Shown here: one piece after another, positions 1 to 64,000 of the stretch
How positions within the stretch are numbered: position 1 is the stretch's first letter
Layout of the letters: each line of letters opens with the position of its first letter
DNA from: an uncultured Pelagibacteraceae bacterium
Lineage (GTDB): Bacteria > Pseudomonadota > Alphaproteobacteria > Pelagibacterales > Pelagibacteraceae
Length of the DNA: 64,000 bases
NCBI GenBank assembly: GCA_902613545.1
Contig: CACMHW010000004.1
Coordinates: 1 to 64,000 of the forward strand
Direction: 5' to 3'
Position numbers and translations under genes: made by a program
The notes under the pieces: model-generated
Told to the model about the DNA's origin: nothing
The model's database searches: none
What the model saw: only the letters and a program-made list of their open reading frames with translations

Positions 1-1
1 A

Positions 2-727
2 AAAACTCTAAAAAACAATCTAGCTAAATATGCTTTTACGAAAATCTATGATTTGCAAAATTCAAGCAGAACAAAATTTTACAAAAGATTTATTTTAAAA
101 AACGCAGAATGGTCTTCCACGGAAACTTCATTGGAGCCAGGTCAAAAAAAGAGTGACTTCGATAAAGATCCTGTTTTAGATAGAATGGAAATTCAATTAA
201 AAAAAAGCGGTATACAAACTGAATTTGTAAAAAATATAGATTTAAGTTGGGCTTTATCGGATATCTCTAGGTTAAAAAAACAATATGCGAACAATGACTA
301 TATTTTGTTATTTCCTTTTTGTTCAAAAAAACTTCCTCAAAAAAAATGGCCTTTTTTTAAAGATTTAATTTCACGACTCAAACAAGATTATAAAAATAAA
401 TATCCAATTCTGTTAGCTCCTGGGCCAGATGAAATTGACGAAGCTAATGAGTTGAATGCCAAAGTAGTTTTAGATAATAATCAGCCAGTTGATATCAAAA
501 CATTAGTATCTTTGATAAGTAACGCTAAATTTATTATTGCCAATGATACTGGCCCTGCTCATATAGCTTCACATTTAGATAAAGCAGGAATTGTGCTTTT
601 TGGAAGTCACACGACTGCAAAGAAAGTGAGTATCGAAAATTTTAATTTTAAAGCAATCAGTGTTGAAAATCTAAATGATTTATCAGTCGAAACCGTGATA
701 GAAAAAGTAAAATCTAAATTAAATTAA
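2..727 (+). CDS. GT9 heptosyltransferase-like glycosyltransferase, 5' end cut off by window
   Basis: The frame is open from base 2, so the true start lies outside the window. The visible part resembles the C-terminal half of glycosyltransferase family 9 (ADP-heptose:LPS heptosyltransferase type), cytoplasmic enzymes that add heptose or a related sugar to LPS core. Supporting motifs are the upstream YDLQNSSRT stretch, a donor-site segment FPFCSKKLPQKKW, and the family hallmark IIANDTGPAHIASHL near the C-terminus. It converges on the next gene and their 3' ends overlap by 14 bases. That neighbour is also a glycosyltransferase, which fits an envelope-glycan locus. The sugar and acceptor cannot be told from sequence. 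Confidence 0.8.
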   Translation, partial: KTLKNNLAKYAFTKIYDLQNSSRTKFYKRFILKNAEWSSTETSLEPGQKKSDFDKDPVLDRMEIQLKKSGIQTEFVKNIDLSWALSDISRLKKQYANNDYILLFPFCSKKLPQKKWPFFKDLISRLKQDYKNKYPILLAPGPDEIDEANELNAKVVLDNNQPVDIKTLVSLISNAKFIIANDTGPAHIASHLDKAGIVLFGSHTTAKKVSIENFNFKAISVENLNDLSVETVIEKVKSKLN

Positions 728-1799
728 TATAATTCTTAATAATTTTATCCCAAGCAAAGCCTTTAGAAAATTCAAAAGCATTAGCACCGAGTTCTTTATA
801 TTTTTTATTTGATAAGACCTTTAAAAGTGTATCGTAAATAGCATTTAAGTCATTACCATTACATAGATATCCTGTTACACCAGATTTTATTGCATCTCCT
901 TCACCACCATAGATTCCTCCAATTGACGGCTTCCCGTAGGATGCAGCTTCAATATAAGTAATACCAAATCCCTCAACCGATTTTTTGTAAACAACCGAAG
1001 GCATTACGAACACATCTGATTGTTCAAGTAAACCAACTTTTTCTTGTTCTGAAGAGCTAAAAATTAGTTCGACATTTTTTTCTAAATCTAATTCTTTTCT
1101 TAATTTCTCAATATTTTTTCTTTCATCCCCATCACCAATTGATACATATTTTAAATTTGGAAATTTTGGTAAAAGATTTTTAATTGACATTAAAATATTT
1201 TGATGACTTTTACGCCCATCTAATCTTGAAACAGTAATTAACTTCGGTGATGCGCTACCAAAAATATTTTTGGAAAACTCTCTAGCTGTTTCACTAACAG
1301 CTATAGGATAGTTACAACCAGGATTAATGACATGAATATCTTTTAATCCAAGTTTTAAACCTAATTCCTTTGTAAATTTTGAATTTGCAATTATAAAATC
1401 TGCTTTTCTTAACGATTTTAAAACTCTTTTGTTCAATGATGTGCCAACAGGATGATTTATTTCCTTTGAGTGAATTAAGCAGAAAGATTTTGTTTTCTTA
1501 AGGGTCTCTAATTCAATATTTTCAATACTTTTCCAATGGTCAAAGAAACATGCTCTAATTTGATTTTGTTTAATAAAATCTTTAACTAAATTGGCTTTTC
1601 TATATTTTCTAAATATTTTAAAACCTGAAATTCTTTCTATATTTAATTTAGAATTTTGATCATAAGTATTTGCGTCTTGATGATTATCTGCAAAAACTTT
1701 TACAGGACCATGATTTAAAAGAGCATTAGATAAACCTTCCATGAGGTTTTGCATACCACCAAGCTCAGGAGGAAAATTTCTTGTAGAAACCAAGAACAT
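714..1799 (-). CDS. GT-B glycosyltransferase (group 1 / family 4 type)
   Basis: This 361-residue protein has the two-domain GT-B layout. The N-terminus has a glycine-rich acceptor loop (PPELGGMQNLMEGL). The C-terminal domain begins near KLITVSRLDGRKSHQN and carries an EX7E-type motif in EGFGITYIEAASYGKPSIGG, which binds the nucleotide-sugar phosphates in family 4 enzymes. It has no signal peptide and is presumably cytoplasmic, acting at the inner face of the membrane on LPS or polysaccharide intermediates. The stop overlaps the convergent GT9 gene, and the start codon shares a base with the end of the redoxin gene upstream on the same strand. The exact substrate is unknown. Confidence 0.82.
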   Translation of the reverse strand: MFLVSTRNFPPELGGMQNLMEGLSNALLNHGPVKVFADNHQDANTYDQNSKLNIERISGFKIFRKYRKANLVKDFIKQNQIRACFFDHWKSIENIELETLKKTKSFCLIHSKEINHPVGTSLNKRVLKSLRKADFIIANSKFTKELGLKLGLKDIHVINPGCNYPIAVSETAREFSKNIFGSASPKLITVSRLDGRKSHQNILMSIKNLLPKFPNLKYVSIGDGDERKNIEKLRKELDLEKNVELIFSSSEQEKVGLLEQSDVFVMPSVVYKKSVEGFGITYIEAASYGKPSIGGIYGGEGDAIKSGVTGYLCNGNDLNAIYDTLLKVLSNKKYKELGANAFEFSKGFAWDKIIKNYINLI

Positions 1800-2356
1800 T
1801 AATTAAACCACTTTATATTACATCCCATACTAGGAGTTTGACTCTTTGGACCGGCTTGCGTTTTAGAAATCATCTTCATGGCTACTTTTAAATCACTATC
1901 TCCATTTGAAACAGGTTTTAAATCTTTAAGTTCCCTAAACCTTCCTCGATATTGAAGTTCTAAATCTTTATTGTAACCAAAGAAGTCAGGAGTGCAAACC
2001 GCACCGTACTTTCTTGCTATCTCTTGTGTTTCATCAATTAAATAATTCATTTCACCAAAATCATTTGCTTTTGCAAATTTAATCATGTTATCAAACGAGT
2101 CCTCAGGATAATTCTTAGTATCATTAGACATGATTGCAACAGAGTTAATTCCGTCTTTTTTTAATTCGTTGCAATCCTTTGCTAAATCACGAATAATCGC
2201 TTTCACGTAAGGGCAATGATTACAAATGAACATTATCAGTGTTGCCTTTTCACCTTTTATATCATTTAGAGAAATTAGTTTATTTTCTATAGATTTTAGT
2301 TTGAAATCCTCAGCTTTTTTTCCAAAATTGCAAACTGGTGTCTTTGTTAAAGCCAT
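1799..2356 (-). CDS. Thioredoxin-fold redoxin (AhpC/TSA-like)
   Basis: A 185-residue single-domain protein of the redoxin/AhpC-TSA type. Strand beta-1 and the active site are seen in ATLIMFICNHCPYVKAI, a CxxC motif at about residues 45-48. The middle has the usual YLIDETQEIARKYGAVCTPDFFGYNKD segment with the cis-proline after the second conserved region. Family members of this CNHCPYVKA subtype are common but poorly characterised thiol-disulfide proteins, so peroxidase and reductase roles are both possible. There is no signal peptide, hence cytoplasmic. It is divergent from the gamma-carbonic-anhydrase gene across 41 bases that must hold both promoters. Confidence 0.8.
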   Translation of the reverse strand: MALTKTPVCNFGKKAEDFKLKSIENKLISLNDIKGEKATLIMFICNHCPYVKAIIRDLAKDCNELKKDGINSVAIMSNDTKNYPEDSFDNMIKFAKANDFGEMNYLIDETQEIARKYGAVCTPDFFGYNKDLELQYRGRFRELKDLKPVSNGDSDLKVAMKMISKTQAGPKSQTPSMGCNIKWFN

Positions 2357-2397
2357 AGTATATTATAAGATAATTAATAACACATTACAGCAAATTT

Positions 2398-2901
2398 ATG
2401 ATTTACGATGTTAACGGTCACACTCCTAAGATTGATCCAAACAGCTGGGTAGCTTCTAATGCAGTTATCATCGGTAGAGTTGAATTAAAAAAGAATTCTA
2501 ATATTTGGTTTAATGCAACTTTAAGAGGTGATTTAGAACCAATTATTATTGGTGAAGGTTCGAACATTCAAGATGGTAGCGTAATACACACGGATCCAGG
2601 TTGTCCAACTATTATAGGTAAAGGAGTTACAGTAGGTCATATGGTAATGTTACATGGATGTGAAATTTCAGATGATTGTATTATTGGAATAGGTTCAACA
2701 ATTTTAAATAAAGCAAAGATTGGAAAAAATTGTATCATCGGAGCTAACTCACTAGTAACAGAAAATAAAGTTATTCCAGATAGATCATTAGTCCTTGGTA
2801 GCCCTGGTAAAGTGGTTAGACAAGTCACAGATGAAGAAATAAAACATATTAAAGAAAACGCCAGAGACTATGTTGAAAATATTAAAAAATATAAGAAATA
2901 G
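2398..2901 (+). CDS. Gamma-carbonic anhydrase family hexapeptide protein
   Basis: This 167-residue left-handed beta-helix protein has repeated hexapeptide turns (NSNIWFNATLRGDLEPIIIGEGSN onward) typical of the YrdA/PaaY/Cam group. The three zinc-binding histidines of gamma-class carbonic anhydrases can be assigned to VIHTD, VGHMV and LHGCE. Such trimers hydrate CO2 in some species, but many members have no proven activity. The C-terminal helix (EEIKHIKENARDYVENIKKYKK) is normal for the family. The last 32 bases overlap the start of the secreted hydrolase gene in another frame, so the two are probably co-transcribed. Confidence 0.85.
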   Translation: MIYDVNGHTPKIDPNSWVASNAVIIGRVELKKNSNIWFNATLRGDLEPIIIGEGSNIQDGSVIHTDPGCPTIIGKGVTVGHMVMLHGCEISDDCIIGIGSTILNKAKIGKNCIIGANSLVTENKVIPDRSLVLGSPGKVVRQVTDEEIKHIKENARDYVENIKKYKK

Positions 2902-4309
2902 TTTCTTAATTTTAATTTTACTTACAACAAATACTTTTGCGAAGGTTGGAAAGCCTTCACCTAAGTATGATGGAGCATATACGTTTAGTGATTATTGTAG
3001 AGGCAGTAAAAATAGTAATGCTTACGACGGTAGTCAATTTATCATTACAGACGGGATGGTTACAAATGATAGAGGCGGAGCTGGAAGATGGGTGCTAGAT
3101 GAAAAAAAATCAAAAGTTGATGAAAAAGGTAAAATTTATATTAAGGGCGAAAGACGAGGCAATAAAAGTATCATTACAGGCAACTTAAATAATGATGAAA
3201 AAAAATATTCTGTTTATCAATTTAAAAGAAAAGTAGGTGGTAAATCACAGTACTATGGAGACAAACAATATGGGAATCTAAAAATGAAAAGAAGATATAA
3301 AGGAGATAGTGACTATGTTCCTTGTGTTATTAACTTTAAAAGAATTGGAGATGTGCCTAAAAAAGTAGTTTCAAAAGATGATAGAAAGGTAACAGAAATA
3401 ACTATAAATTCAAAAAATACAATAGACGATCTTACTTTATTAAATAACAAAGGTAAGGATCAAAAAGTAAGAGTAGAATTAAGAAATCTTGAGTCAATTT
3501 CAAATGGATTAATAATTGTAGTTCCCTCGAGTACCCCTAATATGGATGATGAGATTTATTACGAAAATCAGGTAAGTAAACATGGGTATGCAACTGCTAT
3601 AGTATATGGCGCCGAACCAAGGTATCAAAAAAAGTTTACCGGATCATATACAAGTTCAATGATTCTTTATGATGCTATAGCAACTATAAATGAAGTCACA
3701 AAACAATACGGAAAAACTAAAGAAGTAATTTTAATCGGATCCTCGACAGGTTCATTAGCTATATTTAAAGCAGGCTGGCAAGATTTTAGAGATAAATATC
3801 CATCTATGAACTTAATTACTATGGGTTTTATGATTAATGCTGCTTGCCCTGATATATCAGAAGTTAATTATAGTAATAAAATTAAAATGTTTGCAATCAA
3901 TGGGAAACAAGATGAGTCAACACCTCCGTGGGTATGTAAAAATTTAAAAGACACTTCCAATAATCCTAATTTATATCTTTTAACCTACTCTGGTGGACAT
4001 CATTTTGAAAGTAGAATGTATCCACCATCAAGATACGATACTGAGAGTGCACATGCCCTTCCAACGTGTTCATTAAATTATAAATCTAATCTTCATCAGA
4101 TTATTAAAAGAAGAGACGGATCAAAAGAATGGAACGGAGAAAAACAAGGATATAAAAAAGATCAAAAAAAATGGTTTGGAGAAAATTGTATAGATAAAGG
4201 AACCCTTCAAGGATATGAAGAGTATGGTGCTAAACAATTTTGGTCTGATGTAAAATCAATTATTGTCGATAAAAAAGATGCAAAGTCTTTAAAAGGTTAT
4301 ACTCAATAA
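2870..4309 (+). CDS. Secreted two-domain protein with alpha/beta-hydrolase C-terminus
   Basis: A 479-residue protein starting with a hydrophobic signal peptide (residues about 8-24, ending TFA-K). Residues about 30-165 form a beta-rich domain I do not recognise (YDGAYTFSDYCRGSKNSNAY...). Residues about 200-400 look like an alpha/beta hydrolase: nucleophile elbow ILIGSSTGSLA, acid in INGKQDESTPP, and histidine in YSGGHHFES. This Ser/Asp/His order is right for an esterase, lipase or peptidase. The start at 2870 lies inside the upstream gene, but the signal peptide follows it immediately, which supports the choice. It is likely periplasmic and its substrate is unknown. Confidence 0.75.
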   Translation: MLKILKNIRNSFLILILLTTNTFAKVGKPSPKYDGAYTFSDYCRGSKNSNAYDGSQFIITDGMVTNDRGGAGRWVLDEKKSKVDEKGKIYIKGERRGNKSIITGNLNNDEKKYSVYQFKRKVGGKSQYYGDKQYGNLKMKRRYKGDSDYVPCVINFKRIGDVPKKVVSKDDRKVTEITINSKNTIDDLTLLNNKGKDQKVRVELRNLESISNGLIIVVPSSTPNMDDEIYYENQVSKHGYATAIVYGAEPRYQKKFTGSYTSSMILYDAIATINEVTKQYGKTKEVILIGSSTGSLAIFKAGWQDFRDKYPSMNLITMGFMINAACPDISEVNYSNKIKMFAINGKQDESTPPWVCKNLKDTSNNPNLYLLTYSGGHHFESRMYPPSRYDTESAHALPTCSLNYKSNLHQIIKRRDGSKEWNGEKQGYKKDQKKWFGENCIDKGTLQGYEEYGAKQFWSDVKSIIVDKKDAKSLKGYTQ

Positions 4310-4310
4310 T

Positions 4311-4919
4311 TTAAGGCACTAACCAAGTAAATTTTTTAGAACTATTCAAATCAATTAAAGCTCTTCGATGACCTTTGGCTGCCAAATAAAGCCATTCAAT
4401 ACTTTTAATTTTACATCTGATGACACAAAAGTTTTTATAACCGGCTTCGCTTTCTTCTTTAGTAAAATCAAAATTATCAAACTTATTATCTAACCCTGAG
4501 GTAGGTTTTTCAGATTCTGTACCAGGTCCATTAGTAACCAAGTAACATTTTCTACTGATATGGCCAGTTTTTTCCCAAGACTCTTTTGTAACATCATTGT
4601 TGTAATTTACTTCGCACTCAGCCTTTACTCTAAGCTGTATTTTTTCTTCTTTACCATAAAATAAAATAGAGCACTTAGGATTCTTTTTTATTTTTTCAAT
4701 TTTTGAAGATCTAATATCGCTATGGTACTGAATAAAATTATTTTGTTGATCTGCCTTTCTGAGAACTACCACTCTACCATCAAGATCTTTATCATTTCCG
4801 CAAATAAATACTGGAGTCCTAAACTCGGAAGATCTATCTTTGACAGCTTTTGATAATAAATCCCAAATTTTTTTTTCTATCTCTTTTGAATCTTCGTAGT
4901 AACTGACTGTTTCTGACAC
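4311..4919 (-). CDS. Pyridoxamine 5'-phosphate oxidase-like FMN protein
   Basis: A 202-residue protein with the split-barrel FMN-binding fold of the PNPOx family. Recognisable segments are DGRVVVLRKAD, QYHSDIRSSKIEKIKKNPKCSILFYGKEEKIQLRVKAECEV, and the C-terminal IEWLYLAAKGHRRALI, which occupies the place of the PNPOx C-terminal RL.R signature. Family members use FMN to oxidise PNP/PMP to PLP or serve as general flavin oxidoreductases. This one aligns more with the 'pyridoxamine 5-phosphate oxidase family, DUF-like' branch than with true PdxH, so cofactor B6 synthesis is not assured. It ends one base after the convergent hydrolase gene. Confidence 0.75.
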   Translation of the reverse strand: MSETVSYYEDSKEIEKKIWDLLSKAVKDRSSEFRTPVFICGNDKDLDGRVVVLRKADQQNNFIQYHSDIRSSKIEKIKKNPKCSILFYGKEEKIQLRVKAECEVNYNNDVTKESWEKTGHISRKCYLVTNGPGTESEKPTSGLDNKFDNFDFTKEESEAGYKNFCVIRCKIKSIEWLYLAAKGHRRALIDLNSSKKFTWLVP

Positions 4920-4922
4920 GAT

Positions 4923-5792
4923 TTATTTTCTAAATCTTTTAATTAAACTTGAAGTATCCCACCTTTGACCACCCATTTTTTGAACTTCTGCATAATATTC
5001 ATCAATAATTTTTGTGATAGGTAGGGGTGAATTATTTTTTTTTGCCTCATCCATTGCTATTTTTAAATCTTTTCTCATCCAATCAACGGCAAAACCATAA
5101 TCAAATTTATCTTCAATCATTGTTTTGTGTCTATTTTCCATTTGCCATGACTGAGCAGCACCTTTTGAGATAACTTCAATAACATCGTGCATATTTAATC
5201 CTGCGTTCATTCCAAAATTTATTGCTTCAGATAATCCTTGAACTAAACCTGCGATACAAATTTGGTTTACCATCTTGGTCAATTGACCATTTCCAGCTGG
5301 ACCCATTAGTTTAACTTTTTTGCTATAACAATCTATAACTGACAAAGCTTTATCGTAATCTGATTGGTCTCCACCAACCATTACTGTTAAAGTTCCACCT
5401 TCTGCACCTGCTTGACCACCAGATATTGGTGCATCTAAGAAACCCCAACCATGCGCTTTAGAGTTTGAATGTAATTTTCTTGCAATAATTGCGGATGCTG
5501 TTGTGTTATCAATGTGTACTGCGCCTTTTTTAATAGTATTATAAATTCCTTGTTTACCAATTGTTACCTCTTCTAAATCTTTGTCATTACCAACGCATGT
5601 AAATACGAAATCACAATCTTTAGCAGCTTCCATTGGAGTATCAGCTATTTTACCTTTATATTCTGTAATCCATTTCTCTGCTTTTGCTTTAGTTCGGTTA
5701 TAAACGGTTACATTATGACCTGCTTTTGATATATAACCTGCCATAGGGTAACCCATAACACCCAAACCTATGAAAGCAACTTTACACGTCAT
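4923..5792 (-). CDS. Beta-hydroxyacid dehydrogenase (3-hydroxyisobutyrate dehydrogenase-like)
   Basis: A 289-residue NAD(P)-dependent dehydrogenase. The Rossmann fingerprint is at the N-terminus (FIGLGVMGYPMAGYISKAGHN), the substrate-binding serine-glycine motif is DAPISGGQAGAEGGTL at about residue 120, and the catalytic lysine lies in GNGQLTKMVNQ at about residue 170. The family includes 3-hydroxyisobutyrate dehydrogenase, tartronate semialdehyde reductase and glyoxylate/succinic semialdehyde reductases, and sequence alone does not separate these. Its start codon lies only two bases from the start codon of the divergent MFS gene, suggesting linked transport and metabolism of a small acid. 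Confidence 0.88.
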   Translation of the reverse strand: MTCKVAFIGLGVMGYPMAGYISKAGHNVTVYNRTKAKAEKWITEYKGKIADTPMEAAKDCDFVFTCVGNDKDLEEVTIGKQGIYNTIKKGAVHIDNTTASAIIARKLHSNSKAHGWGFLDAPISGGQAGAEGGTLTVMVGGDQSDYDKALSVIDCYSKKVKLMGPAGNGQLTKMVNQICIAGLVQGLSEAINFGMNAGLNMHDVIEVISKGAAQSWQMENRHKTMIEDKFDYGFAVDWMRKDLKIAMDEAKKNNSPLPITKIIDEYYAEVQKMGGQRWDTSSLIKRFRK

Positions 5793-5794
5793 AA

Positions 5795-7009
5795 ATGATT
5801 AACCTCTCAATAAATAAAAAAGTAATTATATTTGGATTTATATTTACATTTTTTTCAAGTTTTGGACAGAGTTTTTTTTTGGGATTGTTTAACGCACCAA
5901 TTAGAAATGAATTAGGTATTACTCACGGTCAATTCGGAAATATTTATGCTACTGCAACAATATTTTCTAGTCTCTTACTTATATGGGTCGGAAAGAAAAT
6001 TGATGAATATCAAATAATCTATTATTCTTTTTTTGTTATTATATTATTGTTTTTTTCATCTTTATTTTTTTCTTTCATCAATAGTATTATTTTTTTATCA
6101 ATCGGTATATTTTTAATGAGATTTTCTGGCCAAGGTTTAATGAGCCATACATCTACGACTACAATCTCAAGATTTTTTGAAAAGTCTAGGGGGAAAGCTC
6201 TAAGCACAATTTGGTTTGGATTGTCATCCGCAGAATTTATTTTACCTGTATTAGTAACTTATCTTTTTGTAATTTATTCTTGGAGAACAGTTTGGCAAGG
6301 AATAGCAATTATTGTAATCATATTTTTGCCATTTGTTGTTTTGAATACAATCAAACAAATTAAATTAGATTCTAGAGAAAAAGATTTAGATCCTAAAAAA
6401 AATTTTAAGATTAAAAGCTGGAGAAGAAGAGAAGTAATAAAAGATTATAGATTTTATATTGTCTCGCTTAATATGCTTGCAATGCCTTGGATAGCCACTG
6501 GAGTATTTGTATATCAGTCATTTATTTCAGACTCAAAAATGTGGAACATTTACACAATACCAAAAGCATTTATGGTTTATTCATTAGCTTCAATTATAAC
6601 TTTATTCTTCTCAGGTTTTTTAGTTGATAAATTTACGAGTAGAAGATTAATTCCAATTATGAATATACCTCTTTTAATATCGATGTTTGTATTATTTTAT
6701 TATCAACAAGAAATTTCGGCGTTTATTTTTTTAGGTTTAGTGGGTATTTCAAATGGATTAGCTAACGTGCTTGGGTCATCTACTTGGGCCGAAATATATG
6801 GAGTAAAATTTATTGGATCTATAAAAGCTTTGACCACAGCTTTTATGGTATTTTCAACTGCTTTTGGAACAGCGGTATTTGGTTTAATGATCGACAACGG
6901 TTTTTCAATTGAAAATATTGCCTTTGTATCAGGCATATACATAGTTATTTCGTTATTTCTTTTAATATTAATAAGAAATACGCTTGAACCTATTAAGCTT
7001 AGAAAATAA
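5795..7009 (+). CDS. Major facilitator superfamily transporter
   Basis: A 404-residue integral membrane protein with about 12 hydrophobic segments. The motif between TM2 and TM3 is WVGKKIDEYQ, a weak version of the MFS motif A. The repeat between the two halves is visible around residues 200-215, where a basic cytoplasmic loop (KIKSWRRREVIKDYRFY) precedes TM7. A second loop FLVDKFTSRR sits in the C-terminal half. Substrate is unknown. Because it is divergent from the hydroxyacid dehydrogenase, a carboxylate substrate is a reasonable guess. The start is the first ATG and leaves the first membrane helix intact. Confidence 0.85.
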   Translation: MINLSINKKVIIFGFIFTFFSSFGQSFFLGLFNAPIRNELGITHGQFGNIYATATIFSSLLLIWVGKKIDEYQIIYYSFFVIILLFFSSLFFSFINSIIFLSIGIFLMRFSGQGLMSHTSTTTISRFFEKSRGKALSTIWFGLSSAEFILPVLVTYLFVIYSWRTVWQGIAIIVIIFLPFVVLNTIKQIKLDSREKDLDPKKNFKIKSWRRREVIKDYRFYIVSLNMLAMPWIATGVFVYQSFISDSKMWNIYTIPKAFMVYSLASIITLFFSGFLVDKFTSRRLIPIMNIPLLISMFVLFYYQQEISAFIFLGLVGISNGLANVLGSSTWAEIYGVKFIGSIKALTTAFMVFSTAFGTAVFGLMIDNGFSIENIAFVSGIYIVISLFLLILIRNTLEPIKLRK

Positions 7010-7047
7010 TTGATTTCTTAAGATTATTTGAATATATACTCTGCATC

Positions 7048-7545
7048 ATGGCAAGAATTACCGTAGAAGACTGTTTAGAAAAAGTTGATAATCAATATGA
7101 TCTTGTTTTGTTAGCTAAAGAAAGAACAGTTCAATTAAATGCTGGCGCCCCAATGTTAGTTGAAGAGGATAATGACAAACGAACAATTATATCATTAAGA
7201 GAAATTGGAGATGGAAAGATAGATGTTAAGGAAGTTGAAGCTAGCGCGATTAAAAGATTAAGAAAAGAACCAGATGAGTCTGAAGAACAAGAGGAAATCG
7301 AAGAGGAAACTAACGACGATTTTGAAAATTTATATAAAGGGCAGGTTTCTAAAAGTGGTGTTGCTATATTACCTTCAAAAAGAACAAGAAGAATTCCTGA
7401 AGCAAAAAAACCTAGCTTGGCTGACGAAGCACTCTCAGAGCTAAAAGCAGAGCAACCAGAGATTAAAGAAGAAAACTTAGACACAGAGGAAGCTCCTCTT
7501 GAATTAAGTGAAGAAGTTCCAGTAGAAGAAAATAAATCAGAGTAG
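7048..7545 (+). CDS. rpoZ: RNA polymerase omega subunit, with acidic C-terminal tail
   Basis: Residues 1-70 match omega: MARITVEDCLEKVDNQYDLV is followed by the LAKERTVQLNAG helix and the RTIISLREI segment. Omega binds the C-terminus of beta-prime and aids assembly of RNA polymerase. The protein is 165 residues, against about 90-130 in most bacteria. The extra part is a low-complexity acidic tail (EESEEQEEIEEE type) with one basic island, SKRTRRIPEAKKP. A possible -10 box TATACT sits at 7035-7040, leaving almost no leader. dusA follows after 3 bases, so the two are likely co-transcribed. Confidence 0.92.
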   Translation: MARITVEDCLEKVDNQYDLVLLAKERTVQLNAGAPMLVEEDNDKRTIISLREIGDGKIDVKEVEASAIKRLRKEPDESEEQEEIEEETNDDFENLYKGQVSKSGVAILPSKRTRRIPEAKKPSLADEALSELKAEQPEIKEENLDTEEAPLELSEEVPVEENKSE

Positions 7546-7548
7546 ATT

Positions 7549-8532
7549 ATGAAGAAAACTGTTTCAGTTGCGCCTATGATGGATTGCACTGATAAGCACG
7601 AAATTTATTTTTTAAGTCTTATAAGCAAAAATATACATTTATATACTGAGATGATTGTTGCTAATGCAATTATAAGAGGAGATAAAACTAAATTACTTTC
7701 ATTTAAAAAAATAAATAATCCAGTGACACTTCAAGTTGGTGGTTCGAATCCAAATGAATTAGCCGAAGCATGTAAGATTTCTGAAGACTACGGATATAAA
7801 GAAATAAATTTAAATTTAGGTTGTCCAAGTAAAAAAGTACAAAAAAATAAATTTGGTGCATGTCTTATGCAAGAACCAGATCTTGTAGCTAAATGTATTG
7901 AAGCAATGGCTAAGGCATCCAAACTACCTGTGACAATAAAAACTAGAATTGGTTATAACGATGTAGAAAATTTCAAATTCTTAAAATCTTTTATTCAAAC
8001 TACTAAGGATGCAGGTTCAAAAAAATTTATAATTCATGCAAGAAAAGCATTACTTAAAAAACTCACTCCAAAGGAAAATTTAAATATTCCGCCATTGAAA
8101 TATGATTTTGTTTATAAATTGAAAGATTATTTTAAAGATGATGAAATAATTATTAATGGAGGAGTAAAAACAACAGAAGAAATAAAAAAACATTTAACAA
8201 AAGTAGATGGTGTGATGATTGGTAGAGCTATATATCACTCGCCTTATTTTTTGGCAGATATTGAAAAAGAAATTTTTAAAAATGAAAATGTGCCGTCAAG
8301 AACAGAAGTTATGGAAAATCTAATTCCTTATATTCAAGAGCAAACATCAAAAGGTGTACAGTTAAATCATATTATGAGACATACGGTTGGTTTGTTTCAT
8401 GGACAAAATGGATCAAAAACCTGGAAACAATATCTTTCTAAAAATATGTGTATAAGAGATGCAGATTTGCAAAAAGTAAATCATATTATGGATCAAGTAA
8501 GAAAAAATAATCCTGTTTCTTTAGAGAGATAG
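7549..8532 (+). CDS. dusA: tRNA-dihydrouridine synthase, DusA type
   Basis: A 327-residue flavoenzyme that reduces uridine to dihydrouridine in the tRNA D-loop, using NADPH and FMN. Seen are the N-terminal VAPMMDCTDKHEIYF, the substrate/FMN motif INLNLGCPSKKVQKNKFGACLM with the catalytic cysteine, KTRIGYND, and the FMN phosphate site INGGVKT...DGVMIGRAIYHSP. The C-terminal GLFHGQNGSKTWKQYLS is characteristic of the DusA subgroup, which modifies U20/U20a. Its length is normal. It follows rpoZ and is itself followed by the TauE-like gene after 2 bases, all on the plus strand. Confidence 0.92.
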   Translation: MKKTVSVAPMMDCTDKHEIYFLSLISKNIHLYTEMIVANAIIRGDKTKLLSFKKINNPVTLQVGGSNPNELAEACKISEDYGYKEINLNLGCPSKKVQKNKFGACLMQEPDLVAKCIEAMAKASKLPVTIKTRIGYNDVENFKFLKSFIQTTKDAGSKKFIIHARKALLKKLTPKENLNIPPLKYDFVYKLKDYFKDDEIIINGGVKTTEEIKKHLTKVDGVMIGRAIYHSPYFLADIEKEIFKNENVPSRTEVMENLIPYIQEQTSKGVQLNHIMRHTVGLFHGQNGSKTWKQYLSKNMCIRDADLQKVNHIMDQVRKNNPVSLER

Positions 8533-8534
8533 TT

Positions 8535-9365
8535 TTGGATATCCTTTCTCAATCAGAAATAATTTATTTAGTTTTAATAATGATTGCTACAGCAATACCA
8601 GCTGGGTTTGCTGCTGGATTATTTGGTATCGGAGGAGGGTTAGTAACTGTTCCTATTTTATTTTATATATTTAGCTTTTCTGGTATAGAAACAGCTTATG
8701 TCATGCACTTAGCAGTAGGAACCTCGTTTGGAATTATCATACCTACTTCAACTGTATCTGTATTAACCCACCACCAACATAAAGCTGTAGATTTTAGCAT
8801 TGTAAAAGGCTTCGGGTTTTTTGTTGCTGCTGGAGTAATTTTAGGAACAATATTTGCTGCAAGTTTAGAAACAAAACCTTTAATATTATTTTTTACTATT
8901 GTTGTGTATGTTCTTGCTTTCTATTTACTGTTCCTAAAAGAAAAAGAAACAAATATAGAAATTAAAATTGGACTATTTTCGAAAGCCATTTCAGGTATTG
9001 TAAGCGGCTTTATCTCTGCACCAATGGGTATTGGTGGCGCCGTGATGAATGTCCCAATTTTAAAATTTTTCGGGTATCCAATAAATAAAGCTATTGGAAG
9101 CGCGGCTGCAATTGGGTTTATTATTGCTTTATTTGGAGCAGGAGGTTTTTTAATTTCTGGCTCATATCTAGAAGCTGATTTACCATTGAGCATTGGCTTT
9201 TTAAATATTCCGGCCTTTCTAGTTTTTTTCCCAATTACTGCTTTCATGGCAAGACTAGGCGCAAAGGCCAGTCATAAAGTTGATAAAATGAGAATGACTA
9301 AATATTTTGGATTGTTTTTAATAGTCATTGGAACTAGATTTTTATACGAGTATTTCAAACTCTAA
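8535..9365 (+). CDS. TauE/SafE family membrane exporter
   Basis: A 276-residue membrane protein with about eight hydrophobic segments and the two internally repeated TauE/SafE signatures: PAGFAAGLFGIGGGLVTVPIL in the first half and SGFISAPMGIGGAVMNVPIL in the second. Proteins of this family move sulfite, sulfoacetate or other organosulfur anions across the inner membrane. The start is taken as TTG at 8535, two bases after dusA; no ATG is available upstream of the first membrane segment. The 3' end overlaps the convergent phosphomannomutase gene by 4 bases. Its role may be sulfite disposal, but the substrate is not shown by the sequence. Confidence 0.85.
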   Translation: MDILSQSEIIYLVLIMIATAIPAGFAAGLFGIGGGLVTVPILFYIFSFSGIETAYVMHLAVGTSFGIIIPTSTVSVLTHHQHKAVDFSIVKGFGFFVAAGVILGTIFAASLETKPLILFFTIVVYVLAFYLLFLKEKETNIEIKIGLFSKAISGIVSGFISAPMGIGGAVMNVPILKFFGYPINKAIGSAAAIGFIIALFGAGGFLISGSYLEADLPLSIGFLNIPAFLVFFPITAFMARLGAKASHKVDKMRMTKYFGLFLIVIGTRFLYEYFKL

Positions 9366-10804
9366 ATTTTTTGATCATATTCGCCAATCTTTCCAGTTTT
9401 CTGCAAAAGATTATCTATAAATTCAAAAATTTTTTTCTTTTTCTCATCTGATTTAGTGCTTTCAGTTACAATTACTAAAGAAGGCTTGTTGGATGATGCT
9501 CTTATTAAGCCCCATGAACCATCCTCTAGGGAAAATCTTACACCATTAACCGTCAATACTTCAACAATACTTTGATTATCAATTTTAATACCTTCATCTT
9601 TTAATTTCTTTACCTCTTTTACCATTTCATCAACTAATTTATATTTCTCCTCATCTTTACAATAAGGAGCCATTGTTGGAGTTTGATAAGTTACGGGCAA
9701 CGATCTAATAATTTCACTCATTTTTTTGTTCTGATCTACAATTAGATGACAAACTTTTATTGCTGAATTAATCCCATCATCATAACCATAGCCTAACGGT
9801 TGATTAAAGAAAAAATGCCCGCTTTTTTCAAAGCCAGCTAAAGCTTTTTCTTTATTAACTTTTCTTTTAATATGTGAATGACCAGTTTTCCAATATATAG
9901 TTTCACATCCATTTTGTTTTAAGATTTTATCATTTTTAAATAGCCCTGTTGATTTAACATCCACAACAAATGTTGAATCTTTATGTTTATTTGAAAGATT
10001 TCTTGCGATTAATAACCCAATCTTATCTGAGAATATTTCATTTCCTTGTTCATCTATTACTCCGCATCTATCTCCATCTCCATCAAAACCAAATCCAATA
10101 TCGGCTTTATTATCTTTTACAGCTTTAGCTATAGCATGCAGCATCTCAAGACTCTCAGGGTTTGGGTTATATTTAGGAAAGGACCAATCTAAATTACAAT
10201 CTATTTCAATGACCTCACAGCCGATTCCTTTTAAAATTACTGGCGCAAATATTCCTGCGGTTCCATTTCCACAAGCAACTACAGCTTTTATTTTTTTATT
10301 TACCTTATTTTTTTTAATTAAATCTTGAATATATACGTCCTTAAAATTATCAATTTTTTTTAATGATCCACTTCCATTTGAAAATTTCTTATTTAAAGTA
10401 ATATTTTTTAAGTTTGCCATTTCTTCAGGCCCGTGTGTTAAACCTTTTTGAATACCCATTTTCACACCTGTCCAACCGTTTTCATTGTGACTAGCAGTTA
10501 CCATAGCTATAGCATCTGAGTTTAAATTAAACTGAGCAAAATAAACCATTGGAGAAAGAGACAAACCTAAATCTTCAACATTACATCCAGCTGAAATTAA
10601 ACCTTCAGTCAAAGCCTTTTTGATTTTCTCACTATATGATCTATAATCATGACCAACTATTACCCTTGGATTATTTTTTTTAGTATGGCTGATTATTTGA
10701 GTTCCTAGGCCTTTGCCTAAATTAGTGATTCCCTCAATATCGATTTCTTTTTCAAAGACCCACCTCGCGTCGTACTCTCTAAAACCATTTGGATTGATTT
10801 TCAT
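9362..10804 (-). CDS. Phosphomannomutase/phosphoglucomutase
   Basis: A 480-residue alpha-D-phosphohexomutase. The active-site phosphoserine loop is VTASHNENGWTGVKMG (about residue 100), the magnesium loop is GFDGDGDRCGVID (about 240), the sugar-specificity loop GFEKSGHFFFN (about 325), and the phosphate-binding region SLEDGSWGLIRASSNKP near the C-terminus. It interconverts mannose- or glucose-6-phosphate and the 1-phosphate, feeding nucleotide sugars for LPS and glycan synthesis, in keeping with the glycosyltransferases around it. Which hexose is preferred cannot be read from the motif. It starts at an ATG, divergent from nrdA across about 190 bases. Confidence 0.92.
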   Translation of the reverse strand: MKINPNGFREYDARWVFEKEIDIEGITNLGKGLGTQIISHTKKNNPRVIVGHDYRSYSEKIKKALTEGLISAGCNVEDLGLSLSPMVYFAQFNLNSDAIAMVTASHNENGWTGVKMGIQKGLTHGPEEMANLKNITLNKKFSNGSGSLKKIDNFKDVYIQDLIKKNKVNKKIKAVVACGNGTAGIFAPVILKGIGCEVIEIDCNLDWSFPKYNPNPESLEMLHAIAKAVKDNKADIGFGFDGDGDRCGVIDEQGNEIFSDKIGLLIARNLSNKHKDSTFVVDVKSTGLFKNDKILKQNGCETIYWKTGHSHIKRKVNKEKALAGFEKSGHFFFNQPLGYGYDDGINSAIKVCHLIVDQNKKMSEIIRSLPVTYQTPTMAPYCKDEEKYKLVDEMVKEVKKLKDEGIKIDNQSIVEVLTVNGVRFSLEDGSWGLIRASSNKPSLVIVTESTKSDEKKKKIFEFIDNLLQKTGKIGEYDQKI

Positions 10805-10991
10805 TAGTAATAAATACTAGAGAATATAGGCATTTGTTATTAAATGTTTATTAACAAAACTTTCCACTTGCAAAATTAATCAGATGTTCTTATAATGTTC
10901 TATTGATTTAGATGTTATATAGTATATTAACATATCTGTAACACAACATGTAGTTGTTTTGTTAACAAATCGAGTAAAAAACAAGGAAAAT
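10805..10991. promoter_or_regulatory. Intergenic control region of nrdAB with two dyads
   Basis: The 187 bases between the mutase and nrdA hold no gene. Two inverted repeats lie close to nrdA. ACAAC-N5-GTTGT is at 10943-10957, and TGTTA-N10-TAACA is at 10913-10932. nrd promoters in many bacteria carry paired NrdR boxes a few helical turns apart, and the first dyad partly resembles that consensus, but its odd length (central base G) does not fit perfectly. I infer an operator region and leave the regulator open. Confidence 0.4.
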
Positions 10992-12941
10992 ATGAATAAA
11001 AGTGTATCATTGGCAATAGAGAAAGCTGTCGACTCTTTAAGCCAAAAAAACCAAAACGAACTAAAGAACAACGGGCCTAAAAAGCCTGATTTGTTTTCTT
11101 TGTCAGGAGAGACTGAATTATTTCAAAACGAGAAGGGTATAACTATCAAGATAGATAGATCCAGAGATGCAAATCTAACTGACTTTGGAAGAGCTACACT
11201 TACGGATAGATATTTAGGTCAGAACGAGAGTTTTCAAGATTTATTTGCAAGAGTTGCAAGTGTTTATGCTGATGACAATTTACACGCTCAAAGAATATAT
11301 AATTATATAAGCAATCTTTGGTTTATGCCAGCAACACCAGTTTTATCCAATGGAGGAACTGAGAGAGGATTGCCTATTTCATGTTTTTTAAATGAAGCAA
11401 GCGACAGCTTAGAAGGCATTACAAACCTTTGGGAAGAAAATGTATGGCTTGCAGCAAGAGGTGGCGGCATCGGAAGTTACTGGGGCAACTTGAGATCAAT
11501 TGGAGAAAAAATTGGAAAAGTTGGAAAAACCTCAGGAATTATTCCTTTTATTAAAGTTATGGACTCTTTAACGCTAGCAATTAGTCAAGGATCGTTAAGA
11601 AGAGGTTCAGCTGCTTGTTATTTACAAATAGATCACCCAGAGATTGAAGAGTTTATTGAAATGAGAAGACCGACTGGTGGAGATGTAAACAGAAGATCCC
11701 TAAACCTACATCACGGAGTTTTAGTTACAGATGAATTTATGAGAGCAGTAGAAACAGGTGGTCAGTGGGCATTAAGAAGTCCTTACGATGGATCTGTTCA
11801 ACAAACTATACCAGCAAGAAATTTATGGATAAGATTATTAACTGCAAGAATTGAAACAGGAGAACCTTATATTGTTTATATTGATACGGTTAACAGACAA
11901 ATTCCACAACACCATAAACTTGCAGGGTTAAAAGTTAAAACTTCTAACCTTTGTAGTGAAATCACTTTACCAACTGGAATAGATAATGAGGGAAATCAAA
12001 GAACAGCTGTTTGTTGTCTATCGTCATTAAATTTAGATACATATGATCAGTGGAAAGACGATTCACAGTTTATTGAAGATGTAATGAGATTTTTAGATAA
12101 TGTTATGACTGATTTTATTAATAGAGCTCCTGATGAATTTGCCCATGCAAAATACTCAGCGATGAGAGAGAGAAGTGTTGGCCTTGGAGTTATGGGATTA
12201 CACTCATACTTTCAACAAAAAAATATTCCTTTTGGGTCAGTAATGAGCAAAGTGTGGAACAAAAAAATATTCCAAAACATTCAAGAGAAAGTTGACGAAG
12301 CATCAAAGACTTTAGCTGACGAAAGAGGATCATGCCCTGATGCAGCAGAATATGGGATGAAGGAGAGGTTTTCAAACAAAACAGCAATAGCTCCAACAGC
12401 CTCTATCTCAATTATTTGCGGAGGATCTTCTCCGGGAATAGAACCAATTGCTGCTAATAGCTATACTCATAAAACGCTATCAGGTTCTTTTAATGTAAGA
12501 AATAAATATTTAAAAAAGATACTTCAAAAATATAATAAGGATACAGATGAAGTATGGTCAACTATAACAACCAATCAAGGATCCGTATCACATTTAAATT
12601 TTTTAACCGCGAATGAGAAAGATACATTTAAAACTGCTTTTGAAATTGATCAAAGATGGATTGTTGAACTTGGCGCAGATAGAACGCCTCACATTTCACA
12701 GGCACAGTCAGTAAATATCTTTGTTCCAGCAGATATTCATAAAAAAGAACTTCACGATATTCATTTTCAAGCATGGAAAAAAGGTCTGAAAAGCCTTTAT
12801 TACTGTAGATCCAAATCAATCCAGAGAGCTGAAAATGTAAATAATGGATCTTCAACAGATGTGACAAAAAATGTTTACTCTGGAAAACAAGAATCAAATA
12901 ATGAAAGCAATAACTATGAGGAGTGTTTATCATGTCAGTAG
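10992..12941 (+). CDS. nrdA: Ribonucleoside-diphosphate reductase, large subunit (class Ia)
   Basis: The catalytic subunit that reduces NDPs to dNDPs. With ATG 10992 (preceded by AAGGAA) the protein is 649 residues; a TTG at 10959 would add 11 residues but overlaps the upstream dyad and is less likely. Active-site cysteines are seen in LPISCFLN and CCLSSLNL, and the radical-site triad N-x-C-x-E in SNLCSEITLP. The tail ends YEECLSCQ, the swinging C-x-x-C pair that takes electrons from thioredoxin or glutaredoxin. An N-terminal ATP-cone of typical length is not evident, so allosteric activity control may be reduced. nrdB overlaps its 3' end. Confidence 0.93.
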   Translation: MNKSVSLAIEKAVDSLSQKNQNELKNNGPKKPDLFSLSGETELFQNEKGITIKIDRSRDANLTDFGRATLTDRYLGQNESFQDLFARVASVYADDNLHAQRIYNYISNLWFMPATPVLSNGGTERGLPISCFLNEASDSLEGITNLWEENVWLAARGGGIGSYWGNLRSIGEKIGKVGKTSGIIPFIKVMDSLTLAISQGSLRRGSAACYLQIDHPEIEEFIEMRRPTGGDVNRRSLNLHHGVLVTDEFMRAVETGGQWALRSPYDGSVQQTIPARNLWIRLLTARIETGEPYIVYIDTVNRQIPQHHKLAGLKVKTSNLCSEITLPTGIDNEGNQRTAVCCLSSLNLDTYDQWKDDSQFIEDVMRFLDNVMTDFINRAPDEFAHAKYSAMRERSVGLGVMGLHSYFQQKNIPFGSVMSKVWNKKIFQNIQEKVDEASKTLADERGSCPDAAEYGMKERFSNKTAIAPTASISIICGGSSPGIEPIAANSYTHKTLSGSFNVRNKYLKKILQKYNKDTDEVWSTITTNQGSVSHLNFLTANEKDTFKTAFEIDQRWIVELGADRTPHISQAQSVNIFVPADIHKKELHDIHFQAWKKGLKSLYYCRSKSIQRAENVNNGSSTDVTKNVYSGKQESNNESNNYEECLSCQ

Positions 12942-13939
12942 CAGAAAAAACTAAACCAACAATAATCCAGCCTAATAAAATGGGCTTATTAGTAGAAAAC
13001 CCAGTTTATAAACCATTTAGATACCCATGGTGCTATGACGCCTGGTTAACTCAACAAAGAATTCACTGGCTACCAGAAGAGGTGCCTCTAGGAGACGATG
13101 TTAGAGATTGGCAGAAAAATTTATCAGTTGAAGAAAAAAATCTTTTAACTCACATCTTTAGATTTTTTACTCAAGCAGATGTTGAAGTAAACAATTGTTA
13201 CTTAAGACATTACACAACAGTATTTAAACCAACAGAAGTTTTAATGATGATGACAGCCTTTGCAGCAATGGAAACAGTGCATATTGCTGCTTATTCTCAT
13301 CTATTAGATACAATCGGAATGCCAGAAACAGAATACTCAGCTTTCTTACAATACAAAGAAATGAAAGATAAGTATGACTACATGCAAGGTTTTGATGTTA
13401 AATCAAAACATAATATAGCAATGACAATGGCTGTATTTTCTGCTTTCACAGAAGGTTTACAATTGTTTGCTAGTTTCGCAATCTTATTAAACTTCCCTAG
13501 ATTTAATAAAATGAAAGGGATGGGCCAAATAGTAACGTGGTCAGTTAGAGATGAAACTTTGCACTGTAATTCTATGATCAGACTCTTTAGAGATTTCATC
13601 AAAGAAGAACCACAAATTTGGAATGATAAATTAAAAAATGAAATTTACGAGGCATGCAAAACAATCGTTCACCACGAAGATGCATTCATTGATCTTGCTT
13701 TTCAAATGGGTCCAATGCAAGGTTTAACAGCTGAAGAAGTCAAACAGTACATTAGATTTATTGGTAACAGAAGATTAGAGCAATTAGGTTTAAATCCAAT
13801 CTACGATGTTAAGAAAAATCCATTAACGTGGTTGGACACTATGCTTAACGGAGTAGAGCACATGAACTTTTTTGAAGGTAGAGCTACAGAATATTCTAAA
13901 GCTTCTACTAAAGGTACATGGGGCGAAGTTTTTGCTTGA
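12932..13939 (+). CDS. nrdB: Ribonucleoside-diphosphate reductase, small subunit (tyrosyl radical)
   Basis: A 335-residue beta subunit that holds the di-iron centre and stable radical. Metal ligands fall in FTQADVEVN (Asp), AMETVH (Glu, His), FTEGLQLF (Glu) and RDETLHCN (Glu, His). The tyrosine four residues after the first histidine (ETVHIAAYSHLL) is present, so this is a normal tyrosyl-radical enzyme rather than the Tyr-less class Ic. The start at ATG 12932 is chosen because a GAGGAG ribosome site lies at 12918-12923; it overlaps the end of nrdA by 10 bases, which implies coupled translation. Confidence 0.94.
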   Translation: MSVAEKTKPTIIQPNKMGLLVENPVYKPFRYPWCYDAWLTQQRIHWLPEEVPLGDDVRDWQKNLSVEEKNLLTHIFRFFTQADVEVNNCYLRHYTTVFKPTEVLMMMTAFAAMETVHIAAYSHLLDTIGMPETEYSAFLQYKEMKDKYDYMQGFDVKSKHNIAMTMAVFSAFTEGLQLFASFAILLNFPRFNKMKGMGQIVTWSVRDETLHCNSMIRLFRDFIKEEPQIWNDKLKNEIYEACKTIVHHEDAFIDLAFQMGPMQGLTAEEVKQYIRFIGNRRLEQLGLNPIYDVKKNPLTWLDTMLNGVEHMNFFEGRATEYSKASTKGTWGEVFA

Positions 13940-13942
13940 AGA

Positions 13943-14665
13943 TTATTTTTCCCAATCAAATTTTGGGAAAGTATCAAATACCTGAAGAACTTTATCAGAC
14001 CATTGGTTGCAAATTTTTTTGTAATCTTCATCAGATGTATTTAAACATTTAAGGTAAGATAATTTTTTTTGATCTTTTTTATAGACAGCAATATCAATTG
14101 GCGGGCCCACTGTTAAATCACTTTTGAGTGTGGAGTCCATGGATATTAATGCACATCTAGATGCATCTCCTATTGAAACATTAGGAGTTATAACTCTATC
14201 GAGTATGGGCTTACCATACTTTACTTCACCAATTACCAAGTAAGGTTTACTATCAGCTGGTCTTATATAATTTCCTTGAGGATAAACTAAGTACAGTTCT
14301 AAATCTTGACCTCTTATTTGCCCTCCAATAATAAATGTAGCTCCCAAAACAAGGCTGTCTGTGTTCACCCCGTCTGGAGATGAATGTTTAATCGTAAGTT
14401 TGCCAACATATGAAGCTATTTGCTCAAAATCTTTACATTTATTGAGATTGTTCGATGAATTTTCTTTTATATCTTTCTCAATAGACTTAAAAACTGCTTG
14501 CGATGTTGCCAAGTTTCCTGAAGTAACTATAACAACTGTTCTGTCACCTACGTCGTAAGTAAGCATTTTAGAATAAATGTTTACATTATCTAAACCAGCG
14601 TTTGTTCTAGAGTCAGAAGCTAATACAACGCCTTCATTAGTCTTAATACCTATACAATATGTCAT
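13943..14665 (-). CDS. Anbu proteasome-like peptidase (ancestral beta subunit)
   Basis: A 240-residue Ntn-hydrolase of the Anbu family, relatives of HslV and proteasome beta subunits. The N-terminus MTYCIGIKTNEGVVLASDSRTNAGLDN closely follows the Anbu pattern: after Met removal Thr-2 becomes the nucleophile, followed by the ASDSRTNAG loop. RTVVIVTSGNLATSQAV and SLVLGATFIIGGQIRG are further family segments. Anbu usually sits in an operon with a circularly permuted ATP-grasp protein, an alpha-E protein and a transglutaminase-like protease. Here only the ATP-grasp gene is adjacent, divergently transcribed across 105 bases. Physiological substrate is unknown in the family. Confidence 0.88.
   Translation of the reverse strand: MTYCIGIKTNEGVVLASDSRTNAGLDNVNIYSKMLTYDVGDRTVVIVTSGNLATSQAVFKSIEKDIKENSSNNLNKCKDFEQIASYVGKLTIKHSSPDGVNTDSLVLGATFIIGGQIRGQDLELYLVYPQGNYIRPADSKPYLVIGEVKYGKPILDRVITPNVSIGDASRCALISMDSTLKSDLTVGPPIDIAVYKKDQKKLSYLKCLNTSDEDYKKICNQWSDKVLQVFDTFPKFDWEK
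13948..13970. terminator. Hairpin between convergent nrdB and Anbu genes
   Basis: Perfect 8-bp arms, TTTCCCAA and TTGGGAAA, are separated by 7 bases. The hairpin lies just after the nrdB stop and inside the last codons of the convergent Anbu gene. There is no clear T-tract on either strand, so a bidirectional terminator is plausible but not proven. Confidence 0.4.
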
Positions 14666-14698
14666 GGTGAATTCTTATTTAAAAAACAGTAAATATTC

Positions 14699-14765
14699 AA
14701 TTCTTAATTATCATAGCTATTATCGAATTTGTGCATTTGATAAAGGCATCAAACTATTAAGAATT
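14699..14765. repeat. Inverted repeat between Anbu and ATP-grasp genes
   Basis: AATTCTTAAT at 14699-14708 is perfectly repeated in inverse as ATTAAGAATT at 14756-14765, with a 47-base interval that contains both presumed promoters. It could be a shared operator or a chance AT-rich match. Confidence 0.35.
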
Positions 14766-14770
14766 ATAAA

Positions 14771-16213
14771 ATGGTTAATTTGTGGAAAAAATACGATTCT
14801 AAAAAAACTTATGACGAGTACTTAAACTCGGACCATAAGTTGCGTAGGCAAGCTGTTATTATCTCTCACATTTTAGAGAGACATGGCATCAAGAAGTTAA
14901 ATGAAATTGAAAAGAACTGCGCGAGTACAATAAATGCTAGGGGAATAAATTTTCGAGTTTATTCATCAGGAAAAAAACTCCAAGAAAAAAAGTGGCCTTT
15001 AGATATTATTCCTAGAATTATTCTAAAAAAAGATTGGGCTAAGGTTTCAAAAGGACTACTTCAAAGGGTAAAAGCTCTTAACCTTTTTATAGACGATGTT
15101 TACAACGACAGAAAAATTTTTAAAGATAATATTATTCCTGAAGATTTAGTTTTTAATTCTCCATTTTATCTTAGAGAGTGCTATGGTTTTTCACCAAAAT
15201 ATAAAGCTTGGTCCAACATTTCAGGAATTGATTTAATAAGAAATATCAACGGTGAGTTCATGGTTCTAGAAGATAACTTACGTGTTCCATCAGGAGTTTC
15301 TTATATGCTTGAAAACCGAATGGTAATGCGAGATGTCTTTCCTGAATTATTTACAAAATATAAAGTTTCTTCAGTTCATCAATATCCAAATAAATTGTAT
15401 CATTGCATGCTTGAATGTGTCCCTCGAAAAACAAGAAACCCACATATGTGCGTGTTAACTCCGGGAAGATATAACTCAGCTTATTTCGAACATAGATTTT
15501 TAGCTGAACAAATGGGTATCGCGCTTGTAGAGGGGAAAGATTTATTCGTTGAAAAAGATTTTGTTTATATGAAAACTGTAACAGGTCCTATGAAAGTTGA
15601 TTGTATTTATAGAAGAATAGACGATAACTTCTTAGATCCAAAAGTTTTTTATAAACATTCTTTGCTGGGAGTACCTGGTCTATTTAAATGTTGGCGTAAA
15701 GGTAATGTTGGTATTGTAAATGCACCTGGGACAGGAATAGCAGATGATAAAGCTATCTATTCTTACGTTGATAAGATGATTAAGTTTTATTTAAACGAAG
15801 AACCAAAACTAAAACAAGTAAAAACATTTTTATGTAGAAAAAAAATCCATAAAGATCATGTTATAGAAAATATCTCTAAATTAGTTGTAAAACCTACTAA
15901 TGGATCAGGTGGTAATGGAATATTAATTGGTCCTAAAGCTTCAAAAGAAGAAAGAGAAAATATGATAGATAAAATTAAAGCTAAACCTTGCGATTATATT
16001 GCACAACCATTAGAAATTTTATCTACTAATCCCACAATTTCTGAAGAGGGAATTGAGCCAAGACATTTAGACCTTAGACCATTTGTATTAACCGGTAAAA
16101 AAACCTGGGTTACAACAGGTGGATTAACTAGAGTAGCTCTTAAAAAAGGAAGCACTATTGTAAACAGTTCTCAAGGTGGTGGCTCTAAAGATACTATGGT
16201 TATTGAAAGATAA
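14771..16213 (+). CDS. Circularly permuted ATP-grasp protein (Anbu-associated)
   Basis: A 480-residue protein of the CP-ATP-grasp family (former DUF404/DUF407). The signature VLEDNLRVPSGVSYMLENR is at about residues 160-178, and the permuted nucleotide-binding loop KPTNGSGGNGILIGP is near residue 376, followed by a DLRPFVLTG segment. Family members are thought to catalyse ATP-dependent amide or peptide bond formation. They occur beside Anbu, alpha-E and transglutaminase genes in many proteobacteria, so a small-peptide synthesis/degradation role has been proposed. The usual downstream alpha-E gene is missing; the next gene, znuA, is convergent. Confidence 0.85.
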   Translation: MVNLWKKYDSKKTYDEYLNSDHKLRRQAVIISHILERHGIKKLNEIEKNCASTINARGINFRVYSSGKKLQEKKWPLDIIPRIILKKDWAKVSKGLLQRVKALNLFIDDVYNDRKIFKDNIIPEDLVFNSPFYLRECYGFSPKYKAWSNISGIDLIRNINGEFMVLEDNLRVPSGVSYMLENRMVMRDVFPELFTKYKVSSVHQYPNKLYHCMLECVPRKTRNPHMCVLTPGRYNSAYFEHRFLAEQMGIALVEGKDLFVEKDFVYMKTVTGPMKVDCIYRRIDDNFLDPKVFYKHSLLGVPGLFKCWRKGNVGIVNAPGTGIADDKAIYSYVDKMIKFYLNEEPKLKQVKTFLCRKKIHKDHVIENISKLVVKPTNGSGGNGILIGPKASKEERENMIDKIKAKPCDYIAQPLEILSTNPTISEEGIEPRHLDLRPFVLTGKKTWVTTGGLTRVALKKGSTIVNSSQGGGSKDTMVIER

Positions 16214-16218
16214 ATTAT

Positions 16219-17214
16219 TTAACAACTCTTAAAAGAAGCATACATATTTCTTATTAAATCAAAGTATAAATCTTTTCCTGGATCAAGAGTTGCTCCTAAT
16301 GGATCTATAACTCCAGTCTTAATATTGGTATCTTTTGCAACTGCTTTTATAATATCTGGATTAAATTGAGGTTCTGAAAATACACAAGTTACTTTTTCAT
16401 GTTCAATTATTTCTCTGATTTCAGCCAATTGCTCAGCTCCTGGTAATACATCTGTATTAACTGTAAAAGCTCCCAAAACATTTACATTAAATCTTTTTTC
16501 AAAATACTGGTATGCATCATGGAATACAATAGATTTAAAATCTCCTTTTAGCTCAGATTTAACTTTTTTTGTAAGATTGTCTAAAGCTTTATGAGCCTTC
16601 TTTAAATTAGCTTTATAAGCAGATGCATTGTTTGGATCTTTTTCAATTAAATGCTCTGCCATCTCACTTAAGATTGCTTTTGCGTTTATTGGATCAAGCC
16701 AAATATGCGGATCGTGTTCGCCGTGAGCATGCTCGTGATGATCATCATGTTTATCCTCTTTATGACCATGTTCTTTATGATCATCATGTTTATCCTCTTT
16801 ATGACCATGTTCTTTATGATCATCGTGTCCGTGATCATCATGCCCTTCGAATATGTTTCTTTCTCTGAATTCTAATTTTTTTACACCCTTGATTTCCATT
16901 AATTCTATTTTTTCAGCTTTTTTTGCTATTGATTTTAATGGTTTTTCTAAAAAAGTTTCTAAGTCTTCGCCAACCCAAAATATTAAGTCAGCATTTTGCA
17001 ACATTTTAGCGTGTGATGGTTTTAATGCAAATCCATGTGGAGAATTATATCCATCAACAATTAAATCTGGTTTACCCACTCCATCCATCAAATAACTAGC
17101 TAGTGAATGTATTGGTTTAATAGAAGCCACAACTTTAATTTCTGCATTGGCAGAAAAACTTAGAGTTAATGTAAAAAATAAAGTAATTGTAAGCTTAATA
17201 AATTTGTTTATCAT
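16219..17214 (-). CDS. znuA: Zinc ABC transporter, periplasmic binding protein with His-rich loop
   Basis: A 331-residue cluster A-I metal-binding protein with a signal peptide (LFFTLTLSFSANA-E). Ligand regions are SIKPIHSLASYL (first His), the His after the loop in HDPHIWLDP, FHDAYQYF, and the final acidic ligand in VIDPLGAT. Between the first two lies a His/Asp-rich loop of roughly 50 residues, typical of ZnuA and thought to collect zinc. The loop contains a perfect internal duplication (see repeat). It is divergent from znuC across a 57-base region holding two Zur operators, so zinc starvation should induce both. Confidence 0.95.
   Translation of the reverse strand: MINKFIKLTITLFFTLTLSFSANAEIKVVASIKPIHSLASYLMDGVGKPDLIVDGYNSPHGFALKPSHAKMLQNADLIFWVGEDLETFLEKPLKSIAKKAEKIELMEIKGVKKLEFRERNIFEGHDDHGHDDHKEHGHKEDKHDDHKEHGHKEDKHDDHHEHAHGEHDPHIWLDPINAKAILSEMAEHLIEKDPNNASAYKANLKKAHKALDNLTKKVKSELKGDFKSIVFHDAYQYFEKRFNVNVLGAFTVNTDVLPGAEQLAEIREIIEHEKVTCVFSEPQFNPDIIKAVAKDTNIKTGVIDPLGATLDPGKDLYFDLIRNMYASFKSC
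16742..16819. repeat. Two perfect 39-bp tandem repeats in the znuA His loop
   Basis: Bases 16742-16780 and 16781-16819 are identical, and a degenerate start of a third unit follows. Each unit encodes 13 residues of the pattern HKEHGHKEDKHDD. The absence of any synonymous difference points to a recent duplication or ongoing slippage that changes loop length. Confidence 0.92.
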
Positions 17215-17216
17215 AG

Positions 17217-17248
17217 TGTTATAATATAACGTTTGTTATAATATAACA
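17217..17248. promoter_or_regulatory. Two tandem Zur operators between znuA and znuC
   Basis: TGTTATAATATAACG at 17217-17231 and TGTTATAATATAACA at 17234-17248 are copies of a 15-bp palindrome, TGTTATA-A-TATAACA. The second is perfect; the first differs at its last base. Their centres are 17 bp apart. This matches the alphaproteobacterial Zur box, and a zur-like gene lies 1.6 kb away. The pair sits between the divergent znuA and znuCB-zur start sites and can repress both. Confidence 0.9.
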
Positions 17249-17271
17249 TATTTGAGGTCAAGGTTTTTAAT

Positions 17272-18018
17272 ATGGAAAATAAAAATAAAGTTCTACTAAA
17301 GGTTGAAAATGCTGGCGTTTCTATAAATGACAAATCTTTAGTTAAAGGAGTTTCATTTGAGATTAAACAAGGTGAGATAGTCACTTTGATAGGTCCAAAT
17401 GGCTCTGGGAAATCAACAACAGCAAAAATTGCTTTAGGAATTTATAAAAAGATAGATGGCAAAGTTAAAAAATATACTGACAAAATTGGATACGTGCCTC
17501 AAAAAATTTCAATAGATTGGACCTTGCCAATAAGAGTATTGGATTTTATGACTTTGACAGAAGAATTAACTCAAGATCAAATTAATATTGCTTTAAATTT
17601 AACTGGTGTTGAACACCTAAAAAATAAAAGTTTAAGTAATTTATCTGGAGGAGAGTTCCAAAGAGTTTTGATAGCAAGAGCTATTTCTAAAAAACCAGAA
17701 TTATTAGTTCTTGATGAGCCAGTACAAGGTGTTGATTTTAAAGGTGAAATTGCTCTATATGAATTAATCAAACAAATTTCAGAAAAAATGAAATGTGGAA
17801 TTCTTTTAATTTCACATGATCTACATGTAGTAATGTCTGCAACTGATTTTGTATTATGTTTAAATGGACATGTATGTTGTTCTGGAGCACCTCATAAAGT
17901 CGTTAAAGACAGTAAATATAAGGAATTGTTCGGAGATAGAGCTTCCAATATCTTATCTTTATATGAGCATAAACATGATCATACTCACTCTCAAGATGGA
18001 ACAATAGATCAAAAATAA
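17272..18018 (+). CDS. znuC: Zinc ABC transporter ATPase
   Basis: A 248-residue ABC ATPase: Walker A GPNGSGKST (about residue 43), signature LSGGEFQR, Walker B ELLVLDEPVQGVD, and switch histidine in LLISHDLHVV. The C-terminus is histidine-rich (YEHKHDHTHSQD), as in other ZnuC proteins. It powers zinc uptake with ZnuA and ZnuB. The gene is the first of a plus-strand operon znuC-znuB-zur, with 1 base between it and znuB. It starts 24 bases after the second Zur box. Confidence 0.95.
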   Translation: MENKNKVLLKVENAGVSINDKSLVKGVSFEIKQGEIVTLIGPNGSGKSTTAKIALGIYKKIDGKVKKYTDKIGYVPQKISIDWTLPIRVLDFMTLTEELTQDQINIALNLTGVEHLKNKSLSNLSGGEFQRVLIARAISKKPELLVLDEPVQGVDFKGEIALYELIKQISEKMKCGILLISHDLHVVMSATDFVLCLNGHVCCSGAPHKVVKDSKYKELFGDRASNILSLYEHKHDHTHSQDGTIDQK

Positions 18019-18019
18019 T

Positions 18020-18823
18020 ATGCTTAATGATTTTTTTATAAGAGCTTTACTTGCAGGAATTGGAATAGCTTTAATAACAGGTCCAATAGGATGCTTTGTA
18101 ATTTGGAGAAGATTGTCTTTTTTTGCAGGTACACTTGCGCATTCAGCTTTATTAGGTGTAACTATGGCTTTGGTATTTGAACTTAATATTGCTTTTTCAG
18201 TTTTTTTAATATCAGCAGTTTTAGCAATTTTTCTCCTTCAATTACAAACTAAAACAAATCTTCCTAACGATGCTTTGTTAGGTTTATTAGCCCATTCATC
18301 GCTAGCAATAGGACTTGTAATTATTGGATTTTTAACAACTATTAGATTTGATGTTATGGGTTTGTTATTTGGCGATATATTAGCTGTAAGTCAAAGTGAT
18401 TTGTTATTAATTTGGGGTGGTGGCGTATTTATTTTAATAATTTTAAAGATTATTTGGAAACCTTTGTTTGCTTCCACAATAAATTATGATTTAGCTAAAG
18501 CAGAAGGGATGAACCCTGATAGGTATAATGCAATATTCACAATTTTGATGGCAGCAATAATTGCTATTTCAATTAAAATAGTCGGACTTCTTTTAATAAC
18601 TGGAATGCTAATAATTCCCGCAGCTCTTGCAAGAAATATATCTAACAATCCATTACAGATGGTTATTTTATCGACAATTGGAGGACTATTATCTATTTTA
18701 ATAGGATTATTTTCTTCTTTAGAATTTAATACCGCATCAGGTCCATCAATAATAACCGCAGCTTTAATACTTTTTTGTTTTTCACTTTTAAAGTTTAAAA
18801 AATATTCCGAATTGAAAAAATGA
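18020..18823 (+). CDS. znuB: Zinc ABC transporter permease
   Basis: A 267-residue permease of the ABC-3 family with about eight membrane segments. It opens with the family pattern FFIRALLAGIGIALITGPIGCFVIWRRLSFFAGTLAHSALLG and ends with KIVGLLLITGMLIIPAALARN. It forms the inner-membrane channel for zinc together with ZnuC. The gene starts almost directly at the end of znuC, so translation is probably coupled. zur follows after 23 bases. Confidence 0.95.
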   Translation: MLNDFFIRALLAGIGIALITGPIGCFVIWRRLSFFAGTLAHSALLGVTMALVFELNIAFSVFLISAVLAIFLLQLQTKTNLPNDALLGLLAHSSLAIGLVIIGFLTTIRFDVMGLLFGDILAVSQSDLLLIWGGGVFILIILKIIWKPLFASTINYDLAKAEGMNPDRYNAIFTILMAAIIAISIKIVGLLLITGMLIIPAALARNISNNPLQMVILSTIGGLLSILIGLFSSLEFNTASGPSIITAALILFCFSLLKFKKYSELKK

Positions 18824-18846
18824 TAATTAATTAGTAAATTATATTT

Positions 18847-19245
18847 ATGGCAAGAGCACAAACACTTTCTAGAAACCAACAAATAGTTTTAGATATTATT
18901 GAGAAGGCAAAAGGTCCTTTAAAAGCTTATTCCATATTATTTAATGTACAAAAAAAAGGAATTAAAGCCCCTCAACAAATTTATCGAGCATTGGATAAGT
19001 TGATTGGAATGGGAAAAATTCATAAAATAGAAAGTAAAAATGCTTTTGTTGCATGCAGAAGCTCAGATTGTGAAATTTCAAAAGCAACAGCATTTTCAAT
19101 TTGTGAAAGTTGCGAAATGGTTGATGAGATCAGCGATACCAAACTTTCAAAATATTTATCAGGTTTTAATCATAAAAAAGGAATGAAATTTAAAAGATTT
19201 AACTTAGAATTTTTTGGTATCTGTAAAAAGTGTAAAAAAGATTAA
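18847..19245 (+). CDS. zur: Fur-family regulator, probable zinc uptake regulator Zur
   Basis: A 132-residue Fur-type protein with an N-terminal winged helix (LSRNQQIVLDIIEKAKGPLKAYSILFNVQKKGIKAPQQIYRALDKLI) and a C-terminal metal domain with two Cys pairs: CESCEMV and CKKCKKD. Together with VACRSSDCE these suggest a structural zinc site. Its place in the znu operon and the Zur boxes upstream identify it as Zur rather than Fur or Mur. It should repress znuA and its own operon when zinc is plentiful. Confidence 0.9.
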   Translation: MARAQTLSRNQQIVLDIIEKAKGPLKAYSILFNVQKKGIKAPQQIYRALDKLIGMGKIHKIESKNAFVACRSSDCEISKATAFSICESCEMVDEISDTKLSKYLSGFNHKKGMKFKRFNLEFFGICKKCKKD

Positions 19246-19317
19246 ATCAACTTTAAATATTTCTGCGACAATACTCTCTTTTCATTAAAATTCTTTATAA
19301 ATTAATATAATATCAAC

Positions 19318-19324
19318 AGAAGGA
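19318..19324 (+). promoter_or_regulatory. Ribosome binding site of the first ProX gene
   Basis: AGAAGGA lies 5 bases before the ATG at 19330. A TATAAT hexamer at 19306-19311 may be the -10 box, with no strong -35 at normal spacing. Clear Shine-Dalgarno sequences are uncommon in this window, so this one suggests high expression. Confidence 0.6.
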
Positions 19325-19329
19325 TAATT

Positions 19330-20271
19330 ATGAAATTATTAAAAATATTAATAACAATAGTTTTTGTTTCAACATTAAGTTTATCAATAAATGCAAAAGA
19401 AATAAAAATGGGTAAAGCTGATTGGGACACAGGTTATTTTCAAGCAGAAGTTTATAAAAAAGCACTAGAAAAAATGGGTTATAAAGTTACAGGCCCGACT
19501 GTTATGAAACCACAGGTATTTTATGTTGCGGCAGCTGCAGGAGATATGGATCTTTGGGTTAATGGATGGTTTGGAAATCACGATTCTTATGTCAAAGAGG
19601 CAATGGGTAAGGTTAAGCCTGTTGGTTTCGTTGCAAAAAGTGGTGGCTTGCAAGGTTACTTAATTGACAAAAAAACTGCAGATAAATTTAACATTAAATC
19701 TGTAATGGATATAAAAAATCACGCTAAAGAGTTTGACTCAAATGGCGATGGTAAAGCAGATATGGTTGCTTGCCATCCAGGATGGGGTTGCGAAAAAATT
19801 ATATCAAGACATTTTGAGGAACTTGGTCTGGGTGAATTTATTAATCCAATAAAAGCAGATTACTCAGCTGCTATGGCAGATATAATTTCAAGATATAAAA
19901 ATGGTAAATCTGTTTTATTTTATACTTGGACTCCGAACTGGACAGTCGGCACTTTAAAATTAGGTGAAGATGTAGTTTGGATCGAAGCTCCTTTTAGTGA
20001 AACAAAAGTTGTTAGCGTACCAAATGCAACAAAGTCAAAACTTAATATGGGATTTGGTGTGAACGACATTAGACCGGCTGCAAATGTTGATTTTTTAAAA
20101 GCTAATCCAAAAGTAGAAAAGTTTTTAAAAAAAGCATCTATTCCTTTAGCTGATATTGCTGCTCAGAACTTAAAAATGAATAAGGGTGAGAAAAGTGAAA
20201 AAGCAATAAAGAAACATGCTGAAGAGTGGATTAAATCAAATCAAAAAACTTTTAATAGTTGGATAAACTAA
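19330..20271 (+). CDS. ProX-type glycine betaine/choline-class binding protein, copy 1
   Basis: A 313-residue periplasmic binding protein with a signal peptide (IVFVSTLSLSINA-K). It follows E. coli ProX closely in layout: KADWDTGYFQAEVY, a Trp in DLWVNGWFGNHD, GYLIDKKTADKF, the FDSNGDGKADM stretch, a Trp in HPGWGCEK and YTWTPNWTVG. These three tryptophans correspond to the aromatic box that holds the quaternary ammonium group. It is a close paralogue of the next gene, which differs at several pocket-adjacent residues (for example HPGWGC here, PPGWGC there). Likely imports betaine or a related osmolyte. Confidence 0.88.
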   Translation: MKLLKILITIVFVSTLSLSINAKEIKMGKADWDTGYFQAEVYKKALEKMGYKVTGPTVMKPQVFYVAAAAGDMDLWVNGWFGNHDSYVKEAMGKVKPVGFVAKSGGLQGYLIDKKTADKFNIKSVMDIKNHAKEFDSNGDGKADMVACHPGWGCEKIISRHFEELGLGEFINPIKADYSAAMADIISRYKNGKSVLFYTWTPNWTVGTLKLGEDVVWIEAPFSETKVVSVPNATKSKLNMGFGVNDIRPAANVDFLKANPKVEKFLKKASIPLADIAAQNLKMNKGEKSEKAIKKHAEEWIKSNQKTFNSWIN

Positions 20272-20292
20272 AAATAAATTAGCAAATAAGAA

Positions 20293-20318
20293 TATATGCG
20301 CACGATAGTGCGCATATA
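20293..20318 (+). other. Strong hairpin between the two ProX genes
   Basis: An 11-bp perfect inverted repeat, TATATGCGCAC and GTGCGCATATA, encloses a GATA tetraloop. It is by far the most GC-rich stem in this region. A T-tract does not follow directly (CTTTTTAG appears only at 20330-20337), so it may be a weak terminator or a 3'-protecting hairpin that makes copy 1 and copy 2 mRNA levels differ. Confidence 0.65.
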
Positions 20319-20390
20319 AGACATATCTCACTTTTTAGTTGTATTACGGTTACATTCAAAATTTATACATGTTAAAATTTTATAAATTTA

Positions 20391-20396
20391 GGAGGG
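20391..20396 (+). promoter_or_regulatory. Strong ribosome binding site of the second ProX gene
   Basis: GGAGGG is centred 6-7 bases before the ATG at 20400. This is the best Shine-Dalgarno match seen in the window and suggests that copy 2 is the more highly translated binding protein. Confidence 0.75.
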
Positions 20397-20399
20397 AAG

Positions 20400-21341
20400 A
20401 TGAGATATTTTAAACATTTAGTATCAATAATTGCAGCTCTTACTATTAGTAGTGCTGTATTTGCCAATGAGATCAAAATGGGTAAGGCAGACTGGGATAC
20501 AGGTTATTTTCAGGCTGAGATCTATAAGGCAGCTCTTGAGAAAATGGGTTACAAAGTTTCAGGCCCAACTGTAATGAAACCTCAAGTGTTTTATGTAGCG
20601 GCAACATCAGGTGATGTTGATTTATGGGTGAACGGCTGGTTCGGAACTCATGATGGTTACATTTCAGAATCTAAAGGAAAAGTTAAACCAGTTGGTTATG
20701 TAATGAAAGGTGGAGGAGCCCAAGGTTACTTAATTGATAAAAAATCAGCAGATAAATTTGGTATCAAAAGCGTAATGGATATCAAAAAACATGCAAAAGA
20801 GTTTGACTCAAATGGAGATGGAAAAGCAGACATGGTTGCTTGCCCTCCAGGCTGGGGTTGTGAAAAACAAATCACAAAACACTTTGATGAACTTGGATTA
20901 GGTGAATTTATCAATCCAGTAAAAGCAGACTACTCAGCTTCAATGGCAGATGCAGTGTCTAAGTATAAAAATGGAAAATCAATTCTATTTTATACATGGA
21001 CACCTAACTGGACTGTTGGTGCTTTAAAACTTGGTAAAGATGTAGTTTGGATTGAAGTTCCATATAGTAAAACAAAACCAACTAAGATCGCTAATGCTAC
21101 AAAATCTAAAGTAAATTTAGGTTTTGGTGCTGATGACATTAGACCAGCAGCTAACGTAGATTTTCTTAAAGCAAATCCAAAGGTAGAAAAAATGCTTAAA
21201 AAAGCCTCAATACCTCTTGGAGATATTGCTGCTCAGAACTTGAAGATGAACAAGGGTGAGAAAAGCGAAAAAGCTATTAAGAAACACGCAGCTGAATGGA
21301 TAAAAGCTAATCAAAGTACGTTTGATAGTTGGATCAAGTAA
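20400..21341 (+). CDS. ProX-type glycine betaine-class binding protein, copy 2
   Basis: A 313-residue paralogue of the preceding gene, the same length and collinear throughout, with its own signal peptide (IIAALTISSAVFA-N). All aromatic-box segments are kept: DLWVNGWFGTHD, PPGWGCEK, YTWTPNWTVG. Most differences are conservative and spread through the protein, so this is an old rather than recent tandem duplication. The permease gene follows after 18 bases, so this copy is probably the principal partner of the transporter. SAR11 cells are known to import glycine betaine and related compounds as carbon, methyl and nitrogen sources. Confidence 0.88.
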   Translation: MRYFKHLVSIIAALTISSAVFANEIKMGKADWDTGYFQAEIYKAALEKMGYKVSGPTVMKPQVFYVAATSGDVDLWVNGWFGTHDGYISESKGKVKPVGYVMKGGGAQGYLIDKKSADKFGIKSVMDIKKHAKEFDSNGDGKADMVACPPGWGCEKQITKHFDELGLGEFINPVKADYSASMADAVSKYKNGKSILFYTWTPNWTVGALKLGKDVVWIEVPYSKTKPTKIANATKSKVNLGFGADDIRPAANVDFLKANPKVEKMLKKASIPLGDIAAQNLKMNKGEKSEKAIKKHAAEWIKANQSTFDSWIK

Positions 21342-21359
21342 AGGTTCAGGTTAATTTTA

Positions 21360-22211
21360 ATGAGTTTAAAATTAGCCCCATCAGATTACGAAATATACAT
21401 TCCAATAGGTGAATGGATAGAAGGAAATATTAAAGAGTGGCTGTTTGAACAAAGGCCACTCTTTAAAAAAATTTCAGCACCTATAGACACTGTATTAAAT
21501 AGTTTAGACTCTCTTTTTAATTTTATTCCTTTTCCGATCATACTTTTAATATTTATAATTTTCGCTTACAGAACAAATGGAATTAAATTTGCAATATTTT
21601 CTTTTGTAAGTTTAGTTTTTATTGATCTTGTTGACCTTTGGTCAGAAAGTATGACCACGCTTGCAATGATTTTTACTGCTGTTTTATTTTGTATGTTAAT
21701 TGGAATTCCTCTTGGCATTATTGCCTCGAGAAGTAACACTTTTGAAATTATTTTACGTCCTATACTTGATATAATGCAAACAATACCAAGTTTCGTATAT
21801 TTAATACCTGTAGTTATGCTTTTTGGAGTTGGCTTAACTCCTGGAGTAGTTGCTACAATTATATTTGCTTTACCACCAATTATTCGATTAACAAATTTAG
21901 GTATTAGGCAAGTTGGTAAAGGATTTAAAGAGGCAGGATCAAGTTTAGGACTTACAAGATTCTTAATATTAATTAAAATTGAAATTCCTTTGTCTTTAAA
22001 AACTATAATGGCAGGAGTTAATCAAACTCTAATGCTTGCTTTATCTATGGTAGTTATTGCTGCTTTAATAGGTGCAGGAGGACTAGGCTTAACAGTATAT
22101 ATTGCTCTGGGAAGGCTCGATGTTGGTTCTGCAGTTATTGGCGGAACAGGAATTGTAATTCTAGCAATTATATTAGATAGAATTACACAAAAAATAATTA
22201 AATCACACTAA
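21360..22211 (+). CDS. ProW/OpuAB-type ABC permease
   Basis: A 283-residue inner-membrane permease. The N-terminal soluble stretch (YEIYIPIGEWIEGNIKEWLF) and the first hydrophobic segment FIPFPIILLIFIIFAY are as in ProW. The binding-protein-dependent transport domain spans about residues 90-280, with GIPLGIIASRS and the EAA loop FKEAGSSLGLTRFLILIKIEIPLSL. It forms the channel for the two upstream ProX proteins. The ATPase (ProV/OpuAA) is not next to it; the following gene is a convergent methyltransferase whose 3' end overlaps this one. The ATPase must be encoded elsewhere. Confidence 0.88.
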   Translation: MSLKLAPSDYEIYIPIGEWIEGNIKEWLFEQRPLFKKISAPIDTVLNSLDSLFNFIPFPIILLIFIIFAYRTNGIKFAIFSFVSLVFIDLVDLWSESMTTLAMIFTAVLFCMLIGIPLGIIASRSNTFEIILRPILDIMQTIPSFVYLIPVVMLFGVGLTPGVVATIIFALPPIIRLTNLGIRQVGKGFKEAGSSLGLTRFLILIKIEIPLSLKTIMAGVNQTLMLALSMVVIAALIGAGGLGLTVYIALGRLDVGSAVIGGTGIVILAIILDRITQKIIKSH

Positions 22212-23111
22212 AGACTTTAATTTTTCGATATGTTTTGGAGTAATTTCGCAACATCCTCCAATGATTTTTGCTCCATTGCTCTTTAATTTTTTACAAATTT
22301 CAAGGAACTTTTTGGGAGTAAGATCTTTTCTTTTTCCAAGCTGAACTTTAGGATTATTTGAGTCGGGTTTCCAACCTGGCGGAATATGCTCAAAAGCATT
22401 GATTTTAAATCCAAATGGGACTTTAAGTTTTTTTGCGTCTTGTATAACTTCGTTTAAATCCTCAAAAGAAACACAAGAAGCCATAATTCCAATGGGTTTA
22501 TGTTTTTGAACTTTTTTTGCAACAGTTATAAATTTTTCACCTGAGGGTAACAATCCTTTACTCCTAATGTGGATACCGACTAAAATTTTTTTCTTGTATT
22601 TTTTAATTGCATTTAAACCCAATGAACATTCTTTCCAACTACTCATTACATCTAGATAAAAGAAATCCACATATGGATTGAGATATTTTGCCTGAGATTT
22701 AAAACTTTCCTTTATAAATTTTAAATCTTTTCCAAGATCAGCAAAATAAGTAAAGTTTTGAGGAGGCAAACTTCCAGCAATTAAAACTTTTTTCTTGGAC
22801 ATCGTAACAGCTCTTTTAGCTAATTTTCCAGCTAGAACGTTAAGATTTTTATATTCTTTTACCAAAGCATTTTCGATGAGCCTTCTTTTTCTACTACCAA
22901 AGCTATTAGTCACTATAATTTCTGCTCCAGCTTTTATAAAATCTAAATGAGTTTTTACGACTGTTTTGTGATATTTTCGATTATATAATGCTGAGGCCCC
23001 CCATAGGGTCCCGTGAGGTTTTACTCCACGGTTAAGGAGTTCTTGGCCCATACCCCCATCTAAAATTCTTGTTTGTTGAAAAAAATTATTATCCAGAGAT
23101 TTCAATTCCAA
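22203..23111 (-). CDS. Homocysteine S-methyltransferase (BHMT/MmuM-like)
   Basis: A 302-residue zinc-dependent methyltransferase that makes methionine from homocysteine. RILDGGMGQELLNRG opens the TIM barrel. The zinc cysteines are in IMASCVSF and the C-terminal GGCCEITPKHI. The donor could be glycine betaine, S-methylmethionine or DMSP. Its position, tail to tail with a betaine-type transporter, favours betaine, but this is inference. Its first 23 bases overlap the 3' end of a small membrane-protein gene on the same strand, suggesting co-transcription. Confidence 0.85.
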   Translation of the reverse strand: MELKSLDNNFFQQTRILDGGMGQELLNRGVKPHGTLWGASALYNRKYHKTVVKTHLDFIKAGAEIIVTNSFGSRKRRLIENALVKEYKNLNVLAGKLAKRAVTMSKKKVLIAGSLPPQNFTYFADLGKDLKFIKESFKSQAKYLNPYVDFFYLDVMSSWKECSLGLNAIKKYKKKILVGIHIRSKGLLPSGEKFITVAKKVQKHKPIGIMASCVSFEDLNEVIQDAKKLKVPFGFKINAFEHIPPGWKPDSNNPKVQLGKRKDLTPKKFLEICKKLKSNGAKIIGGCCEITPKHIEKLKSLV

Positions 23112-23274
23112 AAAAAGTAGATATTAAAATAATGATTGCAAAAATAGCAAACCACATAAACCACTGAGATGCTACTTTTACTAATGAACCTTTATCAATA
23201 CCTTTCCAAGGCATAAATGTGTAAGTGGCTAGTGTGACTAGAATAAAAAATAAAAGTAAATTAGTTAAAGTCAT
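23089..23274 (-). CDS. Small two-helix membrane protein, unknown
   Basis: A 61-residue protein made almost wholly of two hydrophobic segments (about residues 4-20 and 36-56) joined by a short basic loop, MPWKGIDKGSLVK. I do not recognise the family. The compact arrangement, ATG start, and overlap with the following methyltransferase gene on the same strand favour a real gene. It may be a small inner-membrane protein. A spurious frame is possible. Confidence 0.55.
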   Translation of the reverse strand: MTLTNLLLFFILVTLATYTFMPWKGIDKGSLVKVASQWFMWFAIFAIIILISTFFGIEISG

Positions 23275-23308
23275 AATAAGACTTTATACTTGAATTTATG
23301 GATATAAA

Positions 23309-24331
23309 TCAATTTATTATTTTTTCTAATTTCTTAGATAAATAGGAAAATACTTTTAGAGAGCCCTTGGGGTTTAGATGCAATTCATCATAAAAATCAT
23401 CATAATTCAAATCGATTTCCTTAGCTAAATTTATACATTTCAAATTTTGATTTTTACAATGTTCCATCACAGCTACAGATGCTGAAAAAAGCTCAGAATT
23501 AATCCCATAACCTGATGTTTGAGTTATATAAACAGGAATAGCATTTTGCTCCCTCACTTTATTCGTAAGAGTATTCAACAATAAGACATACTTATCAAAA
23601 AATAATTTATTAATTCCATTGTTTGATTGAAATTCTTTGTAATTTATAAATTTTTTTTTAGACCGCTCTCCATATACAACACCTTTTTTATTTACAATAT
23701 TTGCGCCTTTTTGAATATTATAACTTAAATATAATTTTGCCTTCAAAAGACGAAAATTTTTGTACAAAAAGGAATTAGACTCCAAATATTCTCTAAGATT
23801 ACCTTTAAAATCTGACTCTTTAAAATCATCGACTGATTTATATTTATAATTCAATAAATTTCGATCATTTATGCCTAAGTAAAAAATATAGAATTTGGGA
23901 CTTAATTTATTAATCTTATTAAACCATAGATCAAAGGAATTTATATGACCTCTAATTGAAAGACCATCTACACCGGCATTAACTATTTTTTTTTCCTTAA
24001 AATGATTATCCAAATTTCCCACAATTGTATCTTGGTAATTTAAAAATTTTTGATTAGTTGTTGATCCACCAGTAAAAACAACATCTATACTATTTTCTTT
24101 AATTGGTGTTTCATCATATCTGAATGCATTAGAGTCTCTTTTATATAAAGACTCTCCTTTATAATTTGAAAAATTAAATTTATAAACTCTATAAATGTTT
24201 CTTTCAGAAGATAAACGATAAGAAAAATTATTTTTAAACCACGTTCCAAAAATTAATTCAATTATCACTAACAGAATGAAAAAGATTAAAAAATTAAAGA
24301 AAATTGTTTTTAAAAATTGAAGTATTTTCAA
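23309..24331 (-). CDS. Membrane-anchored SGNH-hydrolase-like protein
   Basis: A 340-residue protein with one N-terminal membrane helix (about residues 10-28) and a likely periplasmic catalytic domain. The SGNH blocks can be followed: block I VVFTGGSTTNQKF with the nucleophile serine, block II NAGVDGLS, block III YLGINDRN, block V DELHLNPKG with the Asp/His pair. Such enzymes often acetylate or deacetylate surface glycans or act as esterases. It ends 1 base after prpC's stop region on the same strand. Its target is unknown; an envelope polysaccharide is a guess. Confidence 0.75.
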   Translation of the reverse strand: MKILQFLKTIFFNFLIFFILLVIIELIFGTWFKNNFSYRLSSERNIYRVYKFNFSNYKGESLYKRDSNAFRYDETPIKENSIDVVFTGGSTTNQKFLNYQDTIVGNLDNHFKEKKIVNAGVDGLSIRGHINSFDLWFNKINKLSPKFYIFYLGINDRNLLNYKYKSVDDFKESDFKGNLREYLESNSFLYKNFRLLKAKLYLSYNIQKGANIVNKKGVVYGERSKKKFINYKEFQSNNGINKLFFDKYVLLLNTLTNKVREQNAIPVYITQTSGYGINSELFSASVAVMEHCKNQNLKCINLAKEIDLNYDDFYDELHLNPKGSLKVFSYLSKKLEKIIN

Positions 24332-24332
24332 A

Positions 24333-25457
24333 TTATCTTTGGTTTAAAAGCATAACTTCTCTTACATCTGCACCTCTATATTTAGATAGCGGTCTTATAA
24401 GTTTGTTAGAAGTATGCTGTTCCATAATATGCGCAGACCATCCTGTAATTCGTGACATCACAAATATTGGTGTGTAAAAGTCAATGTCAATCCCCATCAT
24501 GTAATATGTAGGACCACACGGAAAATCGACGTTTGGATGAATATTTTTTTTATCCAGCATTACCTTTTCTAAAATTTCATACATTTTTGTATACTTTTCT
24601 TTTTTGAGTAACTTCGCTACTTTAAACATATAATGTTTCATAGTTGGTACACGTGAGTCTCCTGTTCTATAAACCCTATGTCCAAAACCCATTACAACTT
24701 TCTTTTTAGCCAGAGCATTTTCTATCCAAGCTTTCGCTTTTTCAGGTCTTCCAATTTCTTTCATCATATGCATAACCGCTTCATTAGCACCGCCGTGAAG
24801 AGGACCTTTTAATGAAGCTATTGCTCCAGTAATCGCACCATGAAGATCAGATAAACTAGATGTTATTGTTCTAGCTGTAAAAGTTGAAACATTAAAGCTA
24901 TGTTCTGCGTATAAAATTAAAGATATATCGAAAGCTCGAACAATTTCTTTGTCAGGAACTTTGTTAAACATCATTTTAAAAAAGTTTTCAGAAAAAGATA
25001 ACTTGTTATTAGGGTTTATAATTTTTTTTCCTTTTCTAGACCTAAAATAAGCTGCTACTGCCGTTGGTGTTTTAGCAAATATCCGCATTGCTTTTCTCAT
25101 ATTTGCTTTGGGAGAATTATCTTTTGTATCTTTGTCCTCTAGCGCCATCAAACTCACACAAGTTCTAATTACATCCATTGGATGAGCATTTCTTGGCATC
25201 TTTTTAATATCACTTAAAATTTGTTTTGAGAGTTTTCTCTCGGATCTTTCTTGTTTTATAAATTTTTTTAGCTGCGATCTGTTTGGTAATTCACCGTTGA
25301 GCACTAAATAAGCAACTTCCTCAAAGTCACATTTATCACAAAGTTCTTGTACTGTATAACCTCTGTAAGTTAATGCACTAAGCTCTGGTACTACTTGTGA
25401 TATGGTTGTTTCATCGACAACTATTCCTAATAAACCTTTTTTAATTTCTTCACTCAT
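24333..25457 (-). CDS. prpC: 2-methylcitrate synthase
   Basis: A 374-residue citrate-synthase-fold enzyme. The catalytic segments are LYAEHSFNVSTFTART (His), GPLHGGANEAVMHMM (His) and the Asp in VDFPCGPTYYMMGI. The short length, lack of the NADH-binding N-terminal domain, and close link to prpB identify it as methylcitrate synthase (propionyl-CoA plus oxaloacetate) rather than housekeeping GltA; citrate synthase activity as well is likely. It overlaps prpB by a single base, so the two are translated as a pair. prpD is not in the window. Confidence 0.88.
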   Translation of the reverse strand: MSEEIKKGLLGIVVDETTISQVVPELSALTYRGYTVQELCDKCDFEEVAYLVLNGELPNRSQLKKFIKQERSERKLSKQILSDIKKMPRNAHPMDVIRTCVSLMALEDKDTKDNSPKANMRKAMRIFAKTPTAVAAYFRSRKGKKIINPNNKLSFSENFFKMMFNKVPDKEIVRAFDISLILYAEHSFNVSTFTARTITSSLSDLHGAITGAIASLKGPLHGGANEAVMHMMKEIGRPEKAKAWIENALAKKKVVMGFGHRVYRTGDSRVPTMKHYMFKVAKLLKKEKYTKMYEILEKVMLDKKNIHPNVDFPCGPTYYMMGIDIDFYTPIFVMSRITGWSAHIMEQHTSNKLIRPLSKYRGADVREVMLLNQR

Positions 25458-26353
25458 TATTCATGTCCTTCAGTAGAAAAGTCTGTAATTTTCTTATCTG
25501 GCGTATTGTATTTCTCATATTCTACTAACTCGTACAACCTTTTTCTAGTCTGCATTTTGTCAATGATATTGTTTTGATGACCATCTTTAAATATCGATTT
25601 AAGACCCATTTCTACATTTTGCATTGCTAATCTTTGTGTCGTTACAGGATAAATTACTAAATTATATCCAAGATTTTCCAATTGTTTCTTACTAAGTAAT
25701 TTAGATTTACCAAATTCTGTCATGTTAGCTAATAGAAAACCTTTTGAAATTTTTCTAACTTTCTCAAATTCTTTTTCATCTTTCATAGCTTCAGGAAAAA
25801 TCATATCAGCTCCAGCCTCTTCATAAGCTGTTATCCTTTCTAAAGTTTTTTCTATTCCTTCCACAGAGTTAGCATCAGTTCGAACAATTATTAAAAAATT
25901 ATTGTCTTTTCTTGCTTTTACTGCAGTCTTAATTTTTGTCACCATTTCCATTTTTGAAATAAGTTCTTTATTATCCAGGTGTCCGCACCTTTTCTCGGCA
26001 ATTTGATCTTCAATATGACAACCAGCTAGACCTTTGCTTTCAAATACATTGATAGTTTTGCTACAATCTTTAAAACCTGTATCTGCATCAACTATAGTAG
26101 GTAAATCTGTGACTCTAGAAATTTGTTGAGCCCTGTAACTTACATGATCTAAAGTAGTTAACCCAATATCAGGTAAACCTAAATCGTTGGACATCACACC
26201 ACCAGAAATATAAACACCATCAAAGCCTATTTCTGCAATTAGTTTTGCACACAATGGATTATAGGCACCAGGAAATCTCAATAATTTTTTTGATTTTAGC
26301 TTATTAATTAAATCAATTCTTTTTTCAGAATTGCTCTTTTTAGTAAAATGCAT
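25457..26353 (-). CDS. prpB: 2-methylisocitrate lyase
   Basis: A 298-residue PEP-mutase/isocitrate-lyase family enzyme that splits 2-methylisocitrate to pyruvate and succinate. The signature catalytic segment is EKRCGHLDNKE, and the metal/substrate region is IVDADTGFKD. ISGGVMSNDLG and IIVRTDANSVEG also fit PrpB. It precedes prpC on the minus strand and together they form the core of the methylcitrate cycle for propionyl-CoA, which can arise from DMSP or branched-chain and odd-chain compounds. The rest of the cycle must be encoded elsewhere or done by aconitase. Confidence 0.9.
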   Translation of the reverse strand: MHFTKKSNSEKRIDLINKLKSKKLLRFPGAYNPLCAKLIAEIGFDGVYISGGVMSNDLGLPDIGLTTLDHVSYRAQQISRVTDLPTIVDADTGFKDCSKTINVFESKGLAGCHIEDQIAEKRCGHLDNKELISKMEMVTKIKTAVKARKDNNFLIIVRTDANSVEGIEKTLERITAYEEAGADMIFPEAMKDEKEFEKVRKISKGFLLANMTEFGKSKLLSKKQLENLGYNLVIYPVTTQRLAMQNVEMGLKSIFKDGHQNNIIDKMQTRKRLYELVEYEKYNTPDKKITDFSTEGHE

Positions 26354-26395
26354 CTAACAAAATATATTAAAGAGAGTAATAAAAATCAAAGACTA

Positions 26396-26995
26396 TTATT
26401 TGATCAGAATAAACAATCCTGTTAATACTAATAAAATAGCCAGCAAGTATTCAATAACTTTTTTTATTTTAATATTGTTCACAAATTTTCTCAAACCACT
26501 TCCAAATAAAGCCCATAGACTAATTGTTGGAAAACAAATTACTGCTGCGGTAATTGTTACAAATCCAACACCAATAATAATATTTTCTTCAGTTGGATAA
26601 AAACCTGAAGCGACAGTGATAGCGATAGACCAGGCCTTCGGATTAATAAATTGAAACAAAGAGGCTTCATATAATTTTAATGGCCTTCCTGTTTCTTTTT
26701 GAGCTAAACTAAATGATCCAATCATTTTCCATCCTAAATAAAGTAAATATAAGAAACATAATATTTTCATATAAAATTGAATTTGCGGATAAAGTAAAAA
26801 TAGATTAGCTAAACCAAAGCAAGTAAGACCTATCTGTAATATGTGACCTAATGGTATTCCAATAAGATGAGGAAGTGTTCTAATAAACCCAAATTTCATT
26901 CCCGAGGCCGTAAGCATTGCATTATTAGGTCCTGGTGTAAAAAACATTGTAAAATAAAATGCTGCTAAGGCTGTAAAAAGTGTAAAGGTAATCAT
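26396..26995 (-). CDS. LysE-family amino acid exporter
   Basis: A 199-residue membrane protein with about six hydrophobic segments and the RhtB/LysE signature FTPGPNNAMLTASGMKFGF at residues 20-38. FINPKAWSIAITVASGF is the second conserved block. The family exports lysine, threonine, homoserine or other small amino acids. Substrate cannot be assigned. It overlaps the start-proximal HAD gene's stop by 4 bases, so the two are likely co-transcribed. Confidence 0.85.
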   Translation of the reverse strand: MITFTLFTALAAFYFTMFFTPGPNNAMLTASGMKFGFIRTLPHLIGIPLGHILQIGLTCFGLANLFLLYPQIQFYMKILCFLYLLYLGWKMIGSFSLAQKETGRPLKLYEASLFQFINPKAWSIAITVASGFYPTEENIIIGVGFVTITAAVICFPTISLWALFGSGLRKFVNNIKIKKVIEYLLAILLVLTGLFILIK

Positions 26996-27654
26996 AGATA
27001 TTTTTCAATTATTTTTTCGAAGCCTATAAAATCAGAAATTAGTTCATCATGCTTGATTTCGTTCTCAGTTTTTTCTGTGTAACCGTCTTTTACCAAAATA
27101 AAAGGTAATTTTGCATTGTTAGCTGACATGGCATCCACCTCACTATCACCCACCATAATTGTTTTTTTTAAATCACCACCGATTATTTCAACTACATCTG
27201 TTAAATGTCTAGGATCAGGCTTATTAAAGGAAAAGGTGTCAGATCCTGCCACATATTCAAAGTATTGAAAAATATCTAATTTTTTTAACAAATCTATAGC
27301 TAGCTTCTCTTGTTTATTGGTACACACAGCCATTGATATATTTTTGTTTCTAGCCCATTTAAAAAAATCTATTGATCCTTTAATTGGAACACTGTTACGA
27401 TCAATATTTTTTGAATAATAATCAATAAATTCTCTTGTCATCTCTTTTTTAATCTTTTCATCCTTAATTTCCTGTTTTAAAGACCTTTGCATCATCAGCC
27501 ATGCGCCTCTACCAGCGAGCGATTTTACTTCCTCCATTTTTTTTTCTGCGTGACCATATTTTTTCATTACGTGGTTATGTGCAGCCATTAAATCTGGAGC
27601 TGTATTGACTATTGTGCCATCTAGATCAAAAAGGATTGTATAATTTTGATTCAT
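26992..27654 (-). CDS. gph: HAD hydrolase, phosphoglycolate phosphatase-like
   Basis: A 220-residue HAD phosphatase with the four motifs in order: FDLDGTIVNTAPDL (motif I, nucleophile Asp), VCTNK (motif II), NKPDPRHL (motif III lysine), and VGDSEVDAMSA (motif IV). The alpha-helical cap lies at about residues 15-80, as in subfamily IA. Phosphoglycolate phosphatase is the closest named type, recycling 2-phosphoglycolate. Other small phosphate esters remain possible. It is divergent from the GlmU-like gene across 69 bases. Confidence 0.8.
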   Translation of the reverse strand: MNQNYTILFDLDGTIVNTAPDLMAAHNHVMKKYGHAEKKMEEVKSLAGRGAWLMMQRSLKQEIKDEKIKKEMTREFIDYYSKNIDRNSVPIKGSIDFFKWARNKNISMAVCTNKQEKLAIDLLKKLDIFQYFEYVAGSDTFSFNKPDPRHLTDVVEIIGGDLKKTIMVGDSEVDAMSANNAKLPFILVKDGYTEKTENEIKHDELISDFIGFEKIIEKYL

Positions 27655-27723
27655 TTTAAAAGTATTAAAAAGAAATATTTTGTGATTTATTTCAGTTACA
27701 TTAATAATGTAAAGAAAATTTTA

Positions 27724-28371
27724 ATGAATACAAATAATAAATTAAATAAAGCTAATTCTTACAGACTTTCTCAAGAACTTTTAAGAAATAAAGCTTTAAA
27801 GAAGGGTGTAAATTTAATTGCACCAGAAACAATTTTTTTATCTGAGGACACTCTATTTGGAAAAAACGTAACTGTTGAGCCATATGTTGTTTTTGGACCA
27901 AAAGTGAAAGTTGGCGATAATTCATATATAAAATCTTTTACACACATTGAAGGAACAAGAATTGAAAAAAATGTGATTATTGGTCCTTATGCAAGATTAA
28001 GACAAGGCACAGTACTAAAAAATAATTCAAAAATTGGAAATTTTGTTGAGACAAAAAAATCAAGTATTGATCAAAACTCTAAAGTTAATCATCTTACATA
28101 TATCGGAGATACGTCCATAGGTAAGAATTCAAATATCGGAGCTGGTACAATTACTTGTAATTATGATGGTAATAAAAAATCTAAAACAAATATTTCAGAT
28201 AATGTTTTCGTTGGGTCTAATTCTTCACTAGTAGCTCCAGTAAAAATTGAAAAAGGAAGCACTATTGGTGCAGGTTCAGTCATTACAAAAAATGTAAAAA
28301 AAAAATCATTAGCCTTAACTAGAACAGCACAACAGGAAATAACAAATTATAAAAGAAAGAAAAAAAAATAA
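27724..28371 (+). CDS. GlmU acetyltransferase domain only (no uridylyltransferase domain)
   Basis: A 215-residue protein equal to the C-terminal half of GlmU. It begins with the linker (NSYRLSQELLRNKALKKGVNLIAPET), then a left-handed beta-helix with the acetyltransferase residues: RLR in YARLRQGT, ETKK, NHLTYIGD with His and Tyr, NIGAGTITCNYDG, FVGSNS and LTRTAQ. It would acetylate glucosamine-1-phosphate. The roughly 230-residue N-terminal UTP-transfer domain is missing, and the 69 bases upstream cannot hold it. The ATG at 27724 is preferred over 27646, which would run into the divergent gph. glmS overlaps by one base. Confidence 0.85.
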   Translation: MNTNNKLNKANSYRLSQELLRNKALKKGVNLIAPETIFLSEDTLFGKNVTVEPYVVFGPKVKVGDNSYIKSFTHIEGTRIEKNVIIGPYARLRQGTVLKNNSKIGNFVETKKSSIDQNSKVNHLTYIGDTSIGKNSNIGAGTITCNYDGNKKSKTNISDNVFVGSNSSLVAPVKIEKGSTIGAGSVITKNVKKKSLALTRTAQQEITNYKRKKKK

Positions 28372-30188
28372 TGTGTGGAATTATTGGTATAGCAAGTTAT
28401 AAACCTGTTTCTGTAAATATAATAAATTCATTAAAAAAATTGGAATACAGAGGTTATGATTCTGCTGGTATAGCAACAATTAAAAAAGACCTAATTGATG
28501 AGAAAAAATGTTCAGGAAGAGTAGATGAACTAGAAAAAATTCTTTTTAAAACACCCTCTGATGGAAACATAGGAATAGGACATGTAAGATGGGCAACGCA
28601 TGGTATTCCAAATCTGATTAATGCTCATCCTCACTCATCCGAAAGTGTTTCAGTAGTTCATAATGGTATTATAGAAAATTCAGATGAACTGAAAAAAAAT
28701 CTTTTATCTAAAGGTCTTAAATTTAAATCACAAACTGATACCGAAGTTATAACTATTTTGATTACTGAGGAATTAAAAAAAAATAAACCTTTAGTCTCAG
28801 TATTCAAAACGCTTAACAAACTCAAAGGTAGCTTTGCGCTTGGAATTATTTTTAAAGATTTCCCAAATATTATAATTGGCGCTAGAAGAGGAAGCCCTCT
28901 TGCTGTGGGGTACTCGAATAAGGAAAATTATCTTGGGTCCGACTCCTATGCTTTAAAATCTATGACAAATAAAATTTCATATCTAGATGATGGAGAGCTA
29001 TGTGTTTTGTCAAAAAATGAAGTTAGTTTTTACGACTTTAGTATGAAAAAAATCAACAAAAAAGTTCATATTGTTTCCAATGATGAAAACATGGCTGAAA
29101 AAGGAGATTACAAAAACTTTATGTCTAAAGAGATATTTGAACAACCTATAACAGTAAAAAAATGTGTTAATGAATATATTGATAATTTAAAAAAAGACAT
29201 AAATATTTTTAATTTTCCAATCGATCCAAGAGAAATAAAAAAGATATATTTAATAGGGTGTGGAACAGCTTATCATTCATGTCTTGTTACTAAATATTGG
29301 ATAGAGGAATTAACTAATATTGATGTTGAAACAGATATTGCATCAGAGTTTAGATATAGAAATTTAAAATTTGATAAAAAAAATCTTTATATTTTTGTTT
29401 CCCAATCTGGTGAAACAGCTGATACAGCAGCTGCTTTAGATATATGCAAAAAAAATAATGTTAAAACATGTTCTGTAATTAATGTTATTGAGAGCACCAT
29501 AGCTAGAAATTCTGACTGGGTTTTACCTATACACGCTGGACCAGAAATAGGTGTTGCCTCTACAAAAGCATTTCTTGGCCAGCTAATCGTTTTGTACATT
29601 CTTTCTTTAAAATTGGCATCTGTTAGGGGAGAAATAACTAAAGATATTTATATTAAGAATATTCAAAATTTAATAACTCTTCCTGAAACAATTAAAAGTA
29701 TTTTGAAATTAGAAAGTAAAATTCAAATGATGGCTAAAGAATTTATAAATGCTCGTGGTACTATGTTTTTAGGTAGAGGTAGCTCATTTCCAATAGCTCT
29801 TGAAGGAGCTTTGAAACTTAAAGAGCTTTCGTACCTTCATGCAGAAGGTTATCCTGCTGGTGAAATGAAACATGGTCCACTTGCATTAATTGAAGAAGGT
29901 TTGCCAGTAATAGTAATTGCACCTAAAGATAAATATTATGAAAAAACACTTTCAAATATGCAAGAAGTTATATCGAGAGGTGGAAAAATATTTTTATTAA
30001 CTGATAATAAAAAAGACGCGTTAAGTGAAAATATTCGATTTGGTTTAAGAGTTCCTCATTTAGATAATTTGTTATCAGGAATTTTATTAACGGTTCCACT
30101 ACAACTTTTAGCTTATCACGTAGCATTACTTAAAAATTGTGACATTGATAAACCAAGAAATTTAGCTAAGTCCGTTACAGTTGAATAA
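28371..30188 (+). CDS. glmS: Glutamine:fructose-6-phosphate aminotransferase
   Basis: A 605-residue two-domain enzyme making glucosamine-6-phosphate, the first step toward UDP-GlcNAc. The N-terminal glutaminase starts MCGIIGIAS, so Cys-1 is the nucleophile after Met removal; RWATHG and NGIIENS are also seen. Two SIS isomerase domains follow, with GCGTAYHSC, SQSGETADT and the C-terminal DKPRNLAKSVTVE. Length is normal. Its start overlaps the short GlmU stop (TAATG), so the two amino-sugar enzymes are translationally coupled. Confidence 0.95.
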   Translation: MCGIIGIASYKPVSVNIINSLKKLEYRGYDSAGIATIKKDLIDEKKCSGRVDELEKILFKTPSDGNIGIGHVRWATHGIPNLINAHPHSSESVSVVHNGIIENSDELKKNLLSKGLKFKSQTDTEVITILITEELKKNKPLVSVFKTLNKLKGSFALGIIFKDFPNIIIGARRGSPLAVGYSNKENYLGSDSYALKSMTNKISYLDDGELCVLSKNEVSFYDFSMKKINKKVHIVSNDENMAEKGDYKNFMSKEIFEQPITVKKCVNEYIDNLKKDINIFNFPIDPREIKKIYLIGCGTAYHSCLVTKYWIEELTNIDVETDIASEFRYRNLKFDKKNLYIFVSQSGETADTAAALDICKKNNVKTCSVINVIESTIARNSDWVLPIHAGPEIGVASTKAFLGQLIVLYILSLKLASVRGEITKDIYIKNIQNLITLPETIKSILKLESKIQMMAKEFINARGTMFLGRGSSFPIALEGALKLKELSYLHAEGYPAGEMKHGPLALIEEGLPVIVIAPKDKYYEKTLSNMQEVISRGGKIFLLTDNKKDALSENIRFGLRVPHLDNLLSGILLTVPLQLLAYHVALLKNCDIDKPRNLAKSVTVE

Positions 30189-30190
30189 TC

Positions 30191-30607
30191 ATGTCAATGA
30201 AATATAAAGCAATGGTTTTATCTTGCATTGATCCAAGATTTCAACCAATAGTTTTTAATTATTTAAATAAAAAAAAATTAAAAGGAAAATATAGTTTATT
30301 TACTATAGCCGGAGCTTCAATTGGAGTAACAGCTCCAAAGTTTAAAAACTGGCACAAAACATTCTGGGATAACTTTGAAACATCAATAAAAATTCATAAT
30401 ATACAAAAGTTGATAGTGATAAACCACCGTGACTGTGGGGCTGCAAAAATCATAAATGAAAAAAAAAAATTTAATAGTTTAAATGAGTTAAAAATTCATA
30501 AATCTTCATTTAAAAAAATAAAAAAAATTTTTAAAAAAAAATATCGTAAACTTAAAATTGAAACTTATTTAATTTCACTAAATAAAAAAATAGAAAAATT
30601 TAATTAA
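30191..30607 (+). CDS. Small beta-carbonic anhydrase-like protein
   Basis: A 138-residue protein with the zinc-site pattern of beta-carbonic anhydrases: Cys-x-Asp-x-Arg in VLSCIDPRFQ near the N-terminus and His-x-x-Cys in INHRDCGAAK at about residue 78. It is clearly shorter than true beta-CAs (about 200 residues) and lacks the usual C-terminal helices; it ends in a very lysine-rich stretch. It may be an active minimal enzyme or a zinc protein of other function. It follows glmS by 2 bases and its 3' end overlaps the convergent pgl gene. Confidence 0.65.
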   Translation: MSMKYKAMVLSCIDPRFQPIVFNYLNKKKLKGKYSLFTIAGASIGVTAPKFKNWHKTFWDNFETSIKIHNIQKLIVINHRDCGAAKIINEKKKFNSLNELKIHKSSFKKIKKIFKKKYRKLKIETYLISLNKKIEKFN

Positions 30608-31268
30608 TTAAAAAACAGAATAATTTTTTTTTATTAAGATTATTAACAGGTATTTCCTTCCCTTTAAACTGTAATTTCTTAAATATAGAGGTTTTAGATT
30701 TTTTACTTAACCATAGAAATATTCTTTTGGAATTATTTATTATTTTTAATCCAATAGTTATTCTTTTAAAATCTTGCCTATCAACAGAACTTACAATAAA
30801 TCTTTTTTTAAATATATTTGTGTTAGGAAATATAGAAGCAATATGACCATCATTTCCCATCCCTAAAAGACAAATATCAAAACTAATTTTTCTATTTTTA
30901 AAATATTTTTTAATTTTGTTTTGGTATTCCAAAGAACACTGGTTTATATCTTTTCTTTTGGTATTGATATAAAATAGACTTCGTTTCTTTATTTTCACTT
31001 TCTTAATAAATAAATCATTTGCCATTTTAAAATTGGAGTTTTTAGATTTATTTGAGACAAATCTTTCATCTCCCCAGAATAAATCTATGTTTGACCAATC
31101 AATATTAGACTCAGCTAGTTTTTTGTATAAATTAATTGGGCTTGAGCCCCCTGTTAAAACAAAACTCAGTCTTCTTTTGCTCTTCTTTTTTTTATCAATT
31201 TCTCTTTTGAATATTTGTAAAAATTCTCTTATTAAAGATTTTTCATTTTTTTTTTTAATAATTCTCAT
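30600..31268 (-). CDS. pgl: 6-phosphogluconolactonase
   Basis: A 222-residue protein of the DevB/SOL family. Family marks are LSFVLTGGSSPINLYKKL, IDLFWGDERFVSNKSKNSN and DICLLGMGNDGHIASIFPN with the catalytic histidine. It hydrolyses 6-phosphogluconolactone to 6-phosphogluconate in the oxidative pentose phosphate or Entner-Doudoroff route. The C-terminal third is lysine/asparagine-rich and poorly conserved. No partner (zwf, gnd or edd) lies alongside in this window. Confidence 0.82.
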   Translation of the reverse strand: MRIIKKKNEKSLIREFLQIFKREIDKKKKSKRRLSFVLTGGSSPINLYKKLAESNIDWSNIDLFWGDERFVSNKSKNSNFKMANDLFIKKVKIKKRSLFYINTKRKDINQCSLEYQNKIKKYFKNRKISFDICLLGMGNDGHIASIFPNTNIFKKRFIVSSVDRQDFKRITIGLKIINNSKRIFLWLSKKSKTSIFKKLQFKGKEIPVNNLNKKKLFCFLIN

Positions 31269-31297
31269 AAAATGTTTGTTTTATAGTAAAATCTAAC

Positions 31298-31326
31298 TTG
31301 GCATATTGCCATTAGCGATATATATA
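31298..31326 (+). promoter_or_regulatory. Predicted sigma-70 promoter of DAHP synthase
   Basis: TTGGCA at 31298-31303 and TATATA at 31321-31326 are spaced by 17 bases. The expected transcript start is about 9 bases before the ATG at 31342. It supports that ATG over the upstream TTG at 31306, which would lie between the two promoter elements. Confidence 0.6.
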
Positions 31327-31341
31327 TACCATAAGTTGAAA

Positions 31342-32718
31342 ATGAAAAAATGGAACTTAAATAGTTGGACTAAATTCTCTGCTAAACACTTACCTGTTTA
31401 TCATGACAAGGAAGAATTGAATTTAGTTTTAAGTAAAATTAAAAAATATCCTCCGCTAGTATTTGCTGGAGAGTCAAGATCTCTAAAAAAAGCTTTAGCT
31501 GATGTAGTTGAGGGTAAAGCATTTTTATTACAGGGAGGAGATTGTGCTGAAAGTTTCGCAGAGTTTCATCCAGATAACATCAGAGATACATTCAAAGTCC
31601 TTTTACAAATGTCTTTAGTTCTAACTGCATCCGCTTCAATGCCAGTGGTAAAAGTTGGAAGAATAGCAGGTCAATTTTCAAAGCCAAGAAGTGCACCTAC
31701 TGAAAAAAAAGAAGGGAAAGAATTGCCAAGTTATTTAGGCGACAACATCAATGGTATGGAATTTACTGAAAAAGCTAGAATACCTGATGCTAAGAGATTA
31801 TTTAGAGCTTATTCTCAATCAGCATCAACATTAAATTTGTTAAGAGCTTTTTCACAAGGTGGTTTTGCTGATTTAAGACAAGTTCACTTATGGAACTTGG
31901 GATTCATAAAAGATAAAACCAAAGGTAAATATAAAGAGATAGAAGATAAAATTAGTGACGCACTTGCATTTATGGAGGCATGTGGAATTAATTCTGATAA
32001 TAATCGAAGACTTAGGTCAGTTAATTTCTACACATCACATGAAGCTCTGCATTTACCTTTTGAGGAGTCGATGACGAGAATAGACTCTACGACTGGAGAA
32101 TATCATGACACGTCAGCTCACTTTGTTTGGATAGGAGATAGAACAAGACAGCCTGACGGAGCACACGTAGAGTTTTGTAGAGGAATAAAAAATCCAATAG
32201 GACTTAAATGTGGACCAACATTAAAACCAGAGGAGCTTATAAATCTTTGCAACATACTTAATCCAGAAAATGAAGCTGGTAGATTAACTTTAATTTCAAG
32301 ATTTGGTGCTGATAATGTAGATAAATATTTGCCAAAATTAATTAAAGCTATTAAAAAAGAGGGTCTAAAAGTAATCTGGTCATGTGACCCAATGCATGGA
32401 AATACGATTAAAGCTGCTACTGGTTTTAAAACTAGGACTTTTGAAAGCGTACTTAAAGAAGTGAAAAATTTCTTTGCAGTAAGTCAAGCTGAAGGGAGTT
32501 ATGCAGGAGGTCTTCATGTAGAGATGACAGGTCAAGATGTGACAGAATGCACTGGTGGAGCTCAGAAGATCTCGGAAAATGATCTTTCAAATAGATACAG
32601 GACTCATTGCGATCCTAGATTAAATGCAGACCAAGCTTTAGAATTAGCTTTCCTTATTTCCGAGGAAATTAAGAAAAATTCAAAAATATCAAATAAAATT
32701 ATTCAAGCCGCGTCTTAA
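31342..32718 (+). CDS. 3-deoxy-7-phosphoheptulonate synthase, class II
   Basis: A 458-residue plant/actinobacterial-type DAHP synthase, first step of the shikimate pathway (PEP plus erythrose-4-phosphate). Recognisable are [17 protein letters not shown] at the N-terminus, [47 protein letters not shown] and [11 protein letters not shown]. The class II enzyme has a manganese or other metal held by Cys/His/Glu/Asp, and is unrelated in sequence to E. coli AroF/G/H. The ATG at 31342 is chosen because the promoter reads through the upstream TTG. Confidence 0.93.
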
Positions 32719-32740
32719 TAATTATTGTAATTATTAAGAC
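32712..32740. terminator. 13-bp perfect palindrome over the DAHP synthase stop codon
   Basis: GTCTTAATAATTA and TAATTATTAAGAC enclose a 3-base loop, and the TAA stop at 32716-32718 lies within the left arm. There is no T-tract after the stem. It may act as an AT-rich terminator or as an mRNA 3'-end structure upstream of nadE. Confidence 0.5.
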
Positions 32741-32771
32741 CAAACCTTAAAAGAGAGGTAAGGTATTAATT

Positions 32772-33509
32772 ATGGAAGTAAAAAAAAGAGCTCAAATTAT
32801 CACTGATTGGATCAATAATTATTGTGATTCTGTATCTTATAGACCAAAAACATTAGTTGTTGGAATTTCAGGTGGTATAGATTCTTCCGTAGTTAGTACA
32901 TTATGTGCAAATACTGGTCGTAAGACGATTGTGTTAACAATGCCAATAAAGCAAATTAAGTCACAACATGACTTAAGTCTTTTACATGCTCAATGGTTAA
33001 AACAAAAATATAAAAATGTGGAGCATCATTTAATAGAGATGGATAAAATATTTTCCTCATTTTCCTCGGTTTTAAATAAATTTGATAACGAACATGGTTA
33101 TGCAAATTCTAGAGCTAGATTGAGAATGGCAACTTTATACCAAGTAGCAGCAGCAAATAGCGGGATTGTTGTTGGAACAGGAAATAAGGTTGAAGATTTT
33201 GGCGTTGGTTTTTATACAAAATATGGCGATGGAGGAGTTGATATTTCTCCTATAGCTGATTGTACCAAGACACAAGTATGGGAACTCGGAAAATACTTAG
33301 GAGTATCAAGCGAAATAATTAATACTCCACCTACTGATGGATTATGGGATGATGGTAGAAACGACGTTCAACAACTTGGAATGAGTTATGAAGATCTTGA
33401 GAAAGCTATGGAAAATAAGGATGATCCTAACTATCAAAAATATTTAGAAATAAGAGAAAAAAACTTACACAAAATGAACCCAATACCAGTTTGCAAATTT
33501 AATGAGTAA
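32772..33509 (+). CDS. nadE: NH3-dependent NAD synthetase
   Basis: A 245-residue synthetase that amidates deamido-NAD with ammonia and ATP. The PP-loop is GISGGIDSSVV (residues about 33-43), and ARLRMATLYQVA, GTGNKVEDFGVGFYTKYGDGGVDISPI are conserved family blocks. The glutaminase domain of the longer form is absent, so free ammonia is the nitrogen source. A GAGAGGTAAGG ribosome site precedes the ATG. cysS overlaps its end by 8 bases. Confidence 0.93.
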   Translation: MEVKKRAQIITDWINNYCDSVSYRPKTLVVGISGGIDSSVVSTLCANTGRKTIVLTMPIKQIKSQHDLSLLHAQWLKQKYKNVEHHLIEMDKIFSSFSSVLNKFDNEHGYANSRARLRMATLYQVAAANSGIVVGTGNKVEDFGVGFYTKYGDGGVDISPIADCTKTQVWELGKYLGVSSEIINTPPTDGLWDDGRNDVQQLGMSYEDLEKAMENKDDPNYQKYLEIREKNLHKMNPIPVCKFNE

Positions 33510-34848
33510 TCTTCAAATAACTAATTCACTATCCAGAAAAAAAGAAGTATTTAAACCAATCAATCCAAAGAAAATTTCTTTATATGCCTGTGGACCTACA
33601 GTTTATGATTATCCTCATGTTGGTAATGCGCGAAGTTTAGTGGTTTTTGATGTTTTATTCAGAGTATTAAGATCACTTTACGGTAAAAACGTTACGTATG
33701 TCAGAAATATTACAGATGTTGATGATAAAATTATTGATGCCTCAAAAAAACAAAAAAAAAAAATAAATGAAATTACTGAAGAGATTACAAAAATTTTTCA
33801 TGAAAATTGTAAAAGCTTAAATTGTTTAGAACCCTCTGTTGAGCCAAAAGCCACTAATCATATTAAAGAGATGGTAGAAATGACTTCCTCTTTAATCGCA
33901 AAAGGATTTGCTTATGAGAATAAGGGCAATGTTTATTTTAATATTAAATCATTTAAGGATTACGGAAAATTATCAAATAAAAATTTAGATGAGTTGAAGG
34001 CAGGATATAGAATAGAAACTTCTGATTTAAAAAAAAATCTAATGGATTTCGTTTTATGGAAACCGTCAGTTGATGAAGATCCTGGTTGGGAGTCTCCATG
34101 GGGCAGAGGTAGGCCTGGGTGGCATCTTGAATGTTCAGTTATGAGTGAAAAATATTTAGGAAAAAAATTTGATATTCATGGAGGCGGTCTTGATCTAATT
34201 TTTCCTCATCATGAAAATGAAATAGCTCAATCTTGTTGCAATAATAATACCAGTTCTTTTGCTAATTATTGGATACATAATGGTTTTGTGACAATTAATA
34301 AGGAAAAGATGTCAAAGTCTTTAGGGAATATTATTACAATTTCAGATGCAGTAAAAAAATATTCTGGTCAAGTCGTTAGACTGGCCCTTTTAAGTGCGCA
34401 TTATAGTCAGCCATTGGATTGGAATGAAGACCTTTTAAATAATCAAAAAAGTATTTTAAATAAATGGTACAACCTTTATTCAGATAAACAAGAGCACAAC
34501 TCTATAATAGATGATATTTTATTAGATGATCTAAATACACCAGGGTTTATAGCTAAAATTCATGAATTATATAGTGCGGCTATTAAAGGAAATGAAAAAA
34601 AAAAGATAGAATTTAATCAAGCTTGCAGATTTTTAGGATTATTTAATGAAAACAAAAAAGACTGGGAAAGCTTTAAGAAAAGCAAGATTAAAGTATCAGA
34701 GAGCTATATATTAAAAAAGATAGAGGAAAGAACTGTTGCAAAAAATAAAGGAAATTTTTCACTAGCTGATAAAATACGTGATGAATTATTATCTGAAGGT
34801 ATTTTAATCGAAGATCAAAAAGGTAAAACAATTTGGAAATTTAGATGA
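33502..34848 (+). CDS. cysS: Cysteinyl-tRNA synthetase
   Basis: A 448-residue class I aminoacyl-tRNA synthetase. The HIGH-like motif is PHVGNARS within YACGPTVYDYP, zinc ligands follow in CGP and WHLECS, HEN...HH is GGGLDLIFPHHENE, and KMSKS is EKMSKSLGN. It is slightly shorter than E. coli CysS (461). It overlaps nadE and cimA, giving a tight nadE-cysS-cimA-SpoU run on the plus strand. Confidence 0.95.
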   Translation: MSNLQITNSLSRKKEVFKPINPKKISLYACGPTVYDYPHVGNARSLVVFDVLFRVLRSLYGKNVTYVRNITDVDDKIIDASKKQKKKINEITEEITKIFHENCKSLNCLEPSVEPKATNHIKEMVEMTSSLIAKGFAYENKGNVYFNIKSFKDYGKLSNKNLDELKAGYRIETSDLKKNLMDFVLWKPSVDEDPGWESPWGRGRPGWHLECSVMSEKYLGKKFDIHGGGLDLIFPHHENEIAQSCCNNNTSSFANYWIHNGFVTINKEKMSKSLGNIITISDAVKKYSGQVVRLALLSAHYSQPLDWNEDLLNNQKSILNKWYNLYSDKQEHNSIIDDILLDDLNTPGFIAKIHELYSAAIKGNEKKKIEFNQACRFLGLFNENKKDWESFKKSKIKVSESYILKKIEERTVAKNKGNFSLADKIRDELLSEGILIEDQKGKTIWKFR

Positions 34849-36449
34849 AAAAAGAGAAGATATATATTTTTGATACAACATTACGAGATGGAGCACAAAC
34901 AGAAGGCGTCGATTTTTCTATCGAAGATAAAAATAAGATTGCGAAAGTGTTGTCAGATATAGGAATAGATTATGTTGAGGGAGGTTGGCCTGGGGCAAAT
35001 CCAGTGGACACTAAATTTTTTTCTAGTCCTCCTAAAATGAAGAAGACAATTTTCACTGCATTTGGCATGACAAAAAAAATAGGCAGAAGTGCAGATAATG
35101 ATCCTGGGTTAGCTTCATTAATAAACGCTAATACCCCAGCAGTTTGTGTGGTAGGGAAGTCATGGGATTTTCATGTAAAAGTAGCATTAGGTATAAAAAA
35201 TGAGGAAAATTTAGAAAATATAAGTGAAACAACTAAACATTTTGTAAAAAAGAATAAAGAATTTTTATTTGATGCCGAGCACTTTTTTGATGGATACAAG
35301 TCAAATTCAAATTATGCACTAGATTGTCTCAAGCAAGCTTATGATAATGGGGCTAGATGGATAGTTTTATGTGATACAAATGGAGGAACCTTACCTAATG
35401 AGATAAGAGAAATTGTTTCAAAAGTTTCAAAAACTATACCTGGAAAAAATCTTGGAATACACGCTCACAATGATACTGAAAATGCTGTTGCTAATTCGTT
35501 AGCGGCTGTAGAATGTGGGGTGAGGCAGATACAAGGGACAATAAACGGGCTAGGGGAAAGATGTGGCAATGCAAATTTGATGTCAATAATACCAAATTTA
35601 TGTCTTAAAAAAACTTTTAGTGAAAAATTTGAATTAAACATTAAAAAAGAAAAATTATCATCACTTACAGAGTGCTCAAGGTTATTAGATGAGATACTTA
35701 ATAGAAAACCGAACAAAAATATGGCCTATGTCGGTGCTTCTGCGTTTTCACATAAAGGCGGCCTTCATGTTTCTGCAGTAAAAAAGGACCCAAAGACTTA
35801 TGAGCATATTGATCCGAAAATAATTGGAAATCATAGAAATATAGTAGTTTCAAATCAATCTGGTAGATCCAATATTTTATCAAGACTTGAAAAATATGGT
35901 GTAAAAATTGACTCAAAAGATCCTAAAGTTCAAAAAATTTTAGATGAGGTTAAAGATAGGGAGTTTAGTGGTTATTCTTATGATGGCGCGGACGCATCTT
36001 TTGAACTTCTTGCAAATAGATTATTAGGAAAAGTTCCTGAATATTTAAAAGTTAAAAGCTATGATGTAAATGTTTCGAAAGAAAATAAAATTGAAACCAA
36101 AGCAAGTGTAGTATTCTTAATAGACGGCAAAGAGATTGAATGTTATGGAGAAGGAAATGGACCCGTTAATGCATTAGATAATGCAATAAGATCCAATTTT
36201 AAAAAAGTAACAAAGTATTATAATTATTTTTCAGATTTAAAGTTATTAGATTATAAAGTAAGAATATTAAATACTGGTACCGAAGCAACTACTCGAGTTT
36301 TAATTGAAAGTACTGACAAAACAGGTGTGAGCTGGTTCACGGTGGGAGTATCACCAAATATAATAGAAGCTTCATTTAAAGCTCTTATCGATAGCTTGGA
36401 TTATAAGTTGTATAAAGAAAAAGCTCCTGCAAACCTCAATGAAAAATAA
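34845..36449 (+). CDS. cimA: (R)-citramalate synthase
   Basis: A 534-residue HMGL/IPM-synthase-type enzyme. The N-terminal TIM barrel opens with IFDTTLRDGAQTEGVDFS, and HAHNDTENAVANSLAAVECG carries the metal-binding histidines. The C-terminal region (about residues 400-534) is the LeuA-type allosteric domain. It condenses pyruvate and acetyl-CoA to citramalate, which provides 2-oxobutyrate for isoleucine without threonine deaminase. The length and the GWPGANPVD segment favour citramalate rather than isopropylmalate synthase. It overlaps cysS by 4 bases. Confidence 0.9.
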   Translation: MKKEKIYIFDTTLRDGAQTEGVDFSIEDKNKIAKVLSDIGIDYVEGGWPGANPVDTKFFSSPPKMKKTIFTAFGMTKKIGRSADNDPGLASLINANTPAVCVVGKSWDFHVKVALGIKNEENLENISETTKHFVKKNKEFLFDAEHFFDGYKSNSNYALDCLKQAYDNGARWIVLCDTNGGTLPNEIREIVSKVSKTIPGKNLGIHAHNDTENAVANSLAAVECGVRQIQGTINGLGERCGNANLMSIIPNLCLKKTFSEKFELNIKKEKLSSLTECSRLLDEILNRKPNKNMAYVGASAFSHKGGLHVSAVKKDPKTYEHIDPKIIGNHRNIVVSNQSGRSNILSRLEKYGVKIDSKDPKVQKILDEVKDREFSGYSYDGADASFELLANRLLGKVPEYLKVKSYDVNVSKENKIETKASVVFLIDGKEIECYGEGNGPVNALDNAIRSNFKKVTKYYNYFSDLKLLDYKVRILNTGTEATTRVLIESTDKTGVSWFTVGVSPNIIEASFKALIDSLDYKLYKEKAPANLNEK

Positions 36450-37152
36450 ATTTGGTTTTATTTTAGTAAAACCCCAGTTAGGTGAAAATATCGGAGCTTG
36501 TGCAAGATCAATAAAAAACTTTGGATTTAATAAGTTAAATATCGTCTCTCCAAAATTTTCATTTCCTAATCATAAAGCAAAAACAACTTCAGTAGGTGCT
36601 TTTAATATAATTAATAAAGCTAAAATTTTTCATAATACGCGTGATGCTTTAGATGAATTTGATATTGTAATTTCATTGAGCGCTAGAAGAAGAGATATTA
36701 ATAAAAAACATATTTCAATTAAAGATTTTTTAAATATTTTAAAAAAAAAAAATAACACTAAATTTGGATTAATGTTTGGACCAGAGGCCTCAGGTCTTTC
36801 GAATAAAGATCTTTCTCTATCAAATTTTATTTTAACAATTCCAACCTCTCGAAAATTTAAATCTATAAATCTTTCACATTCTGTAACGATTATTTGTTAT
36901 GAAATATTTAAAGCTTTAAATTCAATTAAATTTACTAAAAAAGGTAAAAATTTGAAAATATCCTCAAAATCTAAGCAATCATCATTTGTAAAATATTTAA
37001 TTTCATTATTAGAGCAGAAAGATTTTTTCCTACCAGAGGAAAAAAAACAGTCTATGATACTTTCAATTAATAACTTAGTTTACAGATTTGAACCAAACGA
37101 TAAAGAATTAAGGATTTTAGCTAGTATTATAAGCAGTTTAAGTAAAAATTAG
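36439..37152 (+). CDS. SpoU-family tRNA/rRNA 2'-O-methyltransferase (TrmJ-like)
   Basis: A 237-residue SPOUT methyltransferase. Motif 1 is GENIGACARSIKNFG, motif 2 LMFGPEASGLSNKD, and motif 3 INLSHSVTIICYEI, together forming the trefoil knot that binds S-adenosylmethionine. The N-terminal start directly on the knot and the C-terminal extension fit TrmJ (tRNA Cm32/Um32), though another RNA target is possible. The start overlaps cimA by 11 bases. Confidence 0.82.
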   Translation: MKNKFGFILVKPQLGENIGACARSIKNFGFNKLNIVSPKFSFPNHKAKTTSVGAFNIINKAKIFHNTRDALDEFDIVISLSARRRDINKKHISIKDFLNILKKKNNTKFGLMFGPEASGLSNKDLSLSNFILTIPTSRKFKSINLSHSVTIICYEIFKALNSIKFTKKGKNLKISSKSKQSSFVKYLISLLEQKDFFLPEEKKQSMILSINNLVYRFEPNDKELRILASIISSLSKN

Positions 37153-37165
37153 TACTAAACCATAA

Positions 37166-37193
37166 TTGACAAATGATCTTTAAACCTTATAAA
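37166..37193 (+). promoter_or_regulatory. Predicted sigma-70 promoter of rpsD
   Basis: TTGACA at 37166-37171 is a perfect -35 box, followed after 16 bases by TATAAA at 37188-37193. The predicted start is about 9 bases before the ATG at 37209, so the leader would be very short and has no Shine-Dalgarno sequence. This is the best promoter match in the window. Confidence 0.72.
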
Positions 37194-37208
37194 CACTGAA
37201 CAACAAAT

Positions 37209-37826
37209 ATGACAAAAAGACTAAAATCTAAACATAAAGTTGACAGAAGGCTTAAAGCTAACATCTGGGGAAGGCCTAAAAGTCCATTTAACTCAAGAGC
37301 ATACCCTCCAGGTCAGCATGGCCAAAATAAAAAAGGTAAACCGACAGACTACGGAATACAACTTCAAGCAAAACAAAAGTTAAAAGCATATTATGGCAAT
37401 ATTAACGAAAGACAGTTTAGGAATATCTATAGAAAGGCTTTATCTAAACGAGGAGATACAACAGAAAATTTAATCGCTTTATTAGAAAGTAGATTAGATA
37501 CAGTTATATACAGGGCAAAGTTTGCACCAACAGTTTTCTCAGCTAGGCAAATGATCAATCATGGACATATTAAAGTAAATAAAAAAAGAGTTAACATCTC
37601 TAGTTATGTTGTTAAAGAAACAGATTTAATTGAAATAAGAGAGAAATCAAAAAAATTAGTTTTTATTGAAGGTTCAATACAGAATAAAGAAAGAGATGTA
37701 CCAGAATATATTCAATTAGATGACAAAAACAAAACAGCAAAACTAGTCAGAATTCCAAAGTTTTCAGAAGTACCATTCCCAGTTGTAATGGAACCAAATT
37801 TAGTAATTGAATATTATTCTAGATAA
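37209..37826 (+). CDS. rpsD: 30S ribosomal protein S4
   Basis: A 205-residue S4: an N-terminal basic region ([22 protein letters not shown]), then the conserved YPPGQHG segment, and the S4 RNA-binding domain [33 protein letters not shown] at about residues 95-130. S4 nucleates 16S rRNA assembly. It stands alone rather than in the alpha operon, as is usual in alphaproteobacteria. The N-terminal zinc-cysteine cluster is absent, as in other Cys-less S4 proteins. Confidence 0.96.
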
Positions 37827-38570
37827 TTGAATTTTTTTAGTCTTTTTAAAAGAAATTTGCTTTACAAGTTTAAAAAAAAAATCTCAATAGATAAAAATAA
37901 TTTTGAAAAAAAAACACTGGATGAATTATTTTATTTTTACGGAAGTGATAAAGCTAATTATTTCAGAGAATCTAATGATAGAGGGCACGGTTTTTCATTA
38001 ATTTATGAAAAACAACTTAATGAATTCAAAAATAAAAAAATTAATATACTAGAAATCGGATCTTTTGCTGGAGCTTCTGCAGCAGCATTCGCAAAATTCT
38101 TTCCAAATTCAAAAATATTTTGCTTTGATATAAATATCTCAAATTTTAAATATTTTTCAAAACAGATAAATGTCTACGGGTTAGACATTAATAATAAAGA
38201 AAAAGTAAAAAAAATTCTGAACAAGATATTTGATCAAAATAATTTTGAAGAGTTTGATCTAATTATTGATGATGGATCCCATCTCTTAAGCGATATTATC
38301 TTTGGTTTTGATATTTTTTTTGAGCTTGTTAAATCAGGTGGAGTTTACGTAATTGAAGATTATAAATTTCCAAATTATTTTCAAAAACATAAAGACATTA
38401 ATGAAATACTTGTGGATGAATTATTAAAAAAAATAAGTAATCAAGTGTACTTCTCATCAAAATTATTTACTAAAGAAAAACAGATGAAAATTTTTAAATC
38501 TATAAAATCAATAGATACTTTCAAAGGAAATCTAGCAGAGTCAGACATTTGTTTTATCAAGAAAAAATAA
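37827..38570 (+). CDS. SAM-dependent methyltransferase-like protein
   Basis: A 247-residue class I methyltransferase-like protein. Motif I is ILEIGSFAGASAAAFAKFFPNS, followed by IFCFDINIS for the acidic ribose-binding residue and DLIIDDGSHLLSD for motif IV. The IDDGSH form is common in enzymes that methylate sugars or glycans (the cephalosporin hydroxylase/macrocin O-methyltransferase-like group). The start is TTG directly after the rpsD stop; no better ATG lies before motif I. Co-transcription with rpsD is likely. A surface glycan is a possible substrate, by neighbours. Confidence 0.65.
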   Translation: MNFFSLFKRNLLYKFKKKISIDKNNFEKKTLDELFYFYGSDKANYFRESNDRGHGFSLIYEKQLNEFKNKKINILEIGSFAGASAAAFAKFFPNSKIFCFDINISNFKYFSKQINVYGLDINNKEKVKKILNKIFDQNNFEEFDLIIDDGSHLLSDIIFGFDIFFELVKSGGVYVIEDYKFPNYFQKHKDINEILVDELLKKISNQVYFSSKLFTKEKQMKIFKSIKSIDTFKGNLAESDICFIKKK

Positions 38571-38577
38571 TTATACT

Positions 38578-40167
38578 ATGACTGTGAAAAAAATTTTTAA
38601 TTTTAAAGAAAATTATTTTTACTATTTTCTTTTTATATACTTATTTATTTGTATTTATTTCTCTCTTAAGGTTGGAATTACTCATGATGAAGCACATAGT
38701 AGTTGGGTTTGGGAGTTAAATAGAGATAAAATTGAAAACCTCTTCTTCAACACTAAAAATAATGTTGATATATTGGATACCTATCATGGCTATTATGGGA
38801 TCGGATTTTATTTAATTTCTGCACCTCTTGATCTTTTTTTTTCAAAACTAATTAATTTCAAAGATATTAATACAGAAGGCGCTGATCTCCTTATTAAACA
38901 CCCACTAGTAATTATTTTTTTTGTTACCGCAGGAATATATTTTAAAAAGATAATTTTTTTTACTACAAAGGACAAATTTTTCTCAAATATAAGTTCTATA
39001 TTTTTTCTTACTTACCCTTATTTATTAGGACATAGTTTTTTTAATGTGAAAGATGTTCCATTTATGTCAGTTTGGCTTATATCCACCTATTATATAATTA
39101 AAATTTTAAGTAATTATTTTATTAAAAATAGAACCAAAAAAAAAGATTTAATAATATTTGCTTTGTTAACGTCATTTCTTATATCTCTAAGAATTAGTGG
39201 TTTTCTTATTTTTGTAGAATATATAATTTTTTTAATTTTTTATATAAATGTTTTTAAATTAAATTTTTTTAGTTTTATAAAAAAAGTGAATAAAGAAATA
39301 TTTGTTTTTAGTTCAATTTTCCTTATATCTTTATTTCTTTTATATCCAAATTTTTGGCAAGATCCTCTTAAATTTTTTTATTCCATAGATTTTATGAGAA
39401 GTCATATTCAGACAGTTTGCACTATAACTCTAGGCGAATGTATGAGAGCACAGAATTTACCATCAAGTTATATATTTATTTGGTTATTCTTTAAATTACC
39501 TTTGATTATCATTTTTGGTTTATTAATTTTTCCTTTTATTGAAAAAAAACTTTTTAGCAAACAACAAAATATTTTAATTTTGGGTTCATTAATTACAAGT
39601 ATATTTTTAATAATATTTTTATTAATTTTATTAAATGTGAATTTATACGATGAATTAAGACAAATTCTTTTTTTGGTTCCATTAATAATGATTATCTCCT
39701 TAATTTTAATTTTTAATTATAAAAAAAAATTAGGAACAGGAATAATTAGTTTATTTATACTATTTTTCATTTATCAAAATATAAAGATGTTCCCTTATAA
39801 TTATATATGGATTAATAATTCTAACTTTTTTTTAAATGTAACCAAAAATTTTGAACTTGATTACTGGGGAGTTTCAACAAGAAATATTGGAAATTTTTTC
39901 AACAAGAAGAAACATATTCAAGATTCATGTATAATTTCAAATCGAAATAAAGATGGAATAAAATTCTTTGTAATAAATCAAGCTACATGTTTTAAACCTT
40001 TTAGTGACTTACATAAAAAAAATATCAGACCATTTTATGTAGCTCTGACTGAGAGAGCCATAAATAAAGGTGTACCAAATAAATGTGAGATTGTTCATCA
40101 AGAAAAAGTTAAGATGAACTTTTCTAAAGAAAATTTAATTTTAGCAAAAGTTTTTAAATGTGATTAA
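38578..40167 (+). CDS. Polytopic membrane protein, GT-C glycosyltransferase-like
   Basis: A 529-residue protein with roughly ten to twelve membrane segments and a soluble C-terminal part of about 100 residues. The first periplasmic loop carries ITHDEAHSSWVWE; an acidic DE pair at this place is the usual catalytic site of GT-C enzymes such as ArnT and PMT, which use lipid-linked sugars. The rest is very rich in Phe, Ile, Lys and Asn and too divergent to place. It probably transfers a sugar to LPS or another envelope glycan. Its 3' end overlaps the convergent small gene by 4 bases. Confidence 0.6.
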   Translation: MTVKKIFNFKENYFYYFLFIYLFICIYFSLKVGITHDEAHSSWVWELNRDKIENLFFNTKNNVDILDTYHGYYGIGFYLISAPLDLFFSKLINFKDINTEGADLLIKHPLVIIFFVTAGIYFKKIIFFTTKDKFFSNISSIFFLTYPYLLGHSFFNVKDVPFMSVWLISTYYIIKILSNYFIKNRTKKKDLIIFALLTSFLISLRISGFLIFVEYIIFLIFYINVFKLNFFSFIKKVNKEIFVFSSIFLISLFLLYPNFWQDPLKFFYSIDFMRSHIQTVCTITLGECMRAQNLPSSYIFIWLFFKLPLIIIFGLLIFPFIEKKLFSKQQNILILGSLITSIFLIIFLLILLNVNLYDELRQILFLVPLIMIISLILIFNYKKKLGTGIISLFILFFIYQNIKMFPYNYIWINNSNFFLNVTKNFELDYWGVSTRNIGNFFNKKKHIQDSCIISNRNKDGIKFFVINQATCFKPFSDLHKKNIRPFYVALTERAINKGVPNKCEIVHQEKVKMNFSKENLILAKVFKCD

Positions 40168-40427
40168 TCTTGAATTTCTAATTCTTTTTTAATTTTTTTT
40201 ATAAAATTTCTGATTAAGATTCTTTCCTCTTCATCTAGGTAATTTTCTTTTTCATTAGCTTTTTTAATTTCTTTTTTTAAAGATGAAACAATCTCTTTTC
40301 TACCTTCTTTGGTTGTAAAAGTATTTATTTTTTGATTAAATTGATCTATATGTTTTCCAATTGTAAATTCAAAAATAACTATAATTGCAATAATAAAAAT
40401 TATAATCTTATAAATATAATTTTTCAT
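40164..40427 (-). CDS. Small membrane-anchored coiled protein, unknown
   Basis: An 87-residue protein with one N-terminal membrane helix (about residues 5-24) followed by a highly charged alpha-helical stretch (KKEIKKANEKENYLDEEERILIRNFIKKIKKELE). I do not recognise it. It abuts the grxD stop and lies at the end of the long minus-strand purine run, so it is probably expressed. Its topology suggests a single-pass protein with the charged part on one side of the inner membrane. Confidence 0.6.
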   Translation of the reverse strand: MKNYIYKIIIFIIAIIVIFEFTIGKHIDQFNQKINTFTTKEGRKEIVSSLKKEIKKANEKENYLDEEERILIRNFIKKIKKELEIQD

Positions 40428-40744
40428 TATATTATGTTTTTATTCTCAAATAATTTCTTTAAGTCGCCCTTTTCAAACATTTCTTTTACTATATCGCAAC
40501 CACCTATAAATTCTCCTTTAACATAAAGTTGTGGTATTGTTGGCCAATCGCTATAATCTTTAATACCCTGCCTAAGTTCTTCGCTTTCTAAAACATTTAT
40601 TCCTTTAAATTTTACATTTAGGTGTTTTAGTAAATTAGATACAGCCATTGAAAAACCACACTGGGGTGAATCTGGTGTACCTTTCATGAATAAACAAGTA
40701 TCATTTGTTTCTATAGTTTTTTTTATTTCATCTTTTATACTCAT
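40427..40744 (-). CDS. grxD: Monothiol glutaredoxin (Grx4 type)
   Basis: A 105-residue CGFS-type glutaredoxin: FMKGTPDSPQCGFSMAV has the single active cysteine, WPTIPQLYVKGEFIGGCDIV binds glutathione. These proteins hold a bridging [2Fe-2S] cluster with glutathione and pass it to apo-proteins or sense iron with BolA. bolA lies directly upstream with a 4-base overlap, a classic pairing. Length is normal. Confidence 0.94.
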   Translation of the reverse strand: MSIKDEIKKTIETNDTCLFMKGTPDSPQCGFSMAVSNLLKHLNVKFKGINVLESEELRQGIKDYSDWPTIPQLYVKGEFIGGCDIVKEMFEKGDLKKLFENKNII

Positions 40745-40974
40745 TTGTTTTCCTCTGTTGTGATTGAAAGAGCATGTAATTCATTACCCATTTTACCTTT
40801 TAGCGATTTATAAACTAGCTTATGTTGTTCAATTTTAGTTAAACCATTAAACACTTTTGATTTAATTTTTGCTGAATAATGATTATTATCTCCCATCAGG
40901 TCATTAATTTCAATTATTGCATCTGGAATTGACTCAATGATAAGTTTTTTTATGTCTTCAATAGGAATTGGCAT
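40741..40974 (-). CDS. BolA family protein
   Basis: A 77-residue BolA-like protein with the family's short alpha-beta fold: PDAIIEINDLMGDNNHYSAKIKSKVFNGLTKIEQHKLVYKSLKG, including the His of the IEQHKLVY helix region that co-ligates the iron-sulfur cluster with monothiol glutaredoxin. It overlaps grxD by 4 bases and starts on the base where purL ends, so it is likely co-translated with both. Confidence 0.92.
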   Translation of the reverse strand: MPIPIEDIKKLIIESIPDAIIEINDLMGDNNHYSAKIKSKVFNGLTKIEQHKLVYKSLKGKMGNELHALSITTEENK

Positions 40975-43154
40975 TAATAGTTATTATACCAATGATTGTT
41001 GATTTTAAACAGCTCTTTATTAGATATTTTCATTTCACCCTCAATTTCAAAAAATTCTTTTTGTGTAACTCCCAAATTATCATGATAAACATTATTTTCA
41101 TTTAATAATTTTACAACTTTATCTAAATTTGAGGGATCGATTTCAATGACATATCTACCCTGATCTTCTCCAAAGAAATATCCTATTAAATTAGTTAATC
41201 TTTTAGGTTTTTGAATTTTTATTCCAAAATTAGTTCCAATAGACATTTCACTTAATGCAACTAACAAACCTCCGCTAGAAACATCGTGAACAGCTTTTAA
41301 TAGTCCACTATCTATTAACTTCAGAATAATTTCTCCATTGTTTTTTTCATTTACTAAATTAATTTCAGGAGGGATACCTTCAACTATTGAAAAATTTTCT
41401 TTTAAAAAACAACTTTGCTCAAGATGTCCGAAAGTTTTCCCTATTAAAAGTATGATATTTTTTTCACCTTTAAAGTTATGATTCATAGGTTTAGATAATT
41501 TTTTAATTAAACCAACACCGCCAATTACTGGAGTTGGAAAAATATTTTTTTTATTAGTTCCATTGTAAAAAGAGACATTACCTGAAACGACGGGATAATT
41601 TAAAAATTCGCAAGCTTCCTTTATACCATCCAAACATTCTGCAAATTCACCCATAACCTCATTATTTTCAGGGTTACCAAAATTTAAGCAATTAGTAATT
41701 GCAAGTGGTCTTGCTCCTACAGAAATGATATTTCTCCAATTTTCACAAACTATTTGTTTTCCCCCTGTTATCGGATGGGATTTACAATAGTTAGCCGAGG
41801 AATCTACTGAAACAGCTATTGCTTTATTTTTTTTGTGAATTCTTATAACAGCTGCATCTGAACCTGATCTTTGTGCAGTATCACACATGACCATCTGATC
41901 ATATTGGCTTGTTACCCAACTTTTATTAGAATGATTTGGAGACGATAAAATTTTGATCAAACCTTCTTCTAATCCAACTTTTTTTAAAGTTTTTAATTCC
42001 ATTTTTTTCTTTGAAAGTTTTTTTTTACTCCATTTCCTGTCATAAACTGGTGCTTTCGAAGCTAAAGCCTCTAAAGGTATATTTCCTTCAATTTTATTTT
42101 TAAATTTCATAATTAAATTTTTTGTATTTGTAGTTTTTCCAATTACTACAAAGTCTAAATCCCATTTTTCAAAAATTTTTCTTGCATGATCCTCTTTACC
42201 ATCCTCTAAAATAATTAACATTCTTTCTTGACTTTCAGACAACATCATTTCATAAGGCGTCATGTTCTCTTCTCTACAAGGAACTTTGTCCAACTCAAGC
42301 TCAATACCAAGAGAACCTTTTGAAGCCATCTCAACACTAGAAGATGTTAATCCTGCAGCTCCCATATCTTGAATGGCAATAATTGAATCATCTTTCATTA
42401 ATTCTAGACATGCTTCTAAAAGTAATTTTTCTGTAAAAGGATCTCCAACTTGAACTGTTGGTTTTTTTTCTTCGGAGTTATCATCAAATTCTGCAGATGC
42501 CATTGAAGCGCCATGAATACCATCTCTTCCAGTTTTTGAGCCAACATAGACTACAGATTTACCTATACCTTTGGCTTTTGAGTAAAAAATTTTACTTTTT
42601 TGTGCATGACCAACTGCCATAGCGTTTACTAAAATATTCTCATTATACGTTTCATTAAATTTAGTTTCCCCGGCAACTGTAGGTATACCTATACAATTTC
42701 CATAACCACCAATTCCTGAAACTACTCCATTTAATAAAGTTTTTGTTTTAGGGTGAGAAGGGGAACCAAAGTGAATTGAATTTAATAAAGCTATAGGTCT
42801 TGCTCCCATAGTAAATACATCTCTTAAAATACCCCCAACACCGGTTGCGGCACCTTGATAAGGTTCTATGTAGGAAGGGTGATTATGGCTTTCAATCTTA
42901 AATACAATAGCATCATCATCACCAATATCTATTACTCCAGCATTTTCACCGGGTCCTTGAATAACTTGCTTTCCTTTTGTTGGTAATTTTTTCAAATGTA
43001 ATCTTGATGATTTGTATGAACAGTGCTCATTCCACATTGCTGAAAAAATTCCTAACTCTAGTAAATTAGGATCTCTTTTTAATAATTTTTGAATACTTTT
43101 AAATTCCTCCAAATTTAAACCATGTTTTTCAATTATATATTTGGTAATTTCCAT
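40974..43154 (-). CDS. purL: Phosphoribosylformylglycinamidine synthase, subunit PurL
   Basis: A 726-residue small-form PurL that makes FGAM from FGAR and ATP with ammonia from PurQ. Seen are [71 protein letters not shown] and a second, degenerate repeat at the C-terminus ([16 protein letters not shown]). The small form needs separate PurS and PurQ, and both genes are directly upstream. Order on the minus strand is purC-purS-purQ-purL. Confidence 0.96.
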
Positions 43155-43160
43155 TTTTTA

Positions 43161-43838
43161 TTAATTTATCAATCCTGAAAATAGATTAATACCATCGGTG
43201 TTAGAAATAATGTTGTCTACCATTCTTTCGGGATGAGGCATCATACCTAAAATATTTCTTTTTTCGTTATATATACCTGCAATATTTTCTAAAGCGCCGT
43301 TAGGGTTTGAACTTTCATTTACATTTCCATTTTTATCGCAATATTTAAAAGCTATAAGATTATCTTTTTTTAGCTGATCTAAATGTTTTGAATTGGTAAA
43401 ATAATTACCTTCATTATGCGCGATGTTTATTTTTAAAATTTGGTTAGACTTGTATTTAGATGAAAATTTAGTTTGATTATTTAAAACTTTAATATTTACA
43501 TCTCTATTAATGAATCTTAAATTTTTATTTCTCAATAATGTTCCTTTTAATAAACCAGTTTCAGTTAAAATTTGAAACCCGTTACAAATTCCTAAAACTA
43601 GGCAACCAGAATTTGCAGCTTTTATTACCTCATCTATTATAAGGGATTTTCCTGCAATAGCTCCTGATCTTAAATAGTCACCATAGGAAAAACCTCCAGG
43701 TATTACAATTAAATCAGATTTAGGTAGACTAGTTTCTTTATGCCACACCATTTTGTTTTTAAATTGTAATTTTTCCAAAGCAACTGCGATATCTCTATCG
43801 CAGTTTGATCCAGGAAAAACAATTACAGACGATTTCAT
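43161..43838 (-). CDS. purQ: Phosphoribosylformylglycinamidine synthase, glutaminase subunit PurQ
   Basis: A 225-residue class I glutamine amidotransferase. The nucleophile elbow is LVLGICNGFQILTE (Cys at about residue 84), and the His/Glu pair is MMPHPERMV near the C-terminus. IPGGFSYGDYLRSGAIAG is characteristic. It releases ammonia from glutamine for PurL. The gene overlaps purS by 4 bases and is followed by purL after 6 bases. Confidence 0.95.
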   Translation of the reverse strand: MKSSVIVFPGSNCDRDIAVALEKLQFKNKMVWHKETSLPKSDLIVIPGGFSYGDYLRSGAIAGKSLIIDEVIKAANSGCLVLGICNGFQILTETGLLKGTLLRNKNLRFINRDVNIKVLNNQTKFSSKYKSNQILKINIAHNEGNYFTNSKHLDQLKKDNLIAFKYCDKNGNVNESSNPNGALENIAGIYNEKRNILGMMPHPERMVDNIISNTDGINLFSGLIN

Positions 43839-44077
43839 TTCAAAATATTTATTTTATAATCTTCAATAATTAAATTTACTAAAAGTTTCTGGCACATTTC
43901 CTCAACTTTTTTTTCTGCTATAATTTGATCTGCTTCATCTATTTCGATTTCAAAAAATTTACCTTGACGAATATTTTTTAAATTACTCATTCCTAAATTT
44001 AATAAAGTATTTTGCACGACCTTTCCTTGAGGATCTAATACGTCTTTTTTAAGAGTAACTGTAACTGAAAATCTCAA
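43835..44077 (-). CDS. purS: Phosphoribosylformylglycinamidine synthase, subunit PurS
   Basis: An about 80-residue PurS that bridges PurL and PurQ. The core is FSVTVTLKKDVLDPQGKVVQNTLLNLG and the C-terminal helix-strand EMCQKLLVNLIIEDYKI. I place the start at TTG 44077, one base after the purC stop, because PurS normally begins right at this beta strand. An ATG at 44116 would add 13 lysine/asparagine-rich residues and overlap purC by 38 bases. Confidence 0.88.
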   Translation of the reverse strand: MRFSVTVTLKKDVLDPQGKVVQNTLLNLGMSNLKNIRQGKFFEIEIDEADQIIAEKKVEEMCQKLLVNLIIEDYKINILK

Positions 44078-44078
44078 T

Positions 44079-44870
44079 TTATTTTTTTTTGAATTTAATT
44101 GGAATTGTTTTCCCAAAGTTTACTTCACTAATATTTGTTTCCTCTGGCATTATACCTAATCGTCTTGCTACTTCTTGATAAGCTTGAATAATATTCCCTA
44201 AATCTTTTCTAAATCTATCTTTATCTAATTTTTTTTCAGTTTTTATATCCCACAATCTACAAGTGTCTGGACTTATTTCATCTGCAAGAACGATTTCTTT
44301 TTTTTCAGTATCCTTGTTCCACGCTTTTCCATACTCAAGTTTAAAATCTACTAACTTAATGCCTATTGCCCTAAACATTCCGGTTAAAAGATCATTTATT
44401 CTCAAAGTCATTTGATCAATAATTTTAATTTCATTTTCAGTAGCCCAACCGAATGAGAAAATGTGATCTTTTGAGATTAATGGATCATTAAGTTCATCTT
44501 TTTTGAAACAGTATTCTAATAAAGGCTTTTCAAGATGAGTACCCTCAGGTATGCCCAATCTTTTTGTTAATGAACCAGTAGCTATATTTCTTGCTATAAA
44601 TTCAATAGGAAAAATTTCAGCTTTTCTTATTAACTGTTCTCTCATGTTAAGTCTTTTTACTAAATGATTTTTTATTCCACACTGAGTAAGGTTAGACAAG
44701 ATATACTCAGATATCCTATTATTTAAAACACCTTTACCTTCGACTTTTGCTTTTTTCAGATTATTAAAAGCAGTCGCGTCATCCTTAAAATGTTGGATTA
44801 CTAGATTTTTATCTTTAGTTTCATAAATTATCTTAGCTTTTCCCTCGTACAATTTATTTCCTTTATTCAT
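44079..44870 (-). CDS. purC: SAICAR synthetase
   Basis: A 263-residue PurC that joins aspartate to CAIR. LYEGKAKIIYETKDKNLVIQHFKDDATAFN is the N-terminal ATP site, RNIATGSLTKRLGI and VDFKLEYGKAWNKDTEKKEIVLADEISPDTCRLWD the central motif. Its length is normal. purB lies upstream on the same strand at a distance of 4 bases and purS starts at its stop. Confidence 0.95.
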   Translation of the reverse strand: MNKGNKLYEGKAKIIYETKDKNLVIQHFKDDATAFNNLKKAKVEGKGVLNNRISEYILSNLTQCGIKNHLVKRLNMREQLIRKAEIFPIEFIARNIATGSLTKRLGIPEGTHLEKPLLEYCFKKDELNDPLISKDHIFSFGWATENEIKIIDQMTLRINDLLTGMFRAIGIKLVDFKLEYGKAWNKDTEKKEIVLADEISPDTCRLWDIKTEKKLDKDRFRKDLGNIIQAYQEVARRLGIMPEETNISEVNFGKTIPIKFKKK

Positions 44871-44874
44871 ATGA

Positions 44875-46173
44875 TTACCTTTTTTTCAGACATCTATTAA
44901 AAATTATATTAATTTTTTTAGTATGATAACCAAAATTAAATAATTTTTTAAGTTTATTAACAGATATTTTGTTATTAATTTTTTTATCTGAAAGAATTTT
45001 ATTGTAAAAAGAAGTATTTTCTTTCCAAGCCATAAAAGCATTTTGTTGAACAATTTTATATGCCTCCTCTCTTGTGAAACCAACATTAGTTAGCTCAAGT
45101 AAAACTCTTTGCGAAAAAAATATACCATTGGTGAGATTTAAATTTTTTTGCATTTTTTTTGGATAAATATTTAGATTTTTAATAAGATTTGACAATCTTA
45201 CCAATGCAAAGTCTAAGGCTATGGTAGCGTCTGGACCGATATTTCTTTCTACTGCTGAATGTGAAATATCCCTTTCATGCCACAACGCTACGTTTTCAAA
45301 CGCTGGGATAGTTGAGGATCTTATCAGTCTAGCTAAACCTGTGAGATTTTCACTAAGGATAGGATTTTTTTTGTGGGGCATAGCTGATGAACCTTTTTGT
45401 TTTTTTCCAAAAAATTCTTCAACTTCTAAAACTTCTGTTCTCTGTAAATGTCTTATTTCAGTTGCAAATCTCTCAATAGAACTAGCTATGATCCCAAGAG
45501 TTGAAAAGAATTGAGCGTGTCTATCTCTTGGTATTACTTGCGTAGATATTGGTTCAACATTAAGTCTTAGTTTTTTAGCGACGTAACTCTCTACTTTTGG
45601 ATCTACATTTGCAAAAGTCCCTACAGCTCCTGAAATTGCACAAGTAGAAATTTCTTCAATAGAGTTTTCTAATCTTTTCTTATTTCTCGTAAATTCTTGG
45701 TAATAAGTTAACATTTTAAGACCAAAAGTAATTGGTTCGGCATGTATACCGTGGCTTCTACCAATGCATAAAGTATATTTATGTTTTAAAGCTTGGCGCC
45801 TAATAGTAATTAATAACTGATTAATATCTTCTAATAAAATTTCTCCTGATTTCTTTAACTGAATATTAAAACATGTATCTAAAACATCTGATGATGTCAT
45901 GCCTTTGTGAAGGTATCTTGCATCTTCTCCAACTCTTTCCGATATTGATGTTAAAAATGCAATAACATCATGCTTAACCTTTTCTTCAATTTTCAAAATT
46001 CTTGGTACATTAATCTTTGCTTTTGATTTGACTTTCTTAGAAACACCTTTTGGGATAATTTTCAATTTTTCCATTGCTTCTGCTGCAGCTATCTCAATAT
46101 CTAACCAAATAGAATATTTATTCTTATCATCCCAAATATTTTTTATTTCTTTTCTTGAGTATCTTTCAATCAT
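44875..46173 (-). CDS. purB: Adenylosuccinate lyase
   Basis: A 432-residue fumarase/aspartase-superfamily enzyme used twice in purine synthesis (SAICAR to AICAR, adenylosuccinate to AMP). Seen are YLHKGMTSSDVLDTCFN, GRSHGIHAEPITFG with the catalytic His, and the signature GSSAMPHKKNPILSE containing the flexible-loop serine. Gene order map-purB-purC-purSQL places it in a purine operon. It overlaps map by 4 bases. Confidence 0.95.
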   Translation of the reverse strand: MIERYSRKEIKNIWDDKNKYSIWLDIEIAAAEAMEKLKIIPKGVSKKVKSKAKINVPRILKIEEKVKHDVIAFLTSISERVGEDARYLHKGMTSSDVLDTCFNIQLKKSGEILLEDINQLLITIRRQALKHKYTLCIGRSHGIHAEPITFGLKMLTYYQEFTRNKKRLENSIEEISTCAISGAVGTFANVDPKVESYVAKKLRLNVEPISTQVIPRDRHAQFFSTLGIIASSIERFATEIRHLQRTEVLEVEEFFGKKQKGSSAMPHKKNPILSENLTGLARLIRSSTIPAFENVALWHERDISHSAVERNIGPDATIALDFALVRLSNLIKNLNIYPKKMQKNLNLTNGIFFSQRVLLELTNVGFTREEAYKIVQQNAFMAWKENTSFYNKILSDKKINNKISVNKLKKLFNFGYHTKKINIIFNRCLKKR

Positions 46174-46925
46174 TTATTTTTAGATAACGTAAAAATCTCA
46201 CAACCATCTTTTGTTACACCCACAGTATGTTCAAATTGTGCAGATAAAGATTTATCTTTAGTGACTGCTGTCCAACCATCGTTAAGTGTTTTTGTTTCAA
46301 ATTTTCCAAGGTTTATCATAGGCTCAATTGTAAAAATCATGCCTGTTTGGATTTTTTCTCCAGTTCCCTCTTTTCCGTAGTGTAATACATTTGGTTCTTT
46401 ATGAAATTGTTTTCCTATACCGTGACCGCAAAAATCTTGAACAACAGAAAACCCCTCAGCTTCAACATGATTTTGTATCACTGCTCCAATATCACCTAAA
46501 TGAAGATCATTTTTCACAATTTTGATTGCTTTCATCAAAGCATCGTAAGTTGTTTTGACTAATTTTTTTGCTTTAACTGAGACTTCACCAATTTCAAATG
46601 TTCTACTTGTATCTCCGTGCCAACCATCTTTTAGTGCTGTAACATCCACGTTGACTATATCACCTTCTTTTAAAATTTTATCAGAGGAGGGAATTCCATG
46701 ACAGACTACATGGTTTGTTGAGGTACAACAAGATTTTGGAAATCCTCTATAGAAAAGTGGAGCAGAGTAAGCACCATGATCATTAAGAAACTCATAACAC
46801 AGCTTGTCAATTTGTTCAGTTCGTGTTCCAGGTACAGCAATTTTTGCAACTTCATCTAATGCACCAGCTGCAATCATTCCAGCTTGCCTAGTTTTTACAA
46901 ATGATTCTTCAAAATTTTTACTCAT
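46170..46925 (-). CDS. map: Methionine aminopeptidase type I
   Basis: A 251-residue M24A peptidase that removes N-terminal methionine. The five metal ligands appear in VNVDVTALKDGWHGDTSR (two Asp), CGHGIGKQFH (His), FTIEPMI (Glu) and QFEHTVGV (Glu). No N-terminal zinc domain. It sits between sfsA and purB in the minus-strand run, overlapping both neighbours by 1-4 bases. Confidence 0.95.
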   Translation of the reverse strand: MSKNFEESFVKTRQAGMIAAGALDEVAKIAVPGTRTEQIDKLCYEFLNDHGAYSAPLFYRGFPKSCCTSTNHVVCHGIPSSDKILKEGDIVNVDVTALKDGWHGDTSRTFEIGEVSVKAKKLVKTTYDALMKAIKIVKNDLHLGDIGAVIQNHVEAEGFSVVQDFCGHGIGKQFHKEPNVLHYGKEGTGEKIQTGMIFTIEPMINLGKFETKTLNDGWTAVTKDKSLSAQFEHTVGVTKDGCEIFTLSKNK

Positions 46926-47620
46926 TAAAAATTAAATTTTATTTTACGATTTAGTTTTATTCCTTTTGTTGAAAATTTACAATCATAGCAAAGAATATTA
47001 AGATTTTTTTTAACAGCTTTTATCAGTAATTCACAATAATTTGGATCTATATCTTTAGCTAAATCAAATTTCATACAATCATTTCTTTGAATTACATAAA
47101 GAAGATATATATCAAAACCTTTTTTATTCGCATTTAGCAATTCATTTATGTGTTTTAAACCTCTAGAGGTAACTGCATCAGGGAATTCTGCAACGCCTTT
47201 TTTTCTGGAAAGAGTAACATTTTTTACTTCAATAAAAGTTTTTTTGTTTTCGTTAGTGACTAAAAAATCAAACCTGGTATTTTCACCAAACTTAACTTCT
47301 TGTTTAATTTCTTTTAAATTCGAAAAATTTTTAATTAATCCTTTTTTTAAGGCATCAAAAACAATTTTATTAGTTAAGTGAGTGTTAATTCCAATTTTTG
47401 ACTCTTTATCTTCAATTATTTGTAAAGTGTATCTAAGCTTTCTTTTTGGATTATCGGATTTGCTTAACCAAACTCTATTACCTTTATTTAATAATCCCAG
47501 CATAGAGCCAGTATTAGGACAATGTGCTGTGACAGTATTATTGCCAATTTTTACATCTACAAAAAAACGTTTATATCTTTTAATGAATTCACCTGATATT
47601 AATGTTTTCTGAAAGTTCAT
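46925..47620 (-). CDS. sfsA: Sugar fermentation stimulation protein homologue
   Basis: A 231-residue SfsA family protein. The N-terminal OB-like part FIKRYKRFFVDVKIGNNTVTAHCPNTGSMLGLLNKGNRVWLSKS and the nuclease-like core VKFGENTRFDFLVTNENKKTFIEVKNVTLSRKKGVAEFPDAVTSRG fit the family well, including the D-x-ExK-type acidic/lysine cluster. The molecular role is unsettled; the family was named from a maltose phenotype and has a restriction-nuclease-like fold. It is the first gene of the run and is divergent from the CinA-like gene across 16 bases. Confidence 0.9.
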   Translation of the reverse strand: MNFQKTLISGEFIKRYKRFFVDVKIGNNTVTAHCPNTGSMLGLLNKGNRVWLSKSDNPKRKLRYTLQIIEDKESKIGINTHLTNKIVFDALKKGLIKNFSNLKEIKQEVKFGENTRFDFLVTNENKKTFIEVKNVTLSRKKGVAEFPDAVTSRGLKHINELLNANKKGFDIYLLYVIQRNDCMKFDLAKDIDPNYCELLIKAVKKNLNILCYDCKFSTKGIKLNRKIKFNF

Positions 47621-47636
47621 ATATAATTAATAATCT

Positions 47637-48392
47637 ATGAAGAAAAAAAAGAAAGTAAATGCAGCAATTTTAATAATTGGTAATGAAATTTTGTCTGGAA
47701 GAACTCAGGATAAAAACATTTCATTTATAAGCAATTGGTTAAATTTAAACTGCGGAATAACAGTCATGGAGGTTAGAATTATACCTGACGTTGAAAAAAC
47801 TATTGTTAAAAACATCAGAAATTTATCTAAAAACTTTAATTATGTATTCACTACGGGGGGTATTGGTCCAACCCATGATGATATTACAGCTCAATCCGTC
47901 GCTAAAGCATTTAAAGTAAAATATGGATATCATCAAGAAGCATATAAAATATTAGAGCATTATTATGGAGAGGATAAATTTAATGACGGTAGAAAAAAAA
48001 TGGCAAAGATGCCAGTCACAGCTAAGTTAATTTATAATCCATCTAGTGCAGCGCCTGGATTTATTACAAAAAATGTATTTTCTTTGCCAGGAGTTCCTTC
48101 AATCTTAAATTCAATGATCGAAAATTGTAAAAAATATTTAATAAAAGGTTCTAAAGTATACAGCAAAACATTAAATCTTTTCACTGTTGAAAGTAATATT
48201 TCTTTAGAATTAGCATCAATTCAAAAAAAATATAAAAGGTTTGTTGATATTGGAAGTTACCCTTTTTTTAGATTAGGAAAAATTGGAGTATCAGTGGTAT
48301 CTAGATCCTCTTCAAAAAATAAATTAATATCTGTTCGAAAAGATTTAATGAAAGTTGTTAAGTCCAAAAAAATTAAAATTTTAAATATTTAA
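47637..48392 (+). CDS. CinA-type molybdopterin-binding-domain protein
   Basis: A 251-residue protein with the CinA N-terminal (MoCF/MoaB-like) domain: AAILIIGNEILSGRTQDKNISFISNWLN, VFTTGGIGPTHDDITAQSVAKAF and NVFSLPGVPSILNSM. The C-terminal NMN-deamidase domain of full CinA is missing, which is common in alphaproteobacteria. The function of the stand-alone domain is unknown; nucleotide or ADP-ribose related hydrolysis has been shown for relatives. Its 3' end overlaps a convergent GT9 gene by 4 bases. Confidence 0.85.
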   Translation: MKKKKKVNAAILIIGNEILSGRTQDKNISFISNWLNLNCGITVMEVRIIPDVEKTIVKNIRNLSKNFNYVFTTGGIGPTHDDITAQSVAKAFKVKYGYHQEAYKILEHYYGEDKFNDGRKKMAKMPVTAKLIYNPSSAAPGFITKNVFSLPGVPSILNSMIENCKKYLIKGSKVYSKTLNLFTVESNISLELASIQKKYKRFVDIGSYPFFRLGKIGVSVVSRSSSKNKLISVRKDLMKVVKSKKIKILNI

Positions 48393-49342
48393 ATTAAACT
48401 CAAAACTTCATCAACATCAATTGAGTTAATATCTTTAGTTTTGTATATTTTTTTACTATCTAATATTGTTGTGAAGCGATTGTTTGGTGCAAATTTATCA
48501 GAATTTGTTGGGCCAAACAAAACTATCATTGGAACATTTGCTAAAGACATCATGTGCATTACTCCATTATCTATTGATATAGCTTTATCAAGTCTTGACG
48601 ACAAAGCTGTTATTAGAGCGGGGCAGGCTAGTTTAGATTTTAATTCTGGAAATAATGCTGAAGGAACTTGATTTTTAATTTTCTCGATTAAGTCAATATT
48701 ATTTTTTTCAATAAAAAAAACTGGAATTTTATTTTTAGAAAGTATTTTGTTAGCTAAAGAAGTAAATTTATAAAGAGACCAACTTTTTTTTCTATAAATA
48801 TTACCTTGTGTAATTGAAAAACCTATATAATTTGAATTTGGTAATAATTTTTTAGCTTCTAATAATAAATTTTTATTTAATTTATTGACTTTAAATTCTA
48901 ATTCAACGACATCTTCTCCAAAAAATAAACTGAGATTTTCTATATGGTTTGTGCTCTTTGAATTAATTCTTTTAGTGGAAAAATAACTATTAAAGGTTCT
49001 TGAATAAAATAAATTATGGGGAATTTTTTTTAAAATAAGTGAATTTCTAAATTTCGTTTGTAAATCAATTATTAAATCAAATTTTCCTAAAGTAGTTTTA
49101 GCAAATCTTTGCTTAGCAAAAAATAGATGCCACCATCTAAAACCAAAATATTTTAAATCTAAGTCTAAAGTCTCTAATTTGATATTATACTCTTTAAGTT
49201 TTCCATTAAAATGATTTTCATGAGCACCTAAATAATAAAACTTAGATTTTTTGAAATGATTTTTTAGACTAATAATCAATGGAAATAACTGTATAGAGTC
49301 GCCCAATCCTCCACCAGAATTATATATTAAGATTTTTTCCAT
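48389..49342 (-). CDS. GT9 heptosyltransferase-like glycosyltransferase
   Basis: A 317-residue glycosyltransferase family 9 protein. The N-terminal motif is ILIYNSGGGLGDSIQLFPLIISL, matching the heptosyltransferase acceptor-site glycine loop, and the donor-site hallmark is AISIDNGVMHMMSLANVPMIVLFGPTNSDKFAP. It lacks a membrane helix. It probably adds a heptose or hexose to LPS. It lies directly beside the tRNA-Leu island, 68 bases from the tRNA fragment, and may be a core gene at its left edge. Confidence 0.82.
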   Translation of the reverse strand: MEKILIYNSGGGLGDSIQLFPLIISLKNHFKKSKFYYLGAHENHFNGKLKEYNIKLETLDLDLKYFGFRWWHLFFAKQRFAKTTLGKFDLIIDLQTKFRNSLILKKIPHNLFYSRTFNSYFSTKRINSKSTNHIENLSLFFGEDVVELEFKVNKLNKNLLLEAKKLLPNSNYIGFSITQGNIYRKKSWSLYKFTSLANKILSKNKIPVFFIEKNNIDLIEKIKNQVPSALFPELKSKLACPALITALSSRLDKAISIDNGVMHMMSLANVPMIVLFGPTNSDKFAPNNRFTTILDSKKIYKTKDINSIDVDEVLSLI

Positions 49343-49410
49343 TAGATAAATATACTTTATAAGATTTAAATAATAATATAAATGTCATATATATATTACA
49401 AAAATTTATG

Positions 49411-49450
49411 TGCCCTCGTGGTGAAATTGGTAGACACAAAGGACTTAAAA
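49411..49450 (+). repeat. Partial tRNA-Leu(UAA) copy: 5' half, left edge of island
   Basis: These 40 bases are identical to 54437-54476: the base before the tRNA, acceptor strand, D-arm, 5' anticodon stem and anticodon loop. Identity stops abruptly after TTAAAA, where the left copy continues CCCCAAGG instead of TCCTTGCC. No matching 3' half follows, so it cannot be a tRNA. I read it as the left attachment-site copy of an integration at the anticodon loop. Confidence 0.92.
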
Positions 49451-49470
49451 CCCCAAGGATACAGTAAGAT

Positions 49471-49500
49471 TAGAGTCTCAGACAGTCTCAGGTAGTCTCA
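49471..49500 (+). repeat. Three 10-bp tandem repeats sharing AGTCTCA
   Basis: TAGAGTCTCA, GACAGTCTCA and GGTAGTCTCA follow one another, each with the core AGTCTCA in the same phase. They sit 20 bases after the tRNA fragment. Ten-base phasing could mark protein-binding sites such as integrase arm sites. Confidence 0.6.
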
Positions 49501-49573
49501 AAAAATTATCAATCCTTATTTTATTATTTAACCTTTCAATTAGCATTAGAAATCAAGGCAAATTAATTTGTGC

Positions 49574-49608
49574 AGACTAGAAGATAACTAGAAGACAGAG
49601 AGGGAAAA
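49574..49608 (+). repeat. Island repeat, copy A
   Basis: Contains GACTAGAAGATAACTAGAAG followed by ACAGAGAGGG, itself a near-tandem of ACTAGAAGA. Related copies lie at 50830-50866 and 54325-54367. It stands about 120 bases inside the left tRNA copy. Confidence 0.65.
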
Positions 49609-49625
49609 TTTGGTAAAATGATCTA

Positions 49626-50744
49626 ATGAGAAAACTTTTAAAATTGATAATAATAAATTTTACGTTATTATTATTTTTACATATTCCTTCACATAGCATT
49701 GAAATTACAAAAGATTTAAAACTTTTAGATTTATCAAAAGTTAATGAAGAAAGCTGTAGATATGCAGGGAGAGGCGCATTAACACTAAACAAAAATTTTT
49801 CAGATTTCATCCAAGGTTATGAGGAACCGTTGGCAATAGATGGAGCGTCAACTTTTATAGAGGATAATACCGCTTACCTAAATAACGCCCTAGCTGGTTA
49901 CAGTTCTGAAAAAGAAGATGGGATATTTAAAAAAAGATTGGTTGATCTCTCTATATCAAATAGTTTTAAAAAAGTTGATTGGACTGAAAAAGGGGGGTCA
50001 TCACCTTCATTTGTGACAAATATATTAATAAAATCTTTAGCGTATTCTACTTCGTATTTGAGAAATAAAAACAAATTAAATAAAGAAGAAATTAATCAAC
50101 TGAATATTTACGTTGAAGACTTAAAGAAAAATTCTTATTTAGCTGATGCAAGAATTAAGAACAAAGATGCTGGAAGATATAAATCAATTTCTGGAGACGA
50201 TACTAAATATTTTACAATCGATACAAAATTCGCTAGAGCAACTTCATTTATCATGTGGGGCGCGGCAATTAATGACAAAAAACTATTTGTGGAAGGTTAT
50301 GAAATTTATATGAATTTAATGAAAACTTTAGATAAAAAAAAATTTTTTGAAAAAAAGTTAAGAGGTAATAATGAAGTTATCCAACACGTTATTCAAGGAG
50401 CTGAAGTTTTAAGATTGAATGGATTCAATATTTATAACACTAAATTTAAAAATGGTTCTCTTAGAGATCAATTAGAAACACATGCTAAAAGACTGATTAA
50501 AAATAACAACAAAGAAATTGCAGGCCTAGACCCAGATGCAGGCAAAACAAGTATAGTCAAAACTCGAGGTTATGGAGCCCATGTAGCTTGGATACCGTTT
50601 TATTTAAACGACGAAAAAAATAATACAGAAAATATTCAAAAAGTTCATGAAATTGCAACTGGATTTAGTTTAGATGATTATTCTGGTGGAGCTTTGGCTA
50701 TTCACTCAGGTTGTTTATACGGTAAAAATTATATTCGTTACTAA
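49626..50744 (+). CDS. Secreted protein of unknown family, possibly alpha/alpha-toroid lyase-like
   Basis: A 372-residue protein with a signal peptide (residues about 5-24, LHIPSHS-I). The mature part looks mostly alpha-helical, with repeated hydrophobic helices such as FARATSFIMWGAAINDKKLFVEGYEIYMNLM and VIQHVIQGAEVLRLNGF, as in alpha/alpha-barrel polysaccharide lyases and related enzymes. A basic/aromatic segment TRGYGAHVAWIPFYL is near the C-terminus. I cannot name the family with confidence and saw no firm catalytic motif. Because the neighbour is a heparin-lyase-like protein, a glycan-related role is plausible. It is first in the island. Confidence 0.6.
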   Translation: MRKLLKLIIINFTLLLFLHIPSHSIEITKDLKLLDLSKVNEESCRYAGRGALTLNKNFSDFIQGYEEPLAIDGASTFIEDNTAYLNNALAGYSSEKEDGIFKKRLVDLSISNSFKKVDWTEKGGSSPSFVTNILIKSLAYSTSYLRNKNKLNKEEINQLNIYVEDLKKNSYLADARIKNKDAGRYKSISGDDTKYFTIDTKFARATSFIMWGAAINDKKLFVEGYEIYMNLMKTLDKKKFFEKKLRGNNEVIQHVIQGAEVLRLNGFNIYNTKFKNGSLRDQLETHAKRLIKNNNKEIAGLDPDAGKTSIVKTRGYGAHVAWIPFYLNDEKNNTENIQKVHEIATGFSLDDYSGGALAIHSGCLYGKNYIRY

Positions 50745-50912
50745 TTTAAACTTATCATCAAACAGACTAGCTTTGATACGTTAATAACTCTTCAACTTAA
50801 CCCAACTTTTATGTCCACTTATCACTGCTAAAATATGGGAAGACTAGGTGCAGACTAGAAGATAATTTTTACTTTTCATAAATATTTAATACTGATAATT
50901 TAAATTTTAACG
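50745..50912. other. Intergenic spacer with island repeat copy B
   Basis: No gene seen. It holds a short stem (ATCAAA and TTTGAT, 50758-50778) that may end the upstream gene, a lone CAGACTAG word at 50763, and copy B of the island repeat just before the next gene. Confidence 0.5.
50830..50866 (+). repeat. Island repeat, copy B
   Basis: Shares AAAATATGGGAAGACTAG with copy C and GTGCAGACTAGAAGATAA with copy A, so it looks like a fusion of the two versions. It lies between the first and second cargo genes. Confidence 0.65.
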
Positions 50913-51875
50913 ATGAAAAGTTTGTCTATATTTTTATTATTTTTTCTCTTTTTAAATAATTCATATGCTGATCCAATAGTATGGAAAGAATTAGCTGGAG
51001 GTAAAAGTAGTGGTAATTCGCGTTTAATTAATTTACCTGAAAGTGCTCTTGATGGAAAACAATTGAGAATGAACCATTGGGATGCTTGTTGGCAGAAAGG
51101 TAAAGGACCTGATCACTGTTTGATAATCACAGATGAGATGTCAAGAGAAGATAATTTCTCTATTAAATTTGAAAGTCATCCAGGTGATTGTGGGATATAC
51201 AAGAAATCAAATGATAGCATAAATAACTGGAACAATTGCTATGAGGGAGCACGACGAGTTTTTATAGGAACAAAGTATCGGGATTGGGGAAGTAAATGGC
51301 TTTCATTTTCCGTATTAATCCCTAAAAATTATATTCATTCAAATACGCCACTTATATTCAATCAAATACATAGAAAAGGCAAAGGTGCACATTATAGAAT
51401 GGGTATTTCACCTGAAGGAATTGTAAATGTACAGTTAAGAAGTTTTCTTCACGACAATGAGTGCGTGAAAATTAGCAAAAAACTTCTGGGAAAAAATATT
51501 TGTAGAAAAATAAGCGAAAAATATCACGATCCACCTTTTTTTGATTTAAAACATTTTTCTAATCACTTAGGAAAGTGGATAGATGTAATAGTACATACAC
51601 CAAATAAGAAAAGTTTATTCATATGGGTTAACGGCAAAAAAATTGTAGATATGCAAAATAAAATGCCAGGAAACTCATCACTCTCGTCAACAAATTTTGG
51701 TATTTATCAACCAAGAGCAAATCAAATAAAGGCTAAAGGAAAAAAAGTGAAAACTAAATGGAAGTATGAGGAAGCGTCAACAGTTCAAATTTTGTACATA
51801 GATGAAATAAGATTTGCAGATCAATGTAATAAATTAAACCTAATAAATTTAGGGTACAATTGTAATAAACTTTAA
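50913..51875 (+). CDS. Secreted heparin-lyase-I-like polysaccharide lyase
   Basis: A 320-residue protein with a signal peptide (LLFFLFLNNSYA-D). The mature part has the jelly-roll pattern of the heparin lyase I (PL13/PL20-like) superfamily: ARRVFIGTKYRDWGSKWLSFSVLIPKNY, LIFNQIHRKGKGAHYRMGIS, LGKWIDVIVHTPNKKSLFIWVNGKKIVD, TNFGIYQPRANQ, and an IDEIRFAD ending. Six cysteines suggest disulfides in the periplasm. Such proteins cleave uronic-acid polysaccharides by beta-elimination. This is unusual for a streamlined oligotroph. Similarity is read by eye; activity is not proven. Confidence 0.68.
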   Translation: MKSLSIFLLFFLFLNNSYADPIVWKELAGGKSSGNSRLINLPESALDGKQLRMNHWDACWQKGKGPDHCLIITDEMSREDNFSIKFESHPGDCGIYKKSNDSINNWNNCYEGARRVFIGTKYRDWGSKWLSFSVLIPKNYIHSNTPLIFNQIHRKGKGAHYRMGISPEGIVNVQLRSFLHDNECVKISKKLLGKNICRKISEKYHDPPFFDLKHFSNHLGKWIDVIVHTPNKKSLFIWVNGKKIVDMQNKMPGNSSLSSTNFGIYQPRANQIKAKGKKVKTKWKYEEASTVQILYIDEIRFADQCNKLNLINLGYNCNKL

Positions 51876-51929
51876 AATGAAAAAACTTTTAGCGATCGTG
51901 GTTCTGGATTTATAAGATATTAAATTAGC

Positions 51930-53144
51930 ATGAATTTAAAATCTTATAAATTTTCTCTTTATGATTTTGCTAATTCTGCCTTTACAACAGTTATTATAAC
52001 TTTTGTTTTCTCAAATTATTTTGCGGAGTCAATTGTTCAAGATATGGTTAATGGCCAGGCATATTGGGGTTGGGCCATTTCAGTATCAGGACTATGCATT
52101 GCATTAAGCGGACCCTTTTTAGGAAATTTAGCTGATAAGAAGAATTTAAACTCAATTATCTTAAAATCAAGCACCTATTTATGTATACTTTTTACAGCAG
52201 CATTATGGTTTGCAAAACCATCTACTGAATATATTTTATTTACCTTAATCATAGTTTGTTTGGCAAACTATTTTTATGAACTAAGTTCTATTTTCTATAA
52301 TTCATTATTAATTCATTCAGCGGATAAACAACATGTGGGAAAGGTGTCTGGTTTTGCTTTTGCGTTGGGGTATTTAGGTGGCATTATCACACTTGTTTTG
52401 ACCATTATTTTATTAATTCAATCAAATTATTTAATCGATTTAGATCAAAAAATTAATTTTAGATCCACTGCCATTTTTGTAGCCCTTTGGTTTCTCATTT
52501 TTTCCTATCCACTATTAAGTCAAACAAAATATAAAAAAGTTGAACCAAACAAAAAAAAATCAAATAGTTTAAAAAAGATTCTTTGGAATAATGGTCTAAC
52601 TAACACAACTCGTTTTTTGTTTGCACGGCTACTTTATGCTGATGGTTTAAATACCATTTTTGTCATGGGAGGTATTTTTGCTGTTGGGGTATTTAAACTA
52701 TCAATAAATGAACTTTTAATGATGTCTGTTTTAATGAATGTTGCTGCTTTAATAGGTGCTAGTTTTGGTGGATATTTCAATGATAAATATAATTCAAAAA
52801 AAACAATTTCCTTTTCCTTGATATGTCTTATTTTCTTCTCCATTTTAATCATTTTTACACAGTCAAAAATTAGTTTTTTTATTTTTTCATTTTTCTTGGG
52901 ATTATTTATAGGACCAATACAATCAGCTAGTAGGGTCATGATAACTAAATTAACAAAAATTGAGGATCAGAATAAAGCCTTTGGTTTATTTGCTACTTCT
53001 GGAAAGCTAACGTCTTTTTTTGGCCCATTTTTAGTAGGAACCATTACTTTCATAACTGAAAATCAAAGGATAGGTTTTGCCTCAGTTCTTTTACTGCTCT
53101 TTTTTGGATGGATCATATTGCATAGAACCAAGGGATTAAAATAA
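51930..53144 (+). CDS. UMF1/Atg22-type MFS transporter
   Basis: A 404-residue carrier with about 12 membrane segments. The start MNLKSYKFSLYDFANSAFTTVIITFVFSNYF is the typical UMF1 (unknown major facilitator-1, vacuole effluxer Atg22-like) N-terminus, with LYDFANSAF as the signature. LSGPFLGNLADKK is motif A between TM2 and TM3, and FGGYFNDKYNSKK its second-half counterpart. Bacterial members are of uncertain substrate. The next gene starts within its stop codon (TAATG), so the carrier and the phosphodiesterase are coupled. Confidence 0.82.
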   Translation: MNLKSYKFSLYDFANSAFTTVIITFVFSNYFAESIVQDMVNGQAYWGWAISVSGLCIALSGPFLGNLADKKNLNSIILKSSTYLCILFTAALWFAKPSTEYILFTLIIVCLANYFYELSSIFYNSLLIHSADKQHVGKVSGFAFALGYLGGIITLVLTIILLIQSNYLIDLDQKINFRSTAIFVALWFLIFSYPLLSQTKYKKVEPNKKKSNSLKKILWNNGLTNTTRFLFARLLYADGLNTIFVMGGIFAVGVFKLSINELLMMSVLMNVAALIGASFGGYFNDKYNSKKTISFSLICLIFFSILIIFTQSKISFFIFSFFLGLFIGPIQSASRVMITKLTKIEDQNKAFGLFATSGKLTSFFGPFLVGTITFITENQRIGFASVLLLLFFGWIILHRTKGLK

Positions 53145-53764
53145 TGTTTATACACAGAGGATTAATTGAAAAAAACTTTAGAGAAAATCATATTACTTCA
53201 TTTAAAGAGTGTATAAAAAAAAAGTTTAATATTGAGACTGATATTCACTTTACCCAAAACAATACACCCATTTGCTTTCATGATTATAGCTTAAGAAGGT
53301 TATTCAATATCAGAAAAAAAACTAGAACAATTCTTGATAAGAATTTAAAAAAATACAAGATAACAAAACTATGTGATCTTTTAAAAATTTTGACTGTAAA
53401 TACAAAAGTGTTAGTTGAGATTAAGCCTCTGCTTAGGAAAAATACTTTAAATCGATTGCTTGAAACATGTAATGGTTTTAAGAAGAATGTTTATTTTATT
53501 TCTTTTAAAGAAAGCAATCTAGTCAAGATTAGAGGCATCACAAAAGATTTTAAACTTGGTTTAATATTACATAGTCATCGAAAAAATGGTAAAATTAACC
53601 AAAAACTAAATAAAAATCATATTAATTTCCTTGTTTTTCATACTCAATTTTTATTTATTTCCAAAATAAAAAAAATAAAAAAAAAAAAATATTTTTACAC
53701 ATTTAAAAATATAAGAATGAATGATGCTAAATCAAATTATATTATTGAAAATATCATAAAATAA
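53144..53764 (+). CDS. Glycerophosphodiester phosphodiesterase-like protein
   Basis: A 206-residue TIM-barrel protein of the GDPD family. The catalytic elements are present: HRG at residues 4-6, IETDIHFTQNNTPICFHDYSL with the Glu/Asp metal ligands and second His, and VLVEIKP. It lacks a signal peptide, so is cytoplasmic, and is shorter than GlpQ/UgpQ with a diverged C-terminus (YTFKNIRMND). It would release glycerol-3-phosphate from glycerophosphodiesters, or act on a related phosphodiester. It is coupled to the carrier upstream. Confidence 0.78.
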   Translation: MFIHRGLIEKNFRENHITSFKECIKKKFNIETDIHFTQNNTPICFHDYSLRRLFNIRKKTRTILDKNLKKYKITKLCDLLKILTVNTKVLVEIKPLLRKNTLNRLLETCNGFKKNVYFISFKESNLVKIRGITKDFKLGLILHSHRKNGKINQKLNKNHINFLVFHTQFLFISKIKKIKKKKYFYTFKNIRMNDAKSNYIIENIIK

Positions 53765-54016
53765 TGAAAATAATATTCTCTAAAACAGTTCAATTCAATG
53801 AGATAAACTCATTTTCTTTATCGTTGTATGGCCACATTATTTAAGCTCCTTAGGGAAGATAAAATAATAAATCTTTTTTAATATTTTTTTTAGTTTAAAC
53901 ATAAGTAATCAGAACATCTAATTATTAAGCCTATATTACAAAATATTTAATCTTTTATTAAAGAGGATTATATTTTTAAATATTAAATTAAGTAGGAGCG
54001 TTCTGTTGCCAGGTGC
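53765..54016. other. Non-coding stretch before the small membrane gene
   Basis: About 250 bases, AT-rich. No open frame, tRNA, promoter or terminator could be supported apart from the direct repeat at its right end (53994-54016). Confidence 0.6.
53994..54016 (+). repeat. Direct repeat D, left flank of small membrane gene
   Basis: Contains GCGTTCTGTTGCCAG at 53998-54012 and matches 54266-54288 at 21 of 23 bases. It ends immediately before the stop codon of the small gene. Confidence 0.82.
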
Positions 54017-54232
54017 TTAATATTTCTTTTTTTTACCTTTAGTTAATATTTGAGAAATTTTTTCCCAATTAGCAATTAAACTTCCGATAGAAAAAATTGC
54101 TAAGCCGTGATGTGAAGCAAAATCATCAAATTCATGGAGTCCAAGTTCTGCACCTATTTCTATCAGAGCAGAACATAATAATATTCCATAAGTGAATAAT
54201 GCTAATTTAGGATTTTTTTTAAAATCAATCAT
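54017..54232 (-). CDS. Small membrane protein, unknown, within direct repeats
   Basis: A 71-residue protein with two likely membrane segments (about residues 10-27 and 43-57) and a basic tail, ILTKGKKKKY. The loop between has acidic and histidine residues (LHEFDDFASHH). I do not recognise the family. It is the only gene between the two copies of a 23-base repeat and is the only minus-strand gene in the island, so it may be a separate insertion. A chance frame is possible, but composition looks protein-like. Confidence 0.55.
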   Translation of the reverse strand: MIDFKKNPKLALFTYGILLCSALIEIGAELGLHEFDDFASHHGLAIFSIGSLIANWEKISQILTKGKKKKY

Positions 54233-54265
54233 GCTTTATTATTTATCATGCTTAATTGTAGTGCA

Positions 54266-54288
54266 AGGTGCGTTCTGTTGCCAGTTGC
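54266..54288 (+). repeat. Direct repeat E, right flank of small membrane gene
   Basis: GCGTTCTGTTGCCAG at 54270-54284 is identical to repeat D, and three further bases match on each side, with one mismatch between. Together the pair brackets a 249-base unit. Confidence 0.82.
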
Positions 54289-54321
54289 CGCAGACAGAAA
54301 AAAACTCATTTATTGTCATAT

Positions 54322-54367
54322 AAAATATGGGAAGACTAGAAGACAACTAGAAGATAGAGACGTAAAA
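54322..54367 (+). repeat. Island repeat, copy C
   Basis: AAAATATGGGAAGACTAG is shared with copy B and ACTAGAAGA-ACTAGAAGA-AGAGA with copy A. It ends about 70 bases upstream of the intact tRNA-Leu gene, mirroring copy A at the other edge. Confidence 0.65.
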
Positions 54368-54437
54368 TAATTTTTTTTTACTTCTTCAAAACTCTTGTGT
54401 ATTAATATATTAACAATAACAACAAAAAACACGGAAT

Positions 54438-54523
54438 GCCCTCGTGGTGAAATTGGTAGACACAAAGGACTTAAAATCCTTGCCCTTTTGGGAGTGCCAG
54501 TTCGAGTCTGGCCGAGGGCACCA
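54438..54523 (+). tRNA. tRNA-Leu (UAA)
   Basis: An 86-nt cloverleaf with acceptor GCCCTCG/CGAGGGC, D-arm GGTGAAATTGGTAGAC, anticodon stem AAGGA/TCCTT with loop CTTAAAA (anticodon TAA), a long variable arm as in leucine tRNAs, T-arm GTTCGAGTC, discriminator A and encoded CCA. It is the only complete copy; a 40-base duplicate of its 5' half lies 5 kb upstream. If the island reading is right, its present promoter came with the island. Confidence 0.97.
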
Positions 54524-54540
54524 AAAGATTTCATGTAAAT

Positions 54541-55728
54541 ATGATTAAAGAAAACATTTTACTTATTTTTAAAGATAAAAAAAAAGTAACTAAAAATAAT
54601 GATTTTTGGTTTGAAAAATTCAGTCATAAGTATGAAGTAGAGATTTTTTTTATAAATGATTATTTAAATCTTACAAAATTTGAAATTATTTCAAATATTA
54701 ATAATTTAATTAGCTCAAAAAAAATTGAGATAGTTATGTTAGAGGGAGATCATGCTCACCTAATAGATTATCATTTCTTAAAAAATATCAGCAGTAATGT
54801 AAAAAAAGGAATCTTTTTAGGAGATGATATGGTTTGGCACATAGTGAACTTAGTCACAGCTCAACAATGCGATTTTGTTTTTTCCTCAGAACCTATTTCA
54901 GTTTTAAAGTACAAAGAATTAGGTATTGAAAGTTTTTTTGTGCCTATAGAAGCTGATGGTAAGGTATTTAAAGATCGTGGTTTAAAAAAAATTTATCAAG
55001 TTTTACATTTTGGTAGAGATAAAACTATTAGAAGTGATTATATCGACTATTTAAAAGAAAACGGCATTAAAGTAAAATGTGTTACGCCGTATGATGATGA
55101 GTCTAATACAATGGAAAAATTAGCTAAGTTAATCAGTCAATCTAAAATAGTTTTAAATTTCGCAGAGTCGTCTAATGGAAATAGAAGCTTTAATCATTTA
55201 AAAATTTTTAAAAAATTCTATCAAACAAAAGGAAGAATACAAATGGCAGGAATATCAAAAGTTTTATGTATATCTGAATATAGTCCATCCTCTGAACTTT
55301 TATATAACCAGAAAGAGCTTCCATTTTTTAAGTCTAAAGAAGAGTGCTTTGAAAAAATCAAATTTTTTCTTGAAAATGAGAATGAATTAAATGCTGCTAC
55401 TGAAAAGTTTTACTCTAAAAATTTAATGTTCGAAGATAGCAATTATATTAACCAGATTAAAAGATTTTTAGATGAAGTGAAAATTAAAACAAAAGAAAAA
55501 TTTGAAACACCTTACTGGTATAATTATTTATTTTTAAATCAAAGTTTAAGATTAAGATTTAAGGATAATCAGTTATCATCATTTTTAAAAGAATTTATTG
55601 CAATTATATTCTCGTTTAAAAATTATAGTTTTTATAACTATTTGAGGTTACTAGTTTCGTCTATTTACCTATTTTTTAGATATTTACCTTTTCTTATTAT
55701 TAAAAAAATTATTAATTTTTCAAAATGA
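54541..55728 (+). CDS. GT-B glycosyltransferase, CgeB/group-1-like
   Basis: A 395-residue protein resembling CgeB-type glycosyltransferases. The N-terminal half includes IEIVMLEGDHAHLIDYHFLK and GIFLGDDMVWHIVNLVTAQQCDFVFSSEPISVLKYKELGI; the C-terminal half has YQVLHFGRD, IVLNFAESSNGNRS, GRIQMAGISKVLCISEY and FFKSKEECFEKIKFFLENENE, matching the usual RxxEa/aG-type donor region only loosely. A C-terminal hydrophobic stretch (FLKEFIAIIFS, YLFFRYLPFLIIKKI) suggests peripheral membrane attachment. It follows tRNA-Leu by 17 bases and overlaps nadK by 4. Substrate unknown. Confidence 0.65.
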   Translation: MIKENILLIFKDKKKVTKNNDFWFEKFSHKYEVEIFFINDYLNLTKFEIISNINNLISSKKIEIVMLEGDHAHLIDYHFLKNISSNVKKGIFLGDDMVWHIVNLVTAQQCDFVFSSEPISVLKYKELGIESFFVPIEADGKVFKDRGLKKIYQVLHFGRDKTIRSDYIDYLKENGIKVKCVTPYDDESNTMEKLAKLISQSKIVLNFAESSNGNRSFNHLKIFKKFYQTKGRIQMAGISKVLCISEYSPSSELLYNQKELPFFKSKEECFEKIKFFLENENELNAATEKFYSKNLMFEDSNYINQIKRFLDEVKIKTKEKFETPYWYNYLFLNQSLRLRFKDNQLSSFLKEFIAIIFSFKNYSFYNYLRLLVSSIYLFFRYLPFLIIKKIINFSK

Positions 55729-56498
55729 ATAAAAAAATAAACATTATTTCAGATAATAATATTAAATCTAAAAAAATAAAAATTCACTTAATTAAAAAAT
55801 TAAAAAAAGTAAAATATATAAGACCAAACTTGAGGATAATAATTGGTGGTGATGGATTTATGTTAAAAACCTTAAAAAAAAATAAAAATTTAAAAAATAT
55901 ATTTTATGGGATTAACTCAGGAAATTATGGTTTTCTAATGAATAAATTTTCAAAAAAAAATATAATTAAAAATTTAAACAAGTCTAAAGTTACAACAATT
56001 TCCCCTTTAGAAATGAAAGTAATTAATAATAAAAATTCAGTAAAAAATTACTTAGCTATTAATGAAGTTTCTATACTGAGACAGAGTAGACAAGCGGCTA
56101 ATCTTTCAATTAAATTGAATTCAAAATTTATTATGAAAAAGTTAGTTTCAGATGGTGTGTTGATATCCACGCCTGCTGGAAGCACAGCATATAATTTGTC
56201 AGTCCACGGTCCAATATTAAATTTAAATTCTAAAAAAATATCAATTGCACCCATTAGTGCTTTTAGACCCAGAAGATGGCTAGGAAAAATTGTGGGTGAT
56301 AGATCTAACATAATGATAACAAATTTAAATTCTGCAAAAAGACCAGTAAGTGCAGTAGCAGATAATTTAGAAGTAAGAAATGCAAAAAAAATAATTGTGA
56401 AAGTCCAAAAGAAGATAAAATTTAAACTGCTTTACGATAGTAACAGAAGTTTACAAAAAAAGATTAAACTTGAACAATTAAGAAAAGAAGTTTTTTAA
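55725..56498 (+). CDS. nadK: NAD kinase
   Basis: A 257-residue NAD kinase. The GGDG motif is IIGGDGFMLKTLKK, the NE/D region YLAINEVSIL, and the catalytic-loop segment VSDGVLISTPAGSTAYNLSVHGPIL is well conserved. It phosphorylates NAD to NADP. The N-terminus is short and lysine-rich as expected for the family in AT-rich genomes. It overlaps the glycosyltransferase gene and is followed by a minus-strand tRNA-Thr. Confidence 0.92.
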   Translation: MNKKINIISDNNIKSKKIKIHLIKKLKKVKYIRPNLRIIIGGDGFMLKTLKKNKNLKNIFYGINSGNYGFLMNKFSKKNIIKNLNKSKVTTISPLEMKVINNKNSVKNYLAINEVSILRQSRQAANLSIKLNSKFIMKKLVSDGVLISTPAGSTAYNLSVHGPILNLNSKKISIAPISAFRPRRWLGKIVGDRSNIMITNLNSAKRPVSAVADNLEVRNAKKIIVKVQKKIKFKLLYDSNRSLQKKIKLEQLRKEVF

Positions 56499-56501
56499 TC
56501 A

Positions 56502-56577
56502 TGGTGCCCTCACACGGACTCGAACCGCGAACCTATTGATTACAAATCAATTGCTCTACCAATTGAGCTATGAGGGC
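56502..56577 (-). tRNA. tRNA-Thr (UGU)
   Basis: A 76-nt tRNA on the minus strand: acceptor GCCCTCA/TGAGGGC, D-arm AGCTCAATTGGTAGAGC, anticodon stem ATTGA/TCAAT with loop TTTGTAA (anticodon TGT), T-arm GGTTCGAGTC, discriminator A and encoded CCA. It lies between nadK and rlmB, 45 bases from the rlmB stop. Confidence 0.97.
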
Positions 56578-56621
56578 CTGAGCGTCTCTTTAAAATAAAT
56601 TTACAAAAAAAACAATATAAA

Positions 56622-57377
56622 TTAATTATTTTCTTTATTTATTGAATGAAAAATATAGTGACATACCACAGAAACAGTATTTGCAATATTTAAACTTTCA
56701 ATTTTATTGTTCATATTTACTTTAAATCTAAAGTCTGAATTTTCTAAAGTCTTTGTTTTAATCCCATAACCCTCTGAGCCAAAAAGAAGAACATTTTTTC
56801 CTTTCCAATTATTTTTTGTAAAGTCTTTTTTTGAATTTATATCAAAAGCACTAACCCAGAAGTCTTTAGTTTTAAGGAAATTCAAAGCAGTATTAAGATT
56901 AGAAACTTTAAATATCTTTAAATGTTCTGCACCACCACTCGCACTTTTATAAAGCAACTTACTTTTTGAGGGAAAGCTTCTCTCTTTTACTATCAATCCA
57001 TCTATATTAAAAGCAACAGCACTCCGAATTATTGAACCTATATTTCTAGGATCTGTCACTTCTTCTAGTGCGACTAAATTAATATTTTTATGTTTATTTA
57101 AAAAAATAAATTCTTTTAAAGTTATTTCCTCCAGTTGTTCTACTTCTGCTACTAAACCTTGATGAGCTGTTTCATCTTTGCCACATAAATTGTCCAATTC
57201 TTTTCTTGATTTAAAAAAAACATTTAAAGATTTAAAAAGGTTTAATGATTGATTTTCCCTGTTTAATTTTTTTTGTGCGTCCTCTGTTAAAAAAATTCTC
57301 TCAATTTTTCTTGCTGGATTTTTTAACGCTTCTAAAACAGCATGTTTTCCAACTATTAAAAATGTCGTTTTTTTCAT
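56622..57377 (-). CDS. rlmB: 23S rRNA 2'-O-methyltransferase RlmB / TrmH family
   Basis: A 251-residue SPOUT methyltransferase with the N-terminal L30e-like substrate domain (LIVGKHAVLEALKNPARKIERIFLTEDAQKKL). Motifs are NIGSIIRSA, LFGSEGYGIK and SLNIANTVSVVCH. This layout matches RlmB, which methylates G2251 in 23S rRNA, better than TrmH. It lies between tRNA-Thr and the tRNA-Tyr/Gly/tuf cluster, transcribed away from the latter. Confidence 0.88.
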   Translation of the reverse strand: MKKTTFLIVGKHAVLEALKNPARKIERIFLTEDAQKKLNRENQSLNLFKSLNVFFKSRKELDNLCGKDETAHQGLVAEVEQLEEITLKEFIFLNKHKNINLVALEEVTDPRNIGSIIRSAVAFNIDGLIVKERSFPSKSKLLYKSASGGAEHLKIFKVSNLNTALNFLKTKDFWVSAFDINSKKDFTKNNWKGKNVLLFGSEGYGIKTKTLENSDFRFKVNMNNKIESLNIANTVSVVCHYIFHSINKENN

Positions 57378-57431
57378 GTTTTTTGAGTAATTTTTTCAAA
57401 TTACTAGCATATTTTAAGGCAAAATGATTTA

Positions 57432-57459
57432 TTGCAATTATTCCATAAATGCTTATAAA
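57432..57459 (+). promoter_or_regulatory. Predicted promoter of the tRNA-Tyr/tRNA-Gly/tuf transcript
   Basis: TTGCAA at 57432-57437 and TATAAA at 57454-57459 are spaced by 16 bases. The start would be about 48 bases before tRNA-Tyr. A closer TATAAT at 57506 is too near the tRNA to serve as its -10. Confidence 0.5.
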
Positions 57460-57513
57460 ACGCTTGTTGTTAAATGCTTTTTAAGTTAGTGGGTATCCCC
57501 ACAATTATAATTA

Positions 57514-57599
57514 GGAGGGGTACCAAAGCGGTCAAATGGGGCGGGCTGTAAACCCGTTGACTTCGGTCTTCGAAAGTTCGAATCTTTCCCCCTCCACCA
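57514..57599 (+). tRNA. tRNA-Tyr (GUA)
   Basis: An 86-nt class II tRNA: acceptor GGAGGGG/CCCCTCC, anticodon stem-loop GGGCTGTAAACCC (anticodon GTA), long variable arm, T-arm AGTTCGAATCTT, discriminator A and encoded CCA. It stands 46 bases before tRNA-Gly. Confidence 0.97.
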
Positions 57600-57645
57600 A
57601 GCTTAGAAGTATTTAATAATAAAGAGCGAGATGAGTTTGGATTTT

Positions 57646-57719
57646 GCGGGTGTAGTTCAATGGTAGAACGCTAGCCTTCCAAGCTGGATGTAAGGGTTCG
57701 ATTCCCTTTACCCGCTCCA
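57646..57719 (+). tRNA. tRNA-Gly (UCC)
   Basis: A 74-nt tRNA: acceptor GCGGGTG/TACCCGC with one G-T pair, D-arm AGTTCAATGGTAGAAC, anticodon loop CTTCCAA (anticodon TCC), T-arm GGGTTCGATTCCC, discriminator T and encoded CCA. It lies 34 bases upstream of tuf, the classic tyrU-glyT-tufB order. Confidence 0.97.
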
Positions 57720-57753
57720 AAATTTAAAATAAAAAAAAGTGAGGAAAAAATAG

Positions 57754-58953
57754 ATGTCTAAAGAAAAGTTTAACCGTAACAAACCACATTGTAACATCGG
57801 TACAATTGGCCATGTCGATCATGGTAAAACAACATTAACTGCAGCAATTACAAAAGTATTGTCTGAAGCGGGAGGTTCAAGTAGCGCTAACTTTGTAGCT
57901 TATGACCAAATCGATAAAGCTCCAGAGGAAAAAGAGAGAGGAATTACAATTTCAACTGCTCACGTAGAATATGAAACTGAAAAAAGACACTATGCTCACG
58001 TAGATTGCCCAGGTCACGCTGACTATGTTAAAAATATGATAACAGGAGCAGCACAAATGGACGGAGCAATTTTGGTAGTAAATGCAGCTGATGGACCAAT
58101 GCCTCAAACTAGAGAACATATTCTTTTAGCTAGACAAGTTGGTGTACCAGCAATCGTAGTTTTCTTAAATAAAATTGACACAGTTAAAGATAAAGAACTT
58201 GTTGATCTAGTCGAAGAAGAAATCAGAGAACTTTTGACATCTTATAAATTTCCTGGTGATAAAATTCCAATTATTAAAGGCTCAGCATTAAACGCAGTTG
58301 AAGGTAAAGATGAAGCTACTGGAAAAAATGCAATTATGGAATTAATGAAAGCTGTTGATGAAACTATTCCTCAGCCAGATAGACCTAAAGACAAACCTTT
58401 CTTAATGCCTGTAGAAGATGTTTTTTCAATTTCAGGAAGAGGTACAGTAGTAACAGGAAGAGTAGAGTCTGGAGTTATCAAAGTTGGTGAAGAAATTGAA
58501 ATAGTAGGAATAAGAGATACAAAAAAATCTGTTTGTACTGGTGTCGAGATGTTTAGAAAACTTTTAGATAGTGGAGAAGCAGGTGATAACATTGGAGCTC
58601 TTTTGAGAGGTGTTGAGAGAGATGACGTGGAAAGAGGACAGGTTCTTTGTAAACCAGGTTCAATCACTCCACACACAGAATTTGAATGCCAAGCTTATAT
58701 TTTAAAAAAAGAAGAGGGAGGAAGACATACTCCATTTTTTACAAAATATAGACCGCAATTTTATTTTAGAACTACTGATGTGACAGGTGAAGTAACACTT
58801 CCATCGGGCACAGAAATGGTAATGCCTGGTGATGATGGAAAATTCAATGTAAAATTAATTACGCCTATTGCGATGAGTGAAAATTTAAACTTCGCAATTA
58901 GAGAAGGCGGTAAAACAGTTGGAGCTGGAGTAGTAACTAAAATAGTTAAATAA
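57754..58953 (+). CDS. tuf: Elongation factor Tu
   Basis: A 399-residue EF-Tu. G-domain motifs: [19 protein letters not shown], and FLNKIDTV; domains II and III follow, with [13 protein letters not shown] and [19 protein letters not shown]. It carries aminoacyl-tRNA to the ribosome. A GTGAGGA ribosome site precedes the ATG. Order tRNA-Tyr, tRNA-Gly, tuf, tRNA-Trp, secE matches the ancestral tufB region. Confidence 0.98.
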
Positions 58954-58959
58954 ACGCTT

Positions 58960-59035
58960 AGGAGCGTAGTTCAATTGGTAGAGCGCCGGTCTCCAAAACC
59001 GGAGGTTGTGGGTTCGAGTCCCTCCGCTCCTGCCA
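58960..59035 (+). tRNA. tRNA-Trp (CCA)
   Basis: A 76-nt tRNA: acceptor AGGAGCG/CGCTCCT, anticodon stem CCGGT/ACCGG with loop CTCCAAA (anticodon CCA), T-arm GGGTTCGAGTCCC, discriminator G and encoded CCA. It lies between tuf and secE, 6 bases after the tuf stop. Confidence 0.97.
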
Positions 59036-59049
59036 AATTTAAAAAAACT

Positions 59050-59241
59050 ATGAAAAACCCTTTAAAATTTATTCAAGAAGTTAAGCAAGAAACATTTAGA
59101 ATAACTTGGCCTACAAAGAAAGAGACAATGATGGGAGCAGTAATGGTATTTGCTTTGGCTTCCATAGCCGCAATTTTTTTTTTAATTTTAGATCAAATTT
59201 TAAGATTCTTGTTAAATTTAGTTTTGACTATTAATATTTAG
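59050..59241 (+). CDS. secE: Preprotein translocase subunit SecE
   Basis: A 63-residue SecE with the single-helix form: NPLKFIQEVKQETFRITWPTKKETMM is the conserved amphipathic and RxxWP region, followed by one membrane helix (VMVFALASIAAIFFLILDQIL). An in-frame extension upstream would run through tRNA-Trp, so the ATG at 59050 is chosen. SecE stabilises SecY in the translocon. Confidence 0.94.
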   Translation: MKNPLKFIQEVKQETFRITWPTKKETMMGAVMVFALASIAAIFFLILDQILRFLLNLVLTINI

Positions 59242-59244
59242 AAA

Positions 59245-59769
59245 ATGAATTGGTATATTGTACAAGCATATTCTGGCTTTGAGAAGAAAGTTGTGGAAGC
59301 TATAAAAGAAGAGCTCAAAAAACATAAACTTTCAGATAGTCTCCAAGAGATACTCGTTCCCACTCATCAAGTAACTGAAGTTAAAAAAGGGAAAAGAACA
59401 AAAAAAGAAAAGAAATTTTTTCCAGGATATGTTTTAATAAAAATAGAGCTTACTAAACAAATTTATCATTTAATTAAAAATCTACAAAAAGTTAGTGGTT
59501 TTTTAGGATCATCTGATAAACCAACTCCAATTTCAGATAATGAGATTAAGAGAATACTTGGACAGGTTTCAGAGACTGCTGTTACTCAAAAAATAGGTGT
59601 AAATTTTGAAATAGGCGAAAAAGTCAAGGTGTGTGATGGACCTTTTGCTTCCTTTAATGGATTAATTGAAGAAATAGATGAAGAAAAATCTAGACTTAAA
59701 GTCTCAGTTTCTATATTTGGTAGAGCGACACCAGTGGATTTAGAATTTAATCAAGTGGAGAAAAACTAA
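59245..59769 (+). CDS. nusG: Transcription termination/antitermination factor NusG
   Basis: A 174-residue NusG: NGN domain WYIVQAYSGFEKKVVEAIKEEL with GKRTKKEKKFFPGYVLIKIEL, and the C-terminal KOW domain GEKVKVCDGPFASFNGLIEEIDEEKSRLKVSVSIFGR. It links RNA polymerase with Rho and ribosomes. It starts 3 bases after secE and ends directly against rplK. Confidence 0.97.
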   Translation: MNWYIVQAYSGFEKKVVEAIKEELKKHKLSDSLQEILVPTHQVTEVKKGKRTKKEKKFFPGYVLIKIELTKQIYHLIKNLQKVSGFLGSSDKPTPISDNEIKRILGQVSETAVTQKIGVNFEIGEKVKVCDGPFASFNGLIEEIDEEKSRLKVSVSIFGRATPVDLEFNQVEKN

Positions 59770-60195
59770 ATGGCAAAAGAAATTACGGGTTACGTGAAAT
59801 TACAAATTAAAGGAGGCCAAGCTAATCCTGCCCCACCAGTAGGACCGGCATTAGGTCAAAGGGGAATTAACATTATGGAATTTTGTAAAGCTTTTAACGA
59901 AAAAACAAAAGCCTTCATGGGAAAACCAGTTCCTGTTGTAATTACTGTCTATAAAGATAAAAAGTTTGACTTTATTATTAAATCACCTCCAGCTTCACAT
60001 TTTATTAGAGAGGCTGCAAAATTAAAAAGTGGATCTAGCGAGCCTGGAAGAGTAGTTGCTGGCTCAATTACAATGAAACAGGCTGAGGCAATAGCAAAAG
60101 AGAAGATGAATGATCTAAACGCTTTTGATCTTAAAGAGGCAACAAAAATTATTTGTGGTTCGGCTAGATCGATGGGTATTGAAGTTAAGGAATAG
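59770..60195 (+). CDS. rplK: 50S ribosomal protein L11
   Basis: A 141-residue L11: [37 protein letters not shown] is the N-terminal domain with the proline-rich loop, and the C-terminal domain ends [12 protein letters not shown]. It forms the GTPase-associated centre with 23S rRNA. It directly abuts nusG and is followed by rplA after 2 bases. Confidence 0.98.
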
Positions 60196-60197
60196 TA

Positions 60198-60884
60198 ATG
60201 AAAAAAAAATCAAAAAGATATAAAATTTTATTAAAATCCGTTGTTAAAGATAAAAAACTCAACTCAAAAGAAATTTTAGAATTAGTAAAGAAAAATTCAA
60301 ATACTAAGTTTGATGAGTCTGTTGATGTATCTTTAAGAATAAATTTAAAACAAACTAAAGGTGGAGATTTTAATTTAAGAACCACTGTAAAGTTACCAAA
60401 TGGATCTGGAAAGAAAGAAAAAATAGCAGTACTTTGTGAACCTGATAAAATAGGTGATGCCAAAAATAGTGGTGCAGAAATTTATGGATCTGATGATTTA
60501 ATCGAGAAAATTGCTGCTGGTAAGTTCAATTTTACAAAATTAATTTGTACACCTGCAATGATGGGAAAAATAGGTAAGCATGGAAAAGTTTTAGGCCCTA
60601 AAGGTTTAATGCCTAATCCAAAACTTGGAACTGTATCAAATGATGTTTTCAAAAGTGTTAAAGATATTAAGTCCGGTTTAGTAGAAATTAAGAATGACAA
60701 AGATGGAAATTTAGCTTCAACAATTGGAAGAAAAAGTTACTCAACAGAAAAGCTTTTAGAAAACTATAATTATTTTATAGATAGCATTAAGAAAGAAAAA
60801 CCAGAGACTATTAAAGGTGAATTTATAAAAAATATTTATATAACATCGACTATGGGAATTTCATTTAAAGTAGGAGCTAAGTAG
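60198..60884 (+). CDS. rplA: 50S ribosomal protein L1
   Basis: A 228-residue L1 with the two-domain fold: KTKGGDFNLRTTVKLPNGSGK, then KLICTPAMMGKIGKHGKVLGPKGLMPNPKLGT, the L1 signature. L1 forms the mobile stalk at the E site and in many bacteria represses its own operon through the mRNA. The N-terminus is lysine-rich. Confidence 0.97.
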   Translation: MKKKSKRYKILLKSVVKDKKLNSKEILELVKKNSNTKFDESVDVSLRINLKQTKGGDFNLRTTVKLPNGSGKKEKIAVLCEPDKIGDAKNSGAEIYGSDDLIEKIAAGKFNFTKLICTPAMMGKIGKHGKVLGPKGLMPNPKLGTVSNDVFKSVKDIKSGLVEIKNDKDGNLASTIGRKSYSTEKLLENYNYFIDSIKKEKPETIKGEFIKNIYITSTMGISFKVGAK

Positions 60885-60889
60885 TTATT

Positions 60890-61402
60890 ATGATGAGCAA
60901 AGACGCAAAAAAGAGTTACGTTGAGGAGATGAAAAAAAATTTTACCGCTAACGAGTCGGTAATGATTGCTCAGTATCAAGGACTTAATGTTAATGAGTTA
61001 GATGCGCTAAGAAAAGAACTTAGAGAAAAAGGTATTTTGTTTAAAATAACAAAAAACAGAATTACGAAGATAGCTTTAAAAGATACTCCTAAAAAAGATT
61101 TAGAGAAATATTTTACTGGTCCAACCGCTGCAGCTATATCATCGGATCCCATATCAACTGCTAAAATTTTAACCAAATTTTCAAAGTCAAATAACAAATT
61201 GAAAATTATAGCCGGATTCATGGATGGCAAAGTTTTAGATGAAAAAGAGGTGTCTATTATAGCCACACTTCCATCTTTAGAGGAAGCGAGGGCTAAAATT
61301 GTAGGTATTTTGGCCTCACCAGCTCAGAAATTAGTGAGTATTTTACTTGCACCAGGCTCAAAAATTGCTAATTTAGCGCGCGCAAAGAGTTTAAAAAAAT
61401 AA
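60890..61402 (+). CDS. rplJ: 50S ribosomal protein L10
   Basis: A 170-residue L10: KKSYVEEMKKNFTANESVMIAQYQGLNVNELDALRKELREKGILFKITKNRI is the RNA-binding N-terminal domain, and the C-terminal helix IVGILASPAQKLVSILLAPGSKIANLAR binds L7/L12 dimers. Two ATG codons lie in a row (60890, 60893); either may be used. Only 5 bases separate it from rplA. Confidence 0.96.
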   Translation: MMSKDAKKSYVEEMKKNFTANESVMIAQYQGLNVNELDALRKELREKGILFKITKNRITKIALKDTPKKDLEKYFTGPTAAAISSDPISTAKILTKFSKSNNKLKIIAGFMDGKVLDEKEVSIIATLPSLEEARAKIVGILASPAQKLVSILLAPGSKIANLARAKSLKK

Positions 61403-61417
61403 TTCATAGGATTGGTA

Positions 61418-61789
61418 ATGGCAGATTTAAATAAAATTATAGATGAACTTTCTACTCTTACAGTTGTTGAAGCTGCAGAGCTCTCAAAGCAACTTGAGGA
61501 AAAATGGGGAGTAACAGCAGCAGCACCTGTAGCGGCAGCACCAGCAGGCGGAGCAGCAGCACCAGCGGGTGAGGAGAAATCAGAATTTTCTCTTTTTTTA
61601 GCTGCAGCTGGAGATAAAAAAATTAATGTGATTAAAGAAGTTAGAGCGATAACTGGTTTAGGTTTGAAAGAAGCAAAAGATTTAGTTGAAGCTGCACCAA
61701 AGGAAATTAAGGGTGGAGTTGCGAAGAAAGACGCTGAAGAATTTAAGAAAAAACTTGAAGCAGCTGGAGCTAAAGTAGAATTAAAGTAA
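61418..61789 (+). CDS. rplL: 50S ribosomal protein L7/L12
   Basis: A 123-residue L7/L12: the N-terminal dimerisation part [31 protein letters not shown], an alanine/proline/glycine hinge ([15 protein letters not shown]), and the globular C-terminal domain with [30 protein letters not shown] 61418 is taken rather than the in-frame TTG at 61412. It binds factors on the ribosome stalk. Confidence 0.97.
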
Positions 61790-61848
61790 ACAAAATTTTA
61801 GACTAAATTTTATTACAAGTTAATCCTTGCAATAGATTTTTATATTTA

Positions 61849-64000
61849 ATGCAATTATCTTTTACTCAAAAGAAACATATTAGAAGAAATTTCGGAAAAT
61901 TAGTCGAAGGACTTTCTATTCCAAATTTAATTGAAGTTCAAAAAAATTCCTACAATGAATTTTTAGAGTCAAAATCTTTAAATGAACAATTAAATGAACT
62001 ATCTAAAGGTATTGATAAAGTTTTTAAAAGTATATTTCCAATAGAAGATGGAAATGATAAATCTACATTAGAATATATATCGTACAAGCTGGAAAAGCCA
62101 AAATTTGATGTCATTGAATGTAAACAAAGAAGTTTATCTTATTCTGCATCTCTTAAAGCTAACTTACGACTCGTAGTTTACGAGATAGACGCTGAAAATA
62201 ATACTAAACAAATTTTATCTGCTAAAGAGCAGGAAGTTTTCATTGGTGAATTACCCTTAATGACTCCAAGTGCAACTTTTATCACGAATGGTGTAGAAAG
62301 AGTGGTTGTGAATCAAATGCATAGAAGTCCTGGAGTTTTTTTTGATCATGATAAAGGTAAAACACATGCAAGTGGAAAGTTATTATTTAATTGTAGAATT
62401 ATTCCTGGAAGAGGTTCGTGGTTAGATTTTGAATTTGATCCAAAAGATATTTTATATTTTAGAATTGATAGAAAGAAAAAACTTCCAATTACTACAATAC
62501 TTTTCTCTCTTGGGTATTCAAAGGAGAAAATAATAGAAACATTTTACTCCACCGGTAAATATTCTTATAATACTGAAACTAAAAGTTGGATTACAGATTT
62601 TATTCCTGAAAATTATAAAAGACCCATTAAATTACCTTACGATTTAATCGATGCGAAAAATAATAAAAAGATATTATCTAAGGGAGAAAAATTAAATATT
62701 GTTATAGCAAAAAAACTTTTCGAAAAAGGTTTAAATTCGATATCTGTTTCAAATATTGAAATAATTGGTAAATATACTGCAAAAGATATAAAAGAAAAAA
62801 ATGGAGATATTTTAATAAAAGCTGGGTTTGATATTACCGAAGAGCAATTAAATAAAATTATCAGTTTAGAGGAAAAACATTTAAATATTGTAAACATTGA
62901 TCCAATAAATAAAGGCCCATACATTTTAGAAACTTTAAAAATTGACAAAAATCAAAATAAAACGGAAGCTTTAAATGATATTTATAAAGTTTTAAGACCA
63001 GGAGAGGCCCCATCAATAGAAATTGCCGAAGAAATTTTTAACAATCTATATTTTAAGAAAGAAAGATATGACCTTTCAGAAGTTGGTAGAGTAAAACTGA
63101 ACTCTAAATTAAACTTAAATACAAATTCAAAAAAAACTATCTTAGAAAGTGCTGACATAGTTGCTATTATTAAATTTATGTTAGATTTAAGAGACGGCAA
63201 AGGCGATGTAGATGATATTGATCACCTAGGAAACAGAAGGGTTAGATCAGTTGGAGAATTAGTAGAAAATCAATTTAGAATTGGTCTTTTAAGAATGGAA
63301 AGGACAGTTAAAGAAAAAATGTCTACGTTTTTAGAAATAGAGTCTGCAATGCCACAAGATTTAATAAATGCAAAACCAATAACTACTTCGTTAAAGGATT
63401 TCTTCGCTACTTCTCAGTTATCTCAGTTTATGGACCAAACTAATCCTTTATCAGAAATTACTCATAAAAGAAGGGTTTCAGCTCTAGGTCCTGGAGGGCT
63501 TACAAGAGAGAGGGCAGGTTTTGAGGTACGGGATGTTCATCCAACTCATTATGGTAGAATTTGCCCTATTGAGACGCCTGAAGGACCAAACATTGGTCTT
63601 ATAAATAGTTTAGCCACCTATTGTAGAGTAAATAAATTTGGATACATAGAAAGTCCATACAAAAAAGTTGTCAATGGAAAAGTTACTTCTGAAATAAAAT
63701 ATTTATCGGCTATAGAGGAAGAAAAATTTACAATTGCGCAAGCTAATTCTTCTTTAAATAAAGATGGTTCATTCGTTGAAGAACTAGTTGCTTGTAGAAA
63801 AAATTTAAATTTTGAATTAGCAAATAGAGAAAACATTGACTACATAGATGTTTCACCTAAACAATTAGTATCAGTCGCTGCTGCTTTAATCCCTTTTCTT
63901 GAAAATGATGACGCAAATAGAGCTCTTATGGGATCAAATATGATGAGGCAAGCCGTACCATTACTTAAACCAGAGTCTCCATTAGTCGGCACTGGAATAG
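61849..64000 (+). CDS. rpoB: RNA polymerase beta subunit, 3' end beyond window
   Basis: The first 717 residues of beta are present, beginning [31 protein letters not shown]. Visible blocks include the beta-1 region [33 protein letters not shown], the rifampicin-binding region [64 protein letters not shown] near residue 520, and the end at [14 protein letters not shown]. The residues of the rifampicin pocket (Asp, His, Ser) are the wild-type ones. The preceding 59-base gap has a short AAAATTT-AAATTTT stem that could tune expression of rpoB below rplL. Confidence 0.97.

Follow-up and report, generated by a model that had tools for sequence, protein, structure and literature searches.

GlmU reduced to its acetyltransferase domain in many Pelagibacteraceae, and candidates for the missing uridylyl transfer

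Textbooks present GlmU as a bifunctional enzyme, and it is a drug target; GlmS is the first enzyme of the pathway that it serves. SAR11 bacteria rank among the ocean's most abundant bacteria. In the stretch of SAR11 DNA analysed here (referred to as the window; 64,000 nucleotides from an uncultured member of the Pelagibacteraceae), the gene in front of glmS encodes only the C-terminal half of GlmU. Its annotation as bifunctional GlmU would misstate the pathway in these bacteria, and the locus raises the question of which enzyme carries out the uridylyl transfer.

The truncated gene and its occurrence

The open reading frame in front of glmS (Table 1) has an ATG start and was matched by the glmU model TIGR01173 at positions 223-452 of 452 only, with a score of 251 bits that lies below the curated cut-off for the bifunctional enzyme (366.85). 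Model NF010933 was matched at positions 230-435, Hexapep repeats were detected in a Pfam search, and solved GlmU sequences aligned by their C-terminal halves alone (residues 227-455 of 2v0h, which we take to be GlmU of H. influenzae). The N-terminal uridylyltransferase domain is missing, with matches beginning at model position 218-223, whereas the C-terminal left-handed β-helix acetyltransferase domain is present with its active-site residues. These results agree with an earlier note on this DNA, which had described a GlmU reduced to its acetyltransferase half.

Table 1. Features of the glmU-glmS locus (positions in the window).
Feature	Position	Strand	Remarks
GlmU acetyltransferase gene (predicted), stand-alone, 215 aa	27724..28371	+	linker helix and left-handed β-helix
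Helical linker remnant (joins both domains in full-length GlmU)	27727..27807	+	TIGR01173 from position 223
Histidine codon of motif NHLTY	28090..28092	+	invariant in 59/59 aligned sequences, split and full-length
glmS, glutamine--fructose-6-phosphate transaminase	28371..30188	+	TIGR01135, 748 bits (cut-off 418)
Divergent HAD phosphatase (gph/MupP-like), upstream bound of the glmU locus	26992..27654	-	PGP_bact, 140 bits (cut-off 180)

Ten acetyltransferase positions (in E. coli numbering presumably R333, K351, H363, Y366, N377, N386, Y387, S405, A423 and R440) were compared in 59 split and full-length sequences. Nine of them were invariant, and A423 was present in 55 of the 59; the histidine of NHLTY is taken to be H363, the catalytic base. 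The linker helix is likewise kept, as seen by eye in a comparison with the full-length glmU at the corresponding locus of another member of the family (G001), so that the preservation of both residues and linker reported earlier was borne out. The divergent HAD gene (27654) and the start of the open reading frame (27724) are separated by 69 bases, into which an N-terminal domain of about 225 residues cannot fit, as had also been noted. Based on family knowledge and the conserved residues, the C-only protein would acetylate GlcN-1-P, and it is very probably a working glucosamine-1-phosphate N-acetyltransferase, with the last step of the pathway outsourced to another enzyme.

Two neighbouring genes deserve mention. 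For the HAD phosphatase, phosphoglycolate phosphatase models scored best, below cut-off, and the MupP model NF009696 scored 65 bits. In Caulobacter, the locus tag of MupP (CCNA_02390) directly follows that of GlmU (CCNA_02389), according to the accessible part of the source (PMC13046382); by analogy of position, the phosphatase beside glmU may be a MurNAc-6-P phosphatase. A short carbonic-anhydrase-like open reading frame (138 aa; 30191-30607), recognised by eye, directly follows glmS.

The occurrence of the split gene was determined in an order sample of 147 Pelagibacterales genomes, comprising 94 genomes of the window's family (f1, Pelagibacteraceae, with genera g1-g6) and 53 of its sister family (f2). 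At a threshold of E<=1e-30, GlmU was matched in 130 of the 147. All 83 matching genomes of g1 (11), g3 (69), g4 (2) and g6 (1) contained the C part alone, a count that includes one g3 genome (G068) whose match starts 28 bases from the contig start, so that it cannot tell split from full-length. Full-length GlmU was present in the five genomes of g2 (2) and g5 (3), and 40 of the 42 matching f2 genomes scored above the full-length cut-off, with the other two fragmentary. GlmU was not matched at E<=1e-30 in six genomes of g3 and eleven of f2. The earlier note had asked whether all Pelagibacterales share the split: g1, g3, g4 and g6 do, while g2, g5 and f2 have kept the full-length gene. In the following, g1, g3 and g6 are referred to as clade B; g4 is probably the freshwater group LD12.

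Forty named loci of the Pelagibacteraceae (L159-L198) were also examined. All 39 other than L198, which a contig end truncates, contain a C-only open reading frame of 214-240 aa. The divergent HAD gene lay within 71 bases in 38 of these 39 and 2.1 kb away in L197. A seemingly longer match in G121 was considered as a decayed remnant of the N-terminal domain and rejected: the gene is a 206-aa C-only open reading frame with the HAD gene 68 bases upstream, which leaves no room for the domain.

A frameshift just upstream or a second full-length glmU elsewhere had been named as alternatives to a genuine split. Such an explanation (assembly artefact, pseudogene, or extra acetyltransferase beside a normal GlmU) could draw on the incompleteness of the window's genome, which comprises 991,549 bp on 26 contigs and is 85% complete. 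However, TIGR01173 detected no other GlmU or GlmU N-terminal domain in that genome, only paralogues of at most 51 bits, and several split genomes that are single-contig and 99-100% complete contain the C part and no full-length GlmU. Since the gene is C-only across the 83 matching genomes and in 39 of 40 named loci, assembly error, frameshift and decay are contradicted, and we consider the probability of this alternative negligible. The gene is split and retained across the genera named above.

A class sample, spread evenly over the Alphaproteobacteria, comprised 142 genomes. GlmU was matched in 134 of them, and the window's genome was the sole C-only one; apart from this split genome, the window's family was represented by one further member (G001). 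Some other GlmU matches in the sample were incomplete, and several of these lay at contig starts. Several side observations were made in these surveys. The N-terminal GlmU match occurred alone in G193, G204, G223, G236 and perhaps G248 of the class sample, a mirror loss; the GalU of G193 is unusual too, with N at position 109. In two f2 genomes, a second GlmU-C-like open reading frame of 200-215 aa was seen. One (L249:1941-2543, G075) lies amid membrane and polysaccharide-type genes, and the other (L250:963-1610, G057) adjoins a SET-domain-like open reading frame and a phosphoheptose-isomerase-like gene, both settings being judged by eye. In a further f2 genome, the glmU match consists of two overlapping pieces with a stop (G053:C24:581-1863), possibly due to an assembly error.

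Probable deletion in place and number of losses

In two genomes with full-length GlmU (G001 and G007), a prpB-like gene, the divergent HAD phosphatase, glmU and glmS follow in this order (names assigned by eye). The window has a similar order, except that an additional gene separates the phosphatase from the prpB-like gene. In the f2 loci read, the order HAD gene, glmU, glmS is kept, but the next gene is a different one. This agreement between split and full-length loci indicates that the N-terminal domain was deleted in place. The C part of glmU and glmS share one base at 28371, an overlap that had been taken as a sign that the split enzyme was kept in the pathway. The spacing between the two genes ranged from -1 to +9 in 11 split loci and from -1 to +8 in nine full-length loci, so the one-base overlap is ordinary and no sign of the split. 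Retention in the pathway as opposed to decay is thus supported by residue conservation and clade-wide occurrence; the argument from the overlap falls away.

The number of losses was assessed on a tree of RpoB and RpoC (20 genomes, 2757 columns), built by a quick method without bootstrap and including two partial g5 genomes; G097 fills 34% of the columns, and the RpoB of G032 is partial. This tree was used because those of GlmS (three changes) and the GlmU C-terminal part (two changes) place g4 differently; the latter two were based on 20 of 21 sequences, G038 having been dropped after a motif miss. In the RpoBC tree of f1, g1, g6 and g3 (all split) are separated from g4 (split), which stands beside g2 and g5 (full-length), with SH-aLRT values of 98-100. 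A topology that constrained the split genomes together was rejected (AU test, p=3.65e-6), and a single shared loss was discarded on these grounds. The domain was therefore probably lost twice, in clade B and in g4. One loss followed by regain of the domain in g2 and g5 would require an equal number of changes; it is judged unlikely only because the locus and the C-terminal domain look vertically inherited.

Candidates for the uridylyl transfer

The earlier note had held that UDP-GlcNAc synthesis would require a separate uridylyltransferase, which fits the lack of any other GlmU N-terminal domain in the window's genome. Homologues were sought with PF00483, TIGR01173 and PF01704, and in the window's genome also with PF12804. 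The paralogues found in that genome were identified as RmlA, a CBS-linked nucleotidyltransferase, GalU, a MurU-like protein, IspDF and KdsB, and were rejected as an orphan GlmU N-terminal domain; KdsB and IspDF are CTP enzymes by family. The search for an orphan uridylyltransferase proposed earlier thus returned none of the GlmU type, and the only PF00483 proteins present in all 12 split genomes examined (95-100% complete) were GalU and MurU. In two of the split genomes, each a single contig and 99% complete (G011 and G020), the PF00483 proteins number only three: GalU, MurU and a ManC-like protein, the last recognised by its motif. ManC-like, RmlA, CBS-linked and O-antigen-type nucleotidyltransferases are each absent from some split genomes and were discarded as general partners, as was an extra 250-aa nucleotidyltransferase of g4, which sits among sugar-modification genes (by eye). 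UAP1-type PF01704 proteins were sought in 25 genomes and yielded three fragments below threshold, none above 15.5 bits; the control matched 0 of 14 genomes, so that a positive control was lacking for this search. This process of elimination leaves GalU or MurU for the missing step. A uridylyltransferase from an unrelated family could have escaped a search confined to homologues of the families named. It appears improbable, since conserved motifs of GalU carry clade-specific changes and MurU is functionally a close relative, and we know of no unrelated family of this kind that forms UDP-GlcNAc.

GalU of the window's genome is encoded outside the window (G000:C4:89971-90753). TIGR01099 is its best family match, yet the score of 255 bits is below the cut-off of 326.8, which was passed by none of the 147 genomes of the order sample. 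At E<=1e-45, this model detected GalU in 89 of 94 f1 and 0 of 53 f2 genomes; within the order, GalU is thus restricted to f1, where the GlmU domain was lost. It is common elsewhere in the class (109 of 142 genomes at E<=1e-60). The gene order panC-galU-ugd was found in all 13 loci read, covering all six genera (genes recognised by their motifs), and its constancy makes the GalU genes look like orthologues.

Residues were compared in the 60 GalU sequences extracted from the 89 f1 genomes, with positions given in the numbering of the window's genome. Positions 21, 109 and 168 are S, T and W in all 53 sequences of clade B, and K, L and Y in the five sequences of g2 and g5 and in both sequences of g4. 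Clade-B GalU thus departs from the motifs GLGHA and YG[IV], having T and W in place of L109 and Y168. As a control, 50 other alphaproteobacterial GalU sequences from 49 genomes were used (30 best and 20 among the lowest of the 109 matching genomes). Position 109 was L in 49 of 50 and N once, a count that includes an incomplete sequence (L362) selected with a motif in which L at this position is mandatory; position 168 was Y in 49 of 50 and F once, and position 21 was K or R in all 49 readable sequences. Judging from the alignment, the three positions would line the sugar pocket. In it, position 109 corresponds to T of the GlmU motif GTG[HD]A and to L of RmlA, so that L109T is the counterpart of L89T of RmlA, a substitution that increased sugar-1-phosphate tolerance according to the accessible part of a review (PMC9415975). 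At position 168 of the alignment GlmU has Y, and Y168W is therefore not GlmU-like.

Rates of divergence were compared in few, non-independent pairs. The GalU/GlmS distances were 0.305/0.335 in clade B (four g1-g3 pairs), a lower ratio than the 0.388/0.300 between g2 and g5 (three pairs), and MurU showed no such fall (0.575/0.335 vs 0.513/0.300). Relative to RpoBC, the distances between genera were lower in clade B for GalU, MurU, AmgK (only two pairs in clade A) and GlmS alike. The GalU ratio was about half (1.38 vs 2.80), and that of MurU dropped from 4.09 to 3.26, less than the ratios of GalU or GlmS. Taken together, these distances lend weak support to GalU.

We consider it somewhat short of an even chance that GalU performs the missing UMP transfer in the window's clade (g1, g3, g6). 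Against this assignment, g4 has also lost the N-terminal domain, yet both of its GalU sequences keep K21, L109 and Y168. Remodelling of GalU is thus no general requirement, and MurU would be the simpler choice for a single partner common to both losses. In clade B, the loss and the GalU changes fall on a single branch and represent one co-occurrence, not a repeated correlation. Moreover, 15 GalU positions, including the three discussed, separate clade B from g2 and g5 under the criteria used, so that the motif changes may belong to a wider divergence. GalU also still lies beside ugd, and its old role probably persists.

The alternative is that the MurU-like enzyme encoded in tsaE-amgK-murU accepts GlcNAc-1-P as well as MurNAc-1-P, so that the N-terminal domain became redundant in the family ancestor and was then lost twice. 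In the window's genome, this arrangement, with a tsaE-like gene, was read at L010:521-2184 (G000:C7). The MurU-like protein (L010:1486-2184) scored 129 bits, far under the cut-offs of the MurU models NF045761 and NF045697 (250 and 370), and its neighbour best matched AmgK models (131 of 550 bits). An amgK-like gene, recognised by its motifs, lies beside murU in 35 of 40 loci. NF045761 matched 138 of the 147 genomes, other nucleotidyltransferases included, and is unusable as a count of MurU. Sequences were compared in a set of 45 plus one outgroup, from which L078, L091 and L094 (CBS-linked nucleotidyltransferases) and L092 (another nucleotidyltransferase) were dropped. A family-specific N-x-D-T motif was observed at the catalytic Asp.

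What makes MurU a good rival is its presence in both clades without the domain, together with a g4 GalU that has none of the three changes; MurU alone could account for both losses. The gene was found in all 12 split genomes examined, one of them from g4. According to the accessible part of the source, MurU was discovered by virtue of its identity to the transferase domain of GlmU, and its neighbour AmgK phosphorylates MurNAc and GlcNAc (PMC5371407). Beside the catalytic Asp there is a family-specific change (T111 in 34 of 34 f1 sequences; V, I or N in 11 of f2). However, only a single fixed difference (P109 for S) distinguishes the MurU of clade B (27 sequences) from that of g2 and g5 (5) under the criteria used, and MurU evolves as fast relative to GlmS as in the full-length relatives, its smaller drop against RpoBC being given above. 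AnmK is present in 92 of 94 f1 genomes, which argues that MurU probably keeps its recycling role; with AnmK in 130 of the 147 genomes of the order sample, the idea that MurU fell idle through loss of MurNAc recycling was rejected. The low model score of the MurU-like protein also speaks against it, and activity of MurU on GlcNAc-1-P was not found in the accessible parts of the open-access literature searched (PMC13041923, PMC9356107, PMC5371407, PMC13046382). MurU as the common partner is therefore regarded as a serious but rather unlikely explanation.

Two separate replacements, by a remodelled GalU in clade B and by MurU or another enzyme in g4, would account for GalU residues that are altered in clade B only and for the separate losses favoured by the RpoBC tree and AU test. 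Such a history would require two recruitments, and g4 yielded no specific candidate change; we rate it as doubtful, to a degree similar to the MurU explanation. It overlaps with the explanation preferred below, so that the likelihoods assigned here do not sum to one.

Proposed pathway and comparison with known systems

Taken as a whole, the best explanation, to which we give an even chance, is that the gene encodes the C-terminal domain of a formerly bifunctional GlmU whose N-terminal domain was deleted in place, with GalU as the most likely partner. GlmS would make GlcN-6-P, GlmM (a putative step) would convert it to GlcN-1-P, the C-only GlmU would acetylate this to GlcNAc-1-P, and a separate enzyme would transfer UMP to yield UDP-GlcNAc, assuming that UDP-GlcNAc synthesis continues. 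In clade B, this enzyme would most likely be the GalU of panC-galU-ugd, with its apparently remodelled sugar pocket (K21S, L109T, Y168W); because the gene still adjoins ugd, GalU is proposed to be a dual Glc-1-P/GlcNAc-1-P uridylyltransferase. All enzymatic activities, and the assignment of GalU, are predicted from sequence. More specifically, and tentatively, the natural GalU of SAR11 group I may have been retooled at the sugar pocket to form UDP-GlcNAc, and probably UDP-glucose too, freeing GlmU to shed its domain, while g4 would have lost the domain independently by means of another enzyme.

The loss of the uridylyltransferase half across a large part of a dominant marine clade, apparently on two occasions, was unexpected, and two candidates, GalU and MurU, can be named for the missing step. 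If the GalU reading is true, a single streamlined uridylyltransferase feeds the peptidoglycan/lipid A and glucuronate pathways, and GlmU has dispensed with a domain retained by nearly all relatives sampled. The loss hints at a way in which genome streamlining may bring two nucleotide-sugar routes together. In L109T there may be a naturally occurring equivalent of an active-site change from L to T that is, to our knowledge, known only from engineering.

The protein resembles bifunctional GlmU (TIGR01173; 2v0h) in its C-terminal sequence, linker, acetyltransferase residues and neighbour glmS, and differs from it in having no N-terminal uridylyltransferase domain. In eukaryotes, acetylation and uridylylation reside on separate proteins, namely GNA1, a GNAT that acts on GlcN-6-P, and UAP1, a PF01704 protein. 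The two activities are similarly split in SAR11, but PF01704 was not credibly found in the SAR11 genomes searched. Rickettsia also has a GlmU cut to one domain in a genome-reduced alphaproteobacterium; according to the accessible part of the source, its uridyltransferase is kept and the acetyltransferase absent, as explained by host-derived GlcNAc-1-P (PMC5615194). SAR11, by contrast, presents the mirror image and keeps the acetyltransferase. Its cells are free-living. RmlA L89T, as described in the accessible part of the review (PMC9415975), shares the L-to-T exchange at the position aligned with GalU 109; it is an engineered thymidylyltransferase, whereas the clade-B change is natural and occurs in a GalU orthologue. 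Finally, the AmgK-MurU recycling operon is present in SAR11 and supplies the rival uridylyltransferase, although its product, as reported in the accessible parts of the sources, is UDP-MurNAc and not UDP-GlcNAc (PMC5371407, PMC13046382).
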